A stretch of DNA of 64,000 nt, from positions 33,319 through 97,318 of the IMG/VR virus record IMGVR_UViG_3300032893_000017; one strand, 5' to 3'. The translations under genes were made by a program, and so were the position numbers. Position 1 is the stretch's first letter. Each line of letters begins with the position of its first letter. Positions 1 to 64,000 of the stretch are shown piece after piece. This DNA comes from a virus. The notes below the pieces were generated by a model. The model searched no databases, had not been told where the DNA came from, and saw nothing but the letters and a program-made list of their open reading frames with translations.

Positions 1-1873
1 TAATTTTTGTTCTTAGATTCTGTGCTTCTTTCTTTAAACCTTTTATCTTATCTAGTGCATTATTTTCTATATGTTCTACTTCACTTTCAAAATAGGATTC
101 TATATTATCAATGAATTTTTCATATTTGTTCTTATCTAGTGTATTTCTTAAGTGCATAGCCAATAGATTCATAGACTTCTCTAATCCTATTCCTTCTATA
201 AGTCGCTTGAAGTCCATGTTAATATCTAAGAATTTATTTGTCAGTGCATTTACTTGTCTTGTTCCTGCTTTATTGATAAGTAAGTTTATATTTGCTAAAG
301 AATCTCCATCACTGAGTTTTGATAATACAGTGTATAATGATTCTGAATTATTTTTATAGCTTATTTTATCAAACCGTTTTCCTATTTCCTCTACATCTTC
401 TTTTGAAACTTCTAAGCCTTCTATTTTAATGTTCATTAGGTTCTCATATTTTTCTTTGTTTACTTTTTTATATTCCTTTTCAAATGATTCTTTTTTAGCA
501 AGATTGTCTATATATTGTTTTGTTTTCTTTCTTATTTCACTTTTATTTTCTAATGCTTGTTTGTCTAATCCAGAATTGAATGTTATTTTTATTCCTTCTT
601 CATTATTAAGTTCATTCTTTACATCATTAACAAGTTCCAATCCATAATGATATTCATTTGGGATGTTTACATATAGTTCGTCCTTCTTATCTGTCTGTAC
701 TTCTTTGTAGTTTGCCAGTTTGTTGCAGTCTTTTATTTTACTTTGTTTCTTTCTTCTTAATACTTCTGATAATACTGTTTGTATAGTTTGTTCCTTTTGC
801 TCTTCAGATAGTTTATCATTCTTGTCTAGATTTGTTTTTAATTTTGTAGCAATGGATTCTAGTTCTTTATTTTCCTTTTCTTTGTTTGTTACTTCTTTTA
901 ACACTGCTCTTCTAGAGTCTTTTATTGATTTGTCTATTTCTTTTCTGGTTTCTTTTTTCTTTGTTTTTATCTCTTCTTTAATTCTTACTTTTTCTAATTG
1001 TCTTTCTGTAAGCTGTTTTTCTTCTTTGGGTTTTTCCAATTTGTCTTTCTTAGCATTTACTTTGAAAGTAAGATGTGATTTTGTTTTATCAAATTGAATA
1101 TTATAACCTGCATTTCTAGCTGCTTGAAAGTCTACTGCAAATTTCTCACTACTATATCTTGTAATAGGAATATGTCTTCCTTCAATTGTCACCCATACTG
1201 TTGCCCCTATTGGAATAGAATGAAAGTCTATTCTTCCTTCTGCTGTTAATTTAGGTTTAATAAAAGCTTTCAATAATGTCATTGATCTAGGGTTAAAGGA
1301 TTTCTTTATATTCTCTCTTGCTACATCATCAATCAATTTAAATCCACAAGCACAATTATTTCTCAGCATCTCTAAATAACTCTTGTCAATTATCATTCCT
1401 TCTATATACCATTTGAATATGGTTGCAAACACCTCTTTTATATTGCTGCTTGTATGCTCATTTAAAAATAAATGATTCTTTTCTTTTCTTATTTGTATTC
1501 TCAATTTATCCAGCTTAACTTTTACAATTGTATTGTTGTCTAATCCCCATTTATGAAACATCATGTGACCCAACTCATGTAAGCAGTCTGATCTAAAGTC
1601 TGGAGAGTGTTCATACAATATAATTATATTTTCATCCAACTGTGCTCTGTCTAATTTATTGTCTTCTTTATTCTTGTATAAGTGTATTATTATAGGTTGC
1701 TTTAAATTAAGAAATGATTTTATTTTTGTAAGTAAAGGTTCCAATTCTTGTTTTACTCTGTTACCTTCTTGCCGTTTCCATTCTATATTGTCTATGTGAA
1801 TGTTTTGAGATTTCTGCAATTTATTTTTATTTAATATTTTTATATCTTTTTCTTTCCAAAGAAATTTATTCAT
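1..1873 (-). CDS. Head-region polyvalent protein with HExxH metallopeptidase-like domain (3' end beyond window)
   Basis: The frame opens at an ATG at 1873 and stays open to base 1, so at least 624 residues are present and the C-terminus lies outside the window. Its start overlaps the stop of the MuF-type gene upstream by a few bases, so it belongs to the same head operon. Residues 99-103 read HELGH (DNA 1565-1579), a zinc-peptidase signature, and a downstream EVFATIF segment could give a third ligand, as in small gluzincins. From about residue 250 onward the protein is rich in Lys and Glu and looks like long coiled coil. I infer a modular virion protein with an N-terminal peptidase-like domain. 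Family unrecognised beyond the motif; a role as prohead protease or injected cargo is speculation. Confidence 0.7.
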   Translation of the reverse strand, partial: MNKFLWKEKDIKILNKNKLQKSQNIHIDNIEWKRQEGNRVKQELEPLLTKIKSFLNLKQPIIIHLYKNKEDNKLDRAQLDENIIILYEHSPDFRSDCLHELGHMMFHKWGLDNNTIVKVKLDKLRIQIRKEKNHLFLNEHTSSNIKEVFATIFKWYIEGMIIDKSYLEMLRNNCACGFKLIDDVARENIKKSFNPRSMTLLKAFIKPKLTAEGRIDFHSIPIGATVWVTIEGRHIPITRYSSEKFAVDFQAARNAGYNIQFDKTKSHLTFKVNAKKDKLEKPKEEKQLTERQLEKVRIKEEIKTKKKETRKEIDKSIKDSRRAVLKEVTNKEKENKELESIATKLKTNLDKNDKLSEEQKEQTIQTVLSEVLRRKKQSKIKDCNKLANYKEVQTDKKDELYVNIPNEYHYGLELVNDVKNELNNEEGIKITFNSGLDKQALENKSEIRKKTKQYIDNLAKKESFEKEYKKVNKEKYENLMNIKIEGLEVSKEDVEEIGKRFDKISYKNNSESLYTVLSKLSDGDSLANINLLINKAGTRQVNALTNKFLDINMDFKRLIEGIGLEKSMNLLAMHLRNTLDKNKYEKFIDNIESYFESEVEHIENNALDKIKGLKKEAQNLRTKI

Positions 1874-4274
1874 TAATTACCTCAACTTCCAATATTGTTC
1901 TTCCTTTTTTACTTTTATATTTTTTTTTAATTTTAAATTTCATTCCATCTATTGCTAAAAATTCCATTTCTATACTATTAAATCCCATTGAAACTATTCC
2001 ACTATCATTTATCCTTCTTAATGCAGGAGCAACTTTACTTCCTTTAGGAAAAGTAATCTCCATTAAAGCCCCATTTTCTGATTCATGTTTTGCAAAAGTA
2101 AAAGCAATAAATTTATCTCCTGTCCAAGAACTAAAAGATGGAGATTGAAAAATATCTCCCTCTTTTAAATCTTCTGTAAATAATTTTCCCATTACTCCTC
2201 TATAAACAATAATATTATTTTTTAGTGGGTTATTATTTATATAATTTCTAATATTTTTTATTTGTTTATCAACAATTTTATTTGTTTCTTCTAAATCTTT
2301 TCCTTTGAATAATTTTCTATCTTTTACATTTAAAAATCTTTCTCTTACATAATCATAAGAATTTCCAGAGTAAGAAGATACGTCTTCTAAAATCTCTTTA
2401 TTTTTAATATAAAATTCATCAATATACTTTTTATAATTTTCATTAACCCATTTATCATAATCTTCTTCAGTTCCTAAAAATACAGGTTCTTTTTTTATTT
2501 CTTTATAAATGTATTCTGCATTCTTGCCTTCACCTATCTTTTTGATATATTTGTGATTTAATCTGCTTGATTTTCTTAATTCTTTCTTCTTAAAATAGAA
2601 CTTCATCTCGTCTTTGAACTTCTTCAATGACATTGGTATTATTCCACCAAACATTTCTTTTGTCATTGTTTTTATGTATTTACTTTCAAATTCCTGTGCT
2701 GTCCCAAATCCTATTCCAAACTTTAATTCATCAAACTTTCCATCTAGCTTTTGAATAAGCATGTAGATTGTACTGTATTGCTTAATAGGTCTATTGATAC
2801 ATACATCTATATCTTCCCCGTCTGGACTGTCTGTGTTTTTGATATATCCATAATCATATTCCATTAAATTTTTATATGGACTGCCTGGATATTCCCTTGT
2901 TTCTCCTTTTCTCCATTCTATAGCAATATCTAATCCTTTGAAGTTTATTGTTTCTTTTGTTGAATCATTTTTTAATAGGTCTAATTTTTTATCTCTAAAA
3001 GACTTCTCTACTTTCCATTCTATTGCATTTATTTCTGGGTTGTATTGCTGAAACTCTGGATGAAACTCAGACCAAAAATGCGTGCAGTGAGGATGGCTGG
3101 GAATTGCTATCCATTTCTTGCCTATTGCATCCTTTCCTACCCATATATAGTATTCTGCAAATTCGTCATTTGCTATATCTGAGTTTCTAGACTTTGGAAC
3201 AAGTAAGCAAACCTTTCCTATCCACTTATTGCATGGCTGATCTGGCTTTTCTTGTTTGTTATATTCACCACTGTATATGAAGTATTTCTTTTCACCTGTT
3301 TTTAAGCTGTCCTGTAACCCTGCTGCTAAATAACCATTGTTCATTGCCATAGATGTTTCTGTTAAGATGATCCTTCTAAGATCCCTTTCATATGCCTGCT
3401 TTGTTTCGTTTGTTAAGTCTTTTCCTAACTCGTCTTCTAAGTCTACATGGTATAATCTACTTATCATTTCTTGTTTTGACAATCCATCTTCCAGCCCACT
3501 TACTATATTTTTTCTTACTATGTCTCTTATCTTTGTATAAGCATCTCCCTGTATTGATAGATACTTCGCTGCATTTTCTTTTGCGAACTTAATTGCTTGT
3601 GATAACTGTTCATTTCTATCTATTTCTTTTTTTATGTAGTTTTTGTCATTTATTCTCTCTCCATACTTGTCTACTATATTGTCATAAGACATTCTTTTCT
3701 GTTCTTCTTTGTCAATTCCTTCTTCATCCATCCATTTTAATAGTAATCCAAATAATCCTGCTCTTACTATTGTTTCATCCTCTAGATCAATATTGTCTTT
3801 AAAGTAGTTTACAACATCTTTATTGAAAGACTCCCACTCTGCATTGGTCATTAACTGTTTTGTCTCTGGGTTGTAGATTACTTTTCCTTTAAATTGAATT
3901 GGTTCTAACTTTTTCTTTTTTCCTATTCCAAAGGATTGAAACTTATCTATTGCTTTTTTATACTTGTCTCTAAGTTCTGTCCACAAGGATTTCATTAGCA
4001 ATGCTTCTTCTGTTATTTCACCTTGACTAGCTTTCAATAAATCATACATTGGAAAAGAATAAGACTTTCTTACTGACGAAGGATCTACTTCCAATTTTAA
4101 ACATAGTCCTATCATTATTCCTTCTGTAAGTTCATGAAGATATTCTAACAATGCTAATTGGTATTCTTGTATAAAACGAAATTGAGAGAATTCATATTCA
4201 TCTAGATTCTTTATTGCCTTCTCTAGAATATCAAAAAAGTTATTATTGTATTTTGTAGGAATTCTTAGTTTCAT
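1866..4274 (-). CDS. MuF-like minor head protein fused to pyrophosphatase-like and ADP-ribosyltransferase domains
   Basis: An 802-residue modular protein. Residues about 240-405 look like the phage Mu F / SPP1 gp7 head-morphogenesis domain (ILTETSMAMNNGY and the terminal IPSHPHCTHFW). Residues about 445-560 resemble the inorganic-pyrophosphatase-like domain known from MuF polyvalent proteins (EYDYGYI followed by PDGEDIDVC). A linker with HKYIKK and YIYKE lies at 574-592. The C-terminal part, about 605-800, has the R-S-E pattern of mono-ADP-ribosyltransferases: YRG at 691-693, SPSFSSW at 711-717, and E769/E771 in EMEFL. MuF domains sit at the portal; fused effectors are thought to be packaged and injected. 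The gene lies between portal-side genes and another polyvalent gene. Domain calls rest on motifs; the ART target is unknown. Confidence 0.8.
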   Translation of the reverse strand: MKLRIPTKYNNNFFDILEKAIKNLDEYEFSQFRFIQEYQLALLEYLHELTEGIMIGLCLKLEVDPSSVRKSYSFPMYDLLKASQGEITEEALLMKSLWTELRDKYKKAIDKFQSFGIGKKKKLEPIQFKGKVIYNPETKQLMTNAEWESFNKDVVNYFKDNIDLEDETIVRAGLFGLLLKWMDEEGIDKEEQKRMSYDNIVDKYGERINDKNYIKKEIDRNEQLSQAIKFAKENAAKYLSIQGDAYTKIRDIVRKNIVSGLEDGLSKQEMISRLYHVDLEDELGKDLTNETKQAYERDLRRIILTETSMAMNNGYLAAGLQDSLKTGEKKYFIYSGEYNKQEKPDQPCNKWIGKVCLLVPKSRNSDIANDEFAEYYIWVGKDAIGKKWIAIPSHPHCTHFWSEFHPEFQQYNPEINAIEWKVEKSFRDKKLDLLKNDSTKETINFKGLDIAIEWRKGETREYPGSPYKNLMEYDYGYIKNTDSPDGEDIDVCINRPIKQYSTIYMLIQKLDGKFDELKFGIGFGTAQEFESKYIKTMTKEMFGGIIPMSLKKFKDEMKFYFKKKELRKSSRLNHKYIKKIGEGKNAEYIYKEIKKEPVFLGTEEDYDKWVNENYKKYIDEFYIKNKEILEDVSSYSGNSYDYVRERFLNVKDRKLFKGKDLEETNKIVDKQIKNIRNYINNNPLKNNIIVYRGVMGKLFTEDLKEGDIFQSPSFSSWTGDKFIAFTFAKHESENGALMEITFPKGSKVAPALRRINDSGIVSMGFNSIEMEFLAIDGMKFKIKKKYKSKKGRTILEVEVINE

Positions 4275-4281
4275 TGCTTTC

Positions 4282-4611
4282 CTAATATTGCATTATTGGT
4301 TGCATTAATCCATGATTTCTCATCCATACTTCCCTGAATTTTTTACTAAACAGTTTTATCCACTTATGATAGATTCCTTCACCTGGATCTGTACCTATTT
4401 TCTTTGCTATAGCTTCCCTGTATTGTTTCATAGCAGTAATTTGGTCTTGCATGAATCGATGGAAGGTTTCCTGATCCATATCTTTTTCTTTATAGATGTA
4501 TCTATTTCCTTCCTTCCTTAGATACTTATGTGATAGTGCTTTTAATAATCCATTATCTTCTAGAGTAAATGACTTAAAGAAATATTCATCGAATAAAAAA
4601 GGTTGATTCAT
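4282..4611 (-). CDS. Small head-region protein with HKY linker motif
   Basis: A 109-residue protein with no recognised family. Residues 28-42 contain SHKYLRKEG followed by YIYKE, the same linker found three times in the gene upstream and once in the MuF gene downstream. The remainder is a helical, basic segment. It is separated from its neighbours by only a few bases. It may be a stand-alone module of the same polyvalent set, perhaps once part of a larger fusion. Confidence 0.65.
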   Translation of the reverse strand: MNQPFLFDEYFFKSFTLEDNGLLKALSHKYLRKEGNRYIYKEKDMDQETFHRFMQDQITAMKQYREAIAKKIGTDPGEGIYHKWIKLFSKKFREVWMRNHGLMQPIMQY

Positions 4612-4612
4612 T

Positions 4613-7246
4613 CTATTCTCCTTTTTCTATACACTGTAATAATTTATCATAATATTGCTGATCTTTAATTATCCCTTTCTTTACTTTATCTTCTGTGTCC
4701 CATCTTTTTTTTGTTATTTGTTTTCCCAAAACAAGTTCTTTATCTGAAGTAGACTTAAAAACTAAAGACTTTTGCATCTCCTGCTTAAATGCTCTCATAA
4801 ATATATCTTTTAATTTTTCTAAATCACTTTTTGTAAAGTCTGAAAGGCTACCTGTAGGAGCATCTGTTACTCTTACTTCTGTTTTTTTGTTTTTTAGCAA
4901 TACATCATGCAATAGCTGATTCCCAAATCTTGCTACCATTTCAGAATCATCCGCGTAATATTTACTATTACTGCTGCTTAAAAACTTTTGATAAGACTTT
5001 GTTTTCTTAACTTCTTTTACAAAAAGAACACGATCTTGATTCCAGATAGGGTTGCCGTCTTTATATCCTAATACTCTTTCTGTGTAGAACAAATGATGAA
5101 AGTATTCGTGAACAAAAGAATTCTTGAATTTAGATCCTATTGTTATACTTTTATTTGAGGGACTGTAAAAAGCTCGTGCTACCTTATTATAAGAAATCTG
5201 TGCATAATCTTTTTGAAAAGATATTGATAAATTAGTGTGATTTGCAAAACCTAAATCTTTTAAAAGTTCTAATTGATACATAATATTACACCATGCTTTT
5301 TTATTTTCAGGTGTAATATTATTTTGGATGCTTACTTTGAAGTTCTTATTAGCATAATCATACATTTCCTCTATTTTCATTTTCTCAAATTTTTTTATAG
5401 AAATCATTTTTTCAATATTCTCTAGAGTTTCATTTTCTTTCTTATCTGTCTCTTCATAAATATATTTTGCATTCTTGCCTTCACCTATCTTTTTAATATA
5501 CTTATGATTTATCTTTGATTTAAAGAATACTATTTGAGTTCCAATTGACTTAATTAGTATATCTATCTTTTCCATAATTGCATTTATTGGTTGATCACTC
5601 TTAATCATTTCTGAATACTTGCTTCCTATTTCTTTTATCTTTTTGAGTATTTTATGCACCATTACTGGAGATATTTTTATTGCTGTTGCTATTTCTTTTC
5701 CTGTTTGCTTCTTTGTTAAAAGATCTACTACTTTCTTTTCATTCTTTGTTTTTAATTCTGATTTTATTTTACTTAAAAAGTCTTTTACGTTTTTAGTTCT
5801 TTCCTTCTGTTCTTGTTCATACTGTTCATTTGTTTTGTATTCCTTTGATATTAAATCTATTTTATCAATATCACTTTCTACATTCTCGTCTAATGCAGGT
5901 GTATTAAGAATCTTTTCAAAACGTTTGTCTAGAATGTTGTCTCTGTCCACTCCCTGTATACCTACATACTCTCCAGTTTTAGGGTCTTTTATTTCTCCAT
6001 GCTTCATATATCCTTTTATGTAAGTGTATAAGTAAGTAGAAAAAGTATTTGGAGGATATTTTTTAAGATTGAAATTTCTTATTGCATGTATCATTCCCAA
6101 ATTGCCATTTTGATATGCATCCTCTACATCTATCTTTCCCGTTTCATAATCCATAAGAAGATTTTTATTACGCTGAATTACTGCTGTGATATATTTTTGA
6201 TTCTCTACAATAAAATTAGCTCTTGTTGCCCTATCTTCTTTTAACGTATTTATTTGTTCTGCTGATATATTGCCTATATTTATTCCTGTTCTAAGTGTAT
6301 ATGATTTTCCTTCCTTTGTTATTCCTTCTACTATCTTTCCACTTTCATCTCTATACCAATATCTGTAATTTCCTTTACCTCCCTGTCTACGAATGTATTT
6401 ATGTCCAGATTTCATTATTCCAGTAATATTTTTGATAAGATTGAAAAATCCTAGTTTAATTGACTTTGCCATCTCCAAAGCATGTTGTTTTACTACAAAC
6501 TCTTTTCCTGCTTCGTCTACTAATTTTACTATCCCGTCTTTTATTTCTTTTATTGTAGCAACTAATCCTCTTCCTTGGTGTTGATGAATACCTTCTTTTG
6601 ATTTTGCATCTGGTTTGATTCTAACTTTTGCTCCTATTTTAATTTCTGGTTTTTGTTCCCCGTCTTTCTTTTGTGTTGTTTTCTTTTCTGCATACTGTTT
6701 TGCTTTTTCATAGTCATTTGTGATTTTTGTTTTGCCATCCCAATAGAAACCATCTTTGAATTCCAATCCTTCTATTCGTTTGGGTTCTTGTTTAGCCTTA
6801 GGCTGGTCACCTTTAGCTTCTTCATAAATATATTTATCACCTTCCTTACGAAGATATTTATGAGACATTATATTTTTAAAAAAGACTAAATTAACTTTTT
6901 TTTTTAAGTCTGTTAAAGATTTTAAGAAGCCTATTATTACATTTGGTTTAGATTTTTTTGTTAGTCCTGCTTCTGAAAGTGCAATCGCAATAGCCTGCTT
7001 TCTATTCGTAACTTTATCACCACTTCCAGACCTTAGTTTCTTTCTTTTAAATTCCCCCATGACAACATGCACCTTGTCTTGTTTGTTTTTTAGCTTTTTT
7101 CTTTTCTTAGCTCCAGCACCTAATTTATCTGGGTGCTTGTATGCTTCTTCTACTGTCATTTTTTCTGCAGCATCTACAATATACTTTGGAAGTGCTTCCT
7201 GTTCGTTTCCTATTTTGGATTTAATTAAAAAAACTAATTTCGTCAT
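4613..7246 (-). CDS. 877-residue polyvalent head-region protein: DUF6496-like, sigma-70-like and HExxH domains
   Basis: A multi-module protein. Residues about 60-96 (VMGEFKRKKLRSGSG, then RKQAIAIALSEAG) match the short DUF6496-type motif. HKY linkers occur at 129, 282 and 581, each preceded by an aromatic FFK- or FFN-type patch and followed by a YIYEE- or YRYWYRD-type stretch. About 205-262 looks like a small beta-barrel. Residues about 337-415 resemble sigma-70 region 2 (NFIVENQKYI, DVEDAYQNGNLGMIHAIRNF, TFSTYLYTYIKGYM) and about 503-545 resemble region 4 (helix-turn-helix GKEIATAIKISPVMVHKILK). Residues 713-717 are HEYFH, with E769 as possible third zinc ligand: a metallopeptidase-like domain. 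It sits between portal-adjacent genes and the MuF gene, so I infer a virion component carrying host-directed cargo. Sigma activity is unproven. Confidence 0.75.
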   Translation of the reverse strand: MTKLVFLIKSKIGNEQEALPKYIVDAAEKMTVEEAYKHPDKLGAGAKKRKKLKNKQDKVHVVMGEFKRKKLRSGSGDKVTNRKQAIAIALSEAGLTKKSKPNVIIGFLKSLTDLKKKVNLVFFKNIMSHKYLRKEGDKYIYEEAKGDQPKAKQEPKRIEGLEFKDGFYWDGKTKITNDYEKAKQYAEKKTTQKKDGEQKPEIKIGAKVRIKPDAKSKEGIHQHQGRGLVATIKEIKDGIVKLVDEAGKEFVVKQHALEMAKSIKLGFFNLIKNITGIMKSGHKYIRRQGGKGNYRYWYRDESGKIVEGITKEGKSYTLRTGINIGNISAEQINTLKEDRATRANFIVENQKYITAVIQRNKNLLMDYETGKIDVEDAYQNGNLGMIHAIRNFNLKKYPPNTFSTYLYTYIKGYMKHGEIKDPKTGEYVGIQGVDRDNILDKRFEKILNTPALDENVESDIDKIDLISKEYKTNEQYEQEQKERTKNVKDFLSKIKSELKTKNEKKVVDLLTKKQTGKEIATAIKISPVMVHKILKKIKEIGSKYSEMIKSDQPINAIMEKIDILIKSIGTQIVFFKSKINHKYIKKIGEGKNAKYIYEETDKKENETLENIEKMISIKKFEKMKIEEMYDYANKNFKVSIQNNITPENKKAWCNIMYQLELLKDLGFANHTNLSISFQKDYAQISYNKVARAFYSPSNKSITIGSKFKNSFVHEYFHHLFYTERVLGYKDGNPIWNQDRVLFVKEVKKTKSYQKFLSSSNSKYYADDSEMVARFGNQLLHDVLLKNKKTEVRVTDAPTGSLSDFTKSDLEKLKDIFMRAFKQEMQKSLVFKSTSDKELVLGKQITKKRWDTEDKVKKGIIKDQQYYDKLLQCIEKGE

Positions 7247-7258
7247 ATTGTTTTATCC

Positions 7259-7459
7259 TTAATTTATTTTTTCTGGTTCTTCTACTATCTCTTTAATTAG
7301 CACTTGGTTACGAATTAAATTATCTTCTATAATTGTTACTACACTAAATCTACAATTATATTTTTTCATCAATTCGTTTACCTTTTCGCAGCATTCCTTT
7401 GCATTAGGTTCTGCTGCTTCTTTGTTTTCTTTTGGATCTATGACCTGCATTTCATCCAT
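7259..7459 (-). CDS. Hypothetical protein, 66 aa
   Basis: Short acidic protein in the head operon, overlapping the upstream zinc protein by eight bases. It carries a CC pair and a beta-strand-like RFSVVTIIED segment. No family recognised. Confidence 0.55.
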   Translation of the reverse strand: MDEMQVIDPKENKEAAEPNAKECCEKVNELMKKYNCRFSVVTIIEDNLIRNQVLIKEIVEEPEKIN

Positions 7460-7664
7460 GGTTTATCTCCTTGTCTTTCATATTTGAACTACAAGAAGGA
7501 CAATAGTTGTGCCATAAGTTATTTATCTTTTTGGCTGTCCATCCCTGCTTTTTTAGTTCCCTCATTAAAAAATTCCAATTGTTATCTGCCCAAATTTCTT
7601 TCCTGCATCCACAGTTATTGTCACAGATTATTTCATAATCGCCATCTCCAATATTTGTTATCAT
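7452..7664 (-). CDS. Small zinc-ribbon-like protein, 70 aa
   Basis: Cysteines in CDNNCGC near residue 14 and CPSC near residue 55 could bind one zinc ion. The middle resembles a WxxAKKINNLWH helix. No precise family. It sits between the portal gene and the polyvalent head genes. Confidence 0.6.
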   Translation of the reverse strand: MITNIGDGDYEIICDNNCGCRKEIWADNNWNFLMRELKKQGWTAKKINNLWHNYCPSCSSNMKDKEINHG

Positions 7665-7673
7665 TTAACACTC

Positions 7674-7949
7674 CTATATTAAATGTTTAGTTACTTCTAG
7701 AAGTAAAGTTTCTATTTCTTCTGTTGTCTTTAATGAAAATACTTCTCTATACCAATACTTGCTCTCTACTGGAATATATGTCAATGTCAACAGATATCCA
7801 TTGCTTATCATTTCTAAGGTAAAACTGAACCAGTTTATTTTGATACTATCGTCTTTAAATACTTTTATTCCCATCTCCTCTATCATTTTTCTGTGCTTAG
7901 CTGGTATTTGTATTGGTTCTGGTTTTACTTCTATTTTCTTCTTTTCCAT
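7674..7949 (-). CDS. Hypothetical protein, 91 aa
   Basis: Alternating charged and hydrophobic residues suggest a small alpha/beta fold (IKINWFSFTLEMI, YLLTLTYIPVESKYWY). No motif recognised. It lies 9 bases from its upstream neighbour in the head operon. Confidence 0.55.
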   Translation of the reverse strand: MEKKKIEVKPEPIQIPAKHRKMIEEMGIKVFKDDSIKINWFSFTLEMISNGYLLTLTYIPVESKYWYREVFSLKTTEEIETLLLEVTKHLI

Positions 7950-7958
7950 TGTAGTTCC

Positions 7959-8378
7959 TTAAAGCTTTAAAATGTTTTTTGTCTTTAGTATGATATATAT
8001 TTTCTCTTTTGCATTTGATTTGTCATGTGCTGGTTCATACTGTAATCCTTTTTCCATCATCTCATCTACTGCTTCAGTTGTCTCATGCAATAGAACATGA
8101 TAGTAAGTAACTGTTTGTAAGTTGTTGTCTATCCATACTTCATATTCTGGGATATATTTCTTTGCCATCCAGTTTCCAGCTTCATCAAAGTCCATATCAT
8201 GGTTTCTTTTTACATAAGTTCCATTTACTGTAAAGACTTTTATCTTTACTTTTTTGTAGACAAGTGTTCCTATAAAGAGTTTTTGTAAACTCCCATCCAT
8301 TTTTTCTTCATTGAATTTTTCTATGATATCTACTAGAGTTTTGAAGTCTTGCGCATCTTGTTTTAAATTATCTTCCAT
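7959..8378 (-). CDS. HExxE peptidase-like phage protein
   Basis: 139 residues. The C-terminal half contains YEVWIDNNL, then LLHETTEAVDEMMEKGLQYEPAHDKSN, which resembles small bacterial and phage proteins with a metal-binding HE helix and a downstream AH motif (minigluzincin-like). The second zinc histidine of a classical HExxH is replaced by Glu (HETTE), so catalysis is uncertain. It lies directly behind the portal gene and the small zinc peptide. Confidence 0.6.
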   Translation of the reverse strand: MEDNLKQDAQDFKTLVDIIEKFNEEKMDGSLQKLFIGTLVYKKVKIKVFTVNGTYVKRNHDMDFDEAGNWMAKKYIPEYEVWIDNNLQTVTYYHVLLHETTEAVDEMMEKGLQYEPAHDKSNAKEKIYIILKTKNILKL

Positions 8379-8482
8379 TATTTTATCCTACTAGTAAAGA
8401 TCTGTTTTTGAATTCTTCTATTATGGCCTTGCAGAAAAGTATTTTTACATTCTTGACCACAATTACAGGCGCATAAGTTCAT
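8378..8482 (-). CDS. 34-aa zinc-knuckle peptide
   Basis: Begins at ATG 8482 after an AGGAAAT-type ribosome site and ends in a TAATG overlap with the next gene. It carries CACNCGQEC and then FLQGHNRR, the same C-x-C-x-C-G-x2-C plus GHNRR pattern found at the C-terminus of the GIY-YIG endonuclease at 54.5-55.3 kb. It may be a free-standing DNA- or RNA-binding knuckle or a remnant of a homing endonuclease. Confidence 0.55.
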   Translation of the reverse strand: MNLCACNCGQECKNTFLQGHNRRIQKQIFTSRIK

Positions 8483-8494
8483 ATAATTTCCTTC

Positions 8495-10072
8495 TTATAT
8501 TATAATAGTAATATATTCCTTTTTACTTTTTTCTAATTCTTCCTCATTTATTTCAAATTGAGGTTCTTCATTTTCTTCTTTTTTATCATTTCCAAATTGC
8601 TCTTGCTGGCTTTGTTGTTGGGACATTTGATCTTGTTGTATCTTCATCTGGCGTGCTTGTAGAAAAGTAGGGTCTAATATTATCTTTCCTTCTCCATCTG
8701 GAAGAGGAGGAAGATCTTTTTCTGCCCGTAATTCATCAATAAGTAAATAACTTTTTACTCGTTTATCGTCGATTGCAACTTCCTCAGTCTGATTCCTTGC
8801 TTCTAGTCCAGCAGGTTCTATAATGAATTTGTCCCATTCTTTATCTTTGTTTTGCTTTGCTAATACTTTATTATATACTTCACATAGATTTGACATTATA
8901 TATTTCAATCCACGATCATGACTAAATGCTATCTTCTTGTCTGCATTTTCATTCATAACATTTTGTGACTGTACTAGCCTTATTCCTAATTCTTGACTGT
9001 CTGTTCCATGTATTGCAAATATCCAACTTGCTAGCATCTGTATATATTGATTGAATTCCATGTCCCTGTTTGATGGAGCTATGCTTTGCCACTTTGCATT
9101 GTACTGCAAGAATGGAGTCTTCCACATTCCTTTTATCCCTCTAAACATGGATATCCATTCTCTTTGCAGTTCTTCTAAATCTTTTCTATCTAAATTCTGT
9201 CCATCAAATGTTAATATCCCTTTTGGCTGGCTTGAAGTATTAAAGAACTCTTTATTGTATGACATTCCAAATAGCCAGCTTGTTATTATGTCTATACACA
9301 TTTCTATAAAGCTGTATCCGTAATCTCTTTTCCTTATGTCTGCTCTCATATTTGAACAGTAAAATACCATTTCCTCTTCTGTAAATGTTTCTGTTATCTT
9401 ACTGTCTATCTCCTGAACATACTTTATTTCTTTATCACCCAGGTATCCTGTCTTCTTAACTGTCTTCTTTATTGTAGTTCCGTCTAACAGCCAGTAGTCT
9501 ATCATTTCTCCTTTTCTGTTTCTTCTAGGTGTAATTGCTACTTGATCTATTGTAAGTATTTCCCTTACCATCATCTCATTCATTCCAACTAAATGATCTT
9601 TCCTTTCTTCTGCTTCTGGAAAATCTATATAACCACTATATAGGATAAACTGTCCTATCTCTTCTGCTATTTTTTGTTCTTTCTTGTCTGGGGTTCTTTT
9701 TCTGTCTTTTAGTTTTACTACAAATCCTAATTCATCGTCGTTGTATGATATTCTTGCTGCATTTCTTATTTGCATACTTCTCAAGTTGTGAATAGATGCT
9801 ATAGGACCTACTTTCTGTGCTATGTCTCTTAATACTTCAAAACTTAAATTGAAGAATCTTTCTCTTATTCCTCTGGCATTGATGCTCCATCTAAAGAATG
9901 TTGGATCTGGTTCATAAATTCCCTGTGGTGGATTTATACTTCCTCCAGACTTAGACTTTCTTAGTATCTCTGTGTCTATACTTTTTTTGAATTCTTCTAA
10001 ATCCCTGTCTATATCTATTGGAGTTGGTTCTAAATAGTCTTTTAATTTGTTTAATTCGGAAAGGTTAGCCAT
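8495..10072 (-). CDS. Portal protein
   Basis: 525 residues, the usual portal size. The sequence pattern fits phage portals: a tail-proximal beta region, then DYGYSFIEMCIDIITSW, NTSSQPKGILTFDG, an 'LQREWISMFRG' helix, and a Gln/Glu-rich disordered C-terminus (from about residue 475). Portals form the dodecameric DNA channel at one head vertex. It is the first gene after a promoter at 10109-10137 and is followed downstream by MuF-type and other head-region genes, as expected. Confidence 0.85.
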   Translation of the reverse strand: MANLSELNKLKDYLEPTPIDIDRDLEEFKKSIDTEILRKSKSGGSINPPQGIYEPDPTFFRWSINARGIRERFFNLSFEVLRDIAQKVGPIASIHNLRSMQIRNAARISYNDDELGFVVKLKDRKRTPDKKEQKIAEEIGQFILYSGYIDFPEAEERKDHLVGMNEMMVREILTIDQVAITPRRNRKGEMIDYWLLDGTTIKKTVKKTGYLGDKEIKYVQEIDSKITETFTEEEMVFYCSNMRADIRKRDYGYSFIEMCIDIITSWLFGMSYNKEFFNTSSQPKGILTFDGQNLDRKDLEELQREWISMFRGIKGMWKTPFLQYNAKWQSIAPSNRDMEFNQYIQMLASWIFAIHGTDSQELGIRLVQSQNVMNENADKKIAFSHDRGLKYIMSNLCEVYNKVLAKQNKDKEWDKFIIEPAGLEARNQTEEVAIDDKRVKSYLLIDELRAEKDLPPLPDGEGKIILDPTFLQARQMKIQQDQMSQQQSQQEQFGNDKKEENEEPQFEINEEELEKSKKEYITIII

Positions 10073-10108
10073 ATTTTATCCTCAAGGTTTGGACTTTAAT
10101 ATGACTAC

Positions 10109-10137
10109 ATTATAATATTTTTTTGATTGATTGTAAA
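10109..10137 (-). promoter_or_regulatory. Promoter for portal/head operon
   Basis: Read on the minus strand: TTTACA (10132-10137), a 17-base AT-rich spacer, and TATAAT (10109-10114). The portal start codon is about 37 bases downstream. It resembles, but is not identical to, the conserved phage promoter family at 19.4, 28.7, 37.6, 48.4 and 56.4 kb. Confidence 0.7.
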
Positions 10138-10154
10138 TTAATATTTATAGATAA

Positions 10155-10790
10155 TTATTTCTTTTTGTCATCTATTACTCCAAAATATTTTAATAATCTT
10201 TCCACTATATTAAAATCATGTCCTGCTAAAACAGTTCTGGTATCCAATTTTTTATTTCCAAAAATTCTTTTCAGCCATTCAATTATATCATCATCTGGCT
10301 TTTGTGATTTCAATTTTTCTATTTCTTCAGCCTTTTCTTTTATTTCTTTTCTTAACTTCTTTCTATCATCAAAATATTCTCTTGATAAAGTTCTAATTGT
10401 ATCATAATTACAGTCCATTTGATTTTCAAACAAGTCTCTTTCTTTAATTATCTGTTCTATTGCTGATTCATAATTATCAACTGTCAAATTATAAATATCT
10501 ATACACATGTCATTATAATTTTCGTTTATTTTTTCAGCTTCTTTTCTTGCTTTATCCAGCATTTTTTCGCCTTTGCTTTTTTCTTTCCTATTATGAATTT
10601 CATCATAATCCTTTTTTAATTGCTCGTCTATTTCTGCTTTTGGTGGAATATAATCATTATATGAAGGGTGCATCAAATTTAAATTATTTAGCACTTCAAT
10701 TATTTCATTGATTTTATCCCATATTATAGCAAATTTTTCGATATTCCCTGGTCTTTTTCTATCATCTAATCTTTCAATCTGCTTGCTCAT
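10155..10790 (-). CDS. Coiled-coil hypothetical protein, 211 aa
   Basis: Highly charged helical protein with a Lys/Glu-rich coiled coil around residues 60-170. The C-terminus (IIEWLKRIFGN and HDFNIVERLLKYFG) looks amphipathic. No family recognised. It overlaps the preceding gene by 17 bases. Position beside the portal might suggest a scaffold, but it lies upstream of the head promoter, so this is weak. Confidence 0.6.
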   Translation of the reverse strand: MSKQIERLDDRKRPGNIEKFAIIWDKINEIIEVLNNLNLMHPSYNDYIPPKAEIDEQLKKDYDEIHNRKEKSKGEKMLDKARKEAEKINENYNDMCIDIYNLTVDNYESAIEQIIKERDLFENQMDCNYDTIRTLSREYFDDRKKLRKEIKEKAEEIEKLKSQKPDDDIIEWLKRIFGNKKLDTRTVLAGHDFNIVERLLKYFGVIDDKKK

Positions 10791-11025
10791 TTTTTATCTC
10801 CTTTATTTCTTTTATCATCTCATCTATTAACATAATACATCTTCCGTAGCCTTTTATTAACATATTATTACTTCCATAAGCGTGATCTATTAACTTTTTC
10901 TTATCTGCTAATATCCTTCTTTTAAGTTCTACAAGTATTGCTTTATCTGGAATTGAATTTCTAATCATTTGTATTCCTTTATTTAGTAAATCAATTTCTT
11001 CATTATATTTCTTATTAAAATTCAT
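10774..11025 (-). CDS. Hypothetical helical protein, 83 aa
   Basis: Small helical protein (IDLLNKGIQMIRNSIPDKAILVELKRRIL, then CIMLIDEMIKEIKEI). No recognised motif. Overlaps the next gene by 17 bases. Confidence 0.55.
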   Translation of the reverse strand: MNFNKKYNEEIDLLNKGIQMIRNSIPDKAILVELKRRILADKKKLIDHAYGSNNMLIKGYGRCIMLIDEMIKEIKEIKNEQAD

Positions 11026-11033
11026 CTGTCATT

Positions 11034-11501
11034 TTATTTCCCTTCTAAATAATATTCTCTTTCATTAATCTGTGTACTATTACATTGTCTAATAAAAGAA
11101 TATTTAATTACACCTTTAACAAAGTATTTCTCTATATTCATTTCTTCATAAACTTGTTTGTCAATGTAGATCTTACTTGGGTTTTCCCAATCTTCTTTTT
11201 CTTTTATCTTTAAAAGCTTATTGTTCTTGTCTATCTTACAGTTATCAGCTATAAAGTAATATGCTTCTGGATAATCGTTTCTGTAATATCTGTATCCATC
11301 AAAAACATCTTCACATCGAGTTGTATAATATCCACTTCTACCTTTATATCCAGAAACATAAACTGGATAGCATTCTTGATGGTAATGATTCCTTTTTTCA
11401 TACTCTACCTTTTGTTTTTCTATTCCTTTCTTAATAATAAAATACCCATTGTAACAATTTAAAAATAATACTGTCATTAAAATTAAAATTAGTCTTTTCA
11501 T
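11034..11501 (-). CDS. Predicted lipoprotein, 155 aa
   Basis: N-terminus MKRLILILMTVLFLNC is a short signal peptide ending in a plausible lipobox with Cys16. The mature part is rich in Tyr and has several more Cys (QECYPVYVSGYKG, TTRCEDVF, ADNCKID, RQCNST) that could form disulfides, so it is probably exported and membrane-anchored. It overlaps the upstream zinc protein by four bases. Function unknown. Confidence 0.65.
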   Translation of the reverse strand: MKRLILILMTVLFLNCYNGYFIIKKGIEKQKVEYEKRNHYHQECYPVYVSGYKGRSGYYTTRCEDVFDGYRYYRNDYPEAYYFIADNCKIDKNNKLLKIKEKEDWENPSKIYIDKQVYEEMNIEKYFVKGVIKYSFIRQCNSTQINEREYYLEGK

Positions 11502-11755
11502 TTATTTACATCCTTTAATTTCTCAATTTCTTCTTCTTGTTTATCAAGGCACTCGTTACATATTCTTACACTCCAAACTTTTCCATTTATTTCTCTAAAT
11601 ACATCCCAGCCACTATCATTATCTTTATTGAATAATACATTACAATCAAAACATTTATTTAATTTCCATCTATTAGGTAATTTTAATTCTTCTGAAGATA
11701 AACCATATTTCAAATTATTTATAAACTTAATCAATTTATTATAAATCCTTTTCAT
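11498..11755 (-). CDS. Zinc-ribbon-like protein, 85 aa
   Basis: Two Cys pairs (CFDC about residue 36 and CNEC about 67) separated by a WDVFREINGKVWSVRI beta hairpin form a treble-clef or ribbon pattern. The start overlaps the upstream stop as ATGA, so translation is probably coupled. Confidence 0.6.
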   Translation of the reverse strand: MKRIYNKLIKFINNLKYGLSSEELKLPNRWKLNKCFDCNVLFNKDNDSGWDVFREINGKVWSVRICNECLDKQEEEIEKLKDVNK

Positions 11756-11862
11756 AATTCCTCCATTTTTATTTTACAGCTTTCACATATCCCTTCTAAG
11801 TATTCATTGTTTTTTAATTCTCTTCCACAACTTTCACATCTTATCTCTTCGTAATTTTTCAT
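11752..11862 (-). CDS. 36-aa zinc-ribbon peptide
   Basis: ATG at 11862, stop at 11752-11754 overlapping the next start (ATGA). It encodes two CxxC pairs (CESCGRELKNN and GICESCKIK), a complete minimal zinc ribbon. An AAGGGAAAGAC-type ribosome site precedes it. A degenerate member of the phage promoter family (TATAAT at 11894-11899) may lie just upstream. Confidence 0.6.
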   Translation of the reverse strand: MKNYEEIRCESCGRELKNNEYLEGICESCKIKMEEL

Positions 11863-11907
11863 GTCTTTCCCTTTTCCCACTTGTTTATTATTTATTATAT
11901 AACTTAT

Positions 11908-12225
11908 TTACTTTACTTGTTCTTTTATTTCTCGTTCTAATTTTGCTCTCCTTTCGTCTGTAAGTATATAGGATTCATTTAATCTTATTTTACTCATATT
12001 CAGCATTCCACATTTATAACATTTTAATTTTGTCTGAGAATCGTCTATTTTTATTTCTTTAAAAAAGATATACTTTTCTGATGTGTTTGTCATTATTCTA
12101 AAAGGTATTGTATCTATTGTTATTGTATCTAATGCTTTCCATTTGATTCTTAATGAATCTTCCATTGCTAAATCTTTTGTTTCCCTGCTTATTTTAATTT
12201 GAGATGTCTTGCTGATTAAAATCAT
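11908..12225 (-). CDS. Hypothetical protein, 105 aa (paralogue of the gene at 22.1 kb)
   Basis: The central segment (SLRIKWKALDTITIDTIPF, then TNTSEKYIFF) matches the protein at 22082-22354 (KKIKWVYLGHIYIDNEMF, then TNSAKKYIYF), so the two are paralogues. A CYKCG pair follows here. Beta-rich small fold; function unknown. Confidence 0.6.
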   Translation of the reverse strand: MILISKTSQIKISRETKDLAMEDSLRIKWKALDTITIDTIPFRIMTNTSEKYIFFKEIKIDDSQTKLKCYKCGMLNMSKIRLNESYILTDERRAKLEREIKEQVK

Positions 12226-12512
12226 TTCTTTATCCCCTGTTCTTTCTGTATTTCAATGTCTATTTCGGATAAAATCCAATTTAATTCTTCTAGTTTTTCA
12301 GAATTATTACAAAACATAAGACCATCATGATATTTTGATCTTTCTTTAGTATCTTTATTTATTTCCTTTTTTCTATTTTCAATTTTTTCTTTTAAATTTT
12401 CAAGTGCTGTCATAGTATTATTATATTTATCTTTCCAGTAACAAACATCACATAACCTATCATCCTTGTCTATATTAATAGCATAACTTCCACATTTACA
12501 TACACTCTTCAT
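12222..12512 (-). CDS. Zinc-binding coiled-coil protein, 96 aa
   Basis: N-terminal CKCGSYAINIDKDDRLCDVC forms a zinc ribbon; the rest is a Lys/Glu-rich coiled coil ending in LNWILSEIDIEIQ. It overlaps both neighbours. No family recognised. Confidence 0.55.
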   Translation of the reverse strand: MKSVCKCGSYAINIDKDDRLCDVCYWKDKYNNTMTALENLKEKIENRKKEINKDTKERSKYHDGLMFCNNSEKLEELNWILSEIDIEIQKEQGIKK

Positions 12513-12759
12513 TTATCTTCCTCCATGATGTTTCTCTTTTTACTATTTCATCTATTTTCTTTTTAACTTCATCTTTATTGAAAACATTTTCTACTGCTTT
12601 TCTCACAGCCTCATCAAAATGCTTTATATCACAGTAATGCTTAAATAGACTATTATCAAAATCCTTATTACATATTTCACAAATACCTTTATATCTTGTT
12701 AATATTTTGTCTTCTTTTTCTATTCTTTCTATTAGATTATAATAGTCTTTATTTGTCAT
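12496..12759 (-). CDS. Protein with C2H2-like zinc finger, 87 aa
   Basis: I start at the ATG at 12759 (GGAGG nine bases upstream) rather than the TTG just before it. CEICNKDFDNSLFKHYCDIKH around residues 28-48 has the Cys and His spacing of a zinc finger. The C-terminal helix overlaps the next gene. Function unknown. Confidence 0.55.
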   Translation of the reverse strand: MTNKDYYNLIERIEKEDKILTRYKGICEICNKDFDNSLFKHYCDIKHFDEAVRKAVENVFNKDEVKKKIDEIVKRETSWRKINEECM

Positions 12760-12762
12760 CAA

Positions 12763-12905
12763 TTTTATCCTCCTCTAAAGGAATAATTCCTAATATTACT
12801 ATCTCAATTGATTCGCGTAAATATCTTTCACTAAGAAGTGTTTTTTACATTCTTTTTCTAACCACTTCAATTCTGAAACCGTTTTTATAGAAGATATAGA
12901 CAATA
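12763..12905 (-). pseudogene. Possible frameshifted remnant of a small gene
   Basis: Between two genes the minus strand carries two coding-like stretches in adjacent frames: one around KTVSELKWLEKECKK and one around SERYLRESIEIVILGIIP and LEEDKIDDK. They meet at an A6 run near 12843-12850. No convincing ATG precedes the first part. Either a decayed gene, a programmed slip, or a sequencing indel in the homopolymer. Weak call. Confidence 0.25.
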
Positions 12906-12914
12906 ATAAACTAT

Positions 12915-13142
12915 TTATCCCTCCAACACCTTCTGAAAAACTTTTCCATATTTATTCCAGTCCGTTTTAGAATTTAACATCACATTAGTTATAATTTCTA
13001 ATCTTACTAAACCATTTATTTCTGCTTCCTTTTGTGTATCATATTGAAAATCATCATATATTCTTTTATCCTTTTCTTCTGTTGTTATTGCATAACTAAA
13101 TCTATGTCCGACTTTTATTATTTCTAATTTAATTACTTCCAT
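12915..13142 (-). CDS. Hypothetical protein, 75 aa
   Basis: Small alpha/beta protein (VIKLEIIKVGHRFSYAITT, then DDFQYDTQKEAEINGLVRL). It has the look of a phage 'double-stranded RNA-binding-like' small domain but no motif is decisive. Nine bases follow the upstream stop. Confidence 0.5.
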   Translation of the reverse strand: MEVIKLEIIKVGHRFSYAITTEEKDKRIYDDFQYDTQKEAEINGLVRLEIITNVMLNSKTDWNKYGKVFQKVLEG

Positions 13143-13151
13143 TTTTTATTC

Positions 13152-14105
13152 CTATTTCACTTTATTTATATCTAGCAAAATAGAAAGCCCTTTGTCTGTT
13201 GCACAGTAAATGCTATCACCCAGCATAAATACTTTATTTACTTTATTTGATAATATATCACTATTAAATGTAGTAAAGTTTTTCCAAATTAAAGCACCTT
13301 CTGTTGCTATATATAACCCTGCATTTGTAGCTACACAGATTATATTTCCTGATACATATACTCCATTTATTATCCCTGTCAAGAAACTATCTGTTGTCAA
13401 TGATACAGGATTTATTAATGATGTTCTCAATCCTCCATTAGATGCCAGATATATTTTTGTTGCTGTAACAAACATTCCATTCAATTGATTTTCTATTCCA
13501 GAACACGTATAGCTATTCCATGTAGATCCATTATTTGATGAAGTTAATAATCCATTAGCTGTAGCCAGATAAATTATCCCTCCAGTCACATAAACATCTT
13601 TTACTTTCTGAGAAGTAACGTACGTATTATAACTTGTGTAATTATTGCTTGATATTGAAAGTCCGTATTCGCTTGCTACATAAATCATATTATTGACTGT
13701 AAAGACATTATTGCAAGTATATCCATATCCCGAATTCTGAAAGTTATAATTATTCCATGTAACTCCATCGTCAATAGAGATACTCACAACATAAAAATTA
13801 GCCAAATAAATATTATTTCCTACTGCACTGATTCCACTTATCTTCTTTCCACTTGAACCGTTATTAACAAAAGAACTTATCCATGTTTTTCCTTTGTCTT
13901 TCGAGATCGAATATCCACTATCTGTAGCAAGATAAATTCTATCCCCTGTAACATCTACAGAATTTACAGAATAACTATTTCCCAATTCATCTACTGTTGA
14001 ATAATTTTTCCATAAATTTTCTGTAATAATTTCTTTCTTATTGCTCTCTAATAAAGAACAACAGAATAAAATAAAAATAAATAATAAACAAAGTAATTTT
14101 TTCAT
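13152..14105 (-). CDS. Lipoprotein with seven propeller repeats
   Basis: 317 residues. A signal peptide with Cys near residues 15-16 (FILFCCSLL) predicts lipid anchoring outside the inner membrane. The rest is seven repeats of about 40 residues with the core I-Y-[LV]-A-[TS]-x3-G-L-x-[IT]-S followed by an Asp-box-like S-x-D-x-G-x-T-W, i.e. a seven-bladed BNR/sortilin-like beta propeller. The start overlaps the stop of a 35-aa membrane peptide (ATGA), and a membrane M23 peptidase follows upstream, suggesting a surface-active group. It could block superinfection or alter the host surface; that is inference. Confidence 0.7.
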   Translation of the reverse strand: MKKLLCLLFIFILFCCSLLESNKKEIITENLWKNYSTVDELGNSYSVNSVDVTGDRIYLATDSGYSISKDKGKTWISSFVNNGSSGKKISGISAVGNNIYLANFYVVSISIDDGVTWNNYNFQNSGYGYTCNNVFTVNNMIYVASEYGLSISSNNYTSYNTYVTSQKVKDVYVTGGIIYLATANGLLTSSNNGSTWNSYTCSGIENQLNGMFVTATKIYLASNGGLRTSLINPVSLTTDSFLTGIINGVYVSGNIICVATNAGLYIATEGALIWKNFTTFNSDILSNKVNKVFMLGDSIYCATDKGLSILLDINKVK

Positions 14106-14209
14106 TTTGCCCTCCTTCTGTATTTCAATTTATAAGCCAAATGTGCTATACCGCTTGCAGTCATCATTACTGCAAACATAATAGCTAAATGAATCAAAAA
14201 GCTTTTCAT
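14102..14209 (-). CDS. 35-aa single-span membrane peptide
   Basis: ATG at 14209 after an AAGGAGG ribosome site; stop overlaps the next start. It encodes one hydrophobic span (IHLAIMFAVMMTASGIAHLA) followed by a basic tail KLKYRRRAK, so the C-terminus is probably cytoplasmic. It could be a small holin-like or regulatory membrane peptide. Confidence 0.6.
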   Translation of the reverse strand: MKSFLIHLAIMFAVMMTASGIAHLAYKLKYRRRAK

Positions 14210-14218
14210 GTTACCTCC

Positions 14219-15022
14219 TTATATCTCAGTATTATCTTTTTTATATATTATCTTTCCATAACTAGAATCCTTAAATGGATTATAATATCTTTTATGTTTA
14301 TCTTCTATTTTAAATAATCCAAAATGCAAATGAGTGCCAGGTTTCCCTAATACAAAACCTGTATTGCCTACAATTCCTATTATCCCACCTCTTGCAGTTG
14401 CCTGCTTTTCTTTTATCAATATCTTTTTTAAATGCCCATAATAGCTATAAAAATATTTATGTTGAATTATAATATAATTTCCTTCATAACTATCATATCC
14501 AGTCTTTATTACTATTCCATCTTGGCAAGCATGTACTTTTTCATCTTTTGAATTTTCTTTCACATAAGCATCTACTCCCAAATGGAAATCTAATTTCCTT
14601 CTTATCCATCTATACCCAAATTCACTTGTTATTATTGCATTATTAACTGGAAAAGAATAATCAAAAGTAAAAGTATATTTACCTGGACTATGCTCTTTTC
14701 TCATATACTCATAATACAGATCTCCCCAGCTATCTGGTAGTTCTATCTCTTCACTTTGCTCATACTGTGCTAAAGCAAATAATGTTCTTTCTTTTATTCC
14801 AAACCAATTTGCATATTGATCTACTTTTAACTCTATTTTACTTATCTTCTGTTCTATCTTATTTACTTTTTTTAAATTCTCTTTTAAACATATATTCTGA
14901 TATTTTAATTTCTCATTTTGTATCTTTATTATAAACCAATCAATAACAAATAAAAATAGCATTATCATCACACATAAAATAAATACCTCTTTTTCTTTAG
15001 AAATACATTTAAATTTTTTCAC
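14219..15022 (-). CDS. Membrane-anchored M23 metallopeptidase
   Basis: I choose the GTG at 15022, which has an AAGGAGG site at the right distance, over the ATG at 15070 that would overlap the previous gene. A single N-terminal membrane span (VFILCVMIMLFLFVIDWFII) is followed by a coiled coil and a C-terminal LytM/M23 domain: HLGVDAY gives the HxxxD ligands and THLHFGL the HxH motif, with YYGHLK between. M23 enzymes cut peptidoglycan cross-bridges in the periplasm. It is far from the lysis cassette at 57-59 kb, so a role in DNA entry, wall remodelling or exclusion is as likely as lysis. Confidence 0.8.
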   Translation of the reverse strand: MKKFKCISKEKEVFILCVMIMLFLFVIDWFIIKIQNEKLKYQNICLKENLKKVNKIEQKISKIELKVDQYANWFGIKERTLFALAQYEQSEEIELPDSWGDLYYEYMRKEHSPGKYTFTFDYSFPVNNAIITSEFGYRWIRRKLDFHLGVDAYVKENSKDEKVHACQDGIVIKTGYDSYEGNYIIIQHKYFYSYYGHLKKILIKEKQATARGGIIGIVGNTGFVLGKPGTHLHFGLFKIEDKHKRYYNPFKDSSYGKIIYKKDNTEI

Positions 15023-15035
15023 GTTTATCCTCCTT

Positions 15036-15485
15036 TCAAAATCTATATTTTTTGAAAGTTTCATTGTCACATGGTACTAATTCCCTAATTATCTCTTCTT
15101 TTGTAATCTTTGCACCATAATTAAGAGTATAATCTATGTCTTCAGATATTGAAAAATAAATAGCCCAATCTTGTATTCCTCCTTTTCTAGCTATCCAAAA
15201 TATTTCTTGTATAGAGCATAATTCACTTATATATTTCTTTCCTGAACAAAGTATAGCATAAGGTTTAATATAAGAAAATTCCTTTAATGTAAGAATATCA
15301 TTATGTATCCCTTTTAATTGTGATTCCAATTCCTGTATTAACTTAATATTTTCTAAAAAATGTTTCTTGGCTTGTTCTATGTCTTTATTTTCTTCGTTAT
15401 GAGATGCTAATATTATAGATGTTAAAATTGTATATCCACAAATACTGTTCTGTTTTATTTCATTTATTATTTTTTTCATTGTCAT
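15036..15485 (-). CDS. Hypothetical protein, 149 aa
   Basis: Helical protein with no recognised motif (KKHFLENIKLIQELESQLKG; SIQEIFWIARKGGIQDWAIYF). It overlaps the upstream gene by four bases and lies directly ahead of the membrane M23 peptidase. Confidence 0.55.
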   Translation of the reverse strand: MTMKKIINEIKQNSICGYTILTSIILASHNEENKDIEQAKKHFLENIKLIQELESQLKGIHNDILTLKEFSYIKPYAILCSGKKYISELCSIQEIFWIARKGGIQDWAIYFSISEDIDYTLNYGAKITKEEIIRELVPCDNETFKKYRF

Positions 15486-15739
15486 TCACTTCCTCCATCT
15501 AATAACTTTTTCTCTTTTTCTTTTATCTCTATTTCAGATTCTTCTAACTTTAAAAAAATATCTCTTGATTCTTCTAAAAGCTTTTTTGTTTTTCTTGGAA
15601 GTCTTTCTAATTTTGTTGTTGCTTTGTGTATCTGCTGACATTCTAAATTTTGACAAGTTTCTACGTCTGTAAATAAGGTAATGAAAGGTTTTTCACAGAC
15701 TTTGCATATTCTTTTGAATAGTTTTCTTTTCATATTCAT
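15482..15739 (-). CDS. Zinc-binding coiled-coil protein, 85 aa
   Basis: CKVCEKPF followed by CQNLECQQIH resembles a short treble-clef finger found in small phage proteins; the remainder is Lys/Glu coiled coil. Function unknown. Confidence 0.55.
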   Translation of the reverse strand: MNMKRKLFKRICKVCEKPFITLFTDVETCQNLECQQIHKATTKLERLPRKTKKLLEESRDIFLKLEESEIEIKEKEKKLLDGGSE

Positions 15740-15748
15740 TACTACTAA

Positions 15749-16021
15749 TTATATTATATTTTTTGTTTCTTTTAAATCATTATTTTTATCGTTTTCTTCT
15801 TTGCACTTACACCAATAGGTTTTGTTATTTATATTTATCAATTTCACATCCTCTTTTTTACCATCAAAAGGCTTTCCACAAATAACACATCTATATTCAT
15901 TTATATTAATTTCCTCTTCTTTAAATAAATCACTTCCACAAAGTAAACAAGTTCTTCTTTTTGTTGAAGAACTATAATAAAAACAATTACCACTACAATT
16001 TATACAAACAATTATCTTCAT
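15749..16021 (-). CDS. Protein with multiple zinc ribbons, 90 aa
   Basis: Cys pairs at CINCSGNC, CLLCG, CVICG and CKC give two zinc-ribbon units in 90 residues. It overlaps the upstream gene by four bases. Likely nucleic-acid or protein binding; no family recognised. Confidence 0.6.
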   Translation of the reverse strand: MKIIVCINCSGNCFYYSSSTKRRTCLLCGSDLFKEEEININEYRCVICGKPFDGKKEDVKLININNKTYWCKCKEENDKNNDLKETKNII

Positions 16022-16317
16022 ATCTTTTTAACTAAGTAGAAATGAAAAATTAAACTGTCATCCATAAAACTTAATGTATTTAAGTATTCTAATTTATCAT
16101 ATTCATCATCATATATTGAATCTCCTGTTCTGACTATTCTAAATTCTACAATATCAAAAGTATTAGTCTTAGTTAAATCAACTTCATACCAAACACAAAC
16201 AGTATCTTTCTGCATTCCTATTTTTAGAATTTTAATAAATCCATACATATTTAAATAAACATAATCTCGAACTTCACTTATATTATCAAATATAATTTGT
16301 TTATGAACTGATTTCAT
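16018..16317 (-). CDS. Hypothetical protein, 99 aa
   Basis: Beta-rich small protein (DTVCVWYEVDLTKTN, FRIVRTGDSI). It overlaps both neighbours by four bases. No motif recognised. Confidence 0.55.
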   Translation of the reverse strand: MKSVHKQIIFDNISEVRDYVYLNMYGFIKILKIGMQKDTVCVWYEVDLTKTNTFDIVEFRIVRTGDSIYDDEYDKLEYLNTLSFMDDSLIFHFYLVKKI

Positions 16318-16742
16318 TTTATATCTCCTTTTTCTATAAAAATAAGTAATTTTATTAAAATATCTAATTGTTTATTTCGTATCATCCCTTCATTTGATAT
16401 AGCTTCCATACGTATAGGTAAAGGTTTTCCTTTAATATCATCAATAAAAATTTTTATTTTTTCAATAATTTTTAATTTTACAAATTCTTTTTCTTGTTCT
16501 ACTGCTAATTCATATAAATCTATTTTATCTGTTACATCTTGGGTATCATATCCTATTTCATAACTTTGATTATCTCTTAATATATGTCCTCTTGCTTCTT
16601 CTAATTTAGTCTTTATTCTTTCTTCTACCACATAACCTTTATCTTTTAATATTTTCATTACTTCTTCTTCTTTATAACTTATTCTGCCAGGATGAATTAT
16701 TGCCTCACTGATATCTTTAACTATTTGATTTGTTATTATCAT
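16314..16742 (-). CDS. Hypothetical helical protein, 142 aa
   Basis: Mostly helical and charged, with a Lys/Glu-rich C-terminal half. No recognised motif. Its start lies inside the 3' end of the preceding 55-aa gene. Confidence 0.55.
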   Translation of the reverse strand: MIITNQIVKDISEAIIHPGRISYKEEEVMKILKDKGYVVEERIKTKLEEARGHILRDNQSYEIGYDTQDVTDKIDLYELAVEQEKEFVKLKIIEKIKIFIDDIKGKPLPIRMEAISNEGMIRNKQLDILIKLLIFIEKGDIK

Positions 16743-16884
16743 TTGCTATCTCCTTTAATGCTTCTTTTAAAGTTTTTCTATTTACTCCAACATATTCTAT
16801 ATCACATATTGAATAGGAATATTTTTTTATTCCATCTATTAATCCTTGTCTATATCCTTTTTCATATTCACTTTTAATTTCCAT
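16717..16884 (-). CDS. Small protein, 55 aa
   Basis: ATG at 16884 shares the stop region of the ParR-like gene (translational coupling). The N-terminus SEYEKGYRQGLIDGIKKYS is the kind of short helix seen in many small phage proteins. Function unknown. Confidence 0.55.
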   Translation of the reverse strand: MEIKSEYEKGYRQGLIDGIKKYSYSICDIEYVGVNRKTLKEALKEIANDNNKSNS

Positions 16885-17327
16885 TATTCAACTCCTTGAC
16901 TTATTTGTTGGTCTAAAATAGCATCATAATCCAAGTCTCCATTTTTATTTTCTATCTTTCCTGTTTCAATACTTTTAATCTTAAAATTATTTTCTTTCTC
17001 TTCCTTAAATACCTCTACTTGTTCTTTTGGTCTTTGTATTACAGGAATCTCTCCACCTAAGGAACTTCCAATAATTGTTATATTCTTACCTGCATGTATC
17101 TTTAATAATCCAAATAGTTCTTTTTCCAAATTACTAAATTCTTCTCTACATGCCTGCTTTTCTTTTTCTTTATATACTTTATAGATATTCATTATTCTTT
17201 CTGTTCTGTCAAACTTGTTTATTCTTTTTAATATCTCATAAAGTTCTTTTTCTTGTTTATTTTTTAAATCAAAACTAAGAAATACTTTTCTTCTAATTAT
17301 TTTTTTCTTTTCCAATTTTTTATCCAA
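16884..17327 (-). CDS. ParR-like DNA-binding adaptor candidate
   Basis: 147 residues. The N-terminus (RRKVFLSFDLKNKQEKELYE, then LKRINKFDRTERIMNIYKVY) fits a ribbon-helix-helix followed by helices, the pattern of ParR-type adaptors. A disordered acidic tail ends in DYDAILDQQI, which could contact the actin-like filament. It is the second gene after the actin-like ATPase, matching parMR order with one extra gene between. I infer that it binds a centromere and links it to the filament. No centromere repeats were recognised nearby, so the call is tentative. Confidence 0.55.
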   Translation of the reverse strand: MDKKLEKKKIIRRKVFLSFDLKNKQEKELYEILKRINKFDRTERIMNIYKVYKEKEKQACREEFSNLEKELFGLLKIHAGKNITIIGSSLGGEIPVIQRPKEQVEVFKEEKENNFKIKSIETGKIENKNGDLDYDAILDQQISQGVE

Positions 17328-17613
17328 AATATTTCTTAATATTTAATAATTTATTTTTTAGAGTAACTACTTTTAATTCTAATTGATCTCCGGAATCTTT
17401 ATACACTTCTTTCAATATCATTTCACTTTTATTTTTAGCATCTAATATCTCTGTATCTGACATCTTTTTCATCTCTTCTGGACTTTTATAAAATGCTCCT
17501 AACATCATTCCAGTTATAGATAGCATTCTAAACTTTCTAGCTGATTCAATACCTTCCAAACCTTCCATCAACAAATCAAAATCTTCTTTAGTAAAATTTA
17601 AATCACCTGCCAT
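17320..17613 (-). CDS. Hypothetical protein between ParM- and ParR-like genes, 97 aa
   Basis: I start at the ATG at 17613, which has AAGGACT upstream and touches the ParM stop. Helical protein (NFTKEDFDLLMEGLEGI, EILDAKNKSEMILKEVY) without a known motif. Its position suggests an accessory role in segregation. Confidence 0.55.
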   Translation of the reverse strand: MAGDLNFTKEDFDLLMEGLEGIESARKFRMLSITGMMLGAFYKSPEEMKKMSDTEILDAKNKSEMILKEVYKDSGDQLELKVVTLKNKLLNIKKYFG

Positions 17614-17614
17614 A

Positions 17615-18664
17615 TTAAAGTCCTTTTTTATTCCATACAAACTTTCTCATAAGCAATTTTATTATTCCTCTAGCATTACTAAAAACTGGATCCTCAATTA
17701 CTTCTAGAGTAGAAAAAAGCTTTTTCATTGTTTCTCCAAACAAATAAGTTCCACCACCTGTATACAAAATCTTATCAGGAGTATAATCTCCAAAATCTTC
17801 CATTATCTTATTTTTCAAATTCTCTAATATCTTTACCAAGGCATCTTGAACAAGATAACTTAAATCTATATTCACTCCATTCTTATTTATTGATTTATTG
17901 TGCTGGATTATATCTTCTATCTCTAAAGTTGTTTTTTTTATATTGTATTGTCTATATAATTGCTCTTTAACATATTTATAGAATTTTTCTGTTCCTACTT
18001 CATAAGCATAGTTCTTAAGAATTCCTAATTGATTTATCAATAATGTATTTGTTGTCTTTCTCCCTGTTCCAACAATTAAGTATTGCAATTTTACTTTCTC
18101 TTTAATGATATCAAACTTATTGTCTATACAGCTATCCATTAGTGATACCCACTCTTGGTACCATATACCTACTTTTACTATTTCAAATTTCTTTGTTGAA
18201 ACTATTTTTCCAGCAGTATTATAAAAATCAACTGTCCATTTCTTTTTAAGTATATTTCTTATTTCTTCTTCTTTATGTATATTATCTGCTGTTAGATCTA
18301 ACCCTACTATTATTTCTTCATTCTCGTCTTTAACAAATCTAGCAACAGAAATTAAAGTATAATTTATACTATGCTCCAGATATACTTCATCTACAGTAGC
18401 ATATTGAATTTCTTCTGGAGGAAATAATTTATCACAACTTTCTCCATAAGCAATTGGTCTTCCTTTATTTATTGCTGCTATTATATCATCGTCTTTTATC
18501 CAATTTAATGTTGGTGAATATTTTAAGTATCTAAAATCCACATTTGCATATTTAGCATCAAATCTTTTTCTTTCTAATTTATCATTCAAATTTTTGCTCT
18601 TACAATTCTCATTATAATAAATAGATTTTATTCCATCTCGACCACAGTCTACAGCAATTAACAT
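17615..18664 (-). CDS. Actin-like ATPase, ParM/Alp type
   Basis: 349 residues, the usual ParM size. Phosphate-1 motif is visible at the N-terminus (LIAVDCGRDGIKSIYY), a central VGTG turn follows, and the adenosine motif is ILYTGGGTYLFG near residue 310. Family members polymerise with ATP and push apart low-copy plasmids or position phage DNA. It is followed by a small gene and a ParR-like gene. A phage with such a cassette may be maintained as a plasmid, or may use filaments to centre its DNA. ATPase fold is well supported; the exact role is inferred. Confidence 0.8.
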   Translation of the reverse strand: MLIAVDCGRDGIKSIYYNENCKSKNLNDKLERKRFDAKYANVDFRYLKYSPTLNWIKDDDIIAAINKGRPIAYGESCDKLFPPEEIQYATVDEVYLEHSINYTLISVARFVKDENEEIIVGLDLTADNIHKEEEIRNILKKKWTVDFYNTAGKIVSTKKFEIVKVGIWYQEWVSLMDSCIDNKFDIIKEKVKLQYLIVGTGRKTTNTLLINQLGILKNYAYEVGTEKFYKYVKEQLYRQYNIKKTTLEIEDIIQHNKSINKNGVNIDLSYLVQDALVKILENLKNKIMEDFGDYTPDKILYTGGGTYLFGETMKKLFSTLEVIEDPVFSNARGIIKLLMRKFVWNKKGL

Positions 18665-18939
18665 TTTCTTTCTCTCCTTATCTTAACTAACAAATCAATA
18701 TTGTTTCCACAATTATCACATTCAATTTGTTTATCTAATTTATCCTTATCTAGTAAATTTCCTATCTCAGTATAGGATAAATCCAAAATTACTTTATGAT
18801 TTTCTGTTTTCTCAAAAAGTCTACATTCTTTCTGTGTAAGTAAACTACATGCTTTTCCACAAATAGTGCTTTCAATATTTGTGCAAATTCCATTTATTTC
18901 TTTTTCCCATTTACAATCATAGGATTTCATTTTAGCCAT
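18658..18939 (-). CDS. Cysteine-rich protein, 93 aa
   Basis: Ten cysteines, including CTNIESTICGKAC and CDNCG, point to at least two metal-binding sites. It overlaps the actin-like gene by seven bases. No family recognised. Confidence 0.55.
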   Translation of the reverse strand: MAKMKSYDCKWEKEINGICTNIESTICGKACSLLTQKECRLFEKTENHKVILDLSYTEIGNLLDKDKLDKQIECDNCGNNIDLLVKIRRERKC

Positions 18940-18956
18940 TTTATTCTCCTATTTAT

Positions 18957-19391
18957 TTAAAATAAAATCTTTTTTAATTTATCTTCTATCTTCGGAAAAG
19001 TTTTTAATATTAAATCTTTATATTCTTTGCTTGTTTCTTTTAGTTTATTTTTCATAATAAGTTCAACATCATTTTTATATTTTTCTGGAACTTTAAAGCT
19101 GAATGTACAATAAGTAGAATCAAAATCATCATCTATTCTACTTATACAATTTTCTTGATTCTCAATCTCATTTGCTTGACATGCAGGACAATCACATTCT
19201 GCTTTTGCTGCTTCCCAGCATTCTCTATTCCCACCACCCATTCTACTATAAACTTTAATTGTCTTTTCATCTTCACTCACAAAACAATCTCTGAATCTTG
19301 GAAAACTATCAGGGTGATTTTCAAATAATGTAGGATAAATTAAAAATGTAGCTATATTAGCTCCAAAAAGCATATTATACATATTTCCCAT
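18957..19391 (-). CDS. Conserved phage protein of 'DDDFDSTY' type, 144 aa
   Basis: The pattern NMLFGAN, then RFRDCFV, VYSRMGGGNRECW and IDDDFDSTYCTFSF is one I recognise from uncharacterised proteins of many tailed phages; the function is not known to me. CDCPAC adds a possible metal site. It is the first gene after the promoter at 19403-19449. Confidence 0.7.
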   Translation of the reverse strand: MGNMYNMLFGANIATFLIYPTLFENHPDSFPRFRDCFVSEDEKTIKVYSRMGGGNRECWEAAKAECDCPACQANEIENQENCISRIDDDFDSTYCTFSFKVPEKYKNDVELIMKNKLKETSKEYKDLILKTFPKIEDKLKKILF

Positions 19392-19402
19392 TTTTATTCT
19401 CC

Positions 19403-19449
19403 TATTTAATTATATAACCTTTATTAACAATTTGTAACAAGAAATTTTA
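19403..19449 (-). promoter_or_regulatory. Conserved phage promoter, copy A
   Basis: Minus-strand TTGTTACAA (19432-19440) and TATAAT (19409-19414). Taking TTACAA as the -35 hexamer gives a 17-base spacer. The 47 bases from 19403 to 19449 are identical to 48438-48484 in the second copy, and end on the stop codon of the terminase gene. It opens the ParM/small-gene module. Confidence 0.8.
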
Positions 19450-21378
19450 ATTATTATCAAGTCCATGGATATTTTTGTAAACATCCTCCAATAAATCCTC
19501 ATTAAAATTCTTCTCTGTATTATGTATAACTCCAGGGATTCTATCACTTATTGTATTAATCAATTTCTGGAATCCAATAAGGGAATAATTACAAGCATGT
19601 AAATAATGATCTGCTCCTGTCTTTCCTACTATTTCATATATTGCACCTGTAGTTTCATCTTCAAACTTTTCTATAACAATATTGCTTCCATGCTTTATGA
19701 ATTCTTCTATTTCTGGATCTAGTCTGGGTAATTCGAATCTCCTCTCTGCAAATTCTTGCAATACTGTTTTTATTGTTGATAGTCTGCTTACAGTTACTAC
19801 TCTTGCAGCCTCATTCCATTTTGGTATTATCAATTTCATTTTTCTTCTTTGCTTTTCATTCTCTCCTGTATCATAAAAACATCCATAACTCTTTGTTGGA
19901 AACCTTCTAGCTAAATAACTATTTCTATCTATTCCTATTCCATTAGCATCATTTATAATTATCTTAGCATTAAAAAATTCTGCTATCTGTTCCACTCTTT
20001 TTACATGATCTGTTTGGATACCTGGAAACCCATAAAGCTTTAATGAGGAGGAATCTATTCTTTCTATATAAAATATTTTTGCTTTATTCCTGTCTGTAAA
20101 ACTTCTGCACATACAAACAACCCAACTAACAACACCCCAATCCACTCCTATACTAACATTTCTCATTCCACCTATTTTCTGATATTGATTAACAAAAGAT
20201 AAATCTATACATTGTTCAAATATGTCTCTGCTTACTTCTGAATCCTTTGTAACATAAGCAACTCCGACTACCTCATTGAAGAATTGATTTATAAATCTAA
20301 ATGTATGATATTTATAAGTTATCTCTTTCCCTGTTTTCCAGGGAAGCATAAAATATGAAACTCTATAAGAACTTTTTATGGGTATTAAACTTTCTTTTCT
20401 TGCTATCCATCTAGAGGATTTTAAATAATGTTCACTTACTTTATTTATATAAGTCCCACAGTGTTTGCAACCTATATATACTTTATCCAATTTTTTATTG
20501 TAGTTCTCTGTTCCTATATCATTTGGACTACTTATCTCAAAGAAATTAATAAGATTATCTGGAAATGTCATTATTTGTTCTCTTTTACATTTTGGACAAG
20601 TTATATGCCATTCAAATTGACATCCTCTATTAAACATCAAATCAATTCCACTTCCTGGAAACTTTGGAGTAGATATTCTTGTTCTCCTACCCATTTCACT
20701 ATGCGAAGTTGATTCTGAAAATATTTCTTCTATTTGTGGATTCTGTGTTTCATATTCATCAAAAGTTAATTTATCTGAACTAGGTCCTCTTCCTTGATAG
20801 TCTGTCCAGCTAGAATCTATTGTATAAAAACTTCCATTTTTAAATTCCTTAGATCTTAAATTAAAAGGTCTAACTACATTCTCTACAATTTTTGGGCTTT
20901 GTTCTATTGCTGGACTTATTTTTTCTTTTGATATTTGATTTGCTAATCCTGCTGTTGGAAATATATGTCTGATATTTGTAAATGGTCTACTTACACAAAG
21001 ATATATATTTTCATTTATCTCGGATTCTGTAAATTCGCTCTGTCTGCATTTTATACACGTCTTCTCTTTTGCAACATCATTTATATATTGTCTCAAATAA
21101 ACTCTTGGAGCTTTTTTTAATTTTTCGTCTTTCTCTCCAAGCATCATTGCTACTTGAGCATCTTCATAACTAAATGGTCTTCCTTGTATTATTCTATTTT
21201 CACTTATCCATTTTTGAACATCGCTTATTCCCTTTTTAAAATTAAGATAAAAAGAAATTTGCTTTCTCATGCTATCAAAGATTTCGTATTCAGCTTCTTT
21301 TGTTTTATTTTCATATTCTAAAAGTCCCTGAATATCTGAAATTACTTTAGATACTTGATTCTTAGATATTTCTTTCAT
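19447..21378 (-). CDS. terL: Terminase large subunit
   Basis: 643 residues, in the size range of GpA-type large terminases. The ATPase half includes the TWTDYQGRGPSSD-type segment and a coupling-like FSESTSHSEMGRRTRISTPK stretch, followed by a zinc-ribbon (CPKCKREQ and CKHCG) typical of GpA-like enzymes. The nuclease half shows acidic sites in SIGVDWGVVSW, IINDANGIG and DHYLHACNY. It pumps DNA into the prohead through the portal and cuts concatemers. The start overlaps the upstream gene as ATGA; that gene is the small-subunit candidate. Confidence 0.85.
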   Translation of the reverse strand: MKEISKNQVSKVISDIQGLLEYENKTKEAEYEIFDSMRKQISFYLNFKKGISDVQKWISENRIIQGRPFSYEDAQVAMMLGEKDEKLKKAPRVYLRQYINDVAKEKTCIKCRQSEFTESEINENIYLCVSRPFTNIRHIFPTAGLANQISKEKISPAIEQSPKIVENVVRPFNLRSKEFKNGSFYTIDSSWTDYQGRGPSSDKLTFDEYETQNPQIEEIFSESTSHSEMGRRTRISTPKFPGSGIDLMFNRGCQFEWHITCPKCKREQIMTFPDNLINFFEISSPNDIGTENYNKKLDKVYIGCKHCGTYINKVSEHYLKSSRWIARKESLIPIKSSYRVSYFMLPWKTGKEITYKYHTFRFINQFFNEVVGVAYVTKDSEVSRDIFEQCIDLSFVNQYQKIGGMRNVSIGVDWGVVSWVVCMCRSFTDRNKAKIFYIERIDSSSLKLYGFPGIQTDHVKRVEQIAEFFNAKIIINDANGIGIDRNSYLARRFPTKSYGCFYDTGENEKQRRKMKLIIPKWNEAARVVTVSRLSTIKTVLQEFAERRFELPRLDPEIEEFIKHGSNIVIEKFEDETTGAIYEIVGKTGADHYLHACNYSLIGFQKLINTISDRIPGVIHNTEKNFNEDLLEDVYKNIHGLDNN

Positions 21379-22085
21379 TTTCTCTCGTCGTGTTCTTTTT
21401 TTGTCTCTAATATAATTAGCTGAAGATCATCAGCAATTTGCTGTAATAACACATCATCTTTAATTCTTTTAATTAAAACATTTTTAAACTTTAAAAACAT
21501 TGTTTCAACTGCATCTCTTGAAAATACTACTTTAGGTGAATAAACTATATCATGGTGAGTTTTTTTCAACTGCATTAAACAAGATAATATTCCATCTCTT
21601 CCTACTAACAGCCATGGTTTCTTTTTTATTTCTCTATCTGAATAATTCTCAAGAACATATCTAAAATATGCTAGTATTACTTTTATTTCATCTTCTAAAG
21701 TTTCTAACTTCTCTCTAGGAAGTTGCTCCATTTGTTCTATTTCGTTTTTAAATAATTTTAAATTCTCTTTTCTTAGAATTCCAAATTGTTGATATAATTG
21801 AATCTCTTTTTCAACTTTTTTTTGAGGAGTATGTTTACCAAAATGTTTACCACAAAATAATTTACCTCTTATTGCTTCTTTTGAACATTGCTGATTTTTT
21901 TCTCCTACTTTTAAAATTGCCTGACATCTTATCCCTATACCTTTTTTATTAGATAATAATTTTTCCCATTTCATATTCTGCAATCTATAGATTATTTGTT
22001 CTTTAGATTGTTTATTATTCTCTAGTAGTTCATCAAATTCTTTTTCTTTTTGTTGAATCTTTTTTTTATTGTTTTTATCTGTCAT
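21375..22085 (-). CDS. Possible terminase small subunit with zinc motif
   Basis: 236 residues, directly upstream of terL. N-terminal coiled coil, then a GIRCQAILKVGEKNQQCSKEA and FCGKHFGKH zinc knuckle, then a helical C-terminus. The CxxI…C…FCxxH pattern is common in phage DNA-packaging and HNH-neighbour proteins. Position is the main evidence for a TerS role. Confidence 0.5.
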   Translation of the reverse strand: MTDKNNKKKIQQKEKEFDELLENNKQSKEQIIYRLQNMKWEKLLSNKKGIGIRCQAILKVGEKNQQCSKEAIRGKLFCGKHFGKHTPQKKVEKEIQLYQQFGILRKENLKLFKNEIEQMEQLPREKLETLEDEIKVILAYFRYVLENYSDREIKKKPWLLVGRDGILSCLMQLKKTHHDIVYSPKVVFSRDAVETMFLKFKNVLIKRIKDDVLLQQIADDLQLIILETKKEHDERK

Positions 22086-22354
22086 TTCTCTTTTCTTTCT
22101 ATAGTTAATGTATAGAACTCTCTATTTTCAATTTTATCTACATTGTTATATATCGTTTTATAACATTTTTTATCATCACTTGAATTTTGTATAAAATAGA
22201 TATACTTCTTAGCTGAGTTAGTAACAATATCAAACATTTCATTATCAATATAAATATGTCCCAAATAAACCCATTTTATTTTTTTACTGGATTCCAATGT
22301 AGGTTTCTCAGAAGATTGTATTTTAATAAATATATTATTTCTATTTATTTTCAT
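22082..22354 (-). CDS. Hypothetical protein, 90 aa (paralogue of the gene at 11.9 kb)
   Basis: Started at ATG 22354, which gives an ATGA overlap with the previous gene. Shares the IKW-x2-L-x2-I-x-ID core and TNSAKKYIYF strand with the protein at 11908-12225 but lacks its CYKCG pair. Function unknown. Confidence 0.55.
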   Translation of the reverse strand: MKINRNNIFIKIQSSEKPTLESSKKIKWVYLGHIYIDNEMFDIVTNSAKKYIYFIQNSSDDKKCYKTIYNNVDKIENREFYTLTIERKEK

Positions 22355-22617
22355 TTTTTGTTTTCTAACCAAAGAACATAATGAGGGATAAAATCAACAA
22401 TACATTTCAAACCTGCTTTTTCTTGAATGTAAGCATCTTGTCCTGTTTCTTTTTTGTACTGTTCTCTTTTATCCTGACTGTCTTTTGTTATTTTTTCAAA
22501 AATACAATCGGTAACATTACATCCTTTAATTTTATCTTTGCATACATATTCTTCTAGACTTTCATTGTTGTTTATTTTTATCATATTTTTGCATTTTAAT
22601 TTCTTCTTCTCTGTCAT
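22351..22617 (-). CDS. Hypothetical Cys-containing protein, 88 aa
   Basis: CKDKIKGCNVTDCIFEK gives a cluster of three Cys. No family recognised. Four bases separate it from the upstream gene. Confidence 0.5.
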   Translation of the reverse strand: MTEKKKLKCKNMIKINNNESLEEYVCKDKIKGCNVTDCIFEKITKDSQDKREQYKKETGQDAYIQEKAGLKCIVDFIPHYVLWLENKK

Positions 22618-22620
22618 AAT

Positions 22621-23265
22621 TTACTCCTTTATTAATAAATTAAAATATGGTAACTTCTCAATATATTCACAAAATTGTGACCAATAGAACATTTTATGAT
22701 TTTTCCTTGTATTATAAATATTTCTTAATACCTCATAATTTGCTGTCCAATGAGATTCTAAAAGATAACCAGATGGAAGATTAGCATCTATAAGTTCAAA
22801 TAAAACTTTTATATCTCCAGCTTCATTTGGTAACTTATTATATTTTCTAATAAGCTCGTTTAGTTTATTCAACATTTCAGGCAATATATTTCTTTCAAAA
22901 TCATCCTGAGTAACCTCGCCTTTAGTTAGACAGTGCATAGTAGACTCAGAATTTCTAACTGTTCCTATTTTAAAAGTATCCATTTGAGCCCAAAACTTAA
23001 TAGATCCTTTAATATCCATTGAAACTAAAATCTGTCTAAGAAACTTTCTCTCTGCTGAAGTCTTCAATAATTTTTTAATAAGCTTTTCATCTTCTTCGCC
23101 TATTTCACAATGATTAAAAGATTCCCATAATATAGGTTCAGTTGCTATTTGACTAGAATAATATTTGGATTGAATACTATCACTTTTATCTTTTGATTTA
23201 AAACTATTCCTTATTCCCAGAATTGCTGGATACATATTATAGATAGCTATATTTTTTACCTGCAT
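22621..23265 (-). CDS. Conserved phage protein, possibly ThyX-related, 214 aa
   Basis: The C-terminal block (LLESHWTANYEVLRNIYNTR, then KNHKMFYWSQFCEYIEKLPYF) belongs to a family I recall from phages of low-GC bacteria, sometimes loosely likened to flavin-dependent thymidylate synthases. The classical RHRxxS motif of ThyX is not seen, so enzymatic function is doubtful. Starts after GGAGGAAAT. Confidence 0.5.
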   Translation of the reverse strand: MQVKNIAIYNMYPAILGIRNSFKSKDKSDSIQSKYYSSQIATEPILWESFNHCEIGEEDEKLIKKLLKTSAERKFLRQILVSMDIKGSIKFWAQMDTFKIGTVRNSESTMHCLTKGEVTQDDFERNILPEMLNKLNELIRKYNKLPNEAGDIKVLFELIDANLPSGYLLESHWTANYEVLRNIYNTRKNHKMFYWSQFCEYIEKLPYFNLLIKE

Positions 23266-23636
23266 ATTTCCTCCTGTATTTCCACGTTATGTTCTTCCTG
23301 TTCTGCAGCTTTAAAATGTTTCTTGGGATGTTCTCCTTTCATAAATTCTAACAACATTAAATTAGCTACATCTACTAGATATTCTGTATTTCCTGTAAAT
23401 AAGTATTCTTGTAATTTACTTTTTGCATATTTCACATAATTATATTTCTTTGCTTTTCCATATCTAAAAAATCCCATTATCATTCTATTTTTCATAAGAG
23501 TTTCAAATTCAACAGACCAATTTTCTTTTAATATTTCTTTTAAAGATAAAGCTTTTAAATTATTTAATATTGATAATTCATTTTCTTTCATACTACATTT
23601 CCACTTCCATAAATTCTTATAAAATTCTCTTATCAT
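23256..23636 (-). CDS. Hypothetical helical protein, 126 aa
   Basis: Helical, basic protein (FRYGKAKKYNYVKYAKSKLQ; YLVDVANLMLLEFMKGEHPK). The last segment resembles small phage proteins of 'hypothetical, helix-rich' type. No motif recognised. Overlaps both neighbours. Confidence 0.55.
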   Translation of the reverse strand: MIREFYKNLWKWKCSMKENELSILNNLKALSLKEILKENWSVEFETLMKNRMIMGFFRYGKAKKYNYVKYAKSKLQEYLFTGNTEYLVDVANLMLLEFMKGEHPKKHFKAAEQEEHNVEIQEEICR

Positions 23637-23764
23637 TTGCTTCTTTTAAATGTTGCTATAATAGGATTTTTCATCCATTCATTTATTCTTTTATGAAAAG
23701 CATTTAAAGATTGAAATATTTCTATCCATTCTTTGTCTGTTTTAATGTTTTTCTTCTTCTTCAT
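23633..23764 (-). CDS. Small basic protein, 43 aa
   Basis: ATG 23764 lies inside the end of the preceding gene, and the stop overlaps the next start (ATGA). One predicted helix around DKEWIEIFQSLNAFHKRINEW. No function recognised. Confidence 0.5.
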   Translation of the reverse strand: MKKKKNIKTDKEWIEIFQSLNAFHKRINEWMKNPIIATFKRSK

Positions 23765-24260
23765 ATTTTATAAACCCACAGTTTCTCATAATTCTTTCTT
23801 CATGCTCATCTAATAAAGGAAGATTATCTACTAAACAATAATATATATCTATATCTACTTGTTCGTTTAAGAGTTTATTATATTCTTGTTGTTTTGTATC
23901 CCATTCTTCTTGAGTGGATACTATTCTAGTATCATTGATTTCTATTTTCTCTTCCTTTGCTTCTCCTACTGGAACAGCTTCTTCTTTTGATTCTGGCTTT
24001 TCGTCTTTCGGAATTTCTTTTACTTCTGTATCTTTTAATGTTGGATCTGCTAATTTATGAGTCTGTAACCAAAGACATAATTCTACAAAAGATTTATTGG
24101 CTCTTATTGCTCTAATTAAAACTTCCCTTGTTCTGTCTTTTGCATAAAAGAATTTTGAACTACATTTCCCCCAAGCAGGCATTCCTTTAGCGTGTGCTTC
24201 TGCTTCCCTTCTGTCAAAAACTTCTAGCAATAAAGTAATAGATAAAAAATTCAATTTCAT
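23742..24260 (-). CDS. Hypothetical acidic protein, 172 aa
   Basis: An N-terminal helical part (LLLEVFDRREAEAHAKGMPA), a Pro/Glu-rich linker of about residues 75-105, and an acidic C-terminus. No domain recognised. Confidence 0.55.
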   Translation of the reverse strand: MKLNFLSITLLLEVFDRREAEAHAKGMPAWGKCSSKFFYAKDRTREVLIRAIRANKSFVELCLWLQTHKLADPTLKDTEVKEIPKDEKPESKEEAVPVGEAKEEKIEINDTRIVSTQEEWDTKQQEYNKLLNEQVDIDIYYCLVDNLPLLDEHEERIMRNCGFIKYEEEEKH

Positions 24261-24278
24261 TTAAAACTCCTTATATAA

Positions 24279-24719
24279 TTATTTTTGTAATTCATTAAAT
24301 ATATTTTTCTCTTTTACTAATTCAAATGTTTCTGGTTGCCATTTTTTCTTTCTTCCACATTTCAAAGATTCCTTAATTAAATCATATCCTGAGTGTCCTT
24401 TAAATTTTATTTCTTCTTCTCTATTTATTTTATAAAACTCATGAGGATCCTTAATATTTATTGAAACAGCATACAATTCAAACTCGTCTATAATCCTTAC
24501 ATTCTTTTCTTTATGAAACTTTTTGATTATTCCTATACATTCCATTTTTATTTTATCTTTTAATTTTTTATTATAATAATCTCTTATCTGCTCTCTTATG
24601 AACCTATCAAAAATCATTTCTTGCTTTGTTTTGCATTCTTTATACAGTTCAAAAATAGCTTTAATAAAAAGAGATACAAAAATAACTACTAACATAAAAA
24701 TCAAAAAATTATTTAACAT
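24279..24719 (-). CDS. Membrane-anchored hypothetical protein, 146 aa
   Basis: One N-terminal membrane span (FLIFMLVVIFVSLFIKAIF) followed by a charged cytoplasmic-type domain. No motif recognised. Confidence 0.55.
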   Translation of the reverse strand: MLNNFLIFMLVVIFVSLFIKAIFELYKECKTKQEMIFDRFIREQIRDYYNKKLKDKIKMECIGIIKKFHKEKNVRIIDEFELYAVSINIKDPHEFYKINREEEIKFKGHSGYDLIKESLKCGRKKKWQPETFELVKEKNIFNELQK

Positions 24720-24731
24720 AATCTTATTTCC

Positions 24732-25139
24732 TTATACAAATTCTGGATTTTCATAAATATCTCCTATAATCTCTATTATTTCATTTTCAAAATTCCCAAA
24801 AGCTAATCCATTTCTATAATCCTCACCAATTGTAATATAACAAGCCATATTTTCATCATAAGATATATATCCTGTCATAATATAATCCAATTTATTTTTA
24901 CAAGTTTCACATTTACAATTTGGTTTATTATATCTTTTTATAATATCACCCTCATAAATCTCTTTCCCATTTTTATCTTTTAATCCGGTATATTGCATAA
25001 GTTCAAAATTTTCTTTTTTTAAATCATCATATTCATCCAAATCTAAAATATATAACCTTAATATTCTTAATAATTGAATATCAGAATACCACATAAATTT
25101 ATCTATTTTATTCCAAGCACGAAATTTAATTTCTCTCAT
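24732..25139 (-). CDS. YopX family protein
   Basis: 135 residues starting MREIKFRAWNK, followed by LMQYTGLKDKNGKEIYEGDI and IIEIIGDIYENPE, the hallmark pattern of the YopX family found in many phages and prophages. A Cys pair insertion (CKCETCKN) is present. The biological function of YopX is not established. Confidence 0.85.
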   Translation of the reverse strand: MREIKFRAWNKIDKFMWYSDIQLLRILRLYILDLDEYDDLKKENFELMQYTGLKDKNGKEIYEGDIIKRYNKPNCKCETCKNKLDYIMTGYISYDENMACYITIGEDYRNGLAFGNFENEIIEIIGDIYENPEFV

Positions 25140-25288
25140 ACCTCTTCCTTCTCAATAAAATCTATACATCCATATTCTTCATAAATACATGGACTTAAAA
25201 ATAATCTCCATCTCCATTTGCCCTTTATATGTCTTTGACATCTTTTGCAACGTTTACTTTTTTTACCATGACAATAAAATATTATCAT
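25136..25288 (-). CDS. 50-aa Cys-rich basic protein
   Basis: ATG 25288; stop overlaps the YopX start (ATGA). The first half is strongly basic with four Cys or His (CHGKKSKRCKRCQRHIKGK), consistent with a zinc-stabilised nucleic-acid-binding peptide. Function unknown. Confidence 0.55.
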   Translation of the reverse strand: MIIFYCHGKKSKRCKRCQRHIKGKWRWRLFLSPCIYEEYGCIDFIEKEEV

Positions 25289-25300
25289 TTTAATCACCTT

Positions 25301-25525
25301 TTATTTTTTAATATAAGCTAGCATTTCATTAATATTCTTTCTAAGAGTATTGTATATATGCCGGTTAAAAAGCCTCTCATTTATATCAATAAAATTAACA
25401 CAGAATCTTTCCATCTTTCCTTTATGATCACATTCTACTTGAAATTCTGATTTCTTTGAATCTTGTATTGGAACAATCTTTAATGCTGGAAAATCTTTTC
25501 TTAGTCTTTCTATATATACATTCAT
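25301..25525 (-). CDS. Hypothetical protein, 74 aa
   Basis: Small alpha/beta protein (NVYIERLRKDFPALKIVPIQ; FQVECDHKGKMERFCVNF). No motif recognised. It abuts the upstream gene. Confidence 0.5.
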   Translation of the reverse strand: MNVYIERLRKDFPALKIVPIQDSKKSEFQVECDHKGKMERFCVNFIDINERLFNRHIYNTLRKNINEMLAYIKK

Positions 25526-25526
25526 A

Positions 25527-25760
25527 TTATTTTCCTAACAAATCATTCATCTTCTGCTCTAAATTCTCCGTTACCCTGGAGGTTCCTATAATTTGTTCAT
25601 CATATTTAATTTTGCATTTCAAATGAACAAATCCAGTAGGTAGATTTTTTGCTTCTATTGGAATATTTTGTTTTTCAACCTTATTTCCTTCTTTATCTAT
25701 TATAGTATAGATATCTGTAGGTAAAATGGGTTTCCAACAAACTGAACATTTATGATACAT
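25527..25760 (-). CDS. Zinc-binding protein, 77 aa
   Basis: Started at ATG 25760, preceded by a GGAAAGAAGA site, instead of an upstream TTG. CSVCWKPILPTDIYTII followed by HLKC gives a four-ligand zinc site. Overlaps the acidic gene upstream. Function unknown. Confidence 0.55.
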   Translation of the reverse strand: MYHKCSVCWKPILPTDIYTIIDKEGNKVEKQNIPIEAKNLPTGFVHLKCKIKYDEQIIGTSRVTENLEQKMNDLLGK

Positions 25761-26202
25761 TCTTCTTTCCTTTTTTTGTTGCAAGATTCTTATGTTGTCT
25801 TTGATACCCGTTTAGATCCTCTTCTAATAAATCTTCATTTTCTTTAAGTTCTTGTAAATCAGGATCCAGTGGTTCTACTTGTTCTGGTTCTTCCATTTTC
25901 TCTTTTGTTACTTTATCTTCGATTTTCTGTTCTTGTATTACTTCTGATCCTTTTATTTCTCCTGCATTTGTCGCATCCAAATAACCTTTTTCATGTGCAG
26001 ACTTTTCTCTAATTACAAAATTATCCAATATTGTAGAAGCAAATCTTTCAAAGTTACTTCCTTTCCTGAAATCATATTCAGTAATTGGATCATTCGGATT
26101 GAAAGCTTTTCCATATTTAGCTATACCCAAAACTTTCATCAATTCAACTTTTAATAATTCTTCCCCGTCCATCAATTTTAAATCTTTGTCTAATTTTAAC
26201 AT
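25750..26202 (-). CDS. Hypothetical acidic protein, 150 aa
   Basis: N-terminal folded part (GEELLKVELMKVLGIAKYGK) and a Glu-rich C-terminal half that ends in a basic patch. Lies directly behind recA in the same operon. No family recognised. Confidence 0.55.
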   Translation of the reverse strand: MLKLDKDLKLMDGEELLKVELMKVLGIAKYGKAFNPNDPITEYDFRKGSNFERFASTILDNFVIREKSAHEKGYLDATNAGEIKGSEVIQEQKIEDKVTKEKMEEPEQVEPLDPDLQELKENEDLLEEDLNGYQRQHKNLATKKGKKNVS

Positions 26203-26215
26203 ATTTATTCTCCTT

Positions 26216-27304
26216 TCATTTTATTTGATTAACTATTTCTTCTTTTAAACTATTATTCTTTTCAAATAGTTCAAAAAAATCAACAGTATTATAAGCTTTC
26301 TTTTTATATTTTAATTTTGTTCTTTCTTTATTACTGTCTACTATTCCTTTTATAGCAAGAAAATTAGCTAAATCCCAGACTTCATCAAAACCAAATCCAT
26401 ACAATAATTTCAATTGGCAAGTCTTTTGTGGAATATAAAGTTTATTCTTAACTGTTTTGCAGTTTACTAAAATACCTACTTCTTCCTTTTCTTTTTTATT
26501 CTCTTCTTCGTCTTCTACGGTTTCCTCTTTTGACTCTACTACATCATCTAAAGTTTTAACTTTTGAAACTATTTTATTTGCTCTTAATGTTTTACATTGT
26601 ATTCTACACCACTCGAAGAATTTAAGCGATTTTCCCCCTTTCGTATCTTCTGTCTTTCCATATTGTCCTATCACAGAAGATAGCTGATTTATTAAAATAA
26701 AAGCAAATTGTTTTTTATCTGCAAGTTTTGAAAATCTTGTTGATACTTTTCCAAATAATCTAGAATGAACTCCCATATTTTCTTTACTGTAATTTCCTTC
26801 CATTTGACTTCGAGTTCTTGCCCCACCTACACTATCACAAATAAATAAATCAAAATTAAACTTATTTATAAGTTCCTCTGCCATATCAAAACCTTGTTCT
26901 CCAAAGTCCGGTTTAAAATAATAAAAGTATTCTGGATCTATATTCATTTGACTTGCATAGTATTGATTTAATCCTCTTTCAAAGTCACCATAAAGAACTC
27001 TTGCTCCATTTTTAGCAGCATGTTTTGATATTGATAAAGCTATTGAAGTCTTTCCTACAGATTCACTTCCAAAGAATTCTATCATCTTTCCTTTAGGAGC
27101 ACCACACATCATATCTCCTGTAATAATATAATTAAGATAATAAGAACCTGTATGAATAAAATCTAATGAACTGTATTTCTCATTTTTATCTGGGAGTTTA
27201 AAAACATAGTTACCAAACTTTTTCTTTGAGTATTCTAGAATGTCGTCTTTTTTCTTATTGGACTTTTTCTTTTTTTCATCTATCTCGTTTAAGTTCTTTT
27301 TCAT
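26216..27304 (-). CDS. RecA/UvsX-like recombinase
   Basis: 362 residues. Walker A is GSESVGKTSIAL (about residues 86-97), preceded by GKMIEFF. Walker B-like LFICDSVGGARTRSQMEG and LINQLSSVIGQYGKTEDTKG, then GGKSLKFFEWCRIQCK, fit the RecA core, with loop L2. An acidic insertion (EDEEENKKEKEE) precedes the last strands. It should coat ssDNA, drive strand exchange, and serve recombination-dependent replication with the SSB, SbcCD and RuvC-like proteins encoded nearby. The start overlaps the stop of a 53-aa gene. Confidence 0.85.
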   Translation of the reverse strand: MKKNLNEIDEKKKKSNKKKDDILEYSKKKFGNYVFKLPDKNEKYSSLDFIHTGSYYLNYIITGDMMCGAPKGKMIEFFGSESVGKTSIALSISKHAAKNGARVLYGDFERGLNQYYASQMNIDPEYFYYFKPDFGEQGFDMAEELINKFNFDLFICDSVGGARTRSQMEGNYSKENMGVHSRLFGKVSTRFSKLADKKQFAFILINQLSSVIGQYGKTEDTKGGKSLKFFEWCRIQCKTLRANKIVSKVKTLDDVVESKEETVEDEEENKKEKEEVGILVNCKTVKNKLYIPQKTCQLKLLYGFGFDEVWDLANFLAIKGIVDSNKERTKLKYKKKAYNTVDFFELFEKNNSLKEEIVNQIK

Positions 27305-27465
27305 TACTTTCTATTCTCCAATACTTTTTGAACTTCTTCTTGACTACATTCTTTCAAAAACTTCTTTCCTTTTCTCCTAAAATATTTTGGAGCCAAATCT
27401 TCTCCATTTTTATTTCTTCTTATTCCATATATATTTTGCTGTGATTTACTTTTTCCTGCTGCCAT
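27304..27465 (-). CDS. 53-aa basic protein ahead of recA
   Basis: ATG 27465 after AAGGAG; stop overlaps the recA start. Basic peptide (MAAGKSKSQQNIYGIRRNKN, then PKYFRRKGKKFLKE). It could be a small DNA-binding accessory. It is the first gene after the hairpin at 27481-27583. Confidence 0.55.
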   Translation of the reverse strand: MAAGKSKSQQNIYGIRRNKNGEDLAPKYFRRKGKKFLKECSQEEVQKVLENRK

Positions 27466-27480
27466 TTTATCTCCTTAATA

Positions 27481-27583
27481 AAAAAATAGTGTAGATTGGA
27501 AGGTAAACAACCAATAACAATTAGTTTCTATTATTTTAAGACATTATAGCTAATTGCTTCTCATCCAACAAGACTACACTATT
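27481..27583 (-). terminator. Large stem-loop with U-tract between ssb and recA genes
   Basis: Outer stem AATAGTGTAG (27485-27494) with CTACACTATT (27574-27583), inner stems TTGGA/TCCAA (27496-27500 with 27564-27568) and CAATTAG/CTAATTG (27518-27524 with 27550-27556). On the minus strand the 3' arm runs into seven U's, then the ribosome site of the 53-aa gene. It could attenuate or partly terminate transcription after ssb. The loop is much larger than in ordinary terminators. Confidence 0.65.
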
Positions 27584-27588
27584 AGATC

Positions 27589-28617
27589 TTAAAACTCATC
27601 GTCTTCTTCGTCTTTTTTCTTAGAACTTTTCTTTACTTTTCCTATAGGTTTCTTTTTTCCTTTATCTCTATTAACTTTCTTTCTTGGTTGCTCTTCTACT
27701 TCATCCTCAAATTCATCTTCTACAGAATCTGTTTCGCCATCGTCATCTTGTATTTCTTCTTCTGGCTCATCTTCAAAGTCATCGTCCTCAAAATCATTAT
27801 CCTGTTCTTCCTCAACTTCCTCATCTTCAAACTCTACTTCTCCAGATAAAAATTCCTTCATGATTTTTTTAACTTCAGCATCTGTTTTATAATAAAATGT
27901 TTTATCTATATCAGGTAAGTCTCCTTCTGCTTTAGGACTTTTACTTATCTTATCGCATGGAACAATTTCTACAGGTGTATTCTGTTTTGTCACTTCACCT
28001 TTTGGAGCTTCTTTAACAAACATCAAATTTCTATTAACCAAATCATCCGATGTTTTCATAAAGGAGTATTTCTCAAAGATACTTAATGTAAGCTTATCAA
28101 ACTGTATCTTTGATAACTGTAATATTTTAGGCTGTGTTTCCCATTCTGGAACATACTCTACAATAAAACCTTTCTTTGTTTTTATCTTTTCTTTTACTGC
28201 TTCTCCAGCAACAGCAACAAACTTTGTAGTTTGTTTTGTTATCAACATCTTTCCTTGCTTTTTCATTTCGTCAATTTCCATTTCAAGTTGCTTTGCTTTT
28301 TTAGCATCGTTTTTTTGCTTTAATATTTCTACTTTGTCTTTTAATTCCTTAATTGGATCCCAGAAATGTTCTTTTGCTACTTGACAAGCAGGACAAGAAT
28401 CTGGAGCATAACCTTTACTCTCCAATCCCCCTAAACAAACAAAAGAATAAAACTTCTTTCCTATTTCAAAAGAATGAAGAAATTCAGAAACAAACTCTTT
28501 TCCTAGAAGCCTTACAAAAATCCTTCCTTTTTTAAACTTAATATAGCTGTTCTTCCCTCGATCCCCTGCATGGGAAGTTGAATCTATATCTTTTTTATTA
28601 TCGATTGAACCTTTCAT
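27589..28617 (-). CDS. ssDNA-binding protein, gp32-like
   Basis: 342 residues. N-terminal basic/beta region (YIKFKKGRIFVRLLGKEFV), a zinc-like CLGG…DSCPACQVAKEHFWDP segment, a central Lys-rich helix, and a long Asp/Glu-rich tail ending in DDEF, as in T4 gp32-like and other phage SSBs where the acidic tail recruits replication partners. First gene after the promoter at 28.66-28.69 kb, ahead of recA. Assignment is from architecture, not a unique motif. Confidence 0.65.
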   Translation of the reverse strand: MKGSIDNKKDIDSTSHAGDRGKNSYIKFKKGRIFVRLLGKEFVSEFLHSFEIGKKFYSFVCLGGLESKGYAPDSCPACQVAKEHFWDPIKELKDKVEILKQKNDAKKAKQLEMEIDEMKKQGKMLITKQTTKFVAVAGEAVKEKIKTKKGFIVEYVPEWETQPKILQLSKIQFDKLTLSIFEKYSFMKTSDDLVNRNLMFVKEAPKGEVTKQNTPVEIVPCDKISKSPKAEGDLPDIDKTFYYKTDAEVKKIMKEFLSGEVEFEDEEVEEEQDNDFEDDDFEDEPEEEIQDDDGETDSVEDEFEDEVEEQPRKKVNRDKGKKKPIGKVKKSSKKKDEEDDEF

Positions 28618-28659
28618 AAATATATCCTCCTTTATTTTGGTTTCTTTCCTATATAAGTA

Positions 28660-28691
28660 ATTATATACTCTTTTATAAGATTTTGTAACAA
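28660..28691 (-). promoter_or_regulatory. Conserved phage promoter, copy D
   Basis: Minus-strand TTGTTACAA (28683-28691) and TATAAT (28660-28665), with the same 32-base span as the other family members. Drives the ssb-recA-terminase module; the leader before the ssb start is about 40 bases and has AAGGAGG. Confidence 0.75.
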
Positions 28692-28695
28692 AAAT

Positions 28696-29208
28696 TTATA
28701 TATTTTTTCTTCTAAAGTATTCCCCCATCAATAAACTATCTCCATCTCCATGTTTCTCTATTTCTTTTTTATATTTTGGAAATAATCTACTTGCTATATC
28801 ACAACTAGCTTTTTTTAATTCTCCTTTTTCTAACCCCTTTGGGAGCATTCCTTTTTGCCATTCACGACTATCAACATAATTTAAAGAAAATCGCATTTGT
28901 TCAATTATAATTAGAGTTGCTTCCAACGCCCTTATAGCAGATACAGAAGCCTTCCACCTCATAGGATTTATCATAGGTCTTTCTAAATATACTTTTACAT
29001 TGAAATTGTTTTTAGATTCTACTGTTAATGTAAAAGCTGAAAATATAACTTTCAATCTATTTATATCTATTCTAGTAATAAATTGTTTCTGTTTCGTATA
29101 ACTTAATTCTTTTCTTACAGGAGTTAAATGAAAACTATATAACCCATCAAAGAAAATAGCTATACTACCTGAAATTCCGTTATCGATAGCAATTATCGTC
29201 TCTTTCAT
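28696..29208 (-). CDS. RuvC-like Holliday-junction resolvase
   Basis: 170 residues. RNase H-fold features: first acidic strand IAIDNGISGSIAIF at the N-terminus, VYLERPMINPMRWKAS giving the second acidic residue, and a C-terminal KHGDGDSLLMGEYF with the last acidic pair. Such phage enzymes resolve recombination junctions so concatemers can be packaged. Its start overlaps the methyltransferase stop. Confidence 0.75.
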   Translation of the reverse strand: MKETIIAIDNGISGSIAIFFDGLYSFHLTPVRKELSYTKQKQFITRIDINRLKVIFSAFTLTVESKNNFNVKVYLERPMINPMRWKASVSAIRALEATLIIIEQMRFSLNYVDSREWQKGMLPKGLEKGELKKASCDIASRLFPKYKKEIEKHGDGDSLLMGEYFRRKNI

Positions 29209-29831
29209 TTTTTATCCTTTGAATTTAAAACATATTTATTATTATCTATCCATTTTATTATTGGAATGCCTACTGGAAGAACACTTTTAAAGTATTTAAT
29301 ATTTTCCCAAATAAACCATGCATATACCATCATTCCTGTTTTATATTTTCCATCTTTCCTTCTTGTTTCTTCCAATAATGGATATCTTGTAAAAATATAA
29401 ATTTTTGTTAATGGATAACTTTCATCAAGAAATATTTTTTGTTCATATCTTTTTTGACCATGCAAATATGAAAGTGGAAGTAACATTGCAAATTTTTCTT
29501 TTGCTATTTCTTTTGATTTCTGAATAAATTCAAATGCTAACCTAAAAGGTGGATTCGTTATTATATAATCAACGGGTGTAATACAATCATTAGTTAAAAA
29601 ATTTTGATATTTATGATATAGAATATCACTTGAATAAATATTTTCTTCATTAAAAAATTTTTTTAATATTTTTCTTATTGCTCCTTTTCCACATGCAGGT
29701 TCTCTTATTTTTTTATTATAATCAAATTTTTCATTCTCTAATAATTGTTCTGTCATACTGTAAGGTGTTTGATAAAAATCTGATTTATGTCTTTGCCCTC
29801 TATTACAAGCACTAAAACATTTACCTTTCAT
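29205..29831 (-). CDS. Adenine-type DNA methyltransferase-like protein
   Basis: Start chosen at ATG 29831 (AAGGAAATAAA upstream) rather than 29849. SAM-binding motif I is REPACGKGAIRK and catalytic motif IV is ITNPPF, the pattern of N6-adenine or N4-cytosine methyltransferases. FYQTPYSMTEQLL precedes motif I, as in phage and prophage relatives. Short (208 aa) without a visible target-recognition domain. It may protect phage DNA from restriction, alongside the 7-deazaguanine system. Confidence 0.75.
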   Translation of the reverse strand: MKGKCFSACNRGQRHKSDFYQTPYSMTEQLLENEKFDYNKKIREPACGKGAIRKILKKFFNEENIYSSDILYHKYQNFLTNDCITPVDYIITNPPFRLAFEFIQKSKEIAKEKFAMLLPLSYLHGQKRYEQKIFLDESYPLTKIYIFTRYPLLEETRRKDGKYKTGMMVYAWFIWENIKYFKSVLPVGIPIIKWIDNNKYVLNSKDKK

Positions 29832-29841
29832 TTTATTTCCT

Positions 29842-30732
29842 TTAAACATATTTCTTTATTTTTTCTATCAAATGTTTCATTTCGTAACTTTCTAATTTTT
29901 TAAAAAATTCCTTCTTGTTCTTTTTTCTTCTTATACTATTCATTTCGCCATTTAACTCTTGAAATTTAACTAGCTCATAATTTTCTCTTATCTTATCTAT
30001 ATTATCTATAATAAAATTCTTTAATAAAGATGTTCCATTTGAGAATCTTAAATTATCAATAAATAATAAATCTCCTTTTATTTCTTCTAGAATAGAAATT
30101 AACTCTTTTATTGTTTTCTTATTTTCTGTTTGCTTTGCTCTGAATATCCCATGTATATTATCGCAGGCATCTCCTATAATTGCTTTAAACAGTGGATAAT
30201 ATTTTATATCCATTCCCAAACTTTCTTCTATCTCCGATTTACAGTAGACTTTATCTTCTATTTGAATTAACTTTTTATCATTTATAATATTTATAAGCCA
30301 GTCATTATCTTTAGAAATAAATAATACATTCCTTTCTTTATATTGCTTAGCAAAATAATATGCTAAATCATCTGCTTCCATTCCTTCTTTATAATATTGT
30401 TCTACATCTAAATAAGATAATAAATTCTCGAGCTCTTTTACTTTTTGTATAAAACTATCTTCAGCAGTTTTTCTGTTTGCTTTGTATTCTTTTGATATTT
30501 TCTTTTTATTACTATTTCTATCCCATAAGAAAATTATTCTTACTTGTTCTCCATATTTCATTTTTAAACCACAATAGAAATTCAATATCCCATAAAAGAT
30601 CCCTGTATCTCTTCCTTTACTGTCTTTTAGGTTTCTCATACTCCAATTATAACGGTGTACTAAATTAAGAGCATCTATTATTATTACTTCTATTCTGTTT
30701 TTTATTACAAGATCTAAGTTTCCTTTTTGCAT
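29842..30732 (-). CDS. 5'-3' exonuclease, FEN/T5-exonuclease family
   Basis: 296 residues. IIIDALNLVHRYNW and IIFLWDRNS (first acidic cluster), KEYKANRK, YYKEGMEADDLAYYFAKQY and FISKDNDWLI match the PIN-like core of FEN and PolI 5'-nucleases; then a helix-hairpin-helix-like KAIIGDACDNIHGI. It would remove RNA primers and flaps, a function absent from the phage PolA, which lacks a 5' nuclease domain. Confidence 0.85.
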   Translation of the reverse strand: MQKGNLDLVIKNRIEVIIIDALNLVHRYNWSMRNLKDSKGRDTGIFYGILNFYCGLKMKYGEQVRIIFLWDRNSNKKKISKEYKANRKTAEDSFIQKVKELENLLSYLDVEQYYKEGMEADDLAYYFAKQYKERNVLFISKDNDWLINIINDKKLIQIEDKVYCKSEIEESLGMDIKYYPLFKAIIGDACDNIHGIFRAKQTENKKTIKELISILEEIKGDLLFIDNLRFSNGTSLLKNFIIDNIDKIRENYELVKFQELNGEMNSIRRKKNKKEFFKKLESYEMKHLIEKIKKYV

Positions 30733-30747
30733 TTTTCTCCCCTTTCT

Positions 30748-31338
30748 TTATTTTAAACTTTCTCTTAATTGTTTAATCCATAAATTCCTTTCGGCTGTTC
30801 TTTCAGCCTCTTCCTTCCATCTTTTCATATGATAATCCAAATCTTTCAATAATTCTTTTTCTTTTTCATATTTATATTGTTCTATTTGTAATTTAATTAT
30901 TTTTTTATTTTCATAATAACTATAATCACAATCAGAATAACTTATATTAATTTGATCTATCATAAAATTTTTTAATCCAATATGCTCTTTTGATGGAGGA
31001 TTCCATTCATTAACTTGATATAACATTTCATCGTATTTTTCTTTTAATGCTTTACATTCCAAAATTCTTTCTTGATTATCTTTTATTTTATTTTCATATT
31101 CTTTATCAATTATTATTTGCAATTCTGCATCTGATAATGATTTCAATTCTTGTAATTTTTCTTTAATGTTCTCAACTTTCTTTTTATAATAATCAGATTC
31201 TTCAAACTTTTCTGGAATAGGTTTATCAAAAGGTTCGTCTCTCATAGTGATACAAGCCCCAAAATTCCTTGCACATCGTAAAACATATTCTTCAAAACTT
31301 ATTCCATTTTTAATACCAGCAGTATATCCTGTAGACAT
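30748..31338 (-). CDS. Conserved phage protein, 196 aa
   Basis: N-terminus STGYTAGIKNGISFEEYVLR followed by CARNFGACITMRDEP is a pattern I recall from uncharacterised proteins in many tailed phages. The rest is a long charged coiled coil. Function unknown. Confidence 0.65.
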   Translation of the reverse strand: MSTGYTAGIKNGISFEEYVLRCARNFGACITMRDEPFDKPIPEKFEESDYYKKKVENIKEKLQELKSLSDAELQIIIDKEYENKIKDNQERILECKALKEKYDEMLYQVNEWNPPSKEHIGLKNFMIDQINISYSDCDYSYYENKKIIKLQIEQYKYEKEKELLKDLDYHMKRWKEEAERTAERNLWIKQLRESLK

Positions 31339-31353
31339 AAAACTTCTCCTTAT

Positions 31354-31653
31354 TTAAATTATCTCTTCAAATTCCCCATTATTTTCTCTATATCCCATTG
31401 CAATCTTTTTTAATTCATTATAATTATACTCTCCAATATATTTAATTGCCAGCTGTTCTTCCTTCTCTGGATCTTCAAAAGCTCTATGTAAATTCCAGCA
31501 AGTTAATATTCCATTTATCACTATATACTTTGTTCTTAAATTTTCTCTCGGTATAATGTGGTGTCTACCACCTTCTGGCTTTCCACCACAGCAGGGACAT
31601 TTCCCAAACCATATATGATTTACTCTTTTATCCCATCTTGTTTGTCTACTCAT
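31354..31653 (-). CDS. HNH-type endonuclease-like protein
   Basis: 99 residues with CPCCGGKPEGGRHHIIPR, then NGILTCWNLHRAFED: a zinc pair, the paired His, and the downstream N and H of a compact HNH motif. It could be a packaging-associated or recombination nuclease or a homing remnant. Confidence 0.7.
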   Translation of the reverse strand: MSRQTRWDKRVNHIWFGKCPCCGGKPEGGRHHIIPRENLRTKYIVINGILTCWNLHRAFEDPEKEEQLAIKYIGEYNYNELKKIAMGYRENNGEFEEII

Positions 31654-31934
31654 TGATCTTTCATTTTATTTAACCAATCTATATAATCCTTAGCTCTTTT
31701 CAATTCTTGTAAAATATCACTTCTAAAATCAATTTCTCTTTCATATATTACATTCTTAGTATCTTTATTTCTAATTTCTAAATGTTCAAAATAAGCAGTT
31801 TCTTTATTCCAAATAGATTCTTGCAAAACAAGAATTATTGTATATCCTTTATATTCTTCTTTTGAAATTTCTTTCTCAGAACAGCAAGTTATTAAAAAAA
31901 GAAACATTAAAAATATTATCATAACTCTCCTCAT
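31650..31934 (-). CDS. Predicted small lipoprotein, 94 aa
   Basis: Signal peptide RRVMIIFLMFLFLITCC with a lipobox-like ITCC; mature part is beta-rich and charged (YKGYTIILVLQESIWNK). Probable periplasmic or surface lipoprotein placed inside the replication module. Overlaps both neighbours. Confidence 0.6.
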   Translation of the reverse strand: MRRVMIIFLMFLFLITCCSEKEISKEEYKGYTIILVLQESIWNKETAYFEHLEIRNKDTKNVIYEREIDFRSDILQELKRAKDYIDWLNKMKDQ

Positions 31935-33940
31935 TAATTTACCTCCACTATTCTGCTTATGCCTTTTTTATCTTTCTCTACAATTATTTGATTGATAAAA
32001 CTGTCCTTGATACTTGTATGACTAATTATAAATATTTGTTGAAAATAATTTTTTAGATAGTTTATTACTCTTATCAATTTCTCTGAGTTCCATTCATCAA
32101 TGGCAGAAAATATTTCATCTAGTACAATAAAATTAAATCTTACTTTATTTAACTTACTTAACAATTGACTTAATGACATTCTTATTGCAAAGTTAATTAT
32201 ACTTCTTTCCCCTCCACTAAAAGATTTATATCCTCTCCTTCCATTTTTTGTATTAACAAATATTTCCAAAGTATCCCTAAGATCAGCATTTTTATTTTTT
32301 AATTCTTTTAAAGTCTCAAATTCTATCTCAAATTCATTTCCCAAAATATCCTTTAAAATACTATTTGCATTATCCTGTATCTCTTCTATACTTTGTTTTA
32401 TTAACTGTGCTACTATTCCATTTTTTCCAAATACTTCTTTAAGAACTGAATAATTATTAACTTCTTCTCGCAGTTTTTTTGTTTCTGTTTCATATCCATC
32501 TTTTTCTTTTACTGTTTTTTCAAATATCTTCAATTGATTATTTTTCTCAGATAAAAAATATACTAAATCTTCTATTTGCTTTTCCATTTTCTCAATCAAC
32601 TTTTTATAATCTTTCAAATTGTCTATGTTATATTTATCTCCTTCTTTTTCTAGTTCTTTGATTTTCTCATTCAATACAGATATCTTTGTTCGTATCTTTT
32701 CTATAAAAGACTGAATATTTAATTTCTTCTCAATTAAAATATCTATTGAATTATTATCCTGTTCAGATTTTTTTAACAATTCTTTTTTCTCTTTATACTG
32801 TTTTCTTAGATCATCCAATTTAATTTCATGACTAATTATTACATTATTATTTTCCTGTAAAGAAGTTTCTAAAAATTCTATAGAAGCATGTATTTTATTG
32901 ATCAATTTACTCTTTTTATTTTTATCTTTTAAATCAGCTTCACAAGTAGGGCAAGTATCATTCTTAGATAAAGTCTCTATTCTTTCATTGTCCATTGATA
33001 TTCTACTTTTCAAATTAGCTGATGCAATTTTCAATTCATTTATTTTTTCCTTTAGTAATTCTCCTTTTGTTCTTATTTCTTCAACATCATCTTCACTGAA
33101 GTCTAACTCTATTTTCTTGGGTACTCTTATCTCTTTATCATTTGTCTGATATTGCTTTAATTCTTCTTTGTTGTCCTTTAATTGAGTTTCTAAATCATTT
33201 ATCTTGTCTAATATTCTGTTGTAATTAACTAATACCTCTCTTTCTTCTTTCTGTTTGTTTTTCAATTCAGATAGTTCTTCTTTAGATTTAACTAATCTTT
33301 TATTATTAGCTTCTATCTCTTTCTCAATACTTTTTACATCTATATCTTTTAACTTATTTTCTAAAAATGATTTTTTAGTTTCTGTGGAATCTAATTGAGT
33401 TTGTATTTGTTTCAGTTCTTTATTTACTTCTTCATAACAATTATCATATAAACCCAGATTTAATATATCTTTTAAATATGTCTTTCTGTCTGTGGGTGTT
33501 GCTGAGGAAAATGTATCCTGTTCAAACTGTTGAAAAAATATTGTAGCAATAAATATATAGTAATTTACTCCAATCTTTTTTTCGATCATCTCTTGAGTCT
33601 CATTTTTCCCTTCTGATTTATCTATTCCATTTATTCCAAAATATAAATATCCACCTTTGTTGTTTTTCCCCCTTGTTATTCTTATTGTTTCGTCTCCTAT
33701 CTCAAATAGCCAGCTTACTTCTACTATCTCTTCTCCTTGCATAAGAACATCTTCTTTTGATGTCTTACCAAATATACAATAAGTTAAAGACTCAAATATA
33801 GTTGATTTTCCAGTACCATTACTTCTTGCCCAATTATTAACAAATCTTCCTATAATAGAGGTTACAGATAATTTTCTGAAATCTATTTTTTGTCCTTGAT
33901 AAGACATAAAATTCTTTAATTCACATTCTAATAATTTCAT
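31934..33940 (-). CDS. SbcC/Rad50-like ATPase (gp46-like)
   Basis: Start taken at ATG 33940 after AGGAAAGA. 668 residues. N-terminal KLLECELKNFMSYQGQ and Walker A NGTGKSTIFE; long coiled coil with the CPTC zinc hook near the middle; C-terminal signature SFSGGERSIINFA and Walker B FIVLDEIFSAID. With SbcD it forms a nuclease complex that trims DNA ends and hairpins and feeds recombination. The partner is encoded three genes upstream. Confidence 0.9.
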   Translation of the reverse strand: MKLLECELKNFMSYQGQKIDFRKLSVTSIIGRFVNNWARSNGTGKSTIFESLTYCIFGKTSKEDVLMQGEEIVEVSWLFEIGDETIRITRGKNNKGGYLYFGINGIDKSEGKNETQEMIEKKIGVNYYIFIATIFFQQFEQDTFSSATPTDRKTYLKDILNLGLYDNCYEEVNKELKQIQTQLDSTETKKSFLENKLKDIDVKSIEKEIEANNKRLVKSKEELSELKNKQKEEREVLVNYNRILDKINDLETQLKDNKEELKQYQTNDKEIRVPKKIELDFSEDDVEEIRTKGELLKEKINELKIASANLKSRISMDNERIETLSKNDTCPTCEADLKDKNKKSKLINKIHASIEFLETSLQENNNVIISHEIKLDDLRKQYKEKKELLKKSEQDNNSIDILIEKKLNIQSFIEKIRTKISVLNEKIKELEKEGDKYNIDNLKDYKKLIEKMEKQIEDLVYFLSEKNNQLKIFEKTVKEKDGYETETKKLREEVNNYSVLKEVFGKNGIVAQLIKQSIEEIQDNANSILKDILGNEFEIEFETLKELKNKNADLRDTLEIFVNTKNGRRGYKSFSGGERSIINFAIRMSLSQLLSKLNKVRFNFIVLDEIFSAIDEWNSEKLIRVINYLKNYFQQIFIISHTSIKDSFINQIIVEKDKKGISRIVEVN

Positions 33941-33948
33941 ATTCTTTC

Positions 33949-34650
33949 CTATATACACAGAGCCAAATTAAACTTTCCATATTCCAGATGTTTCTTTATT
34001 GAGATAAAAGGAAATTCCGGTTTATCTATTCTTATAACTTTTCCAACATGAACAAACCCCCAGCATTTTAAAGGCACTTTTGGAACAATGTCATTTACAT
34101 TTTGAATATTTAGGAAACTATTATCTAAATTGCTTAGAGCAAAGAAATGTCCAAAATATTCATTTCCAACTCTAGGACTTCCAAAGACTATTCCCTCTAA
34201 AGGTATCCTAATATTGTCTTCAAAATAAATAGGAAAATTATATTCCAAATCTAACATACACAGAGTTGCTAAAGCTCCTCCTAATGAATGTCCTATTATT
34301 GTTATTTTTTTATACTGTTCTTTATTCTTTAACCCATATAAAACAAAAAGCAATAAATCTGTTCTTAATGTCATATACTGAGTTAGAAATCCTAAATGTA
34401 CTTTTATTTTTTTATCTACTTTATCGTAAGGAATAACCATTTTACCAAATAACAAATCTGTAAATATATCATTAAACTTTAATTCTGTTCCTTTAAAACT
34501 AATTATCAAAGTATCATTATTCTTTCCTATTCTGCAATAAGCTCCAGTCACACTATTCTGAATTATTTTTAATTCTTCCACATTATATTTATTTCTTATT
34601 TGTGGATCTTCCCAATTTCTTGTCAAATCCCAATATTCATTATTTGTCAT
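33949..34650 (-). CDS. Class 3 lipase-like alpha/beta hydrolase
   Basis: 233 residues without signal peptide. Nucleophile elbow GHSLGGAL (Ser122), oxyanion-type SFKGTE, FGSPRVGN, then Asp187 in QNVNDIVPKVP and His221 in KKHLEYGKF: the full triad of fungal-type lipases (Lipase_3). It is sandwiched between sbcD- and sbcC-like genes, which is unusual. It might attack host membrane lipids during infection or modify a lipid substrate; substrate unknown. Confidence 0.8.
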   Translation of the reverse strand: MTNNEYWDLTRNWEDPQIRNKYNVEELKIIQNSVTGAYCRIGKNNDTLIISFKGTELKFNDIFTDLLFGKMVIPYDKVDKKIKVHLGFLTQYMTLRTDLLLFVLYGLKNKEQYKKITIIGHSLGGALATLCMLDLEYNFPIYFEDNIRIPLEGIVFGSPRVGNEYFGHFFALSNLDNSFLNIQNVNDIVPKVPLKCWGFVHVGKVIRIDKPEFPFISIKKHLEYGKFNLALCI

Positions 34651-34819
34651 TTTTTCTCCTTCTTAAAAAATCTAAATATTCTTCATAAGTTTTTGGTTTT
34701 GGGCAATTCTCTTTAGGAATATTATCATACATAGAATATCCTAATGCACATTTATAAATGTAACAACCTGAGCGTATTGTAATTTCTCTTGCTCTACAAC
34801 TATTACAATTCTTTTTCAT
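34640..34819 (-). CDS. 59-aa four-Cys protein
   Basis: ATG 34819; the stop overlaps the lipase start region. CNSCRAREI, CYIYKCALG and ENCPKP supply the Cys residues for one metal site. No function recognised. Confidence 0.55.
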   Translation of the reverse strand: MKKNCNSCRAREITIRSGCYIYKCALGYSMYDNIPKENCPKPKTYEEYLDFLRRRKNDK

Positions 34820-34831
34820 GTCTTTATTTCC

Positions 34832-35932
34832 TTATAAACATTTCTCTATTATTTCTTTTCCTTTACTTTTTAAAAACTTATTCAATTTTTTTTGTTCATA
34901 GTTTTCATCTACAAATCTATTAAGAATTTCTATTGGATTGTATTCATTTATTTCAATTCCTTTTTTTGCTTTCTTAACTGTATTTATTTCTATCTTTGCT
35001 ATATAATTATGCTCATTGAACATAGATTCTATCTCTGCTATATTTAAACTTTTTCTATCTTTTTCATTTACGTTTATTTTCAGTTTTAAAATACAGTTAT
35101 TATATTTTTCTGGTTTTACTGTTAATTTACCTGGATAATTTAATTCAATTATTTTATATTTTGTTGTATCAAGTTTTACAAAATCTACTTCGTCTGTTTT
35201 ATCATCATATACTAGAAATCCTTTATCTTCTTCACATTCTCCAAAATCATTTCTAGTAATAGAACCTGTATAAATTATTTCTGTATTATTTTTTTGAATT
35301 CTTTGATGTTTATGAATATGTCCCAAAAATATCTTTTTTATTTTTCTTGTATTTACTTCAGGAAAGAAGTTTATTCCACCTTTTAAATTATATTGCTCAT
35401 TTCCTATTACTGCACCATCATAATGTAGATGTCCAATTACTATATTTTTTCTTTCTGTATCCAAATATTCAAATATCATTTGTGTTATATGCTCAATAAT
35501 TTCTTCATTTTCCTTTAATTGATTTCTAACTACATGGGGAATAAAAATGTAATTTATGTTATTTATGATCTTAACTTGTATATCATCATATACAAGTATA
35601 TTCTCAAAATTAGCATTCCTTACAGGACTTATTGCACTTATTCCTGAATTTGACTTATCGTGATTTCCACTAATAAGAATTGTTTCGATCTCTTTCATAT
35701 TAAGAACTTTTAATCTTTCTAAAAACATATAATAATATTTTGCGGTTGGATTTTTCTCTTCGAATATGTCTCCTGCTATAATTATTGTTTTTATTTTATT
35801 CTTTATTGCATAATCTATAATGCAGTCTATTTGATTGAAAGTTTCGTTTACAGATCTTTCCATCCCGTTTTTTTCTATATAACTATCACTTAATTGTCCA
35901 ATATGAAAATCAGCTGTCATTATTAATTTCAT
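34832..35932 (-). CDS. SbcD/Mre11-like nuclease subunit (gp47-like)
   Basis: Calcineurin-like phosphoesterase: MTADFHIGQ (D-x-H), IIIAGDIFEE (GD-x-F), LISGNHDKS (GNHD), IVIGHLHYDG and IFLGHIHKHQ (GHxH) are all present in order. 366 residues, normal length. Start taken at the second ATG (35932) because it matches the family N-terminus. Works with the SbcC-like ATPase. Confidence 0.9.
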   Translation of the reverse strand: MKLIMTADFHIGQLSDSYIEKNGMERSVNETFNQIDCIIDYAIKNKIKTIIIAGDIFEEKNPTAKYYYMFLERLKVLNMKEIETILISGNHDKSNSGISAISPVRNANFENILVYDDIQVKIINNINYIFIPHVVRNQLKENEEIIEHITQMIFEYLDTERKNIVIGHLHYDGAVIGNEQYNLKGGINFFPEVNTRKIKKIFLGHIHKHQRIQKNNTEIIYTGSITRNDFGECEEDKGFLVYDDKTDEVDFVKLDTTKYKIIELNYPGKLTVKPEKYNNCILKLKINVNEKDRKSLNIAEIESMFNEHNYIAKIEINTVKKAKKGIEINEYNPIEILNRFVDENYEQKKLNKFLKSKGKEIIEKCL

Positions 35933-35933
35933 A

Positions 35934-36452
35934 TTATAATTCATCTCCTATTGGTTCTGGAACTCTTGATTTGTTTACAGTTGAATTTATACTTCTAATA
36001 GATTCACAATGTTTTTCCATTGCATTCTTTGCTACGTTTGCTTGTTCTTTATAGTTGTTTAGTTTTCTTAGAAAATTCTTTTTTTCTGAATACTCTTTTG
36101 CTTTCTCAGCCATTAAACGACGTTCTTTTGCTTTTTCACTTGATTCTTCTTTATATTTAGCAGTTTCACTTGCAACCCATAAATCAAATTTTTCTTCTTC
36201 TTCAATAAGAGCATCTTCCAAATCTATTTTCATTCTACTAAAATAAAAGTAATGAGAAGCTGATTGATTCAATACATTTAAAACCTCTCCTTTATTTTCA
36301 GTATTCTTTACTTGCATCAATTCTGCAAGATTTGCTCTTATATTTCTTCCTTTAATTATTATGTCTATGAATTTATATTCTTCGGGAAGTTCAGGTCCTT
36401 TATACTCTTTTTCTCTCCTATGATCCATAGATCCTAAATTTTTCTTTGCCAT
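35934..36452 (-). CDS. Hypothetical coiled-coil protein, 172 aa
   Basis: Charged helical protein (LEDALIEEEEKFDLWVASET; ERRLMAEKAKEYSEKKN). Always-helical composition and position beside sbcD suggest a recombination accessory, but no family is recognised. Confidence 0.55.
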   Translation of the reverse strand: MAKKNLGSMDHRREKEYKGPELPEEYKFIDIIIKGRNIRANLAELMQVKNTENKGEVLNVLNQSASHYFYFSRMKIDLEDALIEEEEKFDLWVASETAKYKEESSEKAKERRLMAEKAKEYSEKKNFLRKLNNYKEQANVAKNAMEKHCESIRSINSTVNKSRVPEPIGDEL

Positions 36453-36463
36453 ATTAAAACCTC

Positions 36464-36796
36464 CTAATGTATTTCTTTTATTCCTTCTATTGATTTAAGA
36501 TAATCTACAACATCTAGATTAGTTTGTGCATCTAATAATTCCTTAAAAGTTTCTATAGATAAATTATTAAACTTTGAAAACAAATAACTGATAAGACATT
36601 TTAGAGAACAAAAATCTTTTTCATTTTTTTTTAATTCTAAATCTTTATCAAAAAATAAAGTATTACTTACTCCATTTTCTTTTCTTCCGCCAAAGATAGA
36701 TAATCCATTACTATCAATATGGATCCAACCTATTTCATTATACATATCTTCTGTAACTACTTTACAGTTTTCACATTTATGAAATTCCACTTTCAT
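36464..36796 (-). CDS. Zinc-binding protein, 110 aa
   Basis: CENC at the N-terminus and CSLKC at about residue 77 flank a beta region (WIHIDSNGLSIFGG), giving a split zinc ribbon. Function unknown. Confidence 0.55.
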   Translation of the reverse strand: MKVEFHKCENCKVVTEDMYNEIGWIHIDSNGLSIFGGRKENGVSNTLFFDKDLELKKNEKDFCSLKCLISYLFSKFNNLSIETFKELLDAQTNLDVVDYLKSIEGIKEIH

Positions 36797-36811
36797 TTTA
36801 TTCTCCTTAAT

Positions 36812-37561
36812 CTATATGTAATAACTTTCCATTTCGTCAATTTCTTTTTGACTTGGATTTGTCTTTTTTAAAGTTTCCAATATATCAATTTTATATTTTT
36901 CTGGTCTATTCTCCCAATCCTGTAAAACTTTAACCACTTCCAAAGTTGATATTGTAAAACCTTTATTCACATATTTTGCTATTCTGTAAACCTCTGCAAT
37001 TGGACAATGAATATTCTTTATTACTAATTTATTTTTATCTTTAAAAAAATTCTCATCACAAATAGCTTTTAATTCATCATTTAATAAATAGATACCTGCT
37101 CTTACAATAGTAAAATCAAAATTATTTAGCACCTCTTCAATATTCTCGTCCGAAGTATGTACATAACCCTGATTTAATGGCTTAATTAACTGTATAGGAT
37201 ATTTGCCTGTAAAAGCACATTTGAAAGAAATGGCTATATCACTTGTTCTACTTTCAATATGTAAACTTTCTGCCAATAACCTTTTTCTTATTCTTTCAAA
37301 TGCTTCTACATTCTTACAATAAATATCTATATCTTGACATTCTTTAAAATCTTTTTCTTCAAGACAAACTCTTGCAAACCCTCCACATATAAATCCATCA
37401 TCTTGGATATAGTTTGAAAACAAATTCTTTATTAAATCTTGATATCTTTGTATTGTTACAATTTCATATTTACTTTTTCCGAGAGGAGTTGTTGATTTTG
37501 TTTCTCCTTCATCCTCTTCTTCTTTTTCATCATCTTCAAAAATATCATCATTTTCTTCCAT
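36812..37561 (-). CDS. Pol-beta-superfamily nucleotidyltransferase-like protein
   Basis: 249 residues. After an acidic N-terminus, FICGGFARVCLEEKD, then DIDIYCKN, forms the GG…DxD active-site pattern of nucleotidyltransferases, and FDFTIVRAGIY may provide the third acidic residue. First gene after the promoter at 37.6 kb. Could nucleotidylate RNA or protein; the substrate is unknown. Confidence 0.65.
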   Translation of the reverse strand: MEENDDIFEDDEKEEEDEGETKSTTPLGKSKYEIVTIQRYQDLIKNLFSNYIQDDGFICGGFARVCLEEKDFKECQDIDIYCKNVEAFERIRKRLLAESLHIESRTSDIAISFKCAFTGKYPIQLIKPLNQGYVHTSDENIEEVLNNFDFTIVRAGIYLLNDELKAICDENFFKDKNKLVIKNIHCPIAEVYRIAKYVNKGFTISTLEVVKVLQDWENRPEKYKIDILETLKKTNPSQKEIDEMESYYI

Positions 37562-37581
37562 GTTTATCTCCTTTTCATATA

Positions 37582-37613
37582 ATTATATAACCTTTATCAT
37601 GATTTTGTAACAA
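37582..37613 (-). promoter_or_regulatory. Conserved phage promoter, copy C
   Basis: Minus-strand TTGTTACAA (37605-37613) and TATAAT (37582-37587), spanning exactly 32 bases as in the other copies. Opens the recombination module; followed by AAGGAG and the nucleotidyltransferase ATG. Confidence 0.75.
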
Positions 37614-37627
37614 GAATTTTAATTATT

Positions 37628-37900
37628 TTATTCACTTATCTTTGTTATTATATCACATAATTCATTGTATATATTATTATGCCAAACAGACATCCTAAAT
37701 CTAAATTCTAAACTTATATAATTTTCGTTTTGCATTGGAATAAAATGTGTAGAAATATATTCTATCATAAAACCTATTAATATTTTTTCTGTCCATTTTA
37801 CTTTGGATACATCTTTATCATGTTCATCTTTCCATCCTTTTTCATCTACTTGTCCTTCTCCTTCAAATTGTTTACTCATCCATTCCCAAAACTTTTTCAT
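37628..37900 (-). CDS. Hypothetical protein, 90 aa
   Basis: Trp-rich N-terminus (KKFWEWMSKQFEGEG) and a helical C-terminus. No motif recognised. Last gene of the polymerase module; overlaps the clamp-loader gene by four bases. Confidence 0.5.
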   Translation of the reverse strand: MKKFWEWMSKQFEGEGQVDEKGWKDEHDKDVSKVKWTEKILIGFMIEYISTHFIPMQNENYISLEFRFRMSVWHNNIYNELCDIITKISE

Positions 37901-38832
37901 TTTCTATACCTCTCATAGCAATTAGAAATCAATCCTGCTTTTCCTGTATCTATATAATTATTTTTAAATATTTTTATTATCATTAAAGCAATATCACTAT
38001 TATCTGTATATTCTGCATTTAGAATAACTGCACTCATATATCCTAATACTGCCCTTCTAATTCCTTCTGGTTCTTCTTCTATCTTTTTAATAATCTTTCT
38101 TACTTCTTCCCAATTATTATTCTTTAAAAGAGCTCTGCATAAGTTAATTACTAACTCACTATCATCAGAAATTATTGTTTTGTTGACTATCTGTATCTGT
38201 TTTTCTTCATTCTTTATATCTAATATCTTTTCTAGGAGTTTAAGTGCATCCCTCATATGTCCTTCACTTTTCTTAGTTATCTTCTTTAGAACTGTCTCTG
38301 ATACTTTCTTCTTTTCTATAATACATATTTTCTTTAGATATTCAAAAACAGTAACATTCTCCACTTTATCTAATTTTATAATAGTACATCTACTTCTTAT
38401 AGTGCTGATTATCTTTTCTGGATTAGTAGTACATAACATAAAATAAGAAAATGAAGGAGGATTCTCCAAAGTCTTTAGCATAGCATTTTGAAAGTCTCCT
38501 GTACTTTTATGCACCTCATCTAAGATAAATATTCTTACTTTCCTATGAAGGAATTGAGGATCACAATTACTTACTTCGATCAATTCTCTTGCAGTATCTA
38601 TTCCTCTGTTGTTACTACTATTGATTTCCAGTATATCTGTTTCTATTGCTCCTAATTCATAGGATAGTATTTTTGCTAAGCTTGTCTTTCCTACTCCATG
38701 ATCTCCTATAAATAAAAATGTATGAGGACAAGATTCTTTTTTCTTTAATAAATTCTTCAAAGTTAAAATAGAATCTTCATTACCTATAAAATCCTCAAAT
38801 GTCTTTGGACGGTATCTTTCTGTAAAAATCAT
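37897..38832 (-). CDS. Clamp loader ATPase (RFC small subunit / DnaX-like)
   Basis: 311 residues. FTERYRPKTFEDFIGNE is the typical RFC N-terminus; Walker A is GDHGVGKTSLAK, Walker B is FILDEVHKS, sensor 1 is CTTNPEKII, and the SRC motif is TIRSRC. It opens the sliding clamp encoded upstream at 41.4-42.4 kb and loads it for the PolA-type polymerase between them. Start overlaps the polymerase stop. Confidence 0.9.
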   Translation of the reverse strand: MIFTERYRPKTFEDFIGNEDSILTLKNLLKKKESCPHTFLFIGDHGVGKTSLAKILSYELGAIETDILEINSSNNRGIDTARELIEVSNCDPQFLHRKVRIFILDEVHKSTGDFQNAMLKTLENPPSFSYFMLCTTNPEKIISTIRSRCTIIKLDKVENVTVFEYLKKICIIEKKKVSETVLKKITKKSEGHMRDALKLLEKILDIKNEEKQIQIVNKTIISDDSELVINLCRALLKNNNWEEVRKIIKKIEEEPEGIRRAVLGYMSAVILNAEYTDNSDIALMIIKIFKNNYIDTGKAGLISNCYERYRK

Positions 38833-41396
38833 ATATCTATTCTCCTTTTCTTATTCCAAGATTCATCTATATCTGTTATCTCCGCTTCAAATGAAAGAGG
38901 AACAATAATCCATTTCCAATACTCTCTAATATCTTGTTCTATTATTTGCTTAACTCTTTTTAAAATCATATTCTTTTCTTTTGGATATAAATCAAAAACA
39001 ATACTATCATGAATTTGTCCAATTATCTTTGTCTTAAGATTATTTTGCTTAATATACTTATTTATTTGAATTAAACTCCACAGCAAACAATGAAAAGCTG
39101 CTCCTTGTATAGGATAATTTAGAACATCATTTCTTCCCATTGGAGCATAGCATTTGAAACCTGTTTTTAATTCTACAAATCCATCTTCATTATATTGATT
39201 TAATATTTCGCTTTTCCATTCTGTATATCGAACAAATTTCTTATACCAGAAATTATTTTCTATCTTCTCTATATGTTTTTGAAACCTTTTAATATCTCCT
39301 AATTTCTTCTCCCTCAACATTTCCTTCTGTTCTTTATCTAACATTTCCCATATATTTTGGGTTACATCTCCTGCACCTATTTTCTCATGCTCTTCTTTAA
39401 ATATTCTACAAGTAGATCCATAGAATTCTGGAAACACAAAACCGTTTTTAGCAATATATCTTAATCTTTTTGTTACTTCCTTATCTTTCAATATAAATAT
39501 TTCTTTTGCCATATCCCTGTGCATATCTGTATTCTTATCAGTAACATATTTTATCATTACAGGATCTTTGTGGTAGCAAACAGAAATTGCAACTTCAATA
39601 GCTTTTAGATCAACCTCTAATAATTGATTCCCTCTACTAGGAAACAGAAGACCTCTTATTAGATTGTTTGCATATTCATTTCTTACGGGAATATTTTGAA
39701 AGTTTGGATCTGAAGAAGAACTACGAAAAGTTTTTACTGTATGTAAATTAAAATTTGGATATATATAATAATCTCCATTTTCTTTTCTTATTGCTTCTCT
39801 TTCAAATTGACCTAAAAATGTATCTCTTATCTTCATTAGATTTCTATATTCTAAAATGTTATTTGTTATTATAGAATTTATTTTTGCTAAAGAATGCTTA
39901 TCTGTACTTGCTTCTTTTGCCTTAGCTGTCTTTTTACCTACTTCTACTTTCATACTTTTTAATAATTCTCTCATTTGCTTTGATGAACTACTGTTGAAAT
40001 CCTTTTCTAACTTTAATGATTTTACTTCCTTTGCATTCTGAATCTTTTTATCTATCTCATCTATTTTCTTTGCCAATATTTTATATTGTTCTTCATATCC
40101 TTTATAATTGAATCTTATTCCATTTGTCTGCATCTCTGCAAACGCAATTATCCCATCTCTAAAGAATTTTATAGATTCCTTATCTGAAGATTGTATTTCC
40201 TTTCTTTGCTTTAAATATAATCTAAAAGTTAAATCACTATCCATTCCACAGTAGTAGAATAACTTCTCTTTAGGTGCTTGTTTTATATTATTAAAAGCAT
40301 TCGATGATTTCTCTTTTGATTTTAAATAAAAATTCATTTCTGAATCATATCCACATACACCAAAATAAATGTAACTTAGATATTTTAACCCATTACCTAT
40401 TCTATTATCTAATACATGGTTAGTAACCATTGTATCCCACCACCACCCATTGATATTTACTCCTAATATCTTATTTGACCATTGATGCTCGAATTTTAAA
40501 TTATGAGCTATCTTTTTTATCTCTGGATCTTCTAATATTCTTTTTAATTCTTTTTTAAATAATTTATCTTCAAATATCTCAAATACTTTTACTTCCTTAC
40601 CATTACAAATAGATATACATATAATTTCATGTCCTTCTTTATGGGGTTTAATACCTGTAGTCTCATAATCAAATACTATTGTATCCTTCTTTTTTATAGA
40701 AGAAAGAAATCTCATTGTTTGATTATAATCATTCTTTATATCTATTTCTTTTGGAATAAACATAGAAAATTCTGTTGAATAACTTACTGCTTGATATAAT
40801 GTAGAAGAAAAAAGTTCTTTTAGAATAACATCATTCTCATTTCTTAATATATAAGCTGGATGAAAATCTGGAAATATAAAACATTTAAAATCTTGATCTG
40901 GTATTACTTGCCCAAACCAATTATCAATTGTACCTATTTTTATTTTATTTCCAATTAATCCTTGTAATGCTGTTTTTCCAAGTGTTATTATTTTTTCTGG
41001 TTTTAATTCTTCTACTACTTTCATTAAATTAAATCTACAGTAGTTTATCTGAGCATTGGTTGGAGAAACATTGTTTTTAGGTCTACAAATACAGGTATTA
41101 GTAATCCAACAATCTTTCTCCATATCTATACCATAACTTGAAAGGGTAGTTCTTAATAATTGTCCACTTCTACCTATAAAAGGAATTCCTTGTTCATCTT
41201 CCTCTCTACCTGGTGCTTCTCCCACTATCAAAATCTTTTTCTTACCATAGCCATAAACTTTCATTTTAGGACTTAAACAGTTTTTATATAAACCACATTT
41301 TTCACAATCATCTTTAAGAACTTTTTTCTTTTTCTCTTTATCAGCTATTTTCTTTTTTTTGGGATTTTCTATAACATCAAAAAGAAATCCTTTCAT
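38829..41396 (-). CDS. Family-A DNA polymerase with N-terminal family-4 uracil-DNA glycosylase domain
   Basis: 855 residues. About 1-200: UDG family 4, with GEAPGREEDEQGIPFIGRSG, an Fe-S Cys set (CEKC, TCIC and a later Cys) and FHPAYIL. About 230-420: 3'-5' exonuclease (TIVFDYETTG, HNLKFEHQW, YCGMDSDLTF). About 430-855: PolA palm and fingers, motif A LLEVDLKAIEVAI, motif B KRLRYIAKNGFVFPEFYG, motif C GQIHDSIVFD. Such UDG-Pol fusions are known from SPO1-like phages. It is the replicative enzyme, overlapping the clamp gene by one base. An apparently intact UDG implies that uracil in DNA is removed, not tolerated. Confidence 0.9.
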   Translation of the reverse strand: MKGFLFDVIENPKKKKIADKEKKKKVLKDDCEKCGLYKNCLSPKMKVYGYGKKKILIVGEAPGREEDEQGIPFIGRSGQLLRTTLSSYGIDMEKDCWITNTCICRPKNNVSPTNAQINYCRFNLMKVVEELKPEKIITLGKTALQGLIGNKIKIGTIDNWFGQVIPDQDFKCFIFPDFHPAYILRNENDVILKELFSSTLYQAVSYSTEFSMFIPKEIDIKNDYNQTMRFLSSIKKKDTIVFDYETTGIKPHKEGHEIICISICNGKEVKVFEIFEDKLFKKELKRILEDPEIKKIAHNLKFEHQWSNKILGVNINGWWWDTMVTNHVLDNRIGNGLKYLSYIYFGVCGYDSEMNFYLKSKEKSSNAFNNIKQAPKEKLFYYCGMDSDLTFRLYLKQRKEIQSSDKESIKFFRDGIIAFAEMQTNGIRFNYKGYEEQYKILAKKIDEIDKKIQNAKEVKSLKLEKDFNSSSSKQMRELLKSMKVEVGKKTAKAKEASTDKHSLAKINSIITNNILEYRNLMKIRDTFLGQFEREAIRKENGDYYIYPNFNLHTVKTFRSSSSDPNFQNIPVRNEYANNLIRGLLFPSRGNQLLEVDLKAIEVAISVCYHKDPVMIKYVTDKNTDMHRDMAKEIFILKDKEVTKRLRYIAKNGFVFPEFYGSTCRIFKEEHEKIGAGDVTQNIWEMLDKEQKEMLREKKLGDIKRFQKHIEKIENNFWYKKFVRYTEWKSEILNQYNEDGFVELKTGFKCYAPMGRNDVLNYPIQGAAFHCLLWSLIQINKYIKQNNLKTKIIGQIHDSIVFDLYPKEKNMILKRVKQIIEQDIREYWKWIIVPLSFEAEITDIDESWNKKRRIDI

Positions 41397-42430
41397 TATT
41401 CCTCCAACCTTTTCACAACAAACAGATGAAGAAAATTATCATTCCTAAAAATCATTAAATTATCTTCAATAAAAAACCTATTACATTTCTGCATTATCTC
41501 TGCAAAGAATACTGGATTAATAAAGAAACAAATTTCATTTTTAATTCCTTCAAAAGGAATCATATATTTAATAGTTCCTAATCTTCCTTCTCCTTCACAT
41601 TTTATACAATCATGAGATAATATTATTTTAATCTTCTTATCAAAAATAACTTCGTCATCTAAAATAAGAGAAGCAAAATCAATTCCTTTTATTATTTCTT
41701 TTGTCATTAAAATTGATTTTTTCTTTGCTTCAAAGAATGAAAAATATTTTCCATAATCTACTCCATCACTATTGGAATGAAGGAATGAGAAAAGAATGTC
41801 TTTTTCCTTATTTAAAAAACAAACAATATTATCTTTAATAAAATAATTTACTGCTTCCATTTTTACCAATTCTTTTGCTATTGAAAAAGGAATAATAAAA
41901 TTACCAAAACTTTTTTCTAATCTATATATACTCATTCTCAAAGAATCTGTAGAATAAATACAATCTTCTCTTATAAAGATATTATTTAATCCCTGTTTTG
42001 AATCATTACTACAAGTAAACAAACAAGAAGATATTGCTCCCTTAAACTCTTTAGGTAAATCTATTATTTCTACTTCTGTAAAATCTATATCAAAATCAAT
42101 ATCTTTTATTCTTTCCATTGGTTCTGTATTATTTGCTAATTCTATTTTCTTCCCTTTTGCTTTTATTACTATCTTATCTTCTACCATAGATATGTCTATG
42201 ATATCATTTTCTATTTTTTCTATAATTGAAATAAATTCTTTTCCCTTTACACAAAAAAACATATTATCTTTCTTCTGCATTTTTAGAATAATCTGAACAT
42301 TACCATTATATAATATAAACATATTATTCTTGAAAAAAAGATAATCCCCAAAATCTTTTATATCTTTATCTGTTAGAAATGTCTTAAAGATCTTTAAACT
42401 TTTTTGTAAATCTGCATTTTCTATTCTCAC
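41396..42430 (-). CDS. Sliding clamp, DnaN-like
   Basis: 344 residues, close to bacterial beta clamps. Low sequence conservation, but it has the alternating short strands, the ISSCLFTCSNDSKQGLNNIFI and EDCIYSTDSLRMSIYRL segments corresponding to DnaN's 'S…D.tR..L.GI' and 'TD.hRLa', and sits between DpdA and the polymerase. It tethers the polymerase to DNA after loading by the clamp loader. Confidence 0.8.
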   Translation of the reverse strand: MRIENADLQKSLKIFKTFLTDKDIKDFGDYLFFKNNMFILYNGNVQIILKMQKKDNMFFCVKGKEFISIIEKIENDIIDISMVEDKIVIKAKGKKIELANNTEPMERIKDIDFDIDFTEVEIIDLPKEFKGAISSCLFTCSNDSKQGLNNIFIREDCIYSTDSLRMSIYRLEKSFGNFIIPFSIAKELVKMEAVNYFIKDNIVCFLNKEKDILFSFLHSNSDGVDYGKYFSFFEAKKKSILMTKEIIKGIDFASLILDDEVIFDKKIKIILSHDCIKCEGEGRLGTIKYMIPFEGIKNEICFFINPVFFAEIMQKCNRFFIEDNLMIFRNDNFLHLFVVKRLEE

Positions 42431-42439
42431 ATTCTCTCC

Positions 42440-43639
42440 TTAGAATAAACTTAATTCATGCTTATTATTTGTAATGTTATAACCTAGCAGTGTCCTGTTC
42501 TCTTCTATTATCTCTAAAGGATTGGAACTTTCAAAACACTTATCTATTAACTGAAATATCTTATATTGATTTTCTAAAATCTTTTTATAAAAAGATCCTT
42601 GTCCCATATTTATAAAATTCTCTATCTTTTCTTTGAATTGAATAAAAGTATATAAATTATGCATCCCTAAAAAATAATAAAATTCACTTTTATTTCCTTC
42701 ATGAAATATCTTGTATAAATCTTTTATTGTTAATAAACTACATACAGGGCATTTACAGGGCATTTCTGTATGATTCAAATCTGTTACTTTTATATCTCGA
42801 GTAAAACATATCCCTGACATTCCATTTAAACTCTGAAATAAATTATAATTTCCCATAGAAGCAGATAATGAATAACTACTGGAATCAAAAGAAATAGTCA
42901 AGTTAATATTATTCTCATTTAATTTCTTTTGAAGATAATAAATATACATTAAGGTATCTATAGTAGTAAGACCTAAGAAATGTAGTAACTTTACTTCTTT
43001 ATCTTTTCTGTTCGCATATTTCTTGAAAAGTCCTCTTTCTTTTAAAAAAAAGAAACTTAACAAACTGTTATAAACAGGCTGTCTTCCTACACTTCCTATT
43101 GCCAATCCACCCTCAAAATCAAAATCTTTTATTCCTTGCCACCATAATTTCAAATGCTTAATACTTCGACCTTGAAGAACATTCAGAAACTTTGTTTTTC
43201 CCATTTTATTTTTATAGAAGAATTCAAAATTCTTAAGACTAATCTCCAATTTTTTCTTAAAGTTATCATCACAGTGATTTCCTTCTTTTCCATAAGGAGG
43301 GAAATCTATATTAAGAGCATAGTTTGTATTATTTTCTAACCATTCAAATATTTCACTTACAATCTTATCTGAATATTTTAAAACATTAGTTGCTAACTGA
43401 TATCCTCCACTGTCTCCTAGCACTATGCTGGTCTTATAATTTATATCAAATCTTTTTCTTATATTCTTTTTATAAAAATGTCCAGCTGTAATTAAAAAAT
43501 AAGGATAATTAAAAATCTTTTCTCTTTTATCACTTGTACCATAAAACTTAAAAGATTTATCTTTATAACAAAAGTCATTCTCAAAAATTGCACAAACAAA
43601 TCCACTTATCGCAGGAAAAAAGATTGTCTTATTATTCAT
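42440..43639 (-). CDS. dpdA: DpdA-like 7-deazaguanine DNA transglycosylase
   Basis: 399 residues, TGT/Tgt superfamily. GDSGGYQ (Asp76 in the conserved DSGG), FDFEGGLAIGSVG, a FLGLTTIDTLMY match to the TGT 'MGVGtP.dLl' strand, SFDSSSYSLSASMGN with Asp252 as likely nucleophile, and the zinc site Cys295, Cys297, Cys300 and His327. Tgt swaps a guanine in tRNA; phage DpdA swaps guanine in DNA for a 7-deazaguanine made by FolE, QueD and QueE. All three of those are encoded directly upstream, supporting the DNA role. Overlaps the glycosyltransferase gene by eight bases. No QueC or amidotransferase was found in the window. Confidence 0.85.
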   Translation of the reverse strand: MNNKTIFFPAISGFVCAIFENDFCYKDKSFKFYGTSDKREKIFNYPYFLITAGHFYKKNIRKRFDINYKTSIVLGDSGGYQLATNVLKYSDKIVSEIFEWLENNTNYALNIDFPPYGKEGNHCDDNFKKKLEISLKNFEFFYKNKMGKTKFLNVLQGRSIKHLKLWWQGIKDFDFEGGLAIGSVGRQPVYNSLLSFFFLKERGLFKKYANRKDKEVKLLHFLGLTTIDTLMYIYYLQKKLNENNINLTISFDSSSYSLSASMGNYNLFQSLNGMSGICFTRDIKVTDLNHTEMPCKCPVCSLLTIKDLYKIFHEGNKSEFYYFLGMHNLYTFIQFKEKIENFINMGQGSFYKKILENQYKIFQLIDKCFESSNPLEIIEENRTLLGYNITNNKHELSLF

Positions 43640-44648
43640 TATTCACTTCCTTAAAAATATCATCAATTCTGCAATACTTCTCTTCTAAAAATATTTTATT
43701 ATTATTCATTTGAGGAATAAACATATCATAATTATTTAATCTGTATAAAATATATTCTATCAATTGATCTTTATACCTAGAATAATTATTAAAACTTATC
43801 GTCCAATCAGAAGGATATAAAAATGCTTCATTATACATTTCTGGATAGCTTAATCTATTAGGTACACATGGAATAGCATCTAAATATAATCCTTCGAATA
43901 TTCCTATTCCCCATGTTTCTTGAAGAGAAGCAGAAAATACTATTTTACTTCTTGCTAATATTTGATGATACCCTTGCTTTGTAAGTTGAGACTTTTGACA
44001 AAATATTACTTCTACATCTTGTAATCCTTTTGCTAAATCTTCTAATATTTCTGGTTGCTTTTCTTTTGATATCCTATGAGGAAAAACAATTGTATCTGTT
44101 TTTTTAGCATATCTAAATTCATCCAATTCTTTGAAGTAATAAGGTAACCCTGTTACTATTACTTTTTTACTTACTACTGAAGAAAAATATCTTAAAATCA
44201 ATTTCTGATGATAAACAGTTGCAACAAATGATTTATCTAAATTCTGAAGTAAAGCTTCTTCAAAAAAACGAAAATATTTAAAAGAATCTCCTAATAAATC
44301 ATTTACATCATAACTTCCAGCATGCCATATTCCATAGATCTTTATCTTTTTTTGATTTAACCGTGCCATATATCTTAATGCTATTATACCATAGTGCCAT
44401 GCATCTAGAAATAAAAACTTATCTCCATCATTTATCTTTCCCTCTTTAAACAAATTGGAAAGTTGAATTATTTGTTCTGATTTCCAAATATTAGTCTGGG
44501 ATGGATCTAAGAAATTTTTTCCATTTAATTCCTCTGTACTTTTTGTTCCTTCTATTTTTTTAGAATAAGGAAATACATCATAGAACCACCTTCTCCATTG
44601 TGAAGTATATCTAGTTTCTAACTCTTCTAAATAAACAATGTACAGCAT
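43632..44648 (-). CDS. GT-B glycosyltransferase beside DpdA
   Basis: 338 residues with two Rossmann halves. C-terminal half: TIVFPHRISKEKQPEILEDL, VIFCQKSQLTKQGYHQIL, SASLQETWGIGIFEG, and NRLSYPEMY. The last two blocks recall GT4 enzymes and in particular queuosine-tRNA mannosyltransferases of the GTDC1/QTMAN type. N-terminal half has FLFLDAWHYGIIALRYM and IYGIWHAGSYDVNDLLG, a pattern also seen in phage glycosyltransferases. Its place between DpdA and the deazaguanine genes suggests it glycosylates the modified base. The donor sugar is unknown. Confidence 0.75.
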   Translation of the reverse strand: MLYIVYLEELETRYTSQWRRWFYDVFPYSKKIEGTKSTEELNGKNFLDPSQTNIWKSEQIIQLSNLFKEGKINDGDKFLFLDAWHYGIIALRYMARLNQKKIKIYGIWHAGSYDVNDLLGDSFKYFRFFEEALLQNLDKSFVATVYHQKLILRYFSSVVSKKVIVTGLPYYFKELDEFRYAKKTDTIVFPHRISKEKQPEILEDLAKGLQDVEVIFCQKSQLTKQGYHQILARSKIVFSASLQETWGIGIFEGLYLDAIPCVPNRLSYPEMYNEAFLYPSDWTISFNNYSRYKDQLIEYILYRLNNYDMFIPQMNNNKIFLEEKYCRIDDIFKEVNNE

Positions 44649-45560
44649 TTATAATCCCTTCTTAAACTTAACTAAATCTGCTAGGAAGGATTGCAATAAT
44701 AATATAGGACTTCTATAGTAACAACTCTTACACTTCCAAGAAAGCCCTTTTCCTTTCCTGTGTTTCTTTCTTAATTCTTGAATAGTTTTTGATTCCCATA
44801 TTTCCAGCAAATCTTGTTTATATAAATTCCCTAAAGGCAAATGTTTCATAAAATCAAAGCAGCATGGAACTACTGTTCCATCATTTTTTATAGAAACAGA
44901 TAAAAAAGGATTTAAACATATATCCCTTTCTCTTTTAAAATTTGATTTCTCATTCCTATTTTCTATAAAACAATCGTCAACATATCTTATAAAGATATTT
45001 TTTTTATCAAATCTTTTTATAAATAATTCTAATCTCTTTTTACTTGCAAAGAAAGTATTCTTTGTCCACTTTGTTAATAATAATTGAATATATACCATTA
45101 CCTCTTTATTTATATTCTCAAGGAAATAAGTAAGATTTAAAATAAAAGTATTCCATTTTTGAGGATACCTAGATATTTCATATTCTTTTTCATTAAAAGT
45201 ATCAAATGAAATTGTAATTGCATCAAGTATATTAAATACTCTCATATCTACAAGTGATAGATTTGTAGATAATCCTACCATTGTAGAAGTATTTTTTATT
45301 TTCTGTACAATTTTTTCAATATGAGCATCTAACATTGGTTCCCCTGCCATCTGCAACTCCACATAAGGAGTATTTCTTAAATAATTCTTTTCTATAATCA
45401 TATCTAAAAGTTTCATATCAATAAAACCTTTATTTTTTATATCCTTATTTAAACAAGCAGGGCATTTCAAATTACAAACATCTGTAACCTCTATTTGATA
45501 AATATATGGATAAGTAACATTATGCATAAAATTAAGTTTATCTTCAAAATATTTATTCAT
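44649..45560 (-). CDS. Radical-SAM/SPASM protein
   Basis: Start taken at ATG 45560 with AGGAAGG upstream, leaving an eight-base overlap with the previous gene. 303 residues. The 4Fe-4S motif is CNLKCPAC, followed by MAGEPMLD (GGEP-like) and TISFDTFNEKEYE. C-terminal auxiliary-cluster (SPASM-type) Cys: CLNPFLSV, VVPCCFDF and WKCKSCYY. SPASM enzymes modify peptides, proteins or small molecules by radical chemistry. In this operon, next to DpdA and a glycosyltransferase, a role in tailoring the deazaguanine base or its substituent is plausible but unproven. Confidence 0.8.
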   Translation of the reverse strand: MNKYFEDKLNFMHNVTYPYIYQIEVTDVCNLKCPACLNKDIKNKGFIDMKLLDMIIEKNYLRNTPYVELQMAGEPMLDAHIEKIVQKIKNTSTMVGLSTNLSLVDMRVFNILDAITISFDTFNEKEYEISRYPQKWNTFILNLTYFLENINKEVMVYIQLLLTKWTKNTFFASKKRLELFIKRFDKKNIFIRYVDDCFIENRNEKSNFKRERDICLNPFLSVSIKNDGTVVPCCFDFMKHLPLGNLYKQDLLEIWESKTIQELRKKHRKGKGLSWKCKSCYYRSPILLLQSFLADLVKFKKGL

Positions 45561-45882
45561 ATTCCTTCCTACTTCCATTCTCATTATCCTCACTTACCTC
45601 TATTATTATTTTTCTATTTGGATACTGTGTATGAATCTTTAGATGCAAATTATCGCTTATCATTTCACAGGACATATTATTAAAATTAGTTGTCTTAATA
45701 ACTCCTTCACAAAAATGCTTAAACTCAATAAATTCTATATCTCTATCCTCATGAAAGACTTCTAAATATACTTTTGCATGAAAAATATGTCGATGGGTAT
45801 ATCTTAAAAAAGAAACTTCTTCTGGAGCATAGGGATAGCAATGGAATCCTTCAAAGCTAAAAGTAATCCAAACATAATTCAT
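45553..45882 (-). CDS. QueD-like T-fold protein (second copy), 109 aa
   Basis: ITFSFEGFHCYPYAPEEVSF, then YTHRHIFHAKVYLEVFHED and IEFIEFKHFC, follow the strand and His pattern of 6-pyruvoyl-tetrahydropterin synthase/QueD (AH…HGH…V…DF..LK), but the Cys of the active site is displaced. I recall this family from many phages as an unnamed protein. In the modification operon it may be a second T-fold enzyme or a helper. Preceded by AAGGAGATAAA. Confidence 0.55.
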   Translation of the reverse strand: MNYVWITFSFEGFHCYPYAPEEVSFLRYTHRHIFHAKVYLEVFHEDRDIEFIEFKHFCEGVIKTTNFNNMSCEMISDNLHLKIHTQYPNRKIIIEVSEDNENGSRKEYE

Positions 45883-45883
45883 T

Positions 45884-46792
45884 TTATCTCCTTATTAAGT
45901 TTAAAAATTCATTTCTTACTTCTGTTTTTTCAAAAACCCCTCTAATTGCTGAAGTTGTCATTTCTGCATCTTGGGATTTTATTCCTCTTGATATCATGCA
46001 GAGATGCTTTGCTTCTACTAAAACCATTACACCTTTTGGTTGCAAATATTCCATTAAACAGTCAGCTATTTGTGCTGTCATTTTTTCTTGTATCTGTAAC
46101 CTTCTAGCAAATATTTCAACAAGCCTCGCTAACTTACTCAAACCAATAACTCTTTTATCAGGTATATATCCTAAAAAGCATTGACCAAAGAAAGGCTGCA
46201 AGTGATGCTCGCAGTTAGAATAGAAATTTATGCTCTTCAAAACCACCATTTCATTACATGCACCCTCTTCAAAAGTTGTCATTATTTCTTTTGGATCCAT
46301 TTTATATCCTGCATACAATTCATTCCAACTCTTTATTATTCTTCTTGGAGTTTCTTTCAATCCCTCTCTATTTGGATCTTCTCCAATATACTCTAATTGT
46401 CTTATTATATTATCTTCTATATCATTTTCTTTTTCAAATGGAAACTGTATCCATCTATCTATCGTTTCGACATAATAATCAACTTTATCTATATTTTTAT
46501 TTTTTAAAAATAAAACTGCTTTATCGTAATCACGAAACATTCCTAAAGTCTTTCCTGAATCTATCACATCGTCTATTATTAAAACTTCATCTTTCGGAAA
46601 ATCTATAACTTTATTTAAATCATTTTCAATTTCCAATTCCAAATATTTATTCATCTCTTGTGCAACAAATAAACCATTCTTTGGAATTGGATACAAATAC
46701 TTATATTTATCTTTAGATATTTGAAAAGCCAATATCCTACATAATCTTTTAAACTCTGGATAATCTATCTCATATTTATTAACTTGTGACAT
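45884..46792 (-). CDS. folE: Phosphoribosyltransferase-GTP cyclohydrolase I fusion
   Basis: ATG 46792 is preferred over the in-frame TTG at 46810, with GGAGG upstream. 302 residues: about 1-120 is a type-I PRTase-like domain with the PRPP loop VLIIDDVIDSGKT; about 121-302 is FolE, with GEDPNREGLKETPRR, NFYSNCEHHLQPFFG (Cys194, His196, His197), VIGLSKLARLVEIFARRLQ and KHLCMISRGIK (Cys265). FolE opens GTP to dihydroneopterin triphosphate, the first step to 7-deazaguanines. The fused PRTase could salvage a purine to GTP and feed the enzyme. Confidence 0.85.
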   Translation of the reverse strand: MSQVNKYEIDYPEFKRLCRILAFQISKDKYKYLYPIPKNGLFVAQEMNKYLELEIENDLNKVIDFPKDEVLIIDDVIDSGKTLGMFRDYDKAVLFLKNKNIDKVDYYVETIDRWIQFPFEKENDIEDNIIRQLEYIGEDPNREGLKETPRRIIKSWNELYAGYKMDPKEIMTTFEEGACNEMVVLKSINFYSNCEHHLQPFFGQCFLGYIPDKRVIGLSKLARLVEIFARRLQIQEKMTAQIADCLMEYLQPKGVMVLVEAKHLCMISRGIKSQDAEMTTSAIRGVFEKTEVRNEFLNLIRR

Positions 46793-47334
46793 TGTAAACC
46801 TAACCTCCAACCTTTTATATTCATAATCATATCAATAAATTCTTTTTTATTTGATTCTGGCTGTAAATAAAAATATTTTATTTTATAAAATTCTGAAACT
46901 TTATCTCTATAATAATTCAATTCTTTTATTTCTTGCCCATAATAAACCATTTTTAATTCATCACAAAATAACTGTTTGAAATCCCGATTTTTTGGACTTA
47001 ATGTTATCCAATCCAAATACTGCAAAAGATCATCTAACTTTTTATTTCCATTTGTTTCTAGAAATAAGTAATATTTATTTAATTTTAAAAATCTTAATAA
47101 ATCAACATCTATCTGTAATGTTGGTTCTCCTCCCGTTAAAACTATCTTGTCTGTTTCATATTTTTTAATTTCTTCCAAAATCATTTCCTTGGAGAACTGT
47201 GAACCTGCAAAATGGTCCGTATCACAATAACCACATTTCTCATCACATCCGGCAAATCTTAGAAATACACATTTTTCTCCAGTATTGGCACCTTCACCTT
47301 GAGCAGAAAAAAATATTTCATTTATTATATACAT
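46765..47334 (-). CDS. queE: 7-carboxy-7-deazaguanine synthase
   Basis: Start at ATG 47334, after GGAGGG and overlapping the previous stop as TAATG. 189 residues. EIFFSAQGEGANTG and the radical-SAM motif CDEKCGYCD (C-x3-C-x2-C), then IVLTGGEPTLQ, and a short C-terminus with KYFYLQPES are diagnostic for QueE. It converts the QueD product CPH4 to CDG. Encoded with FolE and QueD in the same operon. Confidence 0.9.
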   Translation of the reverse strand: MYIINEIFFSAQGEGANTGEKCVFLRFAGCDEKCGYCDTDHFAGSQFSKEMILEEIKKYETDKIVLTGGEPTLQIDVDLLRFLKLNKYYLFLETNGNKKLDDLLQYLDWITLSPKNRDFKQLFCDELKMVYYGQEIKELNYYRDKVSEFYKIKYFYLQPESNKKEFIDMIMNIKGWRLGLQCHKLINMR

Positions 47335-47666
47335 TAAATTACCCTCCATTCTTCAAGTGATACAAATATTTGCTTTTCATATCCTTGAAACTTCATTACC
47401 ATTCCTTTCTCTATAATCTCTTCTTTTGTTAAAGTATAATTATCAAACATTACTATATCTTTGTCTCTAAGTTTTTCCAGAATTAATTCAGAAACTCCAA
47501 ACATCTCCTCTCCAGTTATTCTATTCGTAAAAGATTGAGGATTGTTTTTAACATAGTATTTTATTCCTTTTCTTTCAAAGAAACTTCCTATCTTTCTTTT
47601 TCTACCATTTTCGTTTTCTAATTCTAAAAAAACATTATTGTCTTTTATTGTTAGTTTATTTGACAT
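47334..47666 (-). CDS. Hypothetical protein between QueE and QueD, 110 aa
   Basis: Beta-rich protein (NNVFLELENENGRKRKIGSF; NNPQSFTNRITGEEMFGVSE). No domain recognised. Its conserved placement between two pathway genes (TAATG overlaps on both sides) suggests a linked role. Confidence 0.6.
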   Translation of the reverse strand: MSNKLTIKDNNVFLELENENGRKRKIGSFFERKGIKYYVKNNPQSFTNRITGEEMFGVSELILEKLRDKDIVMFDNYTLTKEEIIEKGMVMKFQGYEKQIFVSLEEWRVI

Positions 47667-48046
47667 TAAAAATCTCCTACTTCTGCATAGGTCTTTTTTC
47701 CTACTGATGTCTCATAAAATCTAACTTTAAATTGAAGTTCAGAATTTCTATTTTTAAAAAACCTATATATATCCAAACATAAATTCTCTGCGGTTGGATT
47801 AATATTTTTATAATCTATATCCTTATTCGAACACTCATTCAAACATTTATGATCAAACTGTTCTTTTATTGATTTAATATTATTAAAATCAAAAAGCATT
47901 CCTGTTTCATTTAGCTGACTTTCATCTCCTTTAATCCAAAGTCTTATTAACCCTGAATGCCCATGGAGGTTTTTGCAATTCCCTTCATAGCCACGTAAAT
48001 AATGAGCATAGTCAATTACTGTCTCGGTGTAAACTGTTATTAGCAT
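47666..48046 (-). CDS. queD: 6-carboxy-tetrahydropterin synthase
   Basis: 126 residues, normal for QueD. Zinc ligands His15, His28 and His30 (DYAHYLRG; NLHGHSG) and catalytic Cys24 (GNCKNLHGH) are present, with LFDFNNIKSI, DHKCLNE and NPTAENLC. It makes 6-carboxy-tetrahydropterin for QueE. Its start lies inside the end of a 58-aa gene. Confidence 0.9.
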   Translation of the reverse strand: MLITVYTETVIDYAHYLRGYEGNCKNLHGHSGLIRLWIKGDESQLNETGMLFDFNNIKSIKEQFDHKCLNECSNKDIDYKNINPTAENLCLDIYRFFKNRNSELQFKVRFYETSVGKKTYAEVGDF

Positions 48047-48188
48047 CTTTATCTCCTTGTATAATACCTTTGTATTCTACACATCTGTCACATCTTTTGC
48101 ATATTTCTTTCCTATAACATTTCATCTCTGTTATACTACAAATATTTTCCCTTGGTACTCTTGCTTCTACTCTATTAAACTTTCGCAT
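48012..48188 (-). CDS. 58-aa Cys-rich protein
   Basis: ATG 48188 after AGGAAAAAC. CSITEMKCYRKEICKRCDRC gives five Cys in about twenty residues, enough for a metal or Fe-S site. It overlaps queD by 35 bases. Function unknown. Confidence 0.55.
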   Translation of the reverse strand: MRKFNRVEARVPRENICSITEMKCYRKEICKRCDRCVEYKGIIQGDKDANNSLHRDSN

Positions 48189-48207
48189 TGTTTTTCCTAT
48201 TTAACAA

Positions 48208-48438
48208 TTATAACTCTTCCTCTATCTTTTCAAATAAATCTATTGAATATGAAAATTTTATATTCTTATCATCCATAACATTAATTGAATACATATTTCC
48301 TAAATAAGAATAAAGACATTCCTTAGATATTATATTATATATCTTTCCATAAGTTAATTGTCCTTCATAATTTTTATTTATACATCTTACTTTATCACCT
48401 TGATTTAAACTTTCAAAACTTTTTATATTATCTTCCAT
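48208..48438 (-). CDS. Small SH3-like protein, 76 aa; possibly leaderless
   Basis: NQGDKVRCINKNYEGQLTYG, then KIYNIISKE, looks like an SH3/KOW-like barrel. It is the first gene of the modification operon. The -10 box ends five bases before its ATG, so the message would begin at or next to the start codon and no ribosome site fits. Confidence 0.6.
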   Translation of the reverse strand: MEDNIKSFESLNQGDKVRCINKNYEGQLTYGKIYNIISKECLYSYLGNMYSINVMDDKNIKFSYSIDLFEKIEEEL

Positions 48439-48484
48439 ATTTAATTATATAACCTTTATTAACAATTTGTAACAAGAAATTTTA
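48438..48484 (-). promoter_or_regulatory. Conserved phage promoter, copy B
   Basis: Minus-strand TTGTTACAA (48467-48475) and TATAAT (48444-48449). All 47 bases from 48438 to 48484 equal 19403-19449, ending on the stop codon of the sigma-like gene. It opens the 7-deazaguanine and polymerase module. Confidence 0.8.
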
Positions 48485-49027
48485 GAATTCCAAATCAATT
48501 AATGGACGAATCTTTCTTCTTATTATGTTATGGACGCCTTGTGAACTAATTTCTAGACTTTCTGCTATATCATTTATCTCTTCGTTTTGCATTAACTTTT
48601 CAAACACTACCTTGGAATTCCCTTCCAATTTTTCTTTTATTCCATTCAAAAGCTGCATTGTTATTACCCTGTTTTCAAAATCTACATCGGACAGTAAGAT
48701 TGTATTATACCATGAATGCTTTTCTGTTTTTCCAGATTCGTCATTCTTTGATGTAAAATAGCAATCACTTAAATATAAACATTTCAGGTTTATTCTCTTT
48801 TGTCTATATTCTTTTTTAATCATACTTCTAGCAGAATTCTTTACAACAGTGATAAAGAAAGTATTTTCTTGTCCTCTATTCTTATCATACTTGTCTTTCT
48901 CTAGAAAACATCTAAGCAATAATTCTTGCTTAGCATCGTCTGCTTCTATTCCACATTTCCTCTCAACATCCCTGGAATAGTAGTCCACATTTTTTTTAAT
49001 TCTTTCCATTACCCTCACAAATTCCAT
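48482..49027 (-). CDS. Sigma-70-like factor
   Basis: 181 residues. GIEADDAKQELLLRCFLEKD, then KYDKNRGQENTFFITVVKN, resembles sigma region 2, and LEGNSKVVFEKLMQNEEIND, AESLEISSQGVHNIIRRKI resembles the region 4 helix-turn-helix. It may direct host RNA polymerase to the conserved phage promoters; alternatively it is an ECF-like relative without that role. It is the last gene of the replication-initiation module, upstream of promoter B. Confidence 0.7.
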   Translation of the reverse strand: MEFVRVMERIKKNVDYYSRDVERKCGIEADDAKQELLLRCFLEKDKYDKNRGQENTFFITVVKNSARSMIKKEYRQKRINLKCLYLSDCYFTSKNDESGKTEKHSWYNTILLSDVDFENRVITMQLLNGIKEKLEGNSKVVFEKLMQNEEINDIAESLEISSQGVHNIIRRKIRPLIDLEF

Positions 49028-49066
49028 AAATAACTCCTTTAATTTATTTAAATGTTAAAAACATTT

Positions 49067-50017
49067 CTACAGTTTCCTTCTTATATAATCTTTAAATATT
49101 TCTTTCACTTCTTTTTCTGTTAAATCATTTGGGTCTTTATCTTCTGGGAGATATATTATCTCCGTTTTTAAATAGCCATTGATTCTTTTCTTTAATCCTT
49201 CTATCTCATTTTTAGATACATCTCCATCCAAACAAATAATTACTTTCTCACAAGTATTGATTAACTTATTTAATTGCCAATCACTTGGATGCTTTCCCGT
49301 CATTACAGCCGGAATATTAAACTGCTGGAGAAATATTGTATCTATTTCTCCCTCAACTATTATTAATTCTTTTTTATTCATAATATGTTTCAATCCAAAA
49401 AGAACTTTACCCACATCACTTCCTTTAACCTTCCTGACTTTGTCAATTTTATCACATTCTCCAGCATACCGAGCTGTTACTCCTATCAATTTTCCTGCTT
49501 CATCCTCTATTGGAATTATTATACGTCCTTCCCAATAATGCTCTATATCATTACAACACAATATTCCAAACTTCTCAATTGACTGTTTTGTTATTTTTCT
49601 ATTTAATAAATATTGAAGATACTGTCCTTGTGGTTTTACAAAATCTTTTAGAAAATCTCTTTTCATAGCTTTTGGCTTACCTATTTTGGTTTGTTCTTTG
49701 TTACTTAATTTTTCTAGCATCTTCTTCTTCAATTCTGGAACTTTAATTATCTTTTCTATTTTATCTTCATATAATTTTTCTGCCTGCTTGTATTTTATTT
49801 TATCTAGGAAAGAAATTAAAGTGAAAAAGTTTCCTACTTCTCCACAAGACAGACATTGATATAATCCACTATCTATATTTATACCCATAGAAGGATTTTC
49901 CTCATTATGGAAAACACAACAGACCATTAAATTGTCTCCCGATACTTTACCTGTTATATTTCTTTTTTCTAATTCCTCTTGAATATTTATTGTTTTAAGA
50001 ATATCACTATATCTCAA
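49067..50017 (-). CDS. DnaG-type primase
   Basis: 316 residues; I read a TTG start at 50017 overlapping the preceding 55-aa gene. N-terminal CHC2-type zinc finger (CCVFHNEENPSMGI and YQCLSCGEVGNFF), then a TOPRIM domain with LIIVEGEIDTIFLQQ and VIICLDGDVSKN. Lays RNA primers for lagging-strand synthesis with the DnaB helicase encoded next to it. Confidence 0.85.
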   Translation of the reverse strand: MRYSDILKTINIQEELEKRNITGKVSGDNLMVCCVFHNEENPSMGINIDSGLYQCLSCGEVGNFFTLISFLDKIKYKQAEKLYEDKIEKIIKVPELKKKMLEKLSNKEQTKIGKPKAMKRDFLKDFVKPQGQYLQYLLNRKITKQSIEKFGILCCNDIEHYWEGRIIIPIEDEAGKLIGVTARYAGECDKIDKVRKVKGSDVGKVLFGLKHIMNKKELIIVEGEIDTIFLQQFNIPAVMTGKHPSDWQLNKLINTCEKVIICLDGDVSKNEIEGLKKRINGYLKTEIIYLPEDKDPNDLTEKEVKEIFKDYIRRKL

Positions 50018-50181
50018 AATAACCTCTTTCTTGTTTCAATAGAATTTAAAAGAATACTACAAATCTTCTTTTCTCTTTTTGTCATTGGTTTCTCTTCCTC
50101 TTTCAATAGTTCCTGATTAATATAATCAAATATCTTTTCATAGTTAAGAGATATACTTATATTTTTCTTTAAACTATTCAT
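50014..50181 (-). CDS. Small basic protein, 55 aa
   Basis: ATG 50181, overlapping both helicase and primase genes by four bases. NSLKKNISISLNYEKIFDYI, then MTKREKKICSILLNSIETRK. Possibly a helicase-primase linker; no family recognised. Confidence 0.55.
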   Translation of the reverse strand: MNSLKKNISISLNYEKIFDYINQELLKEEEKPMTKREKKICSILLNSIETRKRLF

Positions 50182-51554
50182 TCTTCCTCCTCTTTAAATC
50201 TCTTTCCTTTATCGTCAATGCGCATATATGAAAAGTTTGGATGCAGGATAATTGATTTCTTTGGTATCTCTACATCCCTGCACTTTACTATCCATAATCC
50301 AAGCAAACTGTCTAATCCAGTTCCATCAATATCTGTTATTCCTAACAGTATTGGAAACACTTCTGAGATTCCTCTACTGTATTTCAAATGATATGCTTCT
50401 AGCTTTTTTACTTTGGAACCTTCATCTGTTAATTGGTTACAAGTTATCAATGCAAGTCCTTTCTTATCATCCCAATCCATTGTCATTCCTTTAAGCTCCC
50501 ATGCTATCTCAACTTGATTTTCCCATGCCTTAGAACTTTCCTTTGAAATTTTGTTTTGAGTCATTAGGTTAAGATAATCTACAAGCAATAGATCAACTGA
50601 TTGTTTCTTTTCATCTTGTATTCTCATCAATGCTGTTTCTATATCATTTGCTGTACAACCTCTTGGAAGTGAGATTGTTATAAAGTAGTTCTGTCTTTCT
50701 TCTCTTAACTGTTTTATTTTCTTTTCCCATTTTTCATATTCAAATATTCCCAATTCTCCTTTCCTGAATTTTTGGTGTTCTATGTCTGATAAATTACTGT
50801 CCATTCTTATTTCACTTTGCATCTTTGTCATTTCAAGATTAATATAAACAACATTGTAATTTAATTGCCAAGCATGTATCCCATTATTCATCAAGGCTAT
50901 ACTTTTACCCCCTCCTGTCTTTCTCATTATGCTTGCCATCTCCCCTTTATATATTCCCCCTCCCAGTTTATTGAATTCTTCAAAACAAGTCGGTATTATA
51001 ATTCTGCTTTTATTTTTCTTGAGTTCCTTCATATATTCTTTTCTTTTTTCATAGCCCTCAAGATACTCACCTTCTTCTCCACTTAAATGTGATCTCCTTT
51101 CCATAAAGAAATAATTAAACTTTTTTGATGTTTCTTCTAGATTAAATGTTTCTACATTATCCAAACATTCGTCTATTAGATTAAATAATTTTCTGCTATC
51201 GCATTTCTCTCTAAGCTTTTTGATCAGTGCTGATATATTTTTTGTTGTAATACTTTTTAAATCAATTTCGTAAACTTTGATAATATATGATTTGTATATT
51301 TCTAATTCTTGTTTTAATTCTTTTTTATTTTTAATTTCTCCATAAAAGATATCTTTTGGAAATTCCATTCTTTTTTCTTTAACTATATCTACAAACTTTC
51401 TAAATGGTTGGACAGTAAAATATTCTTCTTTTAGCTGCTCACTTGCTCTCCAATCTTTTCTAAGACAGTAAGCTATAATACTTGTTTCTAACTTAATAGA
51501 ACGAAATTGTCTCTCAATTAAATTCTCTACATTTTCTTTTTCTTGTCTTTCCAT
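50178..51554 (-). CDS. DnaB-like replicative helicase
   Basis: 458 residues, RecA-fold helicase: GEMASIMRKTGGGKSIALMN (Walker A), VVYINLEMTKMQSEIRM, VDLLLVDYLNLMT (Walker B) and LALITCNQLTDEG match the DnaB motifs. The N-terminal domain is helical, with TSIIAYCLRKDW at its start. Unwinds the fork; loaded by the DnaC-like protein encoded upstream. Confidence 0.85.
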   Translation of the reverse strand: MERQEKENVENLIERQFRSIKLETSIIAYCLRKDWRASEQLKEEYFTVQPFRKFVDIVKEKRMEFPKDIFYGEIKNKKELKQELEIYKSYIIKVYEIDLKSITTKNISALIKKLREKCDSRKLFNLIDECLDNVETFNLEETSKKFNYFFMERRSHLSGEEGEYLEGYEKRKEYMKELKKNKSRIIIPTCFEEFNKLGGGIYKGEMASIMRKTGGGKSIALMNNGIHAWQLNYNVVYINLEMTKMQSEIRMDSNLSDIEHQKFRKGELGIFEYEKWEKKIKQLREERQNYFITISLPRGCTANDIETALMRIQDEKKQSVDLLLVDYLNLMTQNKISKESSKAWENQVEIAWELKGMTMDWDDKKGLALITCNQLTDEGSKVKKLEAYHLKYSRGISEVFPILLGITDIDGTGLDSLLGLWIVKCRDVEIPKKSIILHPNFSYMRIDDKGKRFKEEEE

Positions 51555-51697
51555 GTTTTGATCCTCATATTCTCAGTAGAATAATAAATATCATCTTCTC
51601 CATAAACTACATACAACTTTTTTGATATCTTCTTACATAATATTTTATCCATACGATAGAACTTATCCCCTTTTTTTAATTCCCCAAATATGTGCAT
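51527..51697 (-). CDS. Small protein, 56 aa
   Basis: ATG 51697; the stop lies inside the helicase gene. HIFGELKKGDKFYRMDKILC, then YVVYGEDDIYYS suggest a small beta barrel. Ribosome site is weak, so the start is uncertain. Confidence 0.45.
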   Translation of the reverse strand: MHIFGELKKGDKFYRMDKILCKKISKKLYVVYGEDDIYYSTENMRIKTWKDKKKKM

Positions 51698-51702
51698 CTT
51701 GT

Positions 51703-52536
51703 TTACTCATATATCTTAAAATGTTCATTGTACAATCTCTCTTGATCTATATATTCGTTCTTATAATATTCCTTCGCCATGTTTACAATATTTGGATGGA
51801 AATAATTATATCCTTGTTGAATTTGCTTATCTATCTCTTCGTTCTTTTTACCTGAATAATCTGTTCCTTCAAATTCTATTATTTTTAAATATCTTCTTAA
51901 CAATGAACCTAACTGCATTTCTTTTTCTATTTCTTCTAGAGTAGAATTGGAACAAACAATTATAGTTTTACCAAGAGGAAGAAGGCTTCTAAAAAAAGAA
52001 TCTATTTTCTTTTTAAGTGGTGAATTTTCTTTCATCATTATCTTGTCTAGTTCATCCACAATTATAACATCTGAATTTTTTATCCTTTCAATTATTTGCT
52101 TATCGTCTGTAAAAGAATTATCTATAATGTTAGAAAGAAGATCGTAATAAACTTCTAGTCTTAATGTAATTGCTTTCTTTGCTAACTCACAAGCTACTGA
52201 AGTCTTTCCTACCCCTCTTGTTGCAGAAGCCAAAAATAAACCTTTACCATTTTCTATAGCGTTTTTAAAGTTATCATAATAAAGGTTTATTATAATTCTC
52301 ACTTTCTCATTTAAAGCTAGATTCTTTAAACTTAACTGCCAGTAATCTAAAGGAATGTTGGAATAGATTAAATTAGCTACATACCCCAATACTTGCATGC
52401 ACATACAGTGCATAAGACTGTGGTCCTTAGTATAGATATATCCTTCTCCATTACACTGCTTATGACTAAGAACTATTTTTTGCTTGATACCTTTCAGTTT
52501 AGCAATCTGTTTTTCACTCAATTCAAAATTAAACAT
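51703..52536 (-). CDS. DnaC/IstB-like helicase loader
   Basis: 277 residues, AAA+: GLFLASATRGVGKTSVACEL (Walker A), VIIVDELDKIM (Walker B), VCSNSTLEEIE (sensor 1) and SLLRRYLKIIEFEG. N-terminal zinc-like CNGEGYIYTKDHSLMHCMCM, as seen in many phage DnaC relatives. Loads the DnaB-like helicase at the origin. Confidence 0.85.
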   Translation of the reverse strand: MFNFELSEKQIAKLKGIKQKIVLSHKQCNGEGYIYTKDHSLMHCMCMQVLGYVANLIYSNIPLDYWQLSLKNLALNEKVRIIINLYYDNFKNAIENGKGLFLASATRGVGKTSVACELAKKAITLRLEVYYDLLSNIIDNSFTDDKQIIERIKNSDVIIVDELDKIMMKENSPLKKKIDSFFRSLLPLGKTIIVCSNSTLEEIEKEMQLGSLLRRYLKIIEFEGTDYSGKKNEEIDKQIQQGYNYFHPNIVNMAKEYYKNEYIDQERLYNEHFKIYE

Positions 52537-53770
52537 TATTCCCCTCCGTCTCTTTTATCAATCTAAGCTTAACATTTTTTAAATATTCTTTTTTATTATT
52601 TGTTATAATCATAATTTTATTTTTGTCATCAAAACTAAATGCTCCATCTTCTGTATATTCTTTAAAAAATTTGTAAGTCTCATCATCTATTTTTTCTGAA
52701 CCTGTATTATTGCTTTTTAAACTTTTGTAAGCTAATTTTAAAGAAGGAATTCGTTCTTTATCTGAATAAAATTTCATATCATCATCATACATTCTTTCTT
52801 TTCTACGAAGTCCTAATTTTATCCATTCTTCATCTGTCATATCTTTTCCATTTGAACGGTATTTCTTTTTTGAGGAATCTAAAGAGGATTTAAATCCTTT
52901 TAAAAAATCATTAAGACAAAAATGAAGGAATCCTAAATTAAAATTATCACACGGTCTTATTTTGTTTTTTAAAAACCATTTTATAAAACTATCTAACTCT
53001 AAATTATTATTCTTTAATTCATCTAGCAAATCAAGAACATAATTTTGATCTTTTAAAGTATATATTATTTCTCTACGATTTATTCCTTTTGTATGTGACA
53101 TCCATCTAGGATGGGCTAAACAAACTTGATATATATATTTCCATTTTTCTATAGCTTCTTTATTTATGTTAAATTCTATATTAGACTTTTTAAAATTCAA
53201 TTCTTTTTTTGTTTCTAGAGGAATATAGTTCTTTTTATATTCAACGATATTGAAATCTTTTATTTTTTCTAAAATAGAGTTTTTCTTATTAACTGAGTTA
53301 ATGTCGTTTACTGTATCAATACTTATATTATTCTTTACTATACTATCTTTATTTATATTAGTTTCTTTATTAGTATTAGTATTAGTATTAGTATTAGTAT
53401 TAGTATTGTTAGGGTAAACGTCGTTAACTGAGTTAATGCAGTTTACTCGGTTTTTAATATTCAATAAAGTGTATTGATTGCTCACATATTTTTGATGGTT
53501 TTTGGTTTTAATTTTATCTATTTTAATTATATTCTTTTCTACTAGATCTTTTAAAGAAGAAACTACTTTTGGTTTTGAAGTTTTACATTTTTCACATATA
53601 TACTTTAAAGAAGGAAAGCAAACACTTTTATCAGACATTCTAACCAATAAACAATATATTTGAAATGTATAACAATCTAATTTAAAATCAAAAATCTCAT
53701 TATCAATTATAAAAAAATTCTGTTTTCTTTCGTCTTTTACAACTATAACACTATCTAAATTTCCTCTCAT
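52529..53770 (-). CDS. Replication initiator-like protein with winged helix
   Basis: 413 residues. N-terminal winged helix: NEIFDFKLDCYTFQIYCLLV, CFPSLKYICEKCKTSKPKVV, KNIIKIDKI, as in phage and plasmid initiators and DnaD-type proteins. A linker of alternating Asn and Thr (about residues 123-135) is encoded by a hexanucleotide repeat. The C-terminal part (KWIYQVCLAHPRW and similar) is helical. It heads the initiator-loader-helicase-primase series and follows a structured leader, so I infer origin recognition. The exact family is unclear. Confidence 0.65.
   Translation of the reverse strand: MRGNLDSVIVVKDERKQNFFIIDNEIFDFKLDCYTFQIYCLLVRMSDKSVCFPSLKYICEKCKTSKPKVVSSLKDLVEKNIIKIDKIKTKNHQKYVSNQYTLLNIKNRVNCINSVNDVYPNNTNTNTNTNTNTNKETNINKDSIVKNNISIDTVNDINSVNKKNSILEKIKDFNIVEYKKNYIPLETKKELNFKKSNIEFNINKEAIEKWKYIYQVCLAHPRWMSHTKGINRREIIYTLKDQNYVLDLLDELKNNNLELDSFIKWFLKNKIRPCDNFNLGFLHFCLNDFLKGFKSSLDSSKKKYRSNGKDMTDEEWIKLGLRRKERMYDDDMKFYSDKERIPSLKLAYKSLKSNNTGSEKIDDETYKFFKEYTEDGAFSFDDKNKIMIITNNKKEYLKNVKLRLIKETEGNNV
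53369..53404. repeat. Hexanucleotide tandem repeat, six ATTAGT units
   Basis: Six perfect ATTAGT copies inside the initiator gene. On the coding strand they encode alternating Asn-Thr. The unit is a multiple of three, so slippage would change linker length without breaking the frame. Confidence 0.9.
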
Positions 53771-53786
53771 ATATTTTCCTCTAGAA

Positions 53787-53934
53787 AATAAAAAAGCACT
53801 ATTTAAGACCGTTTATCAATACAATTTTGCATTCTTGTTCGGGGAGGAACAATATGACGGACTGTATTGGGCGGTCTTAAATAGTGCCTCTAATATAATT
53901 TAGCCGTCATTTGTTATTCCCTCCCCCCAAGATA
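53787..53934 (-). ncRNA. Structured leader RNA / attenuator of the replication initiator
   Basis: Between a promoter at 53940-53968 and the initiator ATG. A 16-base perfect stem (53796-53811 with 53872-53887) is extended by CAATAC/GTATTG (53817-53822 with 53864-53869) and holds a TTGTTC/GAACAA hairpin (53835-53852). On the minus strand the 3' arm is followed by a U-rich run, so it acts like a terminator. In addition the loop segment 53841-53860 is nearly complementary to 53904-53926 outside the stem (ATGACGG with CCGTCAT; GGGGAGG with CCTCCCC), allowing a pseudoknot or switch. Could be a separate small RNA or a leader controlling initiator expression. Family unknown. Confidence 0.65.
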
Positions 53935-53939
53935 TTTCA

Positions 53940-53968
53940 AATATAAAATATTGCAAAATAAAAGTAAA
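53940..53968 (-). promoter_or_regulatory. Promoter of the replication-initiation module
   Basis: Minus-strand TTTACT (53963-53968), 17-base spacer, TATATT (53940-53945). Start expected near 53933, just before the G-rich arm of the leader. It differs from the TTGTTACAA family. Confidence 0.55.
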
Positions 53969-54012
53969 CAAAAATATATAAAAATGTTTATAAATGCTGT
54001 ATAGAACAATAT

Positions 54013-54444
54013 TTAGATAGGATTTTTATTAAAGAATTTATTGTAATAATTAAAGTCTTTTTTCAATAATAATTGTTGGTGTTTTGTACAAAATTCTTCT
54101 GTTAAATGCTCAGGTATCCAATTTTCATCTAGTGAAATAAATAAAACATGCCATTTATCAAAGTATTTAAATAATCTCTGACATTTGTGTTCTTTGTTTT
54201 TTCTTTTTTTATATTCATAAAGAATAAAAAATAAATAATCAACTAAATATAGTAAGCCTTTGTAGTCATAATATAATTTTGTTGTAGGATGATTATAAAT
54301 ATATTTTGGAATTTTCCATCCAACATCTACCTTAGTATTTGCTGATAATATCTGTATCACTTCAATAATTTGTTTTGCGAGTCTGCGATTATCTAAGCAA
54401 CGAGCAGTTTTATATGGTTGAACGTAAGGTACAAAAATTTGCAT
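54013..54444 (-). CDS. Pyrimidine-dimer DNA glycosylase family protein
   Basis: Start at ATG 54444, with AAGGATC upstream, gives the family N-terminus MQIFVPYVQPYKTARCLDNR, followed by RLAKQIIEVIQIL and IYNHPTTKLYYDY. This is the DenV/Pyr_excise-like pattern (MQxFxPY…LDxxRLxKQ…HP). 143 residues. It would excise UV dimers in phage DNA. A GIY-YIG gene directly upstream starts with a similar MQVFMPY string. Confidence 0.75.
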   Translation of the reverse strand: MQIFVPYVQPYKTARCLDNRRLAKQIIEVIQILSANTKVDVGWKIPKYIYNHPTTKLYYDYKGLLYLVDYLFFILYEYKKRKNKEHKCQRLFKYFDKWHVLFISLDENWIPEHLTEEFCTKHQQLLLKKDFNYYNKFFNKNPI

Positions 54445-54454
54445 CTGATCCTTC

Positions 54455-55267
54455 TTATATTTTGATGGATAGATGACCTCTTCTATTATGGCCACGATAA
54501 AATAATTTATTGCATTTTAATCCACAACCACATAAACATGCATCTTGCATTTTTCCAATCCTATTCCATTTTTGTTGTTTAGTTACATATATCCTACCAC
54601 GTATTTTTAACATTCTTTTTTCTATATGTTCTCGTGATTGGGATTTACCTAACTTTGCTTTTCTTAATTTTTGTCTATGCTCTTCACTTTTTTGTTTACC
54701 TTTATGCAAGTTGCTTAATTTCAGCTTATGTTCCTCTGAAAATTTTTTCCCTTTATGAGATTTACTCATTTTTTGTCTAGTTGATTTTGATACTTTAGTA
54801 TTTAATAACGCAGATATTCTTTCCCCTGTTTTATATTTTTCTTTTAATGTTTTACTGATTTTGTTTTTAAAATCTTCTGATCTTTTCCTGTTTTTTAGTT
54901 TTTGTCTTATTTTTTCTTTTGTATCTTCTGTTAATTTTTTACCTTTATTTTGGCCACCGTTATTGCCTAGTCCACCAAGACCTATATTATATAATATGTG
55001 TCCATTTTGTTTAAAATATTGAATCCAGAATCTTTCTAAAAAATTTAAATTATATCTATATGAAATATTTAAAATTTCTTTTATAAAATATTTATTCCCA
55101 TACTTTTTAATTGCTCTCTTTATAATTTTTCCTGAACCATAATACTCTTTAGTTTTAAGAGGTAGCCTTTTTCTTTGTCCTATATAGATTTTATTATTAA
55201 TTAAATTTGTAATTTTATAAATGTAACCTAACTTATCGGAATTTGCATAAGGCATAAACACTTGCAT
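54455..55267 (-). CDS. GIY-YIG homing endonuclease with NUMOD3 repeats
   Basis: 270 residues from ATG 55267. GYIYKITNLINNKIYIGQRK is the GIY-YIG core, with a later IKKYGNKYFIKEIL and ERFWIQYF. Residues about 120-240 hold several NUMOD3-type repeats (S-x-E-H-x-x-K-L and KGKKFSEEHK), and a C-terminal zinc knuckle CLCGCGLKC with RGHNRR. Such enzymes are mobile genes that cut a target allele. The first residues MQVFMPY copy the start of the neighbouring glycosylase, suggesting insertion near that gene's 5' end. Confidence 0.85.
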   Translation of the reverse strand: MQVFMPYANSDKLGYIYKITNLINNKIYIGQRKRLPLKTKEYYGSGKIIKRAIKKYGNKYFIKEILNISYRYNLNFLERFWIQYFKQNGHILYNIGLGGLGNNGGQNKGKKLTEDTKEKIRQKLKNRKRSEDFKNKISKTLKEKYKTGERISALLNTKVSKSTRQKMSKSHKGKKFSEEHKLKLSNLHKGKQKSEEHRQKLRKAKLGKSQSREHIEKRMLKIRGRIYVTKQQKWNRIGKMQDACLCGCGLKCNKLFYRGHNRRGHLSIKI

Positions 55268-55287
55268 ATTCTTTTCCTGTAAATACA

Positions 55288-55923
55288 TTAAAATCCTGTG
55301 GTTGTGGTTGTTGAGCTTGTTCCACCTAAAAATTGAAAATTAGTCCATTGAGTATTTAAATCTTTATCTATTCTGTATTTGTATTCTTTTAGGATTTCTA
55401 ATGCTTCTTCATGATGTTTTATTTTCTTTTCTAGCATTGAAATAGAATTCTTATTTATGTCTACTTTTTGGTTTAGGCTGATTGTAAATATGTTATCTTT
55501 TTCTTTGTGTTGTATTCTACAAATCATTTCTTGGATATTACTGTTTGATTTTCTTATCTTGTCTATTTCATTTTTGAAGTTTTTTGTTGCTGTTTCTATT
55601 GTATCTTTCATCAGCTTAAATACATCTCTTGTTTTGACATTATCCACAGACATTAAAACTGCTTCAAATATATTTGCTAATATTTCTAATGGAATTGACT
55701 GTTCACTTCTTGCTGACTCGTCTATCTTTCCAGTTTCGTCGTATATTTTCCGTGTTATTGGATTGATTAAAGTTTTGTAGTATTTATTTGCTTTTTCAAA
55801 TTCTTCTCTATTTCCATTTGCATCCGGATGTGACTTTTTTGCTTTTCTACGATAAGCTTTTTTAATATCCTTTTCAGTTGCATTTTTCTTTAGTTCAAAA
55901 AAATTATATATCTCGTCTTTCAT
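55288..55923 (-). CDS. J-domain (DnaJ-like) protein
   Basis: 211 residues. N-terminal J domain: DEIYNFFELKKNATEKDIKK, then AYRRKAKKSHPDANG, with the HPD motif, then FEKANKYYKTLINPITRKIYDE. The rest is helical coiled coil and a Ser/Thr/Gly tail. It could recruit host DnaK to phage assembly or replication complexes. Confidence 0.85.
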   Translation of the reverse strand: MKDEIYNFFELKKNATEKDIKKAYRRKAKKSHPDANGNREEFEKANKYYKTLINPITRKIYDETGKIDESARSEQSIPLEILANIFEAVLMSVDNVKTRDVFKLMKDTIETATKNFKNEIDKIRKSNSNIQEMICRIQHKEKDNIFTISLNQKVDINKNSISMLEKKIKHHEEALEILKEYKYRIDKDLNTQWTNFQFLGGTSSTTTTTGF

Positions 55924-56102
55924 TTTATTTTCCTTAATTCTTTATCTAGTTTATCCAAAACTTCTTTAACTGAAGTTACAACCATAATTATTTTTTCTTT
56001 TATTTTTACAGTAACAAGTTTCTTTTCTTCATGTGTAATATAAAAAGAAATACTTCCTTGGTGCTTGGAAAGGTATCTTAATAATCTTTCATATTTTTCC
56101 AT
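55920..56102 (-). CDS. Hypothetical protein, 60 aa
   Basis: EKYERLLRYLSKHQGSISFYITHEEKKLVTVKIKEK: a small alpha-beta protein, overlapping both neighbours. No family recognised. Confidence 0.5.
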   Translation of the reverse strand: MEKYERLLRYLSKHQGSISFYITHEEKKLVTVKIKEKIIMVVTSVKEVLDKLDKELRKIK

Positions 56103-56301
56103 TGTCTTTTTCTCCTTTCAATAAATAGTTGTATTTTCTAAAGTGGTCTTCACAAGCATATTTAATGAATGCGGACATTGATATTCCTCTAAGTTCTGAA
56201 AGTTCTTTTAGTTGTTTTTTGAAGTTTGTTGAGATGGCAATCAAAATACGTTGTTCTGTTGAATTCTTTAAATAATTTCTATACCACTTTCTCTTTTCCA
56301 T
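56089..56301 (-). CDS. Ribbon-helix-helix-like protein, 70 aa
   Basis: RILIAISTNFKKQLKELSEL, then RGISMSAFIKYACEDHFRKY, is the strand-helix-helix pattern of Arc/CopG repressors. First gene after promoter E; a likely DNA-binding regulator, perhaps autoregulating that promoter. Confidence 0.7.
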   Translation of the reverse strand: MEKRKWYRNYLKNSTEQRILIAISTNFKKQLKELSELRGISMSAFIKYACEDHFRKYNYLLKGEKDNGKI

Positions 56302-56379
56302 AATTTAAATAAAGAGGGAAGGAAAAAGGAGTTATCTATTTCCAAAACCTTCCCTTGAAACAAAAATTTTACTAATTAA

Positions 56380-56411
56380 ATTATATAACTTTTCTATTGA
56401 TTTTGTAACAA
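56380..56411 (-). promoter_or_regulatory. Conserved phage promoter, copy E
   Basis: Minus-strand TTGTTACAA (56403-56411) and TATAAT (56380-56385), 32-base span as in the other copies. It lies in the only sizeable intergenic space, 56302-56584. Apart from this promoter and the terminator at 56548-56574 I see nothing else in that space. Confidence 0.75.
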
Positions 56412-56547
56412 AAAACAGCTCTTTTTTAAAGATTTTTGGTTAAATAGTATAGTTTATACTGTTTCTGGATTTATCGTTTAAAAAAGCCTATTTATAAGGG
56501 GATTTAGAGGGTATTTTTTGGGTGGTTTTGACTACTGTTTTGAGGAT

Positions 56548-56574
56548 AAAAAAAGAGGAACTAAAAAGTTCCTC
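56548..56574 (-). terminator. Intrinsic terminator after the lysis/tail module
   Basis: GAGGAACT-AAAA-AGTTCCTC stem (56555-56562 with 56567-56574), followed on the minus strand by seven T's (56548-56554). It lies 11 bases past the stop of the transglutaminase-like lipoprotein gene. Confidence 0.9.
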
Positions 56575-56584
56575 CAATTTGTTG

Positions 56585-57088
56585 TTAATAATAATGATAT
56601 TCTGAAATTAACCATCCAATTTGATCGTAATCAATTATTTCTATAATACTTTTTACTTTTTCTTTTGCATAGTCATTTCCATTAACTCTAGGATAAGAAT
56701 GGGTTTTGCCACTTTCCATAGTAGCTATAACTAATTGTCCTTTATCATGGAAAAGTTTTCTATATAATGCTAAAAATAATACTGCCTGATCTGTACATAT
56801 TCCACTTCCTTTTTCTATTGTTTCTTCAGGCAACTGAATTCCCTGATTAAACCAAACATAACTTCTGTCTTGTATTTCATTTTTCTCTGTATTGTAAACA
56901 ATACCATTTGGAATATTTCCATATATATAATTTTCTAATCCATAAACATCTGTTATAGTAAAAGGAATTTTATTTAAATTGACATGATCCCAATTGTTAA
57001 TTTGATCCATTGTTAATGAACATGATACAGAAAATAAAATCAATAGTGCCATGATTACCCTCAATGTCAATGATTTTAATTTCTTCAT
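56585..57088 (-). CDS. Lipoprotein with transglutaminase-like fold
   Basis: 167 residues. Signal peptide with lipobox FSVSCS (Cys about residue 23). GSGICTDQAVLFLALYRKLF supplies the catalytic-type Cys, SGKTHSYPRVN the His, and IIEIIDYDQIGW a possible Asp, as in transglutaminase-like or cysteine-peptidase families. Exported and lipid-anchored, so it probably acts on the envelope. Flanked by terminators on both sides, so it may be separately controlled. Confidence 0.65.
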   Translation of the reverse strand: MKKLKSLTLRVIMALLILFSVSCSLTMDQINNWDHVNLNKIPFTITDVYGLENYIYGNIPNGIVYNTEKNEIQDRSYVWFNQGIQLPEETIEKGSGICTDQAVLFLALYRKLFHDKGQLVIATMESGKTHSYPRVNGNDYAKEKVKSIIEIIDYDQIGWLISEYHYY

Positions 57089-57105
57089 TTTGTTTCTCCT
57101 TAAAT

Positions 57106-57142
57106 AAAAAATACTGTAAGGAAGTTATTTCCCTTACAGTAT
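57106..57142 (-). terminator. Intrinsic terminator between lysis genes and lipoprotein gene
   Basis: Stem ATACTGTAAGG (57111-57121) with CCTTACAGTAT (57132-57142), 11 bp, followed on the minus strand by T's (57106-57110). Ends transcription from the holin-like genes. Confidence 0.9.
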
Positions 57143-57184
57143 TATTATACAAATGAGATTGGATTAATTAACCAGAATGTTAAA

Positions 57185-57568
57185 TTATTTTTTAGCTAAA
57201 TTATAGCACATTATTCCTAAAGCTGCTGCTAATAGACTTGTCCCTACATCAAAACTTATTGTTATTCCCAAAACTGTTTTTAATTGGAAGTTTGTTATTT
57301 CTAGCTTTTCTAACTGTTTAATCTTCTCATCTTTTATTGTCAGCAAGTCTTGATAATAGATATAGTCATTCAAGTCAAGCATCAATTGGGTATATCCAGA
57401 GTATGGTATAAAGAATCCCTCTACACCTTGATAGGTTATCTTTTGAAGTTGAAATGTTGTAATGTAAGAATTTAGTCTTTCTTTTTGCTTGTCTGGGAGT
57501 TTGTCTTCACTTGATAGTCCCATCGTTATTATAGTCATTATAATGAGAATCATTAATAATTTTTTCAT
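57185..57568 (-). CDS. Exported/membrane protein, possible spanin-like component
   Basis: 127 residues with an N-terminal signal peptide (KLLMILIIMTIITMGLSS), a helical middle, and a C-terminal hydrophobic segment (TVLGITISFDVGTSLLAAAL). It starts inside the upstream gene in another frame, the kind of nesting seen with Rz/Rz1, but no spanin family is recognised. Confidence 0.55.
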   Translation of the reverse strand: MKKLLMILIIMTIITMGLSSEDKLPDKQKERLNSYITTFQLQKITYQGVEGFFIPYSGYTQLMLDLNDYIYYQDLLTIKDEKIKQLEKLEITNFQLKTVLGITISFDVGTSLLAAALGIMCYNLAKK

Positions 57569-57737
57569 CTTTTGCTTTCTCCTTGTTTAATTCTGCTATT
57601 TTAGCATCTTCATTTTTTGTGTTTATCTTTCCTGAGTTCAAAAAGAATAAAGCTGCTAATCCACCTGCTATAAAAGTCACTAATCCAATTAAAGCTTCTA
57701 CAAGCAGTTTCCAATGATCTTTAATCCATTGTTTCAT
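57507..57737 (-). CDS. Small membrane protein, holin-like
   Basis: 76 residues. One hydrophobic span (LLVEALIGLVTFIAGGLAAL) after a short N-terminus with WIKDHWK, then a charged tail. Typical size and layout of a small phage holin or lysis accessory. Overlaps the next gene by 62 bases. Confidence 0.55.
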   Translation of the reverse strand: MKQWIKDHWKLLVEALIGLVTFIAGGLAALFFLNSGKINTKNEDAKIAELNKEKAKDEKIINDSHYNDYNNDGTIK

Positions 57738-57880
57738 AGTTTACCTCCAAATGAATAATAAATCCAATAGAAAAGAAAAATAGATATCATAAAGAAAATC
57801 GATACGCATATTGCACAGAAAATAATAAGTACATAAAATAGAACACTAGATTGGCTTTTGCGTCTGTGCCTCTTTTTCAT
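57734..57880 (-). CDS. 48-aa membrane peptide
   Basis: ATG 57880; stop overlaps the next start (ATGA). A basic N-terminus KKRHRRKSQ is followed by a long hydrophobic segment (VLFYVLIIFCAICVSIFFMI). It starts within the 3' end of the preceding gene. Lysis accessory candidate. Confidence 0.55.
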   Translation of the reverse strand: MKKRHRRKSQSSVLFYVLIIFCAICVSIFFMISIFLFYWIYYSFGGKL

Positions 57881-58286
57881 CTTCTCTCCTGTCTCTATCA
57901 TCATCTACTCTCAATTTTCTTTTTATGTAATCTGTGATCCATAAAAATAATCCAGCCTTGGTAAGAGCATCAAATATAGCTGTTATAAAGCCAGATATAA
58001 CCCAACACATTAAAGAAAGAACAATATAGAGTAATACATTGAATCCTACAAGAAGACAAATTAAAAGATTCATTCCAAAGCTTGCAATTAAACTTATTAC
58101 TAGAGTAAAAAGTTGTCTCATATCTCCTGTAAGCAATAAGTCTCCATTCTTCTTTTTAAGATTCTTAATTAGGTGGGTTACAATGATTATCAAGAATAGA
58201 ACTACTAAATAAGGAACTGTATACAGCCAATTCTTTTGCAGCCATTGCCATAGCAAGTCTACAAGATGGGTTTTATCTACTGGCAT
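57846..58286 (-). CDS. Multi-span membrane protein, holin-like, 146 aa
   Basis: Three to four membrane spans (TVPYLVVLFLIIIVTHLI; QLFTLVISLIASFGMNLLIC; VLLYIVLSLMCWVISGFITA) and a charged C-terminal tail (RDRREDEKEAQ). It lies just after the M23 endolysin gene and a small membrane gene, so a holin role is plausible. Confidence 0.6.
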   Translation of the reverse strand: MPVDKTHLVDLLWQWLQKNWLYTVPYLVVLFLIIIVTHLIKNLKKKNGDLLLTGDMRQLFTLVISLIASFGMNLLICLLVGFNVLLYIVLSLMCWVISGFITAIFDALTKAGLFLWITDYIKRKLRVDDDRDRREDEKEAQTQKPI

Positions 58287-58296
58287 ATTTTGCTCC

Positions 58297-58485
58297 TTAT
58301 TTTACTTTCTTTATTCTTAACTTGTCTACAATATCCATGATTACTTCTCTTATTTTGTCTGCAATACCTACGAACTGGGTAGGAAAGATACAGTACAAAA
58401 CAATAAGAGTAATTACTGCTCCTATAAAGCCATAGACATTAAGAGCTCCTAGAAGTTTTAAAATAAAAATTAAAATCTTTAACAT
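58297..58485 (-). CDS. Small membrane protein, 62 aa
   Basis: Two hydrophobic segments (LKILIFILKLLGALNVYGF; AVITLIVLYCIFPTQFVGIA) and a basic C-terminus. Directly downstream of the endolysin. Could be holin or antiholin. Confidence 0.55.
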   Translation of the reverse strand: MLKILIFILKLLGALNVYGFIGAVITLIVLYCIFPTQFVGIADKIREVIMDIVDKLRIKKVK

Positions 58486-58533
58486 ATCTTTATCCTCCTG
58501 ATATATTATATAATTTTTTACTGTAAAAGTAAA

Positions 58534-59061
58534 TTAAATTAATCCATGGTCTGTAAGGTACTGGATTGGGTCTATATATCCATGAATGCATTCTAAGTCA
58601 TTTCTGTCTTGATTAAGCAATCCACCTCTAACATCCACTAATCCAATTTGATAATGCAAATGGTCCCCAAACCCAACTCCAGTATGTCCCATCTTTCCTA
58701 AAATATTTCCTTTTGTTCCAAGTATCATTCCTCTTGTAATTGATGGATGGATATATTCTAGGTGATTGTATGTATCAATTATGTTTAGTTCCTGATTCCA
58801 TATTACTATTCTGTTTCCATAGCTGGGTTTGTCTGGGTTTAGTCCTGCCCAAGTAACCAAACCTTTGAACATATTGAAGATCATTTTGTTGTCTCCAGTA
58901 GGCAGCAAGTCTGCTCCATTATGTCCAGCCAATCCATAATTACTTTGATAGTAAGATTTTCCTGTTTGTGGGTCTGGGAAGTCTACTCCAAACTTTGCTA
59001 CATAATCTCCAATTATAGATACTTTGAATGGGGTATCAAAAGGGCTTAGTGTCTCAAACAT
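58534..59061 (-). CDS. M23 endopeptidase, probable endolysin
   Basis: 175 residues, no signal peptide. The M23/LytM ligands appear as GHNGADLLP (HxxxD) and GDHLHYQIG (HxH), with DTYNHLEYIHP between. Cuts peptide cross-links of peptidoglycan. Placed among holin-like membrane genes, so it is the best endolysin candidate; it would need a holin for release. Confidence 0.85.
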   Translation of the reverse strand: MFETLSPFDTPFKVSIIGDYVAKFGVDFPDPQTGKSYYQSNYGLAGHNGADLLPTGDNKMIFNMFKGLVTWAGLNPDKPSYGNRIVIWNQELNIIDTYNHLEYIHPSITRGMILGTKGNILGKMGHTGVGFGDHLHYQIGLVDVRGGLLNQDRNDLECIHGYIDPIQYLTDHGLI

Positions 59062-59411
59062 TATTTTCCTCCTATTTTAACCAAAAAATAAATTAAAGTT
59101 ATTATTTCAAAAAAAGATAAAATACCGTAAATTAAGATTGTTATCCATAATCTTTTTATACTACGATCTTGATTGCTTAGTCTACTTTCTACTTCCTCTC
59201 TTTCCTTTTTAAGATCATCTCGTAAATTCTTAATATCCTTACTAACTAAATCAAAACTTGTTTGTATATTGGTAGATAAAGCATTTAAACCCATTAAGTA
59301 AACATCTTGATTTCTTTTTTGAGTTTTTATTTTACTTCTTACATCTTTTAGTAATTTTGTATTTTGTAATTTTTTATTTACATCTTTTTCAAGTTCTTTA
59401 TTTTTTGTCAT
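59061..59411 (-). CDS. Coiled-coil protein with C-terminal membrane span
   Basis: 116 residues: Lys/Glu coiled coil for about 90 residues, then a hydrophobic end (LWITILIYGILSFFEIITLI). This haemolysin-XhlA-like layout is common beside phage lysis enzymes. Overlaps neighbours by one and four bases. Confidence 0.6.
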   Translation of the reverse strand: MTKNKELEKDVNKKLQNTKLLKDVRSKIKTQKRNQDVYLMGLNALSTNIQTSFDLVSKDIKNLRDDLKKEREEVESRLSNQDRSIKRLWITILIYGILSFFEIITLIYFLVKIGGK

Positions 59412-60124
59412 TTCTTTTCCTCTGTATAATATCTAACAATTCCTTTTAATTCATTTTCAAGATACTCTCTTTCTGATTTGTTTTCTAATGCAAACTTTCT
59501 TGTTTTATCTGCAATGTCTTCTACTATTGGGGCAAAATCATTTTTAAAGTTATCCCTGAATTTTTCCATTAGTCTAGCAAATAATCTATTGCTAAGTATA
59601 TGAACACTAGGTAAACTATTCTTGACAATTTCTGGAATAGACAAAACAGTCTCCCTTCTAAAAATTAAAAAATGCTCTTCATCTGCATTTTCATAATCAA
59701 ACAGTTCTATATCTTCTTCATATCTTTCTTTAATATCACCTATTACATTCTTAAGAGATATTGTAAAAAATAATTCTCCTTTGTCTGAAGGAGATTCTTT
59801 TAGTTCTTGCTTAGCTTCTTCTAATAAAAGGATTACTTTTCTTTTTATTTCTTCAAATCTTGACTTGGCATATTTTTTTTGTCTGGATAATGTTTTATTA
59901 GCTAACCCCATAATCTTCATTCTATTATCGTTTGTTTGAAGCATAAAGCCAAGCAGTTTGTTTTCAGAACATGGATGATCTTCACATCTTCTGTCTTTTG
60001 ATAGCTCTATTCCTCCTGTTTTGGAGACTTTAATGTTTGAGAAAATACTTCTAGTAATAAAAAGAAGAACGATTAAAAATAATCCTATTAAAGAAATTAT
60101 TATAACACCCCAAAATGAAAACAT
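59408..60124 (-). CDS. Membrane-anchored hypothetical protein, 238 aa
   Basis: One N-terminal span (FWGVIIISLIGLFLIVLLFI) followed by a large charged cytoplasmic-type domain with CEDHPCSEN. No family recognised. It lies between the tail propeller gene and the lysis genes. Confidence 0.55.
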   Translation of the reverse strand: MFSFWGVIIISLIGLFLIVLLFITRSIFSNIKVSKTGGIELSKDRRCEDHPCSENKLLGFMLQTNDNRMKIMGLANKTLSRQKKYAKSRFEEIKRKVILLLEEAKQELKESPSDKGELFFTISLKNVIGDIKERYEEDIELFDYENADEEHFLIFRRETVLSIPEIVKNSLPSVHILSNRLFARLMEKFRDNFKNDFAPIVEDIADKTRKFALENKSEREYLENELKGIVRYYTEEKK

Positions 60125-60142
60125 AGTTATCTCCTTTTTATT

Positions 60143-61501
60143 TTAATAAAATAAATAATCCTTATCTTGATCATATAGAGTTTGAAATCTTTCTAATAAC
60201 CATGTTTTATTAGCTGCAACTAAATTTTTATAAATTGTAACAAAAGGAGAACTTCCTCCATTAGCAACAACTAAATAAACCATATCATTACTAAATGTAC
60301 AATTCCATCCTTGACCAGTAGGCAGAGTACCTGGATTAGCTAATTTTGTAAATGTATCTCCTGATCGCTTATAAATTGTAACAAAAGGTGTAGTTGTATG
60401 AGCTACAGCTAAATAAGTTCCATCATAAGAAAATGAACAACCACCTCCTGTACCAGCAGGTAAAGTACCTGGATCAGCTAATTTAGTAAATGTATCTCCT
60501 GATCGTTTTAAAATACTTATAAAAGGTGTAGTTGTATGAGCTACAGCTAAATAAGTTCCATCATAAGAAAATGAACATTTATTTGCAATACCAGCTAATG
60601 CTGTTGGACTTGTAAGTTTTGTAAATACATCCCCATTTCTTTTATATATATTTATATAAGGTGTTGTTCCTACAGATACCGCTAAATAATTCATATCATA
60701 ACTAAATGAACAGCCTTTACCATCACCATCAGGCAGAGTTCCTGGATTAGCTAACTTCGTAAAGGTATCTCCTGATCGTTTGTAGATTGTTATAAAAGGT
60801 GTAGTTGCATGAGCTACAGCTAAATAAGTTCCATCAGGACTAAATGAACATTCATACCCTTGACCAGCAGGTAAAGTACCTGGATCAGCTAATTTAGTAA
60901 ATGTATCTCCTGATCGCTTATATATAAGAATATATGGAGTTGCATCAGAAGTAACAGCTAAATAAGTTCCATCAGGACTAAATGAACACCCCTCACAGAT
61001 ACCAGTAGGTAAAGTTAATGGATTAGATAACTTAGTAAATGTATCTCCTGATCTCTTATAGATAGAAAAACAAGGTGTATTATTATGACAAATAACTAAA
61101 TAAACCATATCGTTACTAAATACACATGAAAATCCTATTGAAGGTGGTGGGGTTCCAGGATCGGATAATTTTGTTCCAGGTAAAACTATTGAACCACTAA
61201 CACCTTTATAAACTAATCTTGCAGATGATTTGCTTGGCAGCATCAAATATCCTGCTGTTCCCTTTGTGGTAAACCATTTATTTATAAACCCCATTACATT
61301 TTCTGCATCCCCTTGCAATATTTGACATGCATTTTCTGCAAACAATTCCATTGCATCCCCTTCGTTTGCAGTAACTGGCAAAGTAAGTTGCAGCTGAGCC
61401 CCTCTAACATTATATTTTTTATTAACTGTTAAAGTAGTGCTGCTATCAAGAAAATCTGTTGTCTTTATTACTGCTTCTTTTGAAACTAAACTTCCACTCA
61501 T
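60143..61501 (-). CDS. Tail-associated seven-bladed WD40-like propeller protein
   Basis: 452 residues. N-terminal part (about 1-115: VVNKK-type strand-rich, with QLQLTLPVTANEGDAMELFA) looks like a tail-appendage domain. Then seven tandem units of about 46 residues with C[ST]FS-[YPN]D-G/M-x-YL-[AV]-V, TPF-x-[TS]I-x-KR-[SN]GD and FTKL. The last unit ends KNLVAANKTWLLERFQ. Blades 5 and 6 are nearly identical. A receptor-binding or adhesion role is likely, by position beside the tail-fibre-like gene. Confidence 0.75.
   Translation of the reverse strand: MSGSLVSKEAVIKTTDFLDSSTTLTVNKKYNVRGAQLQLTLPVTANEGDAMELFAENACQILQGDAENVMGFINKWFTTKGTAGYLMLPSKSSARLVYKGVSGSIVLPGTKLSDPGTPPPSIGFSCVFSNDMVYLVICHNNTPCFSIYKRSGDTFTKLSNPLTLPTGICEGCSFSPDGTYLAVTSDATPYILIYKRSGDTFTKLADPGTLPAGQGYECSFSPDGTYLAVAHATTPFITIYKRSGDTFTKLANPGTLPDGDGKGCSFSYDMNYLAVSVGTTPYINIYKRNGDVFTKLTSPTALAGIANKCSFSYDGTYLAVAHTTTPFISILKRSGDTFTKLADPGTLPAGTGGGCSFSYDGTYLAVAHTTTPFVTIYKRSGDTFTKLANPGTLPTGQGWNCTFSNDMVYLVVANGGSSPFVTIYKNLVAANKTWLLERFQTLYDQDKDYLFY
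60215..61125. repeat. 138-bp tandem repeats encoding propeller blades
   Basis: The string GTATCTCC recurs at 60354, 60492, 60765, 60903 and 61041, i.e. every 138 bases, with one 135-base unit in between. Sequence identity between units is high at DNA level, so duplication is recent or kept by recombination. Confidence 0.85.
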
Positions 61502-61513
61502 ATTTTTTCTCCT

Positions 61514-63598
61514 TTATTTTTCAATTATTGATTCTATCGTCCATTCTATTCCACGAGGAAAATAAACAGTTGTCAAAGCACCTTTTGTATTTGCTCCATA
61601 ATTAGCATGATATGCTCCGGTACTATTACTTGTTTTATATTGATATTGAAGAGTCTCAGCAGCACCAAGACTAAATTCAGAAGTTCTTGAACCTTCTAAT
61701 TGGGCATTAGCAATACCTTGTGCAGAATCTACTAACGCAAATATTTTGCTATTTCTTACTATAGTGCCAAAAGTATTATATGTATTAGTGCTATTAGAAA
61801 CATAAATATTTAGTCTTGAAAAAGACTTAACTGTCCTTGTATAAAGTGCTGTATATAATCTTGCATTGTAAGCTCCTGAAATTTCTGAAAGTAAATCAAT
61901 ATCTATATTTTCATAATTTAATACACCATAATTAGACCCTAATGCTAATTGATAACCTGAATGTATTCTAATTAATGTTTGAGGTCTTTTATATATTTGA
62001 GTTTGTGTTTGAATATCTGCTGCAATTACTGTAGATGTTGGAGAGCCTGTCACTGGAACATTTACAGCAAAATGAGTAGCATCTACTATTTCTACTACTT
62101 GAGTATTAGCAGCATAATTAGTACCACTCAAGGACATACCTATACTGTATTTTGTTGAATCCCCACAAGTTATCAAATAATAACCCGAAGTTGAAGATGT
62201 GGTCCCATCTGTAAAACCATTGATAACTTTAGCAACATAAAATATTCTATATATATTTCCACCGTATGTATCCCTTACATATCCATAAGTATTACTATAA
62301 GCAGCCCCTAGATTAAGTTGATTATTTGCTTCTGACCATCCACTACCGGAAATAAGAGTACAATTTTTTAAAAGAAATATTCCCATTGTTCCATCTGATT
62401 CCTTTATTCCTATACCCACATAATTAAAATAACTTATTGATAGAAGAGAAACAACATTTGTAAAAGTAGTATCTGAAGGAAAAGAATACAATACTCCTGA
62501 AGCAACTATTTTCAATCCCCCCTTTACAGTAATATTTGTTGTAGTATTAGTCACATTTAGCCCATCTATATAATTGCTGAATATTCCAAAAGCATCTGCT
62601 AAAGTAGTTTTCTTTCCTGTAAAACTAGAAGCACTATCACTTAAAGCAATCTCATCAGCCAATATAGGAGATGCTTTTAAAGTAAGAGCATCCAAACCTC
62701 CAAACAATGTTGGAACTGTAATTTTCTTTGCTACAAAACTGGCTGCACTGTCATTTATAAGAAATTCGTCTGTTGTTGCAAGAGAGCTCTTAGCTGACAG
62801 TATATCTACTATACCTAACAGAGTAGATAATAATACATAAGCACCTTTCTGACTATTAGCACTGTCTCCAATCAATATCCTATCGGCAGCTACTATTGAA
62901 CTTTTTACAGTGCCTGTTGCTACCAATTTGTCTACCGTCACACTGTTATTTGGATGATCTAAAGTAGAGGCATTTCTGTGGTCATTTATTGTCTTTAATA
63001 GGATTGTTGCAGTTGTTTCTGCTGTCCATCCTGTATTTGCCTCGCCATACTGCGATGTTACATTGTAGATGTTTGCATTTGCTATCCCCCCTACCAAAGG
63101 GACATATATCTCGCATATTTTTGCATATCCCGCATCTGCTGTAGGTGCAACCCCTGCTCCTTCTGACCCTGCTTTTCTAGTTATCAGCATGTCTATCAGA
63201 AATTCTGTATAGGTTAAAGCAACAGTTACCTCACCTGATGCTGGATCTACAAATTGTCTTGATAATTGATTTTGATCGGTATATTTAAAAGTTACCTCTA
63301 ATATATCTATTCTTGCTGACGATGCTGGTGTTGGTATGTTTATTATCTGTTCTGCTGGATTGATTAAAATAGTCCCATCTGACTTTACTACCAAACATTG
63401 CTCTACCTTTACATTGTAATCAGAACCTGTATTTTGTAATACTGGATTTCCTGACAATGATATAATAGCAGCCTGACTTCTAGAAAAGCAATATGTTGCT
63501 ATATCCTTCAGTATTGTCTCATAAACGAATTTTGATATATTATTGAGGTCGGTATAGGCTATGCGCTGATATAACCCCATTTGAACAATTTTACTCAT
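61514..63598 (-). CDS. Tail-fibre-like protein
   Basis: 694 residues. N-terminal part with YQRIAYTDLNNISKFVY and NPAEQIINIPTPASSARIDI, like base-plate-proximal or fibre N-termini. LDHPNNSVTVDKL at 213-225 is the common fibre linker. Three 38-residue repeats follow (about 239-263, 277-301, 315-339; DEFLINDSAASF, DEIALSDSASSF), then a long beta-rich distal part. Probably attaches to the tail and carries host contacts with the propeller protein. Confidence 0.75.
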   Translation of the reverse strand: MSKIVQMGLYQRIAYTDLNNISKFVYETILKDIATYCFSRSQAAIISLSGNPVLQNTGSDYNVKVEQCLVVKSDGTILINPAEQIINIPTPASSARIDILEVTFKYTDQNQLSRQFVDPASGEVTVALTYTEFLIDMLITRKAGSEGAGVAPTADAGYAKICEIYVPLVGGIANANIYNVTSQYGEANTGWTAETTATILLKTINDHRNASTLDHPNNSVTVDKLVATGTVKSSIVAADRILIGDSANSQKGAYVLLSTLLGIVDILSAKSSLATTDEFLINDSAASFVAKKITVPTLFGGLDALTLKASPILADEIALSDSASSFTGKKTTLADAFGIFSNYIDGLNVTNTTTNITVKGGLKIVASGVLYSFPSDTTFTNVVSLLSISYFNYVGIGIKESDGTMGIFLLKNCTLISGSGWSEANNQLNLGAAYSNTYGYVRDTYGGNIYRIFYVAKVINGFTDGTTSSTSGYYLITCGDSTKYSIGMSLSGTNYAANTQVVEIVDATHFAVNVPVTGSPTSTVIAADIQTQTQIYKRPQTLIRIHSGYQLALGSNYGVLNYENIDIDLLSEISGAYNARLYTALYTRTVKSFSRLNIYVSNSTNTYNTFGTIVRNSKIFALVDSAQGIANAQLEGSRTSEFSLGAAETLQYQYKTSNSTGAYHANYGANTKGALTTVYFPRGIEWTIESIIEK

Positions 63599-63608
63599 TG
63601 CTGTCTCC

Positions 63609-64000
63609 TTATGTTATAGTATATACAAACCAACCAGTAACCTCTTGATCTGAAGTCAGATTGTTTGTTAATCTTACCTGAACTACTATATTTTGAGCAA
63701 AAGTGTTGTTTGTACTCAAATATGTATTTCTCTGGTAAGTAGAATTTAACTGACTGAATACTGCCCCTGCATAATTGCCTATTTCTATTATCGCCCCAGA
63801 ATTAGGAGTCCCATTATTTATAATACTTATACCCAAACCATAAACAGTTAAGGTCTTCCCTGCTGGGACTGTTATTTCTTGTACTGAAGTGCTTGTTCCT
63901 GCAACAAGATATATGGCAGGTGTATTTACAGTTCTAATATCCTGAATTGATGCATTTGCCAATTTAGCAATAGTAACACTCAAATTAGGATGATCTAGAG
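63609..64000 (-). CDS. Tail-fibre-like protein, 5' end beyond window
   Basis: The frame continues upstream to the window edge as LDHPN before SVTIAKLANASIQDI, the same LDHPN-x-SVT linker seen in the next gene, so the TTG near 63983 is internal and the true start lies outside. The C-terminal 125 residues are beta-rich (VQEITVPAGKTLTVYGLGIS; NNTFAQNIVVQVRLTNNLTS). Likely another fibre or tail-tip subunit. Confidence 0.7.
   Translation of the reverse strand, partial: LDHPNLSVTIAKLANASIQDIRTVNTPAIYLVAGTSTSVQEITVPAGKTLTVYGLGISIINNGTPNSGAIIEIGNYAGAVFSQLNSTYQRNTYLSTNNTFAQNIVVQVRLTNNLTSDQEVTGWFVYTIT

What the first reader, a model, noticed from the sequence alone, without database searches (positions are those of the whole stretch)
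42440..48438. Complete phage operon for a 7-deazaguanine DNA modification, without QueC
Seen: queD, queE, folE, a QueD-like gene and a DpdA-type transglycosylase with intact zinc and Asp motifs lie in one overlapping minus-strand operon behind one promoter. Known: phage DpdA inserts 7-deazaguanines into DNA and protects against restriction; FolE, QueD and QueE give CDG. Inference: no QueC or amidotransferase is present here, so the base in DNA may be CDG or a derivative made by the unusual neighbours, or host QueC is used to reach preQ0.
Basis: partly seen in the sequence, partly recalled or inferred. Interest (0 to 1): 0.88.

Follow-up and report, generated by a model that had tools for sequence, protein, structure and literature searches.

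The report
Phage operon for sugar-tagged guanine DNA
This virus of bacteria carries a gene set that most likely swaps guanine in its DNA for an altered guanine and then attaches a sugar, through a side branch of a known pathway that avoids the usual enzyme QueC, and relatives of this set occur in many other phages, several of them cultured, so the predicted DNA base can be tested.

Summary
QueD, QueE, FolE, a QueD-like protein and a DpdA-type transglycosylase lie in one tightly packed minus-strand run, and no QueC is found in the 97-kb record.

At least 575 stretches in IMG/VR encode relatives of the glycosyltransferase. In 85 loci examined it sits on the same strand as DpdA (78) and the QueD-like gene (80), usually with FolE, QueE and a phosphoribosyltransferase. 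Several gene orders and unrelated cultured phages are represented (PA5oct/Paride, ACP17, X1, BUCT-ZZ01, Phosso). None of these five complete genomes has a QueC match over the family cut-off. At one conserved site ACP17 carries glycosyltransferase + QueD-like gene where its relative Marzo carries QueC. The missing QueC is therefore a different branch, not a gap for the host to fill.

Best reading: CDG is converted by the QueD-fold enzyme (probably decarboxylated), inserted by DpdA, and glycosylated; the freed guanine is salvaged back to GTP. Order of steps, sugar and attachment site are inferred. Nothing here is biochemically shown.

The parts
48208..48438 (-). 76-aa small protein, unknown function, first gene of the run
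   Evidence: ORF; only weak PHROG matches
48012..48188 (-). 58-aa cysteine-rich ORF, unknown; overlaps QueD start
   Evidence: ORF; no family match
47666..48046 (-). QueD, 6-carboxytetrahydropterin synthase
   Evidence: PF01242 E 1.9e-22; TIGR03367 E 1.1e-20 (below NCBIfam cut-off); catalytic C24 and HGH 28-30
47334..47666 (-). 110-aa protein, unknown function
   Evidence: no family match and no homologue in the loci examined
46765..47349 (-). QueE, 7-carboxy-7-deazaguanine (CDG) synthase
   Evidence: TIGR04508 E 1.2e-30 (below its cut-off), C35xxxC39xxC42; profile unites it with annotated phage QueE proteins
45884..46810 (-). fusion: N-terminal xanthine/guanine phosphoribosyltransferase-like domain (about residues 10-127) + C-terminal FolE (GTP cyclohydrolase I)
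   Evidence: PF01227 E 1.4e-70 at 132-307; NF006613 E 1.7e-8 (below cut-off); DDVIDSGKT and WIQFPFE motifs; fusion-free phosphoribosyltransferase profile E 1.5e-7
45553..45882 (-). q109: QueD-fold protein (phrog_17812) without the QueD catalytic cysteine; proposed QueC replacement acting on CDG
   Evidence: phrog_17812 E 1.9e-24; AlphaFold pLDDT 94; E. coli QueD TM 0.79; invariant H14, H30, H32, E73, E98
44649..45593 (-). radical-SAM/SPASM (twitch) enzyme; proposed tailoring of sugar or base
   Evidence: PF04055 E 9e-8, PF13186 E 2e-15; C40xxxC44xxC47; best solved match BtrN over the SPASM region, E 6e-7; homologues at the same place in L016 and, more distantly, L024
43632..44648 (-). GT-B retaining-type glycosyltransferase, conserved partner of DpdA and q109
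   Evidence: AlphaFold pLDDT 90, GT4 folds BshA/MshA/SenB/TarM; EX7E E244/E252, R192/K197 invariant in 42 homologues
42440..43639 (-). DpdA-type DNA guanine transglycosylase
   Evidence: PF01702 E 1.2e-5; D76SGGYQ, H220, D252, Zn C295/C297/C300/H327; related to PA5oct, ACP17, X1 and BUCT-ZZ01 DpdA

Best explanation
The operon encodes a QueC-independent DNA hypermodification pathway. FolE, QueD and QueE make 7-carboxy-7-deazaguanine (CDG). The QueD-fold protein q109 takes the place of QueC and converts CDG to another base, most likely by decarboxylation to 7-deazaguanine. DpdA exchanges guanine in phage DNA for that base. The glycosyltransferase adds a sugar, on the base in DNA or before insertion. 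The radical-SAM enzyme probably tailors the sugar or the base. The phosphoribosyltransferase domain fused to FolE salvages the guanine released by DpdA to GMP, which host kinases turn back into GTP for FolE. The product hides the DNA from nucleases. Shown: gene content, order, folds, catalytic motifs, co-occurrence and the swap with QueC. Inferred: the decarboxylation, the glycosylation of the deazaguanine, the salvage loop, the order of steps and the protective role.
For: All pathway genes with intact motifs. GT, DpdA and q109 co-occur on one strand in 85 loci (DpdA 78, q109 80), in several gene orders; Phosso and PhiXhv-12 keep DpdA elsewhere in the genome. No QueC over cut-off in 5 complete genomes with the module, QueD in all 5. 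ACP17 versus Marzo: recombinase, FolE, DpdA, QueE and helicase shared, GT+q109 in one, QueC in the other. Sugar-nucleotide-type genes recur near GT (epimerase 26 loci, cytidylyltransferase-like 12) and a PIG-L deacetylase sits in the related operon L024. Phosphoribosyltransferase in 59 GT loci and none of the q109-only or QueC neighbourhoods examined.
Against: No chemical data. q109's reaction is unknown; the decarboxylase idea rests partly on a paper I could not read (Cui et al. 2023). 7-Deazaguanine has no obvious hydroxyl to glycosylate, so the sugar would have to be C-linked, or q109 makes something else. The GT acceptor could be other than the base. The 80 IMG/VR loci were chosen by GT similarity and are dominated by one phage group. 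The record itself shows no recognisable sugar-nucleotide gene on inspection, so the donor would come from the host.
Confidence: 0.55

Rival explanations
1. The final base in DNA is simple, dCDG or 2'-deoxy-7-deazaguanosine, inserted by DpdA; the glycosyltransferase acts on something else or only at a trace level.
For: Phages such as Cellulophaga phiST carry q109 with FolE, QueD and QueE but no GT, so the base can stand without a sugar. From memory, Cui et al. 2023 reported dCDG and dDG in phage DNA.
Against: GT accompanies DpdA/q109 in 78-80 of 85 GT loci in several gene orders, with sugar-type genes nearby.
Confidence: 0.22
2. Host QueC completes the path to preQ0, and DpdA inserts preQ0.
For: Hosts often have QueC; hosts contribute to some phage pathways (PMC6884629).
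Against: QueC is missing over cut-off from all five complete genomes with the module and GT+q109 stands where a related phage has QueC; q109 would have no role.
Confidence: 0.07
3. The glycosyltransferase decorates another target (hydroxymethylated pyrimidine, virion protein or host envelope) and is only a neighbour.
For: Phage glycosyltransferases of these kinds are common (established knowledge).
Against: No PF00303-type hydroxymethylase or thymidylate synthase in this record or in ACP17, X1 or BUCT-ZZ01 (other routes to hydroxymethyl bases not tested); strict linkage to DpdA and q109 across lineages.
Confidence: 0.1
4. DpdA here is a tRNA transglycosylase and the operon alters tRNA (a glycosylated queuosine-like base).
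For: TGT ancestry with zinc ligands kept; glycosylated queuosine exists in animal tRNA (PMC12518689).
Against: The run continues into clamp, polymerase and clamp-loader genes. ACP17, X1 and BUCT-ZZ01 proteins are similar to DpdA2 of phage nt-1, whose DNA contains dPreQ0 (PMC6884629). No tRNA gene in the window and no QTMAN_N domain in the record.
Confidence: 0.05

Closest known systems
Phage 7-deazaguanine DNA modification with DpdA/DpdA2 (phages 9g, nt-1; Hutinet et al. 2019, PMC6884629)
   Same: FolE, QueD and QueE plus a TGT-family DpdA; the DpdA of ACP17, X1 and BUCT-ZZ01 is similar to nt-1 DpdA2
   Different: No QueC; q109, a glycosyltransferase and a phosphoribosyltransferase are added
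QueC-less phage 7-deazaguanines dCDG/dDG and the predicted CDG decarboxylase DpdL (Cui et al. 2023, NAR 51:9214; details from memory, paper not held)
   Same: Stops at CDG without QueC; q109 is also in Cellulophaga phage phiST. q109 may be DpdL, but I could not compare sequences
   Different: phiST has no glycosyltransferase by profile and no phosphoribosyltransferase in the stretch examined
Bacillithiol pathway BshA/BshB
   Same: GT fold closest to BshA, MshA, SenB and TarM; a PIG-L deacetylase (the BshB family) sits beside GT in the related operon L024
   Different: Acceptor unknown; no PIG-L in the window's operon; low sequence identity (about 10%)
Glucosylated hydroxymethylcytosine of T-even phages
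   Same: A phage glycosyltransferase that would decorate a modified DNA base
   Different: Different base chemistry; no thymidylate-synthase-family hydroxymethylase in the record

Membership tests
DpdA (DNA guanine transglycosylase) | TGT-type active-site aspartates | tested here: met
   D76 in DSGGYQ and D252, invariant in 29 homologues
DpdA (DNA guanine transglycosylase) | zinc ligands of the TGT family | tested here: met
   C295, C297, C300, H327 in the window protein; not conserved in the ACP17, X1 and BUCT-ZZ01 proteins
DpdA (DNA guanine transglycosylase) | base exchange in DNA rather than tRNA | not testable with these tools
   needs nucleoside analysis; context only
QueD (q109) | QueD/PTPS fold | tested here: met
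   E. coli QueD TM 0.79
QueD (q109) | three metal-binding histidines | tested here: met
   H14, H30, H32 invariant
QueD (q109) | catalytic cysteine before the HGH motif | tested here: not met
   no cysteine at that place in the q109 alignment, while true QueD of the window has C24
DpdL (CDG decarboxylase) | sequence match to the published family | not testable with these tools
   paper and sequences not held
DpdL (CDG decarboxylase) | decarboxylates CDG | not testable with these tools
   biochemistry needed
preQ0 pathway (QueC) | QueC gene | tested here: not met
   no PF06508 match in the 97-kb record; record may be incomplete
GT-B / GT4 glycosyltransferase | EX7E motif with Arg and Lys donor-binding residues | tested here: met
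   E244/E252, R192/K197 invariant
GT-B / GT4 glycosyltransferase | GT-B fold | tested here: met
   model pLDDT 90; BshA E 6e-8, TM 0.70
GT-B / GT4 glycosyltransferase | Pfam Glycos_transf_1 match | tested here: inconclusive
   none for the window protein; over cut-off only for the X1 homologue
QTMAN (tRNA-queuosine mannosyltransferase) | QTMAN_N domain (PF12038) | tested here: not met
   no match in the record at E <= 10; the control rang only weakly in one genome
xanthine/guanine phosphoribosyltransferase (N-terminus of FolE fusion) | PRPP-binding loop and XGPRT C-terminal W-x2-[FY]-P-[WFY]-E motif | tested here: met
   DDVIDSGKT and WIQFPFE; domain is short and scores below the NCBIfam cut-off

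The most novel reading that the evidence does not exclude
Phages with this module carry a sugar directly on a 7-deazaguanine in their DNA, possibly as a C-glycoside at C7 after q109 removes the carboxyl group, with guanine recycled by a dedicated phosphoribosyltransferase. I found no description of such a DNA base in anything I could open.
Probability: 0.45. Interest if true: 0.88.

Novelty: new variant of a known kind. Interest (0 to 1): 0.73.

Why it matters
It turns a seemingly incomplete pathway into a distinct, widespread branch of phage DNA hypermodification: at least 575 glycosyltransferase relatives in IMG/VR, plus cultured Pseudomonas phages such as PA5oct and Paride. It predicts a glycosylated 7-deazaguanine, a QueC replacement enzyme and a guanine-salvage step. 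Because cultured laboratory phages carry the module, one nucleoside LC-MS run could settle it. It is also a candidate counter-defence against restriction.

Tried and rejected
Host-QueC completion: disfavoured by the QueC swap. QTMAN membership: a motif resemblance I recalled was tested through PF12038 and not met. T4-like hydroxymethyl-base glycosylation: no PF00303 enzyme in the record. GlmS in PhiXhv-12: I first took the record's annotation at face value, but Pfam shows a glutamine amidotransferase-QueC fusion, so that phage is a QueC-bearing case with a divergent GT homologue and no q109 match. In the same phage the QueC search with whole-record handles was not run. Single-protein scans of IMG/VR with DpdA and GT found nothing; only the four-sequence GT alignment worked. 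A genome-contig scan with the GT alignment found no relative. Sequence profiles of DpdA and GT found no significant solved structure (the six-sequence GT profile gave one weak hit at E 0.026). An early phosphoribosyltransferase profile was contaminated by the FolE half of the fusion and was rebuilt without it. The library did not hold Cui et al. 2023 or the 2024 review, and papers on Paride and Callisto did not mention 7-deazaguanine.
Full report
WHAT IS THERE. The window is bases 33319-97318 of a 97,318-bp virus record, 27.7% G+C. On the minus strand, from 48438 down to 42440, lie ten closely packed genes: two small ORFs, QueD, a 110-aa unknown, QueE, a phosphoribosyltransferase-FolE fusion, a 109-aa QueD-like protein (q109), a radical-SAM/SPASM enzyme, a glycosyltransferase (GT) and a DpdA-type transglycosylase. 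From QueD to DpdA they overlap or abut (gaps -46 to +1). The run then continues with gaps of -4 to +9 into sliding clamp, UDG-PolA and clamp loader, so the modification genes are part of a replication gene run.

CATALYTIC STATE. DpdA keeps the TGT active site (D76SGGYQ, H220, D252) and a C-C-C-H zinc site (C295, C297, C300, H327). D76, H220 and D252 are invariant in 29 homologues. QueD has C24 and HGH. QueE has CxxxCxxC. GT has the EX7E pair E244/E252 and R192/K197, all invariant in 42 homologues. q109 models at pLDDT 94 and matches E. coli QueD at TM 0.79. It keeps three histidines and two glutamates but has no cysteine just before HRH, so it should not do the QueD reaction.

THE GLYCOSYLTRANSFERASE IS THE KEY. 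Its relatives in GenBank phages lie beside 7-deazaguanine genes in Pseudomonas PA5oct/Paride, Sinorhizobium Phosso, Acidovorax ACP17 and Xanthomonas X1, and by profile in Synechococcus BUCT-ZZ01. An alignment of four copies recovers at least 575 relatives in IMG/VR. In the best 80 plus five cultured phages, DpdA is present in 78 of 85 loci, q109 in 80, FolE in 67, phosphoribosyltransferase in 59 and QueE in 58. All are on the GT's strand, with a median gap to q109 of 239 bases. Gene order differs among lineages, so the association is not simple common synteny, but the IMG/VR set was selected by GT similarity and is dominated by one phage group, so the counts are not independent. Phosso and PhiXhv-12 keep DpdA elsewhere in the genome.

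THE MISSING QUEC. QueC is absent from the window's record, over cut-off in none of the five complete genomes with the module, and in none of 44 IMG/VR records, many of which are fragments. QueD is present in all five complete genomes. Among seven q109-bearing phages without the GT, one (D479) has a partial QueC-like hit. By contrast nt-1, pf16 and Marzo, whose DpdA is similar to the ACP17 one, have QueC and neither q109 nor GT. Marzo and ACP17 share flanking recombinase, FolE, DpdA, QueE and helicase, with QueC in one and GT+q109 in the other. Marzo's QueC match is partial (32.6 bits). This swap is the strongest argument that q109+GT is an alternative branch.

SUGAR AND SALVAGE. Near the GT recur an epimerase (26 loci), HIT proteins (38), cytidylyltransferase-like (12) and GFO/IDH-like (13) genes. 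L024, a relative with the window's gene order, adds a PIG-L deacetylase between its radical-SAM gene and the GT. The closest solved folds of the GT are BshA, MshA, SenB and TarM. The radical-SAM protein's best solved sequence match is BtrN, over the SPASM region only; tailoring of the sugar is an inference. The phosphoribosyltransferase occurs as a separate gene in 59 GT loci, is fused to FolE in the window, and was found in none of the q109-only or QueC neighbourhoods examined. Since DpdA should release one guanine for each base inserted (known TGT mechanism), a guanine phosphoribosyltransferase tied to FolE is best read as recycling.

MECHANISM PROPOSED. GTP to CDG by FolE, QueD and QueE; CDG to a QueC-independent base by q109, probably 7-deazaguanine; insertion by DpdA; sugar transfer by GT; possible tailoring by the radical-SAM enzyme; guanine salvage. 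The decarboxylase idea leans on my memory of Cui et al. 2023, which I could not read here. A glycosylated 7-deazaguanine DNA base was not described in any paper I could open, but the library excludes most subscription journals and preprints, so novelty is provisional.

VERDICT. Observation confirmed, interpretation partly supported. New variant of a known kind (7-deazaguanine DNA modification), with a real chance that the product is a new class of DNA base.

Noticed in passing
L005:6618-8141 (Xanthomonas phage PhiXhv-12, XYR92795.1): Annotated as glutamine-fructose-6-phosphate aminotransferase but Pfam shows a glutamine amidotransferase-QueC fusion (QueC E 2e-49); it lies beside a PIG-L deacetylase, a divergent GT homologue and a GFO/IDH-like oxidoreductase.
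   Followed up: partly
L106:2520-3770 (Stenotrophomonas phage Marzo): An inositol-1-phosphate synthase gene sits inside the FolE-QueC-DpdA-QueE operon, hinting at another tailored base in QueC-bearing relatives.
   Followed up: no
L040:6716-7240 and homologues in 69 loci: A 174-aa protein family of unknown function with no Pfam match lies about 1.3 kb upstream of the GT in most of the IMG/VR loci.
   Followed up: no
L008:8789-9568 and homologues in L009-L012, L014: The phrog_20335 family (259-422 aa) recurs with q109 in phages lacking the DpdA found here; motifs and a weak profile match suggest a divergent DpdA-like transglycosylase.
   Followed up: partly
L012:7212-8363 and L014:7440-8321: q109 is fused to other domains: an unidentified N-terminus in Vibrio phage Bakedbeans and a homing-endonuclease-like domain in Chryseobacterium phage MA9V-3.
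   Followed up: no
window 29205-29849, minus strand: ORF that by eye looks like an N6-adenine DNA methyltransferase, which could be a second DNA modification of this phage; not tested against a family library.
   Followed up: no
L015:5337-6680 and 8328-9494: Synechococcus phage BUCT-ZZ01 carries two GT homologues flanking DpdA and q109, suggesting more than one sugar transfer.
   Followed up: no

Follow-up and report, generated by a model that had tools for sequence, protein, structure and literature searches.

A glycosyltransferase (GT) encoded directly beside a DpdA-type guanine transglycosylase in a virus genome fragment is best explained, with a probability that we put at roughly two in three, as an enzyme that glycosylates the 7-deazaguanine that DpdA puts into phage DNA. 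As part of the same explanation, the GT shares ancestry with QTMAN, the tRNA-queuosine alpha-mannosyltransferase whose acceptor is a 7-deazaguanine already in tRNA, and would have come to serve a single DpdA subfamily as its dedicated partner; we infer a deazaguanine as the acceptor, action in DNA after insertion, and a protective purpose. A glycosylated 7-deazaguanine in phage DNA had been suggested by a first-pass annotation of this DNA, and the suggestion is supported as far as sequence goes. The annotation had also held that no such modification is known to be described, and in keeping with this no description was found in the portions of the literature covered, outside which most subscription papers and preprints fall.

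The gene run and its DpdA

The stretch of DNA analysed here (the window) comprises 64,000 nucleotides, bases 33319-97318 of a 97,318-base IMG/VR virus record; its G+C content is about 25-34%, and a scan of the window for tRNA genes found none. The genes concerned form a compact run on the minus strand in the region 42440-48046, and encode, in order, QueD (PTPS; 47666..48046, with C24, H28, H30 and the D65-H66 pair kept), a 110-aa protein with no assigned family (47334..47666), the 7-carboxy-7-deazaguanine synthase QueE (46765..47349, assigned by domain and family profile scans), a PRTase-FolE fusion (45884..46810, with a PRPP motif at 76 and a GTP cyclohydrolase I domain at 132-307), a QueD-like T-fold protein of 109 aa that we call U109 (45553..45882; phrog_17812, unknown function), a radical SAM/SPASM protein (44649..45593, CNLKCPAC at 40), the GT (43632..44648) and DpdA (42440..43639). 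No counterpart of the 110-aa protein was found in other loci, and the radical SAM/SPASM gene is present in some GT loci only. Beyond DpdA lie genes for a clamp-like protein (Pfam E 0.07) and then for a protein that, on inspection by eye, resembles a DNA polymerase. QueC had no match anywhere in the whole 97,318-base record.

Profile comparisons identify the product of 42440-43639 (minus strand) as a relative of the TGT/DpdA enzymes: the Pfam TGT model matches it at E 1.2e-5, just under the cut-off, and a profile of its family finds tRNA-guanine transglycosylases of solved structure (E 2e-7). D76, D112 and D252, which we take to be the active-site aspartates of the TGT family, are invariant in 20 sequences, and a CKCPVC motif lies at 295. 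Phage DpdA enzymes act on DNA (PMC6884629), and the modification system described for them shares with the window a single operon for FolE, QueD, QueE and a DpdA of the TGT family; the record analysed here differs in having no full-length QueC and in adding the GT and U109. The accessible part of that paper describes DpdA, DpdA2 and several deazaguanines, and contains no word beginning with 'glycos'; dPreQ1 has been reported in a vibrio phage, according to the available part of PMC12028318.

Kinship of the glycosyltransferase to QTMAN

The open reading frame at 43632-44648 (minus strand), annotated previously as a glycosyltransferase gene overlapping dpdA, is genuine: it is intact, begins with ATG and encodes 338 aa, with 8 bp shared between its TAA stop codon and the ATG start of dpdA. 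The protein contains both blocks singled out by the first-pass annotation, NRLSYPEMY and ETWGIGIFEG; within the latter, 244-ETWGIGIFE-252 is an EX7E motif of the GT4 kind. Across an alignment of 55 sequences (the window GT and 54 viral relatives), E244, E252 and the phosphate-binding Arg/Lys pair R192 and K197 are invariant and H109 is nearly so. The Pfam model Glycos_transf_1 (PF00534) matches the GT weakly (E 0.14; 12.2 bits against a cut-off of 26.4), whole-protein scans with Pfam, PHROGs and NCBIfam gave nothing above cut-off, and a single-sequence query of the PDB gave no match; since the Pfam score falls below its cut-off, the family relationship had to be established with profile comparisons.

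An AlphaFold2 model of the GT (pLDDT 94.5) has the GT-B fold, with BshA, SenB, MshA and glycogen synthase as the top matches in a Foldseek search of the PDB. Alignment of the model by VIA-align gave Z 25.9 with sucrose-phosphate synthase (rmsd 3.1, 312 aligned) and Z 24.9 with BshA (rmsd 2.7, 295 aligned), these two and MshA lying at Z 24-26 (BshA and MshA at Z 24-25). No QTMAN structure was among the matches listed, which reflect the general GT4 fold only, so that the structure search cannot decide kinship to QTMAN; matches to the predicted model establish the fold of the GT, not its function. Judged by sequence and model together, the protein is a predicted retaining glycosyltransferase of GT4 fold with conserved catalytic residues.

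The likeness to QTMAN that had been claimed for the GT was borne out by profile-profile comparison, by a blind genome search and by a tree. For these comparisons the QTMAN set comprised 18 bacterial proteins bearing the QTMAN_N domain, 17 of them from 200 genomes of one phylum (above cut-off) and one from Marinimicrobia. Using hhalign, the phage-GT profile matched this set with a probability of 99.1 (E 1.7e-18, 244 columns), as against a probability of 21 (E 1e-3, 48 columns) for 20 BshA proteins. When the same profile was run blind against 26 genomes, the QTMAN gene was the best bacterial match in each of the 18 genomes having one (E 5e-16 to 3e-9), from among 199 Glycos_transf_1 matches that these genomes contain in total; one other GT4 protein reached E 0.012, and the best value in the eight genomes without QTMAN was 0.36. 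The Marinimicrobia genome also has a GT of the phage type (E 3e-156), which was set aside in the 18/18 count. In a quick tree of 67 proteins a branch with SH-aLRT 99.9 separated the phage GTs and QTMAN from the rest, and constraining the phage GTs with BshA was disfavoured (p-AU 0.045), in a tree with long branches whose outgroups are BshA and 22 mixed GT4 proteins only.

A P-x(1-3)-R-xx-Y-x-E motif (PxRxxYxE; of the type P[DN]R[LQ]xYPE) C-terminal to the EX7E glutamate is common to the two families beyond chance: 44 of the 55 phage GTs have it, as do 14 of the 18 QTMANs, but none of 20 BshA or 22 other GT4 proteins. The exact motif is missing from the remaining four QTMANs and 11 phage GTs, which counts against the preferred explanation. 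The Marinimicrobia QTMAN reads EAIYCGAFPLLPNRLSYPE, as against EGLYLDAIPCVPNRLSYPE in the window GT. The QTMAN_N domain (PF12038) had no match in the window GT at E up to 1, nor across 11 records at E up to 10; without this domain, the GT belongs to a sister family of QTMAN and is not a member. On these sequence comparisons the GT is closer to QTMAN than to the other GT4 families compared (BshA and 22 mixed GT4 proteins only), and QTMAN/GTDC1 with its bacterial PF12038 relatives is its nearest GT4 kin among those tested. BshA, MshA and SenB share the GT-B fold and are the best solved structures by Foldseek, but BshA differs in profile and tree as given above, and MshA and SenB were judged by structure alone. 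A further difference from QTMAN is that the GT sits with DpdA in phages and that its acceptor is presumed to be in DNA; the queuosine mannose is placed on tRNA-Asp, according to the available part of PMC12518689.

Linkage to 7-deazaguanine genes

The association with 7-deazaguanine genes proposed for the window GT is conserved far beyond the window. Searching with the GT only, we kept the best 80 of 101 viral relatives, whose loci were deduplicated at 80% identity to 59 (the count starts at locus L008 and omits L087). At least one of DpdA, U109, FolE, QueE and QueD was found in 57 of these 59 loci (DpdA in 39, U109 in 49, FolE in 44, QueE in 48 and QueD in 21), and a deazaguanine gene in 41 of the 42 pieces of at least 15 kb. 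Of the two loci among the 59 with none of these genes, L071 carries a DpdA at another place on its contig. Gene order differs between loci, and the partnership persists. Two observations count against the preferred explanation: just seven of the 39 viral loci having both genes place GT and DpdA no more than 60 bp apart, and four long GT-bearing fragments (48-98 kb) showed no DpdA. Contigs from bacterial and archaeal genomes gave a similar picture, with a deazaguanine gene in 23 of 24 GT loci (DpdA 18, U109 16), some of which lie on long chromosomal contigs (Devosia, Shimia, Magnetospirillum). In alphaproteobacterial loci GT and DpdA are adjoined by a Vut_1-like (putative vitamin uptake) transporter, whose gene immediately precedes the GT on its upstream side in Devosia and Shimia.

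The linkage was also recovered from the other partners: with U109 as query the GT was present in 62 of 80 loci (40 of 43 at lengths of at least 15 kb; best 80 of at least 584), and with DpdA as query in 65 of 80 (30 of 31; best 80 of at least 534), the three query directions being not fully independent because contigs are shared between the sets (e.g. L009 and L173). A second phage GT4 (L215:16671-18122) was tried as a background control and rejected, as it comes from the same marine phages, with DpdA in 40/80 and the GT in 34/80 of its loci; background figures come from the phage collection only (FolE in 392 of 50,697 records, the GT in 19 or 20). A pooled survey of 156 deduplicated loci, which include those fetched by U109 and DpdA and leave out the copies L006, L007 and L087 and GT fragments shorter than 250 aa, with one representative scanned per cluster, found near the GT members of the PRTase family in 65 loci, of the epimerase family in 28, alcohol dehydrogenases in 25, GFO/IDH/MocA proteins in 23, and DegT and CTP-transferase-like proteins in 15 each. 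The epimerases, dehydrogenases, DegT proteins and their like hint that the sugar or the base is tailored differently between phages.

A search of 50,697 phage records found members of the GT family in 19 to 20, the named carriers being the PA5oct group, Phosso, ACP17, X1, the PhiXhv-12 group and BUCT-ZZ01. DpdA of the window type accompanies the GT in all six (one representative per group; weakest in PhiXhv-12, E 5e-21), and in the window, PA5oct, Phosso, ACP17 and X1 the operon adjoins clamp-like and/or DNA polymerase genes. The PhiXhv-12 GT also has genes for a PIG-L deacetylase, a Leu/Phe transferase and a GNAT protein beside it. For PA5oct, the available part of PMC7824862 notes a system for deazaguanine synthesis and incorporation, with no mention there of a GT. 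Seven further phages (phiST, RHph_I1_18, MA9V-3, Roos, Ahp1, Bakedbeans and D479) carry U109 and neither the GT nor window-type DpdA; U109 lies in a FolE neighbourhood in all but Roos, with QueE and QueD too in some. The Pfam TGT model finds nothing in these seven, but the same search also misses PA5oct, ACP17 and X1. That they are without any DpdA was rejected, several of them encoding a short protein of 260-300 aa with TGT-like motifs; these short proteins match DpdA by hhalign with probability 82.7 (E 9.5e-6), and among six compared the L431 protein seems unrelated. The contrast between phages with and without the GT is accordingly one of DpdA subtypes, not of DpdA presence or absence, which suggests, from these 13 phages, that U109 takes part in making the base, ahead of whichever DpdA type is present, and that the GT was added in connection with one type only.

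Base synthesis, proposed mechanism and alternatives

The model of U109 has a T-fold (pLDDT 95.6), and the protein matches QueD structures by profile (E 1.5e-5) and by structure (Z about 12, rmsd 2.1-2.4). His14, His30, His32, Cys72 and Glu98 are conserved, so that the three zinc-type histidines of the T-fold (H14, H30/H32) are kept; the catalytic C24 of QueD, however, aligns with an invariant Leu26, and U109 has no equivalent of the D65-H66 pair. With catalytic cysteine and Asp-His pair absent, canonical QueD was ruled out as an identity for U109. A search of 45 whole GT-bearing records, picked mainly for length, found full-length QueC in one (PhiXhv-12) and two more matches above cut-off that are partial; QueC being nearly absent, most such phages, if not aided by the host, appear to end at 7-carboxy-7-deazaguanine (CDG), which makes U109 the obvious candidate for the following step. 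A CDG decarboxylase, DpdL, is reported to have been predicted in phages by Cui et al. in 2023.

In the mechanism that we propose, FolE, QueD and QueE would produce CDG, U109 would probably process it further, and DpdA would swap the processed base for guanine in phage DNA, after which the GT would glycosylate the 7-deazaguanine, drawing on a nucleotide sugar of the host. So bulky a base should protect the DNA from restriction enzymes and other nucleases. The PRTase that is joined to FolE in the window could salvage the guanine released by DpdA, and the radical SAM/SPASM protein may tailor the sugar or the base in the window phage. The T-even alpha- and beta-glycosyltransferases acting on 5-hydroxymethylcytosine provide a parallel, in that a phage GT is likewise expected to protect a DNA base with a sugar, but the base is different, and their acceptor is made as a dNTP whereas that of the window is expected from base exchange. 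The glycosylation handles known to date are 5-hydroxymethyl pyrimidines, according to the available part of PMC12783734.

Several observations weigh on where the GT would act. Median pI values are mildly acidic throughout (GT family 5.6, QTMAN 6.1, U109 5.4 and DpdA 6.0), so that nucleic-acid binding is not evident, which counts against the preferred explanation, as does the fact that the best Foldseek matches are small-molecule GTs and not QTMAN. The GT may instead act before insertion, on a free base or nucleotide, the decorated base then being inserted by DpdA or by a PRTase/polymerase route; the acidity of the GT, the small-molecule substrates of BshA, SenB and MshA, and the PRTase fused to FolE in the window and recurring near the GT in the pooled loci are consistent with this order. 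QTMAN, the nearest kin by sequence, nevertheless works on queuosine already in tRNA, a TGT-type pocket would need to take a bulky glycosylated base, and the PRTase is equally explained by salvage of DpdA-released guanine, and we regard prior glycosylation as unlikely, if still to be reckoned with.

The chemistry of the linkage raises a further difficulty, since if U109 leaves plain 7-deazaguanine there would be no ordinary hydroxyl for an O-linked sugar. A speculative scheme, which we would back only at long odds, has U109 strip the CDG carboxyl, DpdA insert 7-deazaguanine and the GT join the sugar to C7, giving a C-glycosylated base in DNA through a relative of the enzyme responsible for O-mannosylation of queuosine; the sugar in some phages, e.g. 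PhiXhv-12, would then be a handle for further decoration.

The nearest cellular families of both enzymes, TGT and QTMAN, act on tRNA, and the TGT-like enzyme and QTMAN-like GT could together produce a sugar-bearing 7-deazaguanine in the tRNA of the host or of the phage. We consider this improbable given that phage DpdA enzymes act on DNA (PMC6884629, available part), that the operon stands beside clamp-like and/or DNA polymerase genes in the window and in the four phages named with it above, and that the window yielded no tRNA gene. That the GT is an ordinary phage enzyme for host envelope sugars or virion proteins, incidentally close to dpdA, is hardly credible: jumbo phages do have several GT families in surface-polysaccharide clusters (PMC7824862, available part), and epimerase, DegT and CTP-transferase-like genes do occur near the GT, but deazaguanine genes accompany it in nearly all viral and genome-contig loci, the partnership outlasts changes in gene order, and its kinship is to QTMAN, not to BshA or the 22 other GT4 proteins compared. 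Glycosylation by the GT of a 7-deazaguanine placed in phage DNA by DpdA thus remains our preferred reading.

To our knowledge, the 7-deazaguanines reported in phage DNA so far carry small groups only (nitrile, amide, aminomethyl, amidine). A sugar on a deazaguanine, if true, would unite in a single base the two great camouflage strategies of phage DNA, namely glycosylation and the exchange of bases by DpdA, and would predict resistance to many restriction enzymes, and perhaps to CRISPR nucleases, in widespread large phages that include the therapy-relevant PA5oct group. The QTMAN family would gain a DNA-acting branch, and the finding would point to a function for phrog_17812.

QueD-like proteins and other genes of the window

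U109, the QueD-like T-fold protein encoded at 45553-45882, is widespread, with at least 584 relatives among viral contigs, and belongs to phrog_17812, which has no assigned function. The QueD catalytic residues are absent from this protein, which we consider a candidate enzyme acting on 7-carboxy-7-deazaguanine. Many phage QueD proteins (L015, L019, L025 and similar rows of the alignment) carry HGY instead of HGH and are missing the first zinc-type histidine, with the catalytic cysteine and the Asp-His retained.

At 45884-46810 an N-terminal phosphoribosyltransferase domain, containing a PRPP motif, is fused to FolE; a phosphoribosyltransferase family lies close to the GT4-type glycosyltransferase (GT) in 65 of the 156 pooled, deduplicated loci, a set that includes those fetched by U109 and DpdA queries. 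Elsewhere in the window, a single 855-aa open reading frame (38829-41396) appears, on reading the translation by eye, to combine an N-terminus of uracil-DNA-glycosylase type with a DNA polymerase I-like C-terminus. An 802-aa protein (1866-4274) contains an inorganic pyrophosphatase-like domain (PF18823), and its C-terminus gives a sub-threshold match to ADP-ribosyltransferase exoenzymes.

DpdA-like proteins and alphaproteobacterial loci

Directly downstream of U109 in phages that lack GT, short proteins of 260-290 aa (L430, 9789-10568; L433, 9794-10588; L435, 9420-10292; L437, 9683-10540) show weak similarity to TGT/DpdA; they belong to phrog_20335/phrog_19058, neither with an assigned function. 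GT and DpdA are both present in alphaproteobacterial loci (L254, L255, L265, L266, L268-L273), part of which also contain U109. Some include a Vut_1-like transporter and some have integrase-like genes close by; these loci are possibly bacterial islands or remnants.

The PhiXhv-12 gene cluster

A distant GT relative occurs in Xanthomonas phage PhiXhv-12 (PV764601.1; L005, 447-9704), in a cluster that also encodes a Gat-QueC fusion annotated as GFAT, a PIG-L deacetylase, a Leu/Phe-tRNA-protein transferase, a GNAT/FemX-like protein and a GFO/IDH/MocA oxidoreductase. This cluster may direct a sugar-amine-aminoacyl hypermodification of a 7-deazaguanine.

Follow-up and report, generated by a model that had tools for sequence, protein, structure and literature searches.

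The mRNAs of IncI-alpha/IncB repZ and of T4 gene 32 are controlled by pseudoknots, and in these cases the pseudoknot acts on translation. In pT181 repC and pIP501 repR, the leader of the initiator gene carries a transcription terminator, and masking of an upstream antiterminator strand lets this terminator form (PMC4878617, PMC4981023). Where a ribosome on a leader ORF controls attenuation, the position of the ribosome selects the structure that is adopted (PMC12121999). Here we describe the leader of a phage replication operon that resembles each of these systems in part. With pT181 and pIP501, it shares a terminator and an upstream antiterminator strand in front of a replication initiator; with the leader-ORF attenuators of bacteria (those of amino-acid operons, the uORFs of antibiotic-response genes, toiL), it shares a short ORF, a strong ribosome-binding site and competing structures; and with the pseudoknotted mRNAs, it shares a replication-gene leader in which a loop pairs with a distant strand. 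However, pT181 and pIP501 are small plasmids, whereas the carrier here is a phage of 97 kb, and in contrast to the pseudoknotted mRNAs the hairpin, with its U-run, would act at the level of transcription. We propose, with a probability that we put at roughly 0.4, that this leader is a transcription attenuator of the replication operon, a lineage-specific two-state RNA switch whose likeliest trigger would be a ribosome on the upstream strand (segment A in Table 1). A search of the literature, incomplete in its coverage, turned up no phage replication operon under such control.

The window, i.e. the whole stretch of DNA that was analyzed, comprises the last 64 kb of a virus record of 97,318 bp. 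The window has a G+C content of 28%, and almost all of its genes are carried on the minus strand. Its terminase belongs to phrog_675 and is distant kin of the SPO1-like phage terminases; the virus is an unclassified bacterial virus whose lineage is divergent, and no close relative in culture was found for it. The element under study sits in a gap of 242 bp. On one side of this gap is a gene for a pyrimidine-dimer glycosylase (54013-54495), on the other the initiator gene, whose ATG is at 53770 and which is followed by genes for a DnaC-like loader, a DnaB-like helicase and a primase. Between a ribbon-helix-helix gene (56089-56301) and the initiator lie the leader and 2.3 kb of cargo, consisting of a 60-aa ORF and genes for a DnaJ-like protein, a GIY-YIG endonuclease and the glycosylase. 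The GIY-YIG/NUMOD3 homing-endonuclease ORF (54455-55288) starts with MQVFMPYANSDK, which resembles the start MQIFVPYVQPYK of the next gene, the glycosylase, and it looks as if the endonuclease had been inserted in the 5' end of a glycosylase gene. Inside the initiator gene, two 24-bp repeats that are 92% identical and occur nowhere else in the genome (53289-53312 and 53424-53447, the second copy partly palindromic) bracket a run of hexamer repeats (about 53362-53410), and together these form a candidate replication origin within the initiator gene, as in lambda O. Farther along the window, translations judged by eye indicate queuosine/deazaguanine-pathway-like genes at 46765-48046 (QueD-like, 47666-48046; QueE-like radical SAM, 46765-47349), which possibly serve DNA or tRNA modification.

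Table 1. Features of the initiator leader, in the order of transcription
Feature	Positions	Strand	Remarks
Promoter-like site, TTTACT-17-TATATT	53940..53968	-	Direct reading; 9/12 consensus bases; predicted start near 53933
Segment A, GGGGAGGGAATAACAAATGACGG	53904..53926	-	Proposed antiterminator strand; pairs with C; also bears Shine-Dalgarno and start of the leader ORF
Leader ORF, ATG ACG GCT AAA TTA TAT TAG (MTAKLY*)	53890..53910	-	Predicted; six codons; stop codon abuts the terminator stem
Segment B, 5' arm of the 16-bp terminator stem	53872..53887	-	100% complementary to D
Inner helices of the terminator fold	53817..53869	-	Minimum-free-energy fold; compete with A:C for C
Segment C, CCGTCATATTGTTCCTCCCC	53841..53860	-	Partner of A; inside the terminator loop
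Segment D (53811-53796), 3' arm of the stem, then U6 (53795-53790)	53790..53811	-	Direct reading; predicted intrinsic terminator
Initiator ribosome-binding site, AGAGG	53771..53789	-	Partly within a small hairpin AUUUUC/GAAAAU; Shine-Dalgarno -6.1 kcal/mol
Replication initiator gene	52529..53770	-	413 aa; HTH_36, DnaD_N-like; phrog_270; proposed regulated gene

The hairpin formed by B and D, together with its U6, is the strongest hairpin-plus-U-run that was found in the genome (-42.4 kcal/mol). Its stem (53796-53811/53872-53887) is perfect over 16 bp and reaches 20 bp in the fold if G-U pairs are included, so that a stable hairpin of 16-20 bp is directly followed by a U-run on the transcript strand, the form of an intrinsic terminator. 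The stem encloses inner helices of 9 bp (53869-53861/53825-53817) and 6 bp (UUGUUC/GAACAA, 53852-53847/53840-53835), and the apical loop, CUCCCC, lies inside segment C. A previous sequence-only reading of this DNA had noticed the perfect stem, the two inner helices and the U-run, all of which we recover to within one base. Both strands fold stably because the element is built of inverted repeats; no U-run follows either stem on the plus strand, and since the minus strand alone has a U-run behind the stem and also encodes the initiator, it is the functional one. The previous reading had named no strand.

The same reading had proposed that the loop can pair with a segment outside the stem, and this pairing holds: A and C form two blocks of 7 bp with partial pairing between them, and the duplex of flank and loop has an energy of -33.8 kcal/mol. 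Since the CUCCCC loop is complementary to GGGGAG in A, there are two options, either a long A:C helix that replaces the inner helices or a loop-only pseudoknot on the finished terminator. The helices A:C and B:D are interleaved, with essentially no bases common to both. This differs from pT181, where the antiterminator pairs with the 5' arm of the terminator, whereas here A pairs with the terminator loop. The C-rich tract CCTCCCC is atypical of a transcript strand that holds 11% C, and neither A nor C has a second copy in the genome, GGGGGAGG occurring once.

To judge these helices against chance, we compared them with shuffled sequences and with the rest of the genome. The fold of the leader has a z-score of -4.2 (minus strand) or -5.4 (plus strand), and among all 130-nt windows of the 97,318-bp record the leader is the most stable on both strands. 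Shuffles that kept the composition of flank and loop, their unusual G and C tracts included, matched A:C in 5/2000 and 2/1000 cases. In a local-helix scan of the minus strand of the whole genome, in which 30-nt segments were paired with nearby downstream segments of 60 nt, B:D ranked first (-35.7 kcal/mol) and A:C second (-32.3 kcal/mol), followed by -23.7 kcal/mol at the next place elsewhere; the two lead everything else by about 8-12 kcal/mol. That the two top-ranking local helices of a 97-kb genome should interleave with each other makes chance unlikely, and the structure of the leader is real and non-random.

A non-random structure of this kind might nevertheless belong to the DNA, as an origin cruciform, a recombination site or the relic of a mobile insertion, and not to an RNA switch. 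Interleaved inverted repeats beside an initiator gene, the candidate origin repeats nearby, the homing-endonuclease gene close upstream and the absence of the element in relatives (see below) would all suit such an element, yet the six U follow the stem on the transcribed strand only, the genome holds no second copy, and the viral and genome collections contain no real copy of the perfect stem. Used as a DNA pattern, the perfect stem had no match in viral contigs; one match, in a genome contig of a spirochaete, was rejected as chance, being inside an ORF in a GC-rich region and having only the patterned bases in common. We consider a DNA-level element quite improbable. At the level of RNA families, no Rfam entry reached its gathering score, riboswitches, T-box and ribosomal-protein leaders included, and the best sub-threshold matches were far below the cut-offs, in keeping with the earlier statement that no known RNA family is recognized.

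Only 19 nt separate the U-run from the initiator ATG, which leaves no room for a promoter, and the initiator must therefore be reached by readthrough. From the sequence, this readthrough must originate either at the local promoter-like site or at an upstream one, e.g. near 56409-56380. The local site had been called a plausible promoter; it is present, but such sites show no enrichment relative to shuffles (104 found, 92 expected), and by itself it weighs little.

The behavior of the two helices during transcription was approximated by folding growing prefixes of the transcript, the energies being equilibrium values on these prefixes. A:C forms once C has emerged (-30.5 kcal/mol at 53840) and prevails to 53798, when just two or three bases of the terminator stem are still to be made; the terminator takes over at 53796, the point at which the stem has all its bases, and is fully formed by 53794. 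The alternative structure is thus comparably stable and delays the terminator in prefix folding, as in an attenuator, which supports the earlier suggestion of competing or pseudoknotted structures in a terminator-bearing leader before the replication initiator, which we find to be of the phrog_270 type. The finished terminator is better than A:C by about 7 kcal/mol at equilibrium, hence antitermination would have to act by kinetic control. We infer that a preformed A:C could outlast the short passage of RNA polymerase, with D unable to wind the B strand that A:C encloses, and that A:C would in this way exclude the terminator in real time.

The order of events that we propose is as follows. RNA polymerase starting near 53933 would make A, then B, then C, and then D with the six U. 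If A is left free, the emerging C would at once pair with it, and B would be enclosed in a closed loop. Because A:C and B:D share essentially no bases, D could not displace A by branch migration, and while RNA polymerase is still on the 3' end, D could not wind fully round the enclosed B; the terminator would then be delayed or blocked and the initiator gene would be transcribed. If A is occupied during the synthesis of C and D, the terminator would form immediately and transcription would halt before the initiator. In the folding calculations, masking of 53930-53897, corresponding to a ribosome on the leader AUG at 53910, lets the terminator prevail from the first bases of D, and a mask that represents a ribosome at the leader stop codon lowers the mean B:D pairing to about 0.5 at the decision point.

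Given that the finished RNA adopts the terminator fold at equilibrium, the leader might also be read as a constitutive partial terminator, at which most transcripts from the upstream cargo end and a fixed fraction reads into the initiator, with A:C merely tuning or insulating and nothing being sensed. The upstream genes lie on the same strand, there is no other terminator-like site from 55.9 kb to the initiator, and hairpins with T-rich tails are also found right before start codons at 57143-57110, 56353-56315 and 27583-27485. A terminator before an ATG is hence not special in this phage, and partial terminators may be one of its habits. However, a plain terminator requires neither a long alternative helix nor the genome-rare G-rich and C-rich tracts, and flank-loop pairing at the two other testable hairpins is within the range of shuffles (161/1000 and 239/1000, compared with 2/1000 here). 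This sets the initiator leader apart; flank-loop pseudoknots as a phage-wide design were rejected on the same two hairpins, and a purely constitutive terminator seems to us unlikely. On inspection, no leader ORF was seen at the other hairpin leaders. In the leader of the ribbon-helix-helix gene (56280-56440), a promoter-like GTTACA-18-TATAAT is followed by a GGGAAGG/CCTTCCC hairpin, whose T-rich tail directly precedes the ATG, with no clear Shine-Dalgarno. At 27465-27592, a large hairpin (AATAGTGTAG/CTACACTATT) with a U-run lies right after a stop codon at about 27590 and precedes a small ORF (about 54 codons) together with its ribosome-binding site.

An attenuator that switches on the state of segment A calls for something to occupy A. 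The leader ORF is short, its Shine-Dalgarno is placed to affect the switch, and A covers its initiation region, the G tract serving A:C as well as the Shine-Dalgarno. The Shine-Dalgarno duplex (-13.2 kcal/mol) is the strongest among 2454 minus-strand ATGs, but once the G tract is given, chance alone would place an ATG at a suitable distance in 12-15% of cases. The plus-strand mirror also reads as a Shine-Dalgarno with an ATG (MTDCIGRS*), which is implied by the A:C pairing. As A spans the Shine-Dalgarno, the start codon and the next bases, its likeliest occupant would be an initiating ribosome, the most natural ligand of A. Unlike the leader-ORF attenuators of bacteria, the six codons here have no run of regulatory codons, and the target is a phage replication operon. 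An ORF of this length also bears no coding signal. Since the antiterminator strand would be none other than the ribosome-binding region, initiation and not stalling would be sensed: brisk initiation on the leader would result in less transcription of the replication genes, and poor initiation in more.

The relatives that could be found carry no such leader. Neither phages nor viral contigs yielded a close relative of the initiator. Scans with one protein at a time, the helicase or a structural-region protein, returned none, and the terminase as query returned fragments that do not include the replication region. A scan with degenerate helicase motifs yielded three related contigs, in which the helicase is about 41% and the loader about 42% identical. 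The leader is absent in both contigs that can be read upstream of the initiator (2 of 3). In these two, the order is a lysozyme-like gene, a terminator-like hairpin, a promoter-like site, a ribbon-helix-helix-like gene, initiator, loader and helicase, and the ribbon-helix-helix-like gene and the initiator nearly touch, with no structured leader between them. Genomes scanned with a profile yielded no relative, and a homologue of the leader was not found in any of the searches. As the relatives are without the leader, and cargo and leader intervene here, the leader looks lineage-specific, and it may have given the initiator a promoter and control of its own after insertion of the cargo.

These gene orders also bear on the possibility that the gate is a protein. 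In that case a phage protein, be it the initiator, the ribbon-helix-helix protein (56301-56089) or some other, would bind A or the pseudoknot and thereby autoregulate, much as T4 gp32 controls its own mRNA. The element adjoins the start of the initiator, proteins could plausibly target a pseudoknot that has a G-rich strand, and a small ribbon-helix-helix gene lies upstream; but the relatives retain the pair of ribbon-helix-helix gene and initiator without the leader, and no RNA-binding domain is seen in either protein, so that a protein gate appears improbable.

The likeness to the plasmid systems raises a further alternative to a ribosome-operated attenuator, namely antisense control of the copy number, in which a plus-strand RNA would bind A and the terminator would form. 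The arrangement of antiterminator, terminator and initiator gene follows the same logic as in pT181 and pIP501 (PMC4878617, PMC4981023), and the plus strand folds very stably as well. This stability, however, follows from the inverted repeats, no convincing promoter for such an RNA lies within the leader, and an antisense RNA gene of the pT181/pIP501 type was not recognized, either among plus-strand terminator-like sites, of which the region has none, or through second copies of A or C, which the genome lacks. Antisense control of this kind is very improbable. Of the earlier suggestion of a copy-number control or attenuation RNA, the attenuator layout stands, whereas plasmid-type control finds neither an antisense unit nor a second copy of A; the leader ORF and the operon setting had escaped that reading. 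The case for a plasmid-like state with ParM/ParR, which had also been suggested, is weak: at 17320-18664, an actin-like ORF (349 aa) has ParM/MreB matches that are sub-threshold in Pfam, and its small downstream partner gave no ParR match and belongs to no recognized family.

Control of the type that we propose is familiar; its setting is new. A more specific and more doubtful proposal, with which we would go further than the attenuator as such, is that the phage couples its replication to the translation-initiation capacity of the host, the ribosome-binding site of the leader ORF being the antiterminator strand, and that the antiterminator is topological, a pseudoknot-type structure that encloses the 5' arm of the terminator instead of competing for its bases. 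Since this geometry separates antitermination from base competition, the leader could show whether pseudoknot topology alone blocks a terminator during transcription. If the proposed reading is right, it would offer a compact, testable example of a phage whose decision to replicate is governed by RNA attenuation.
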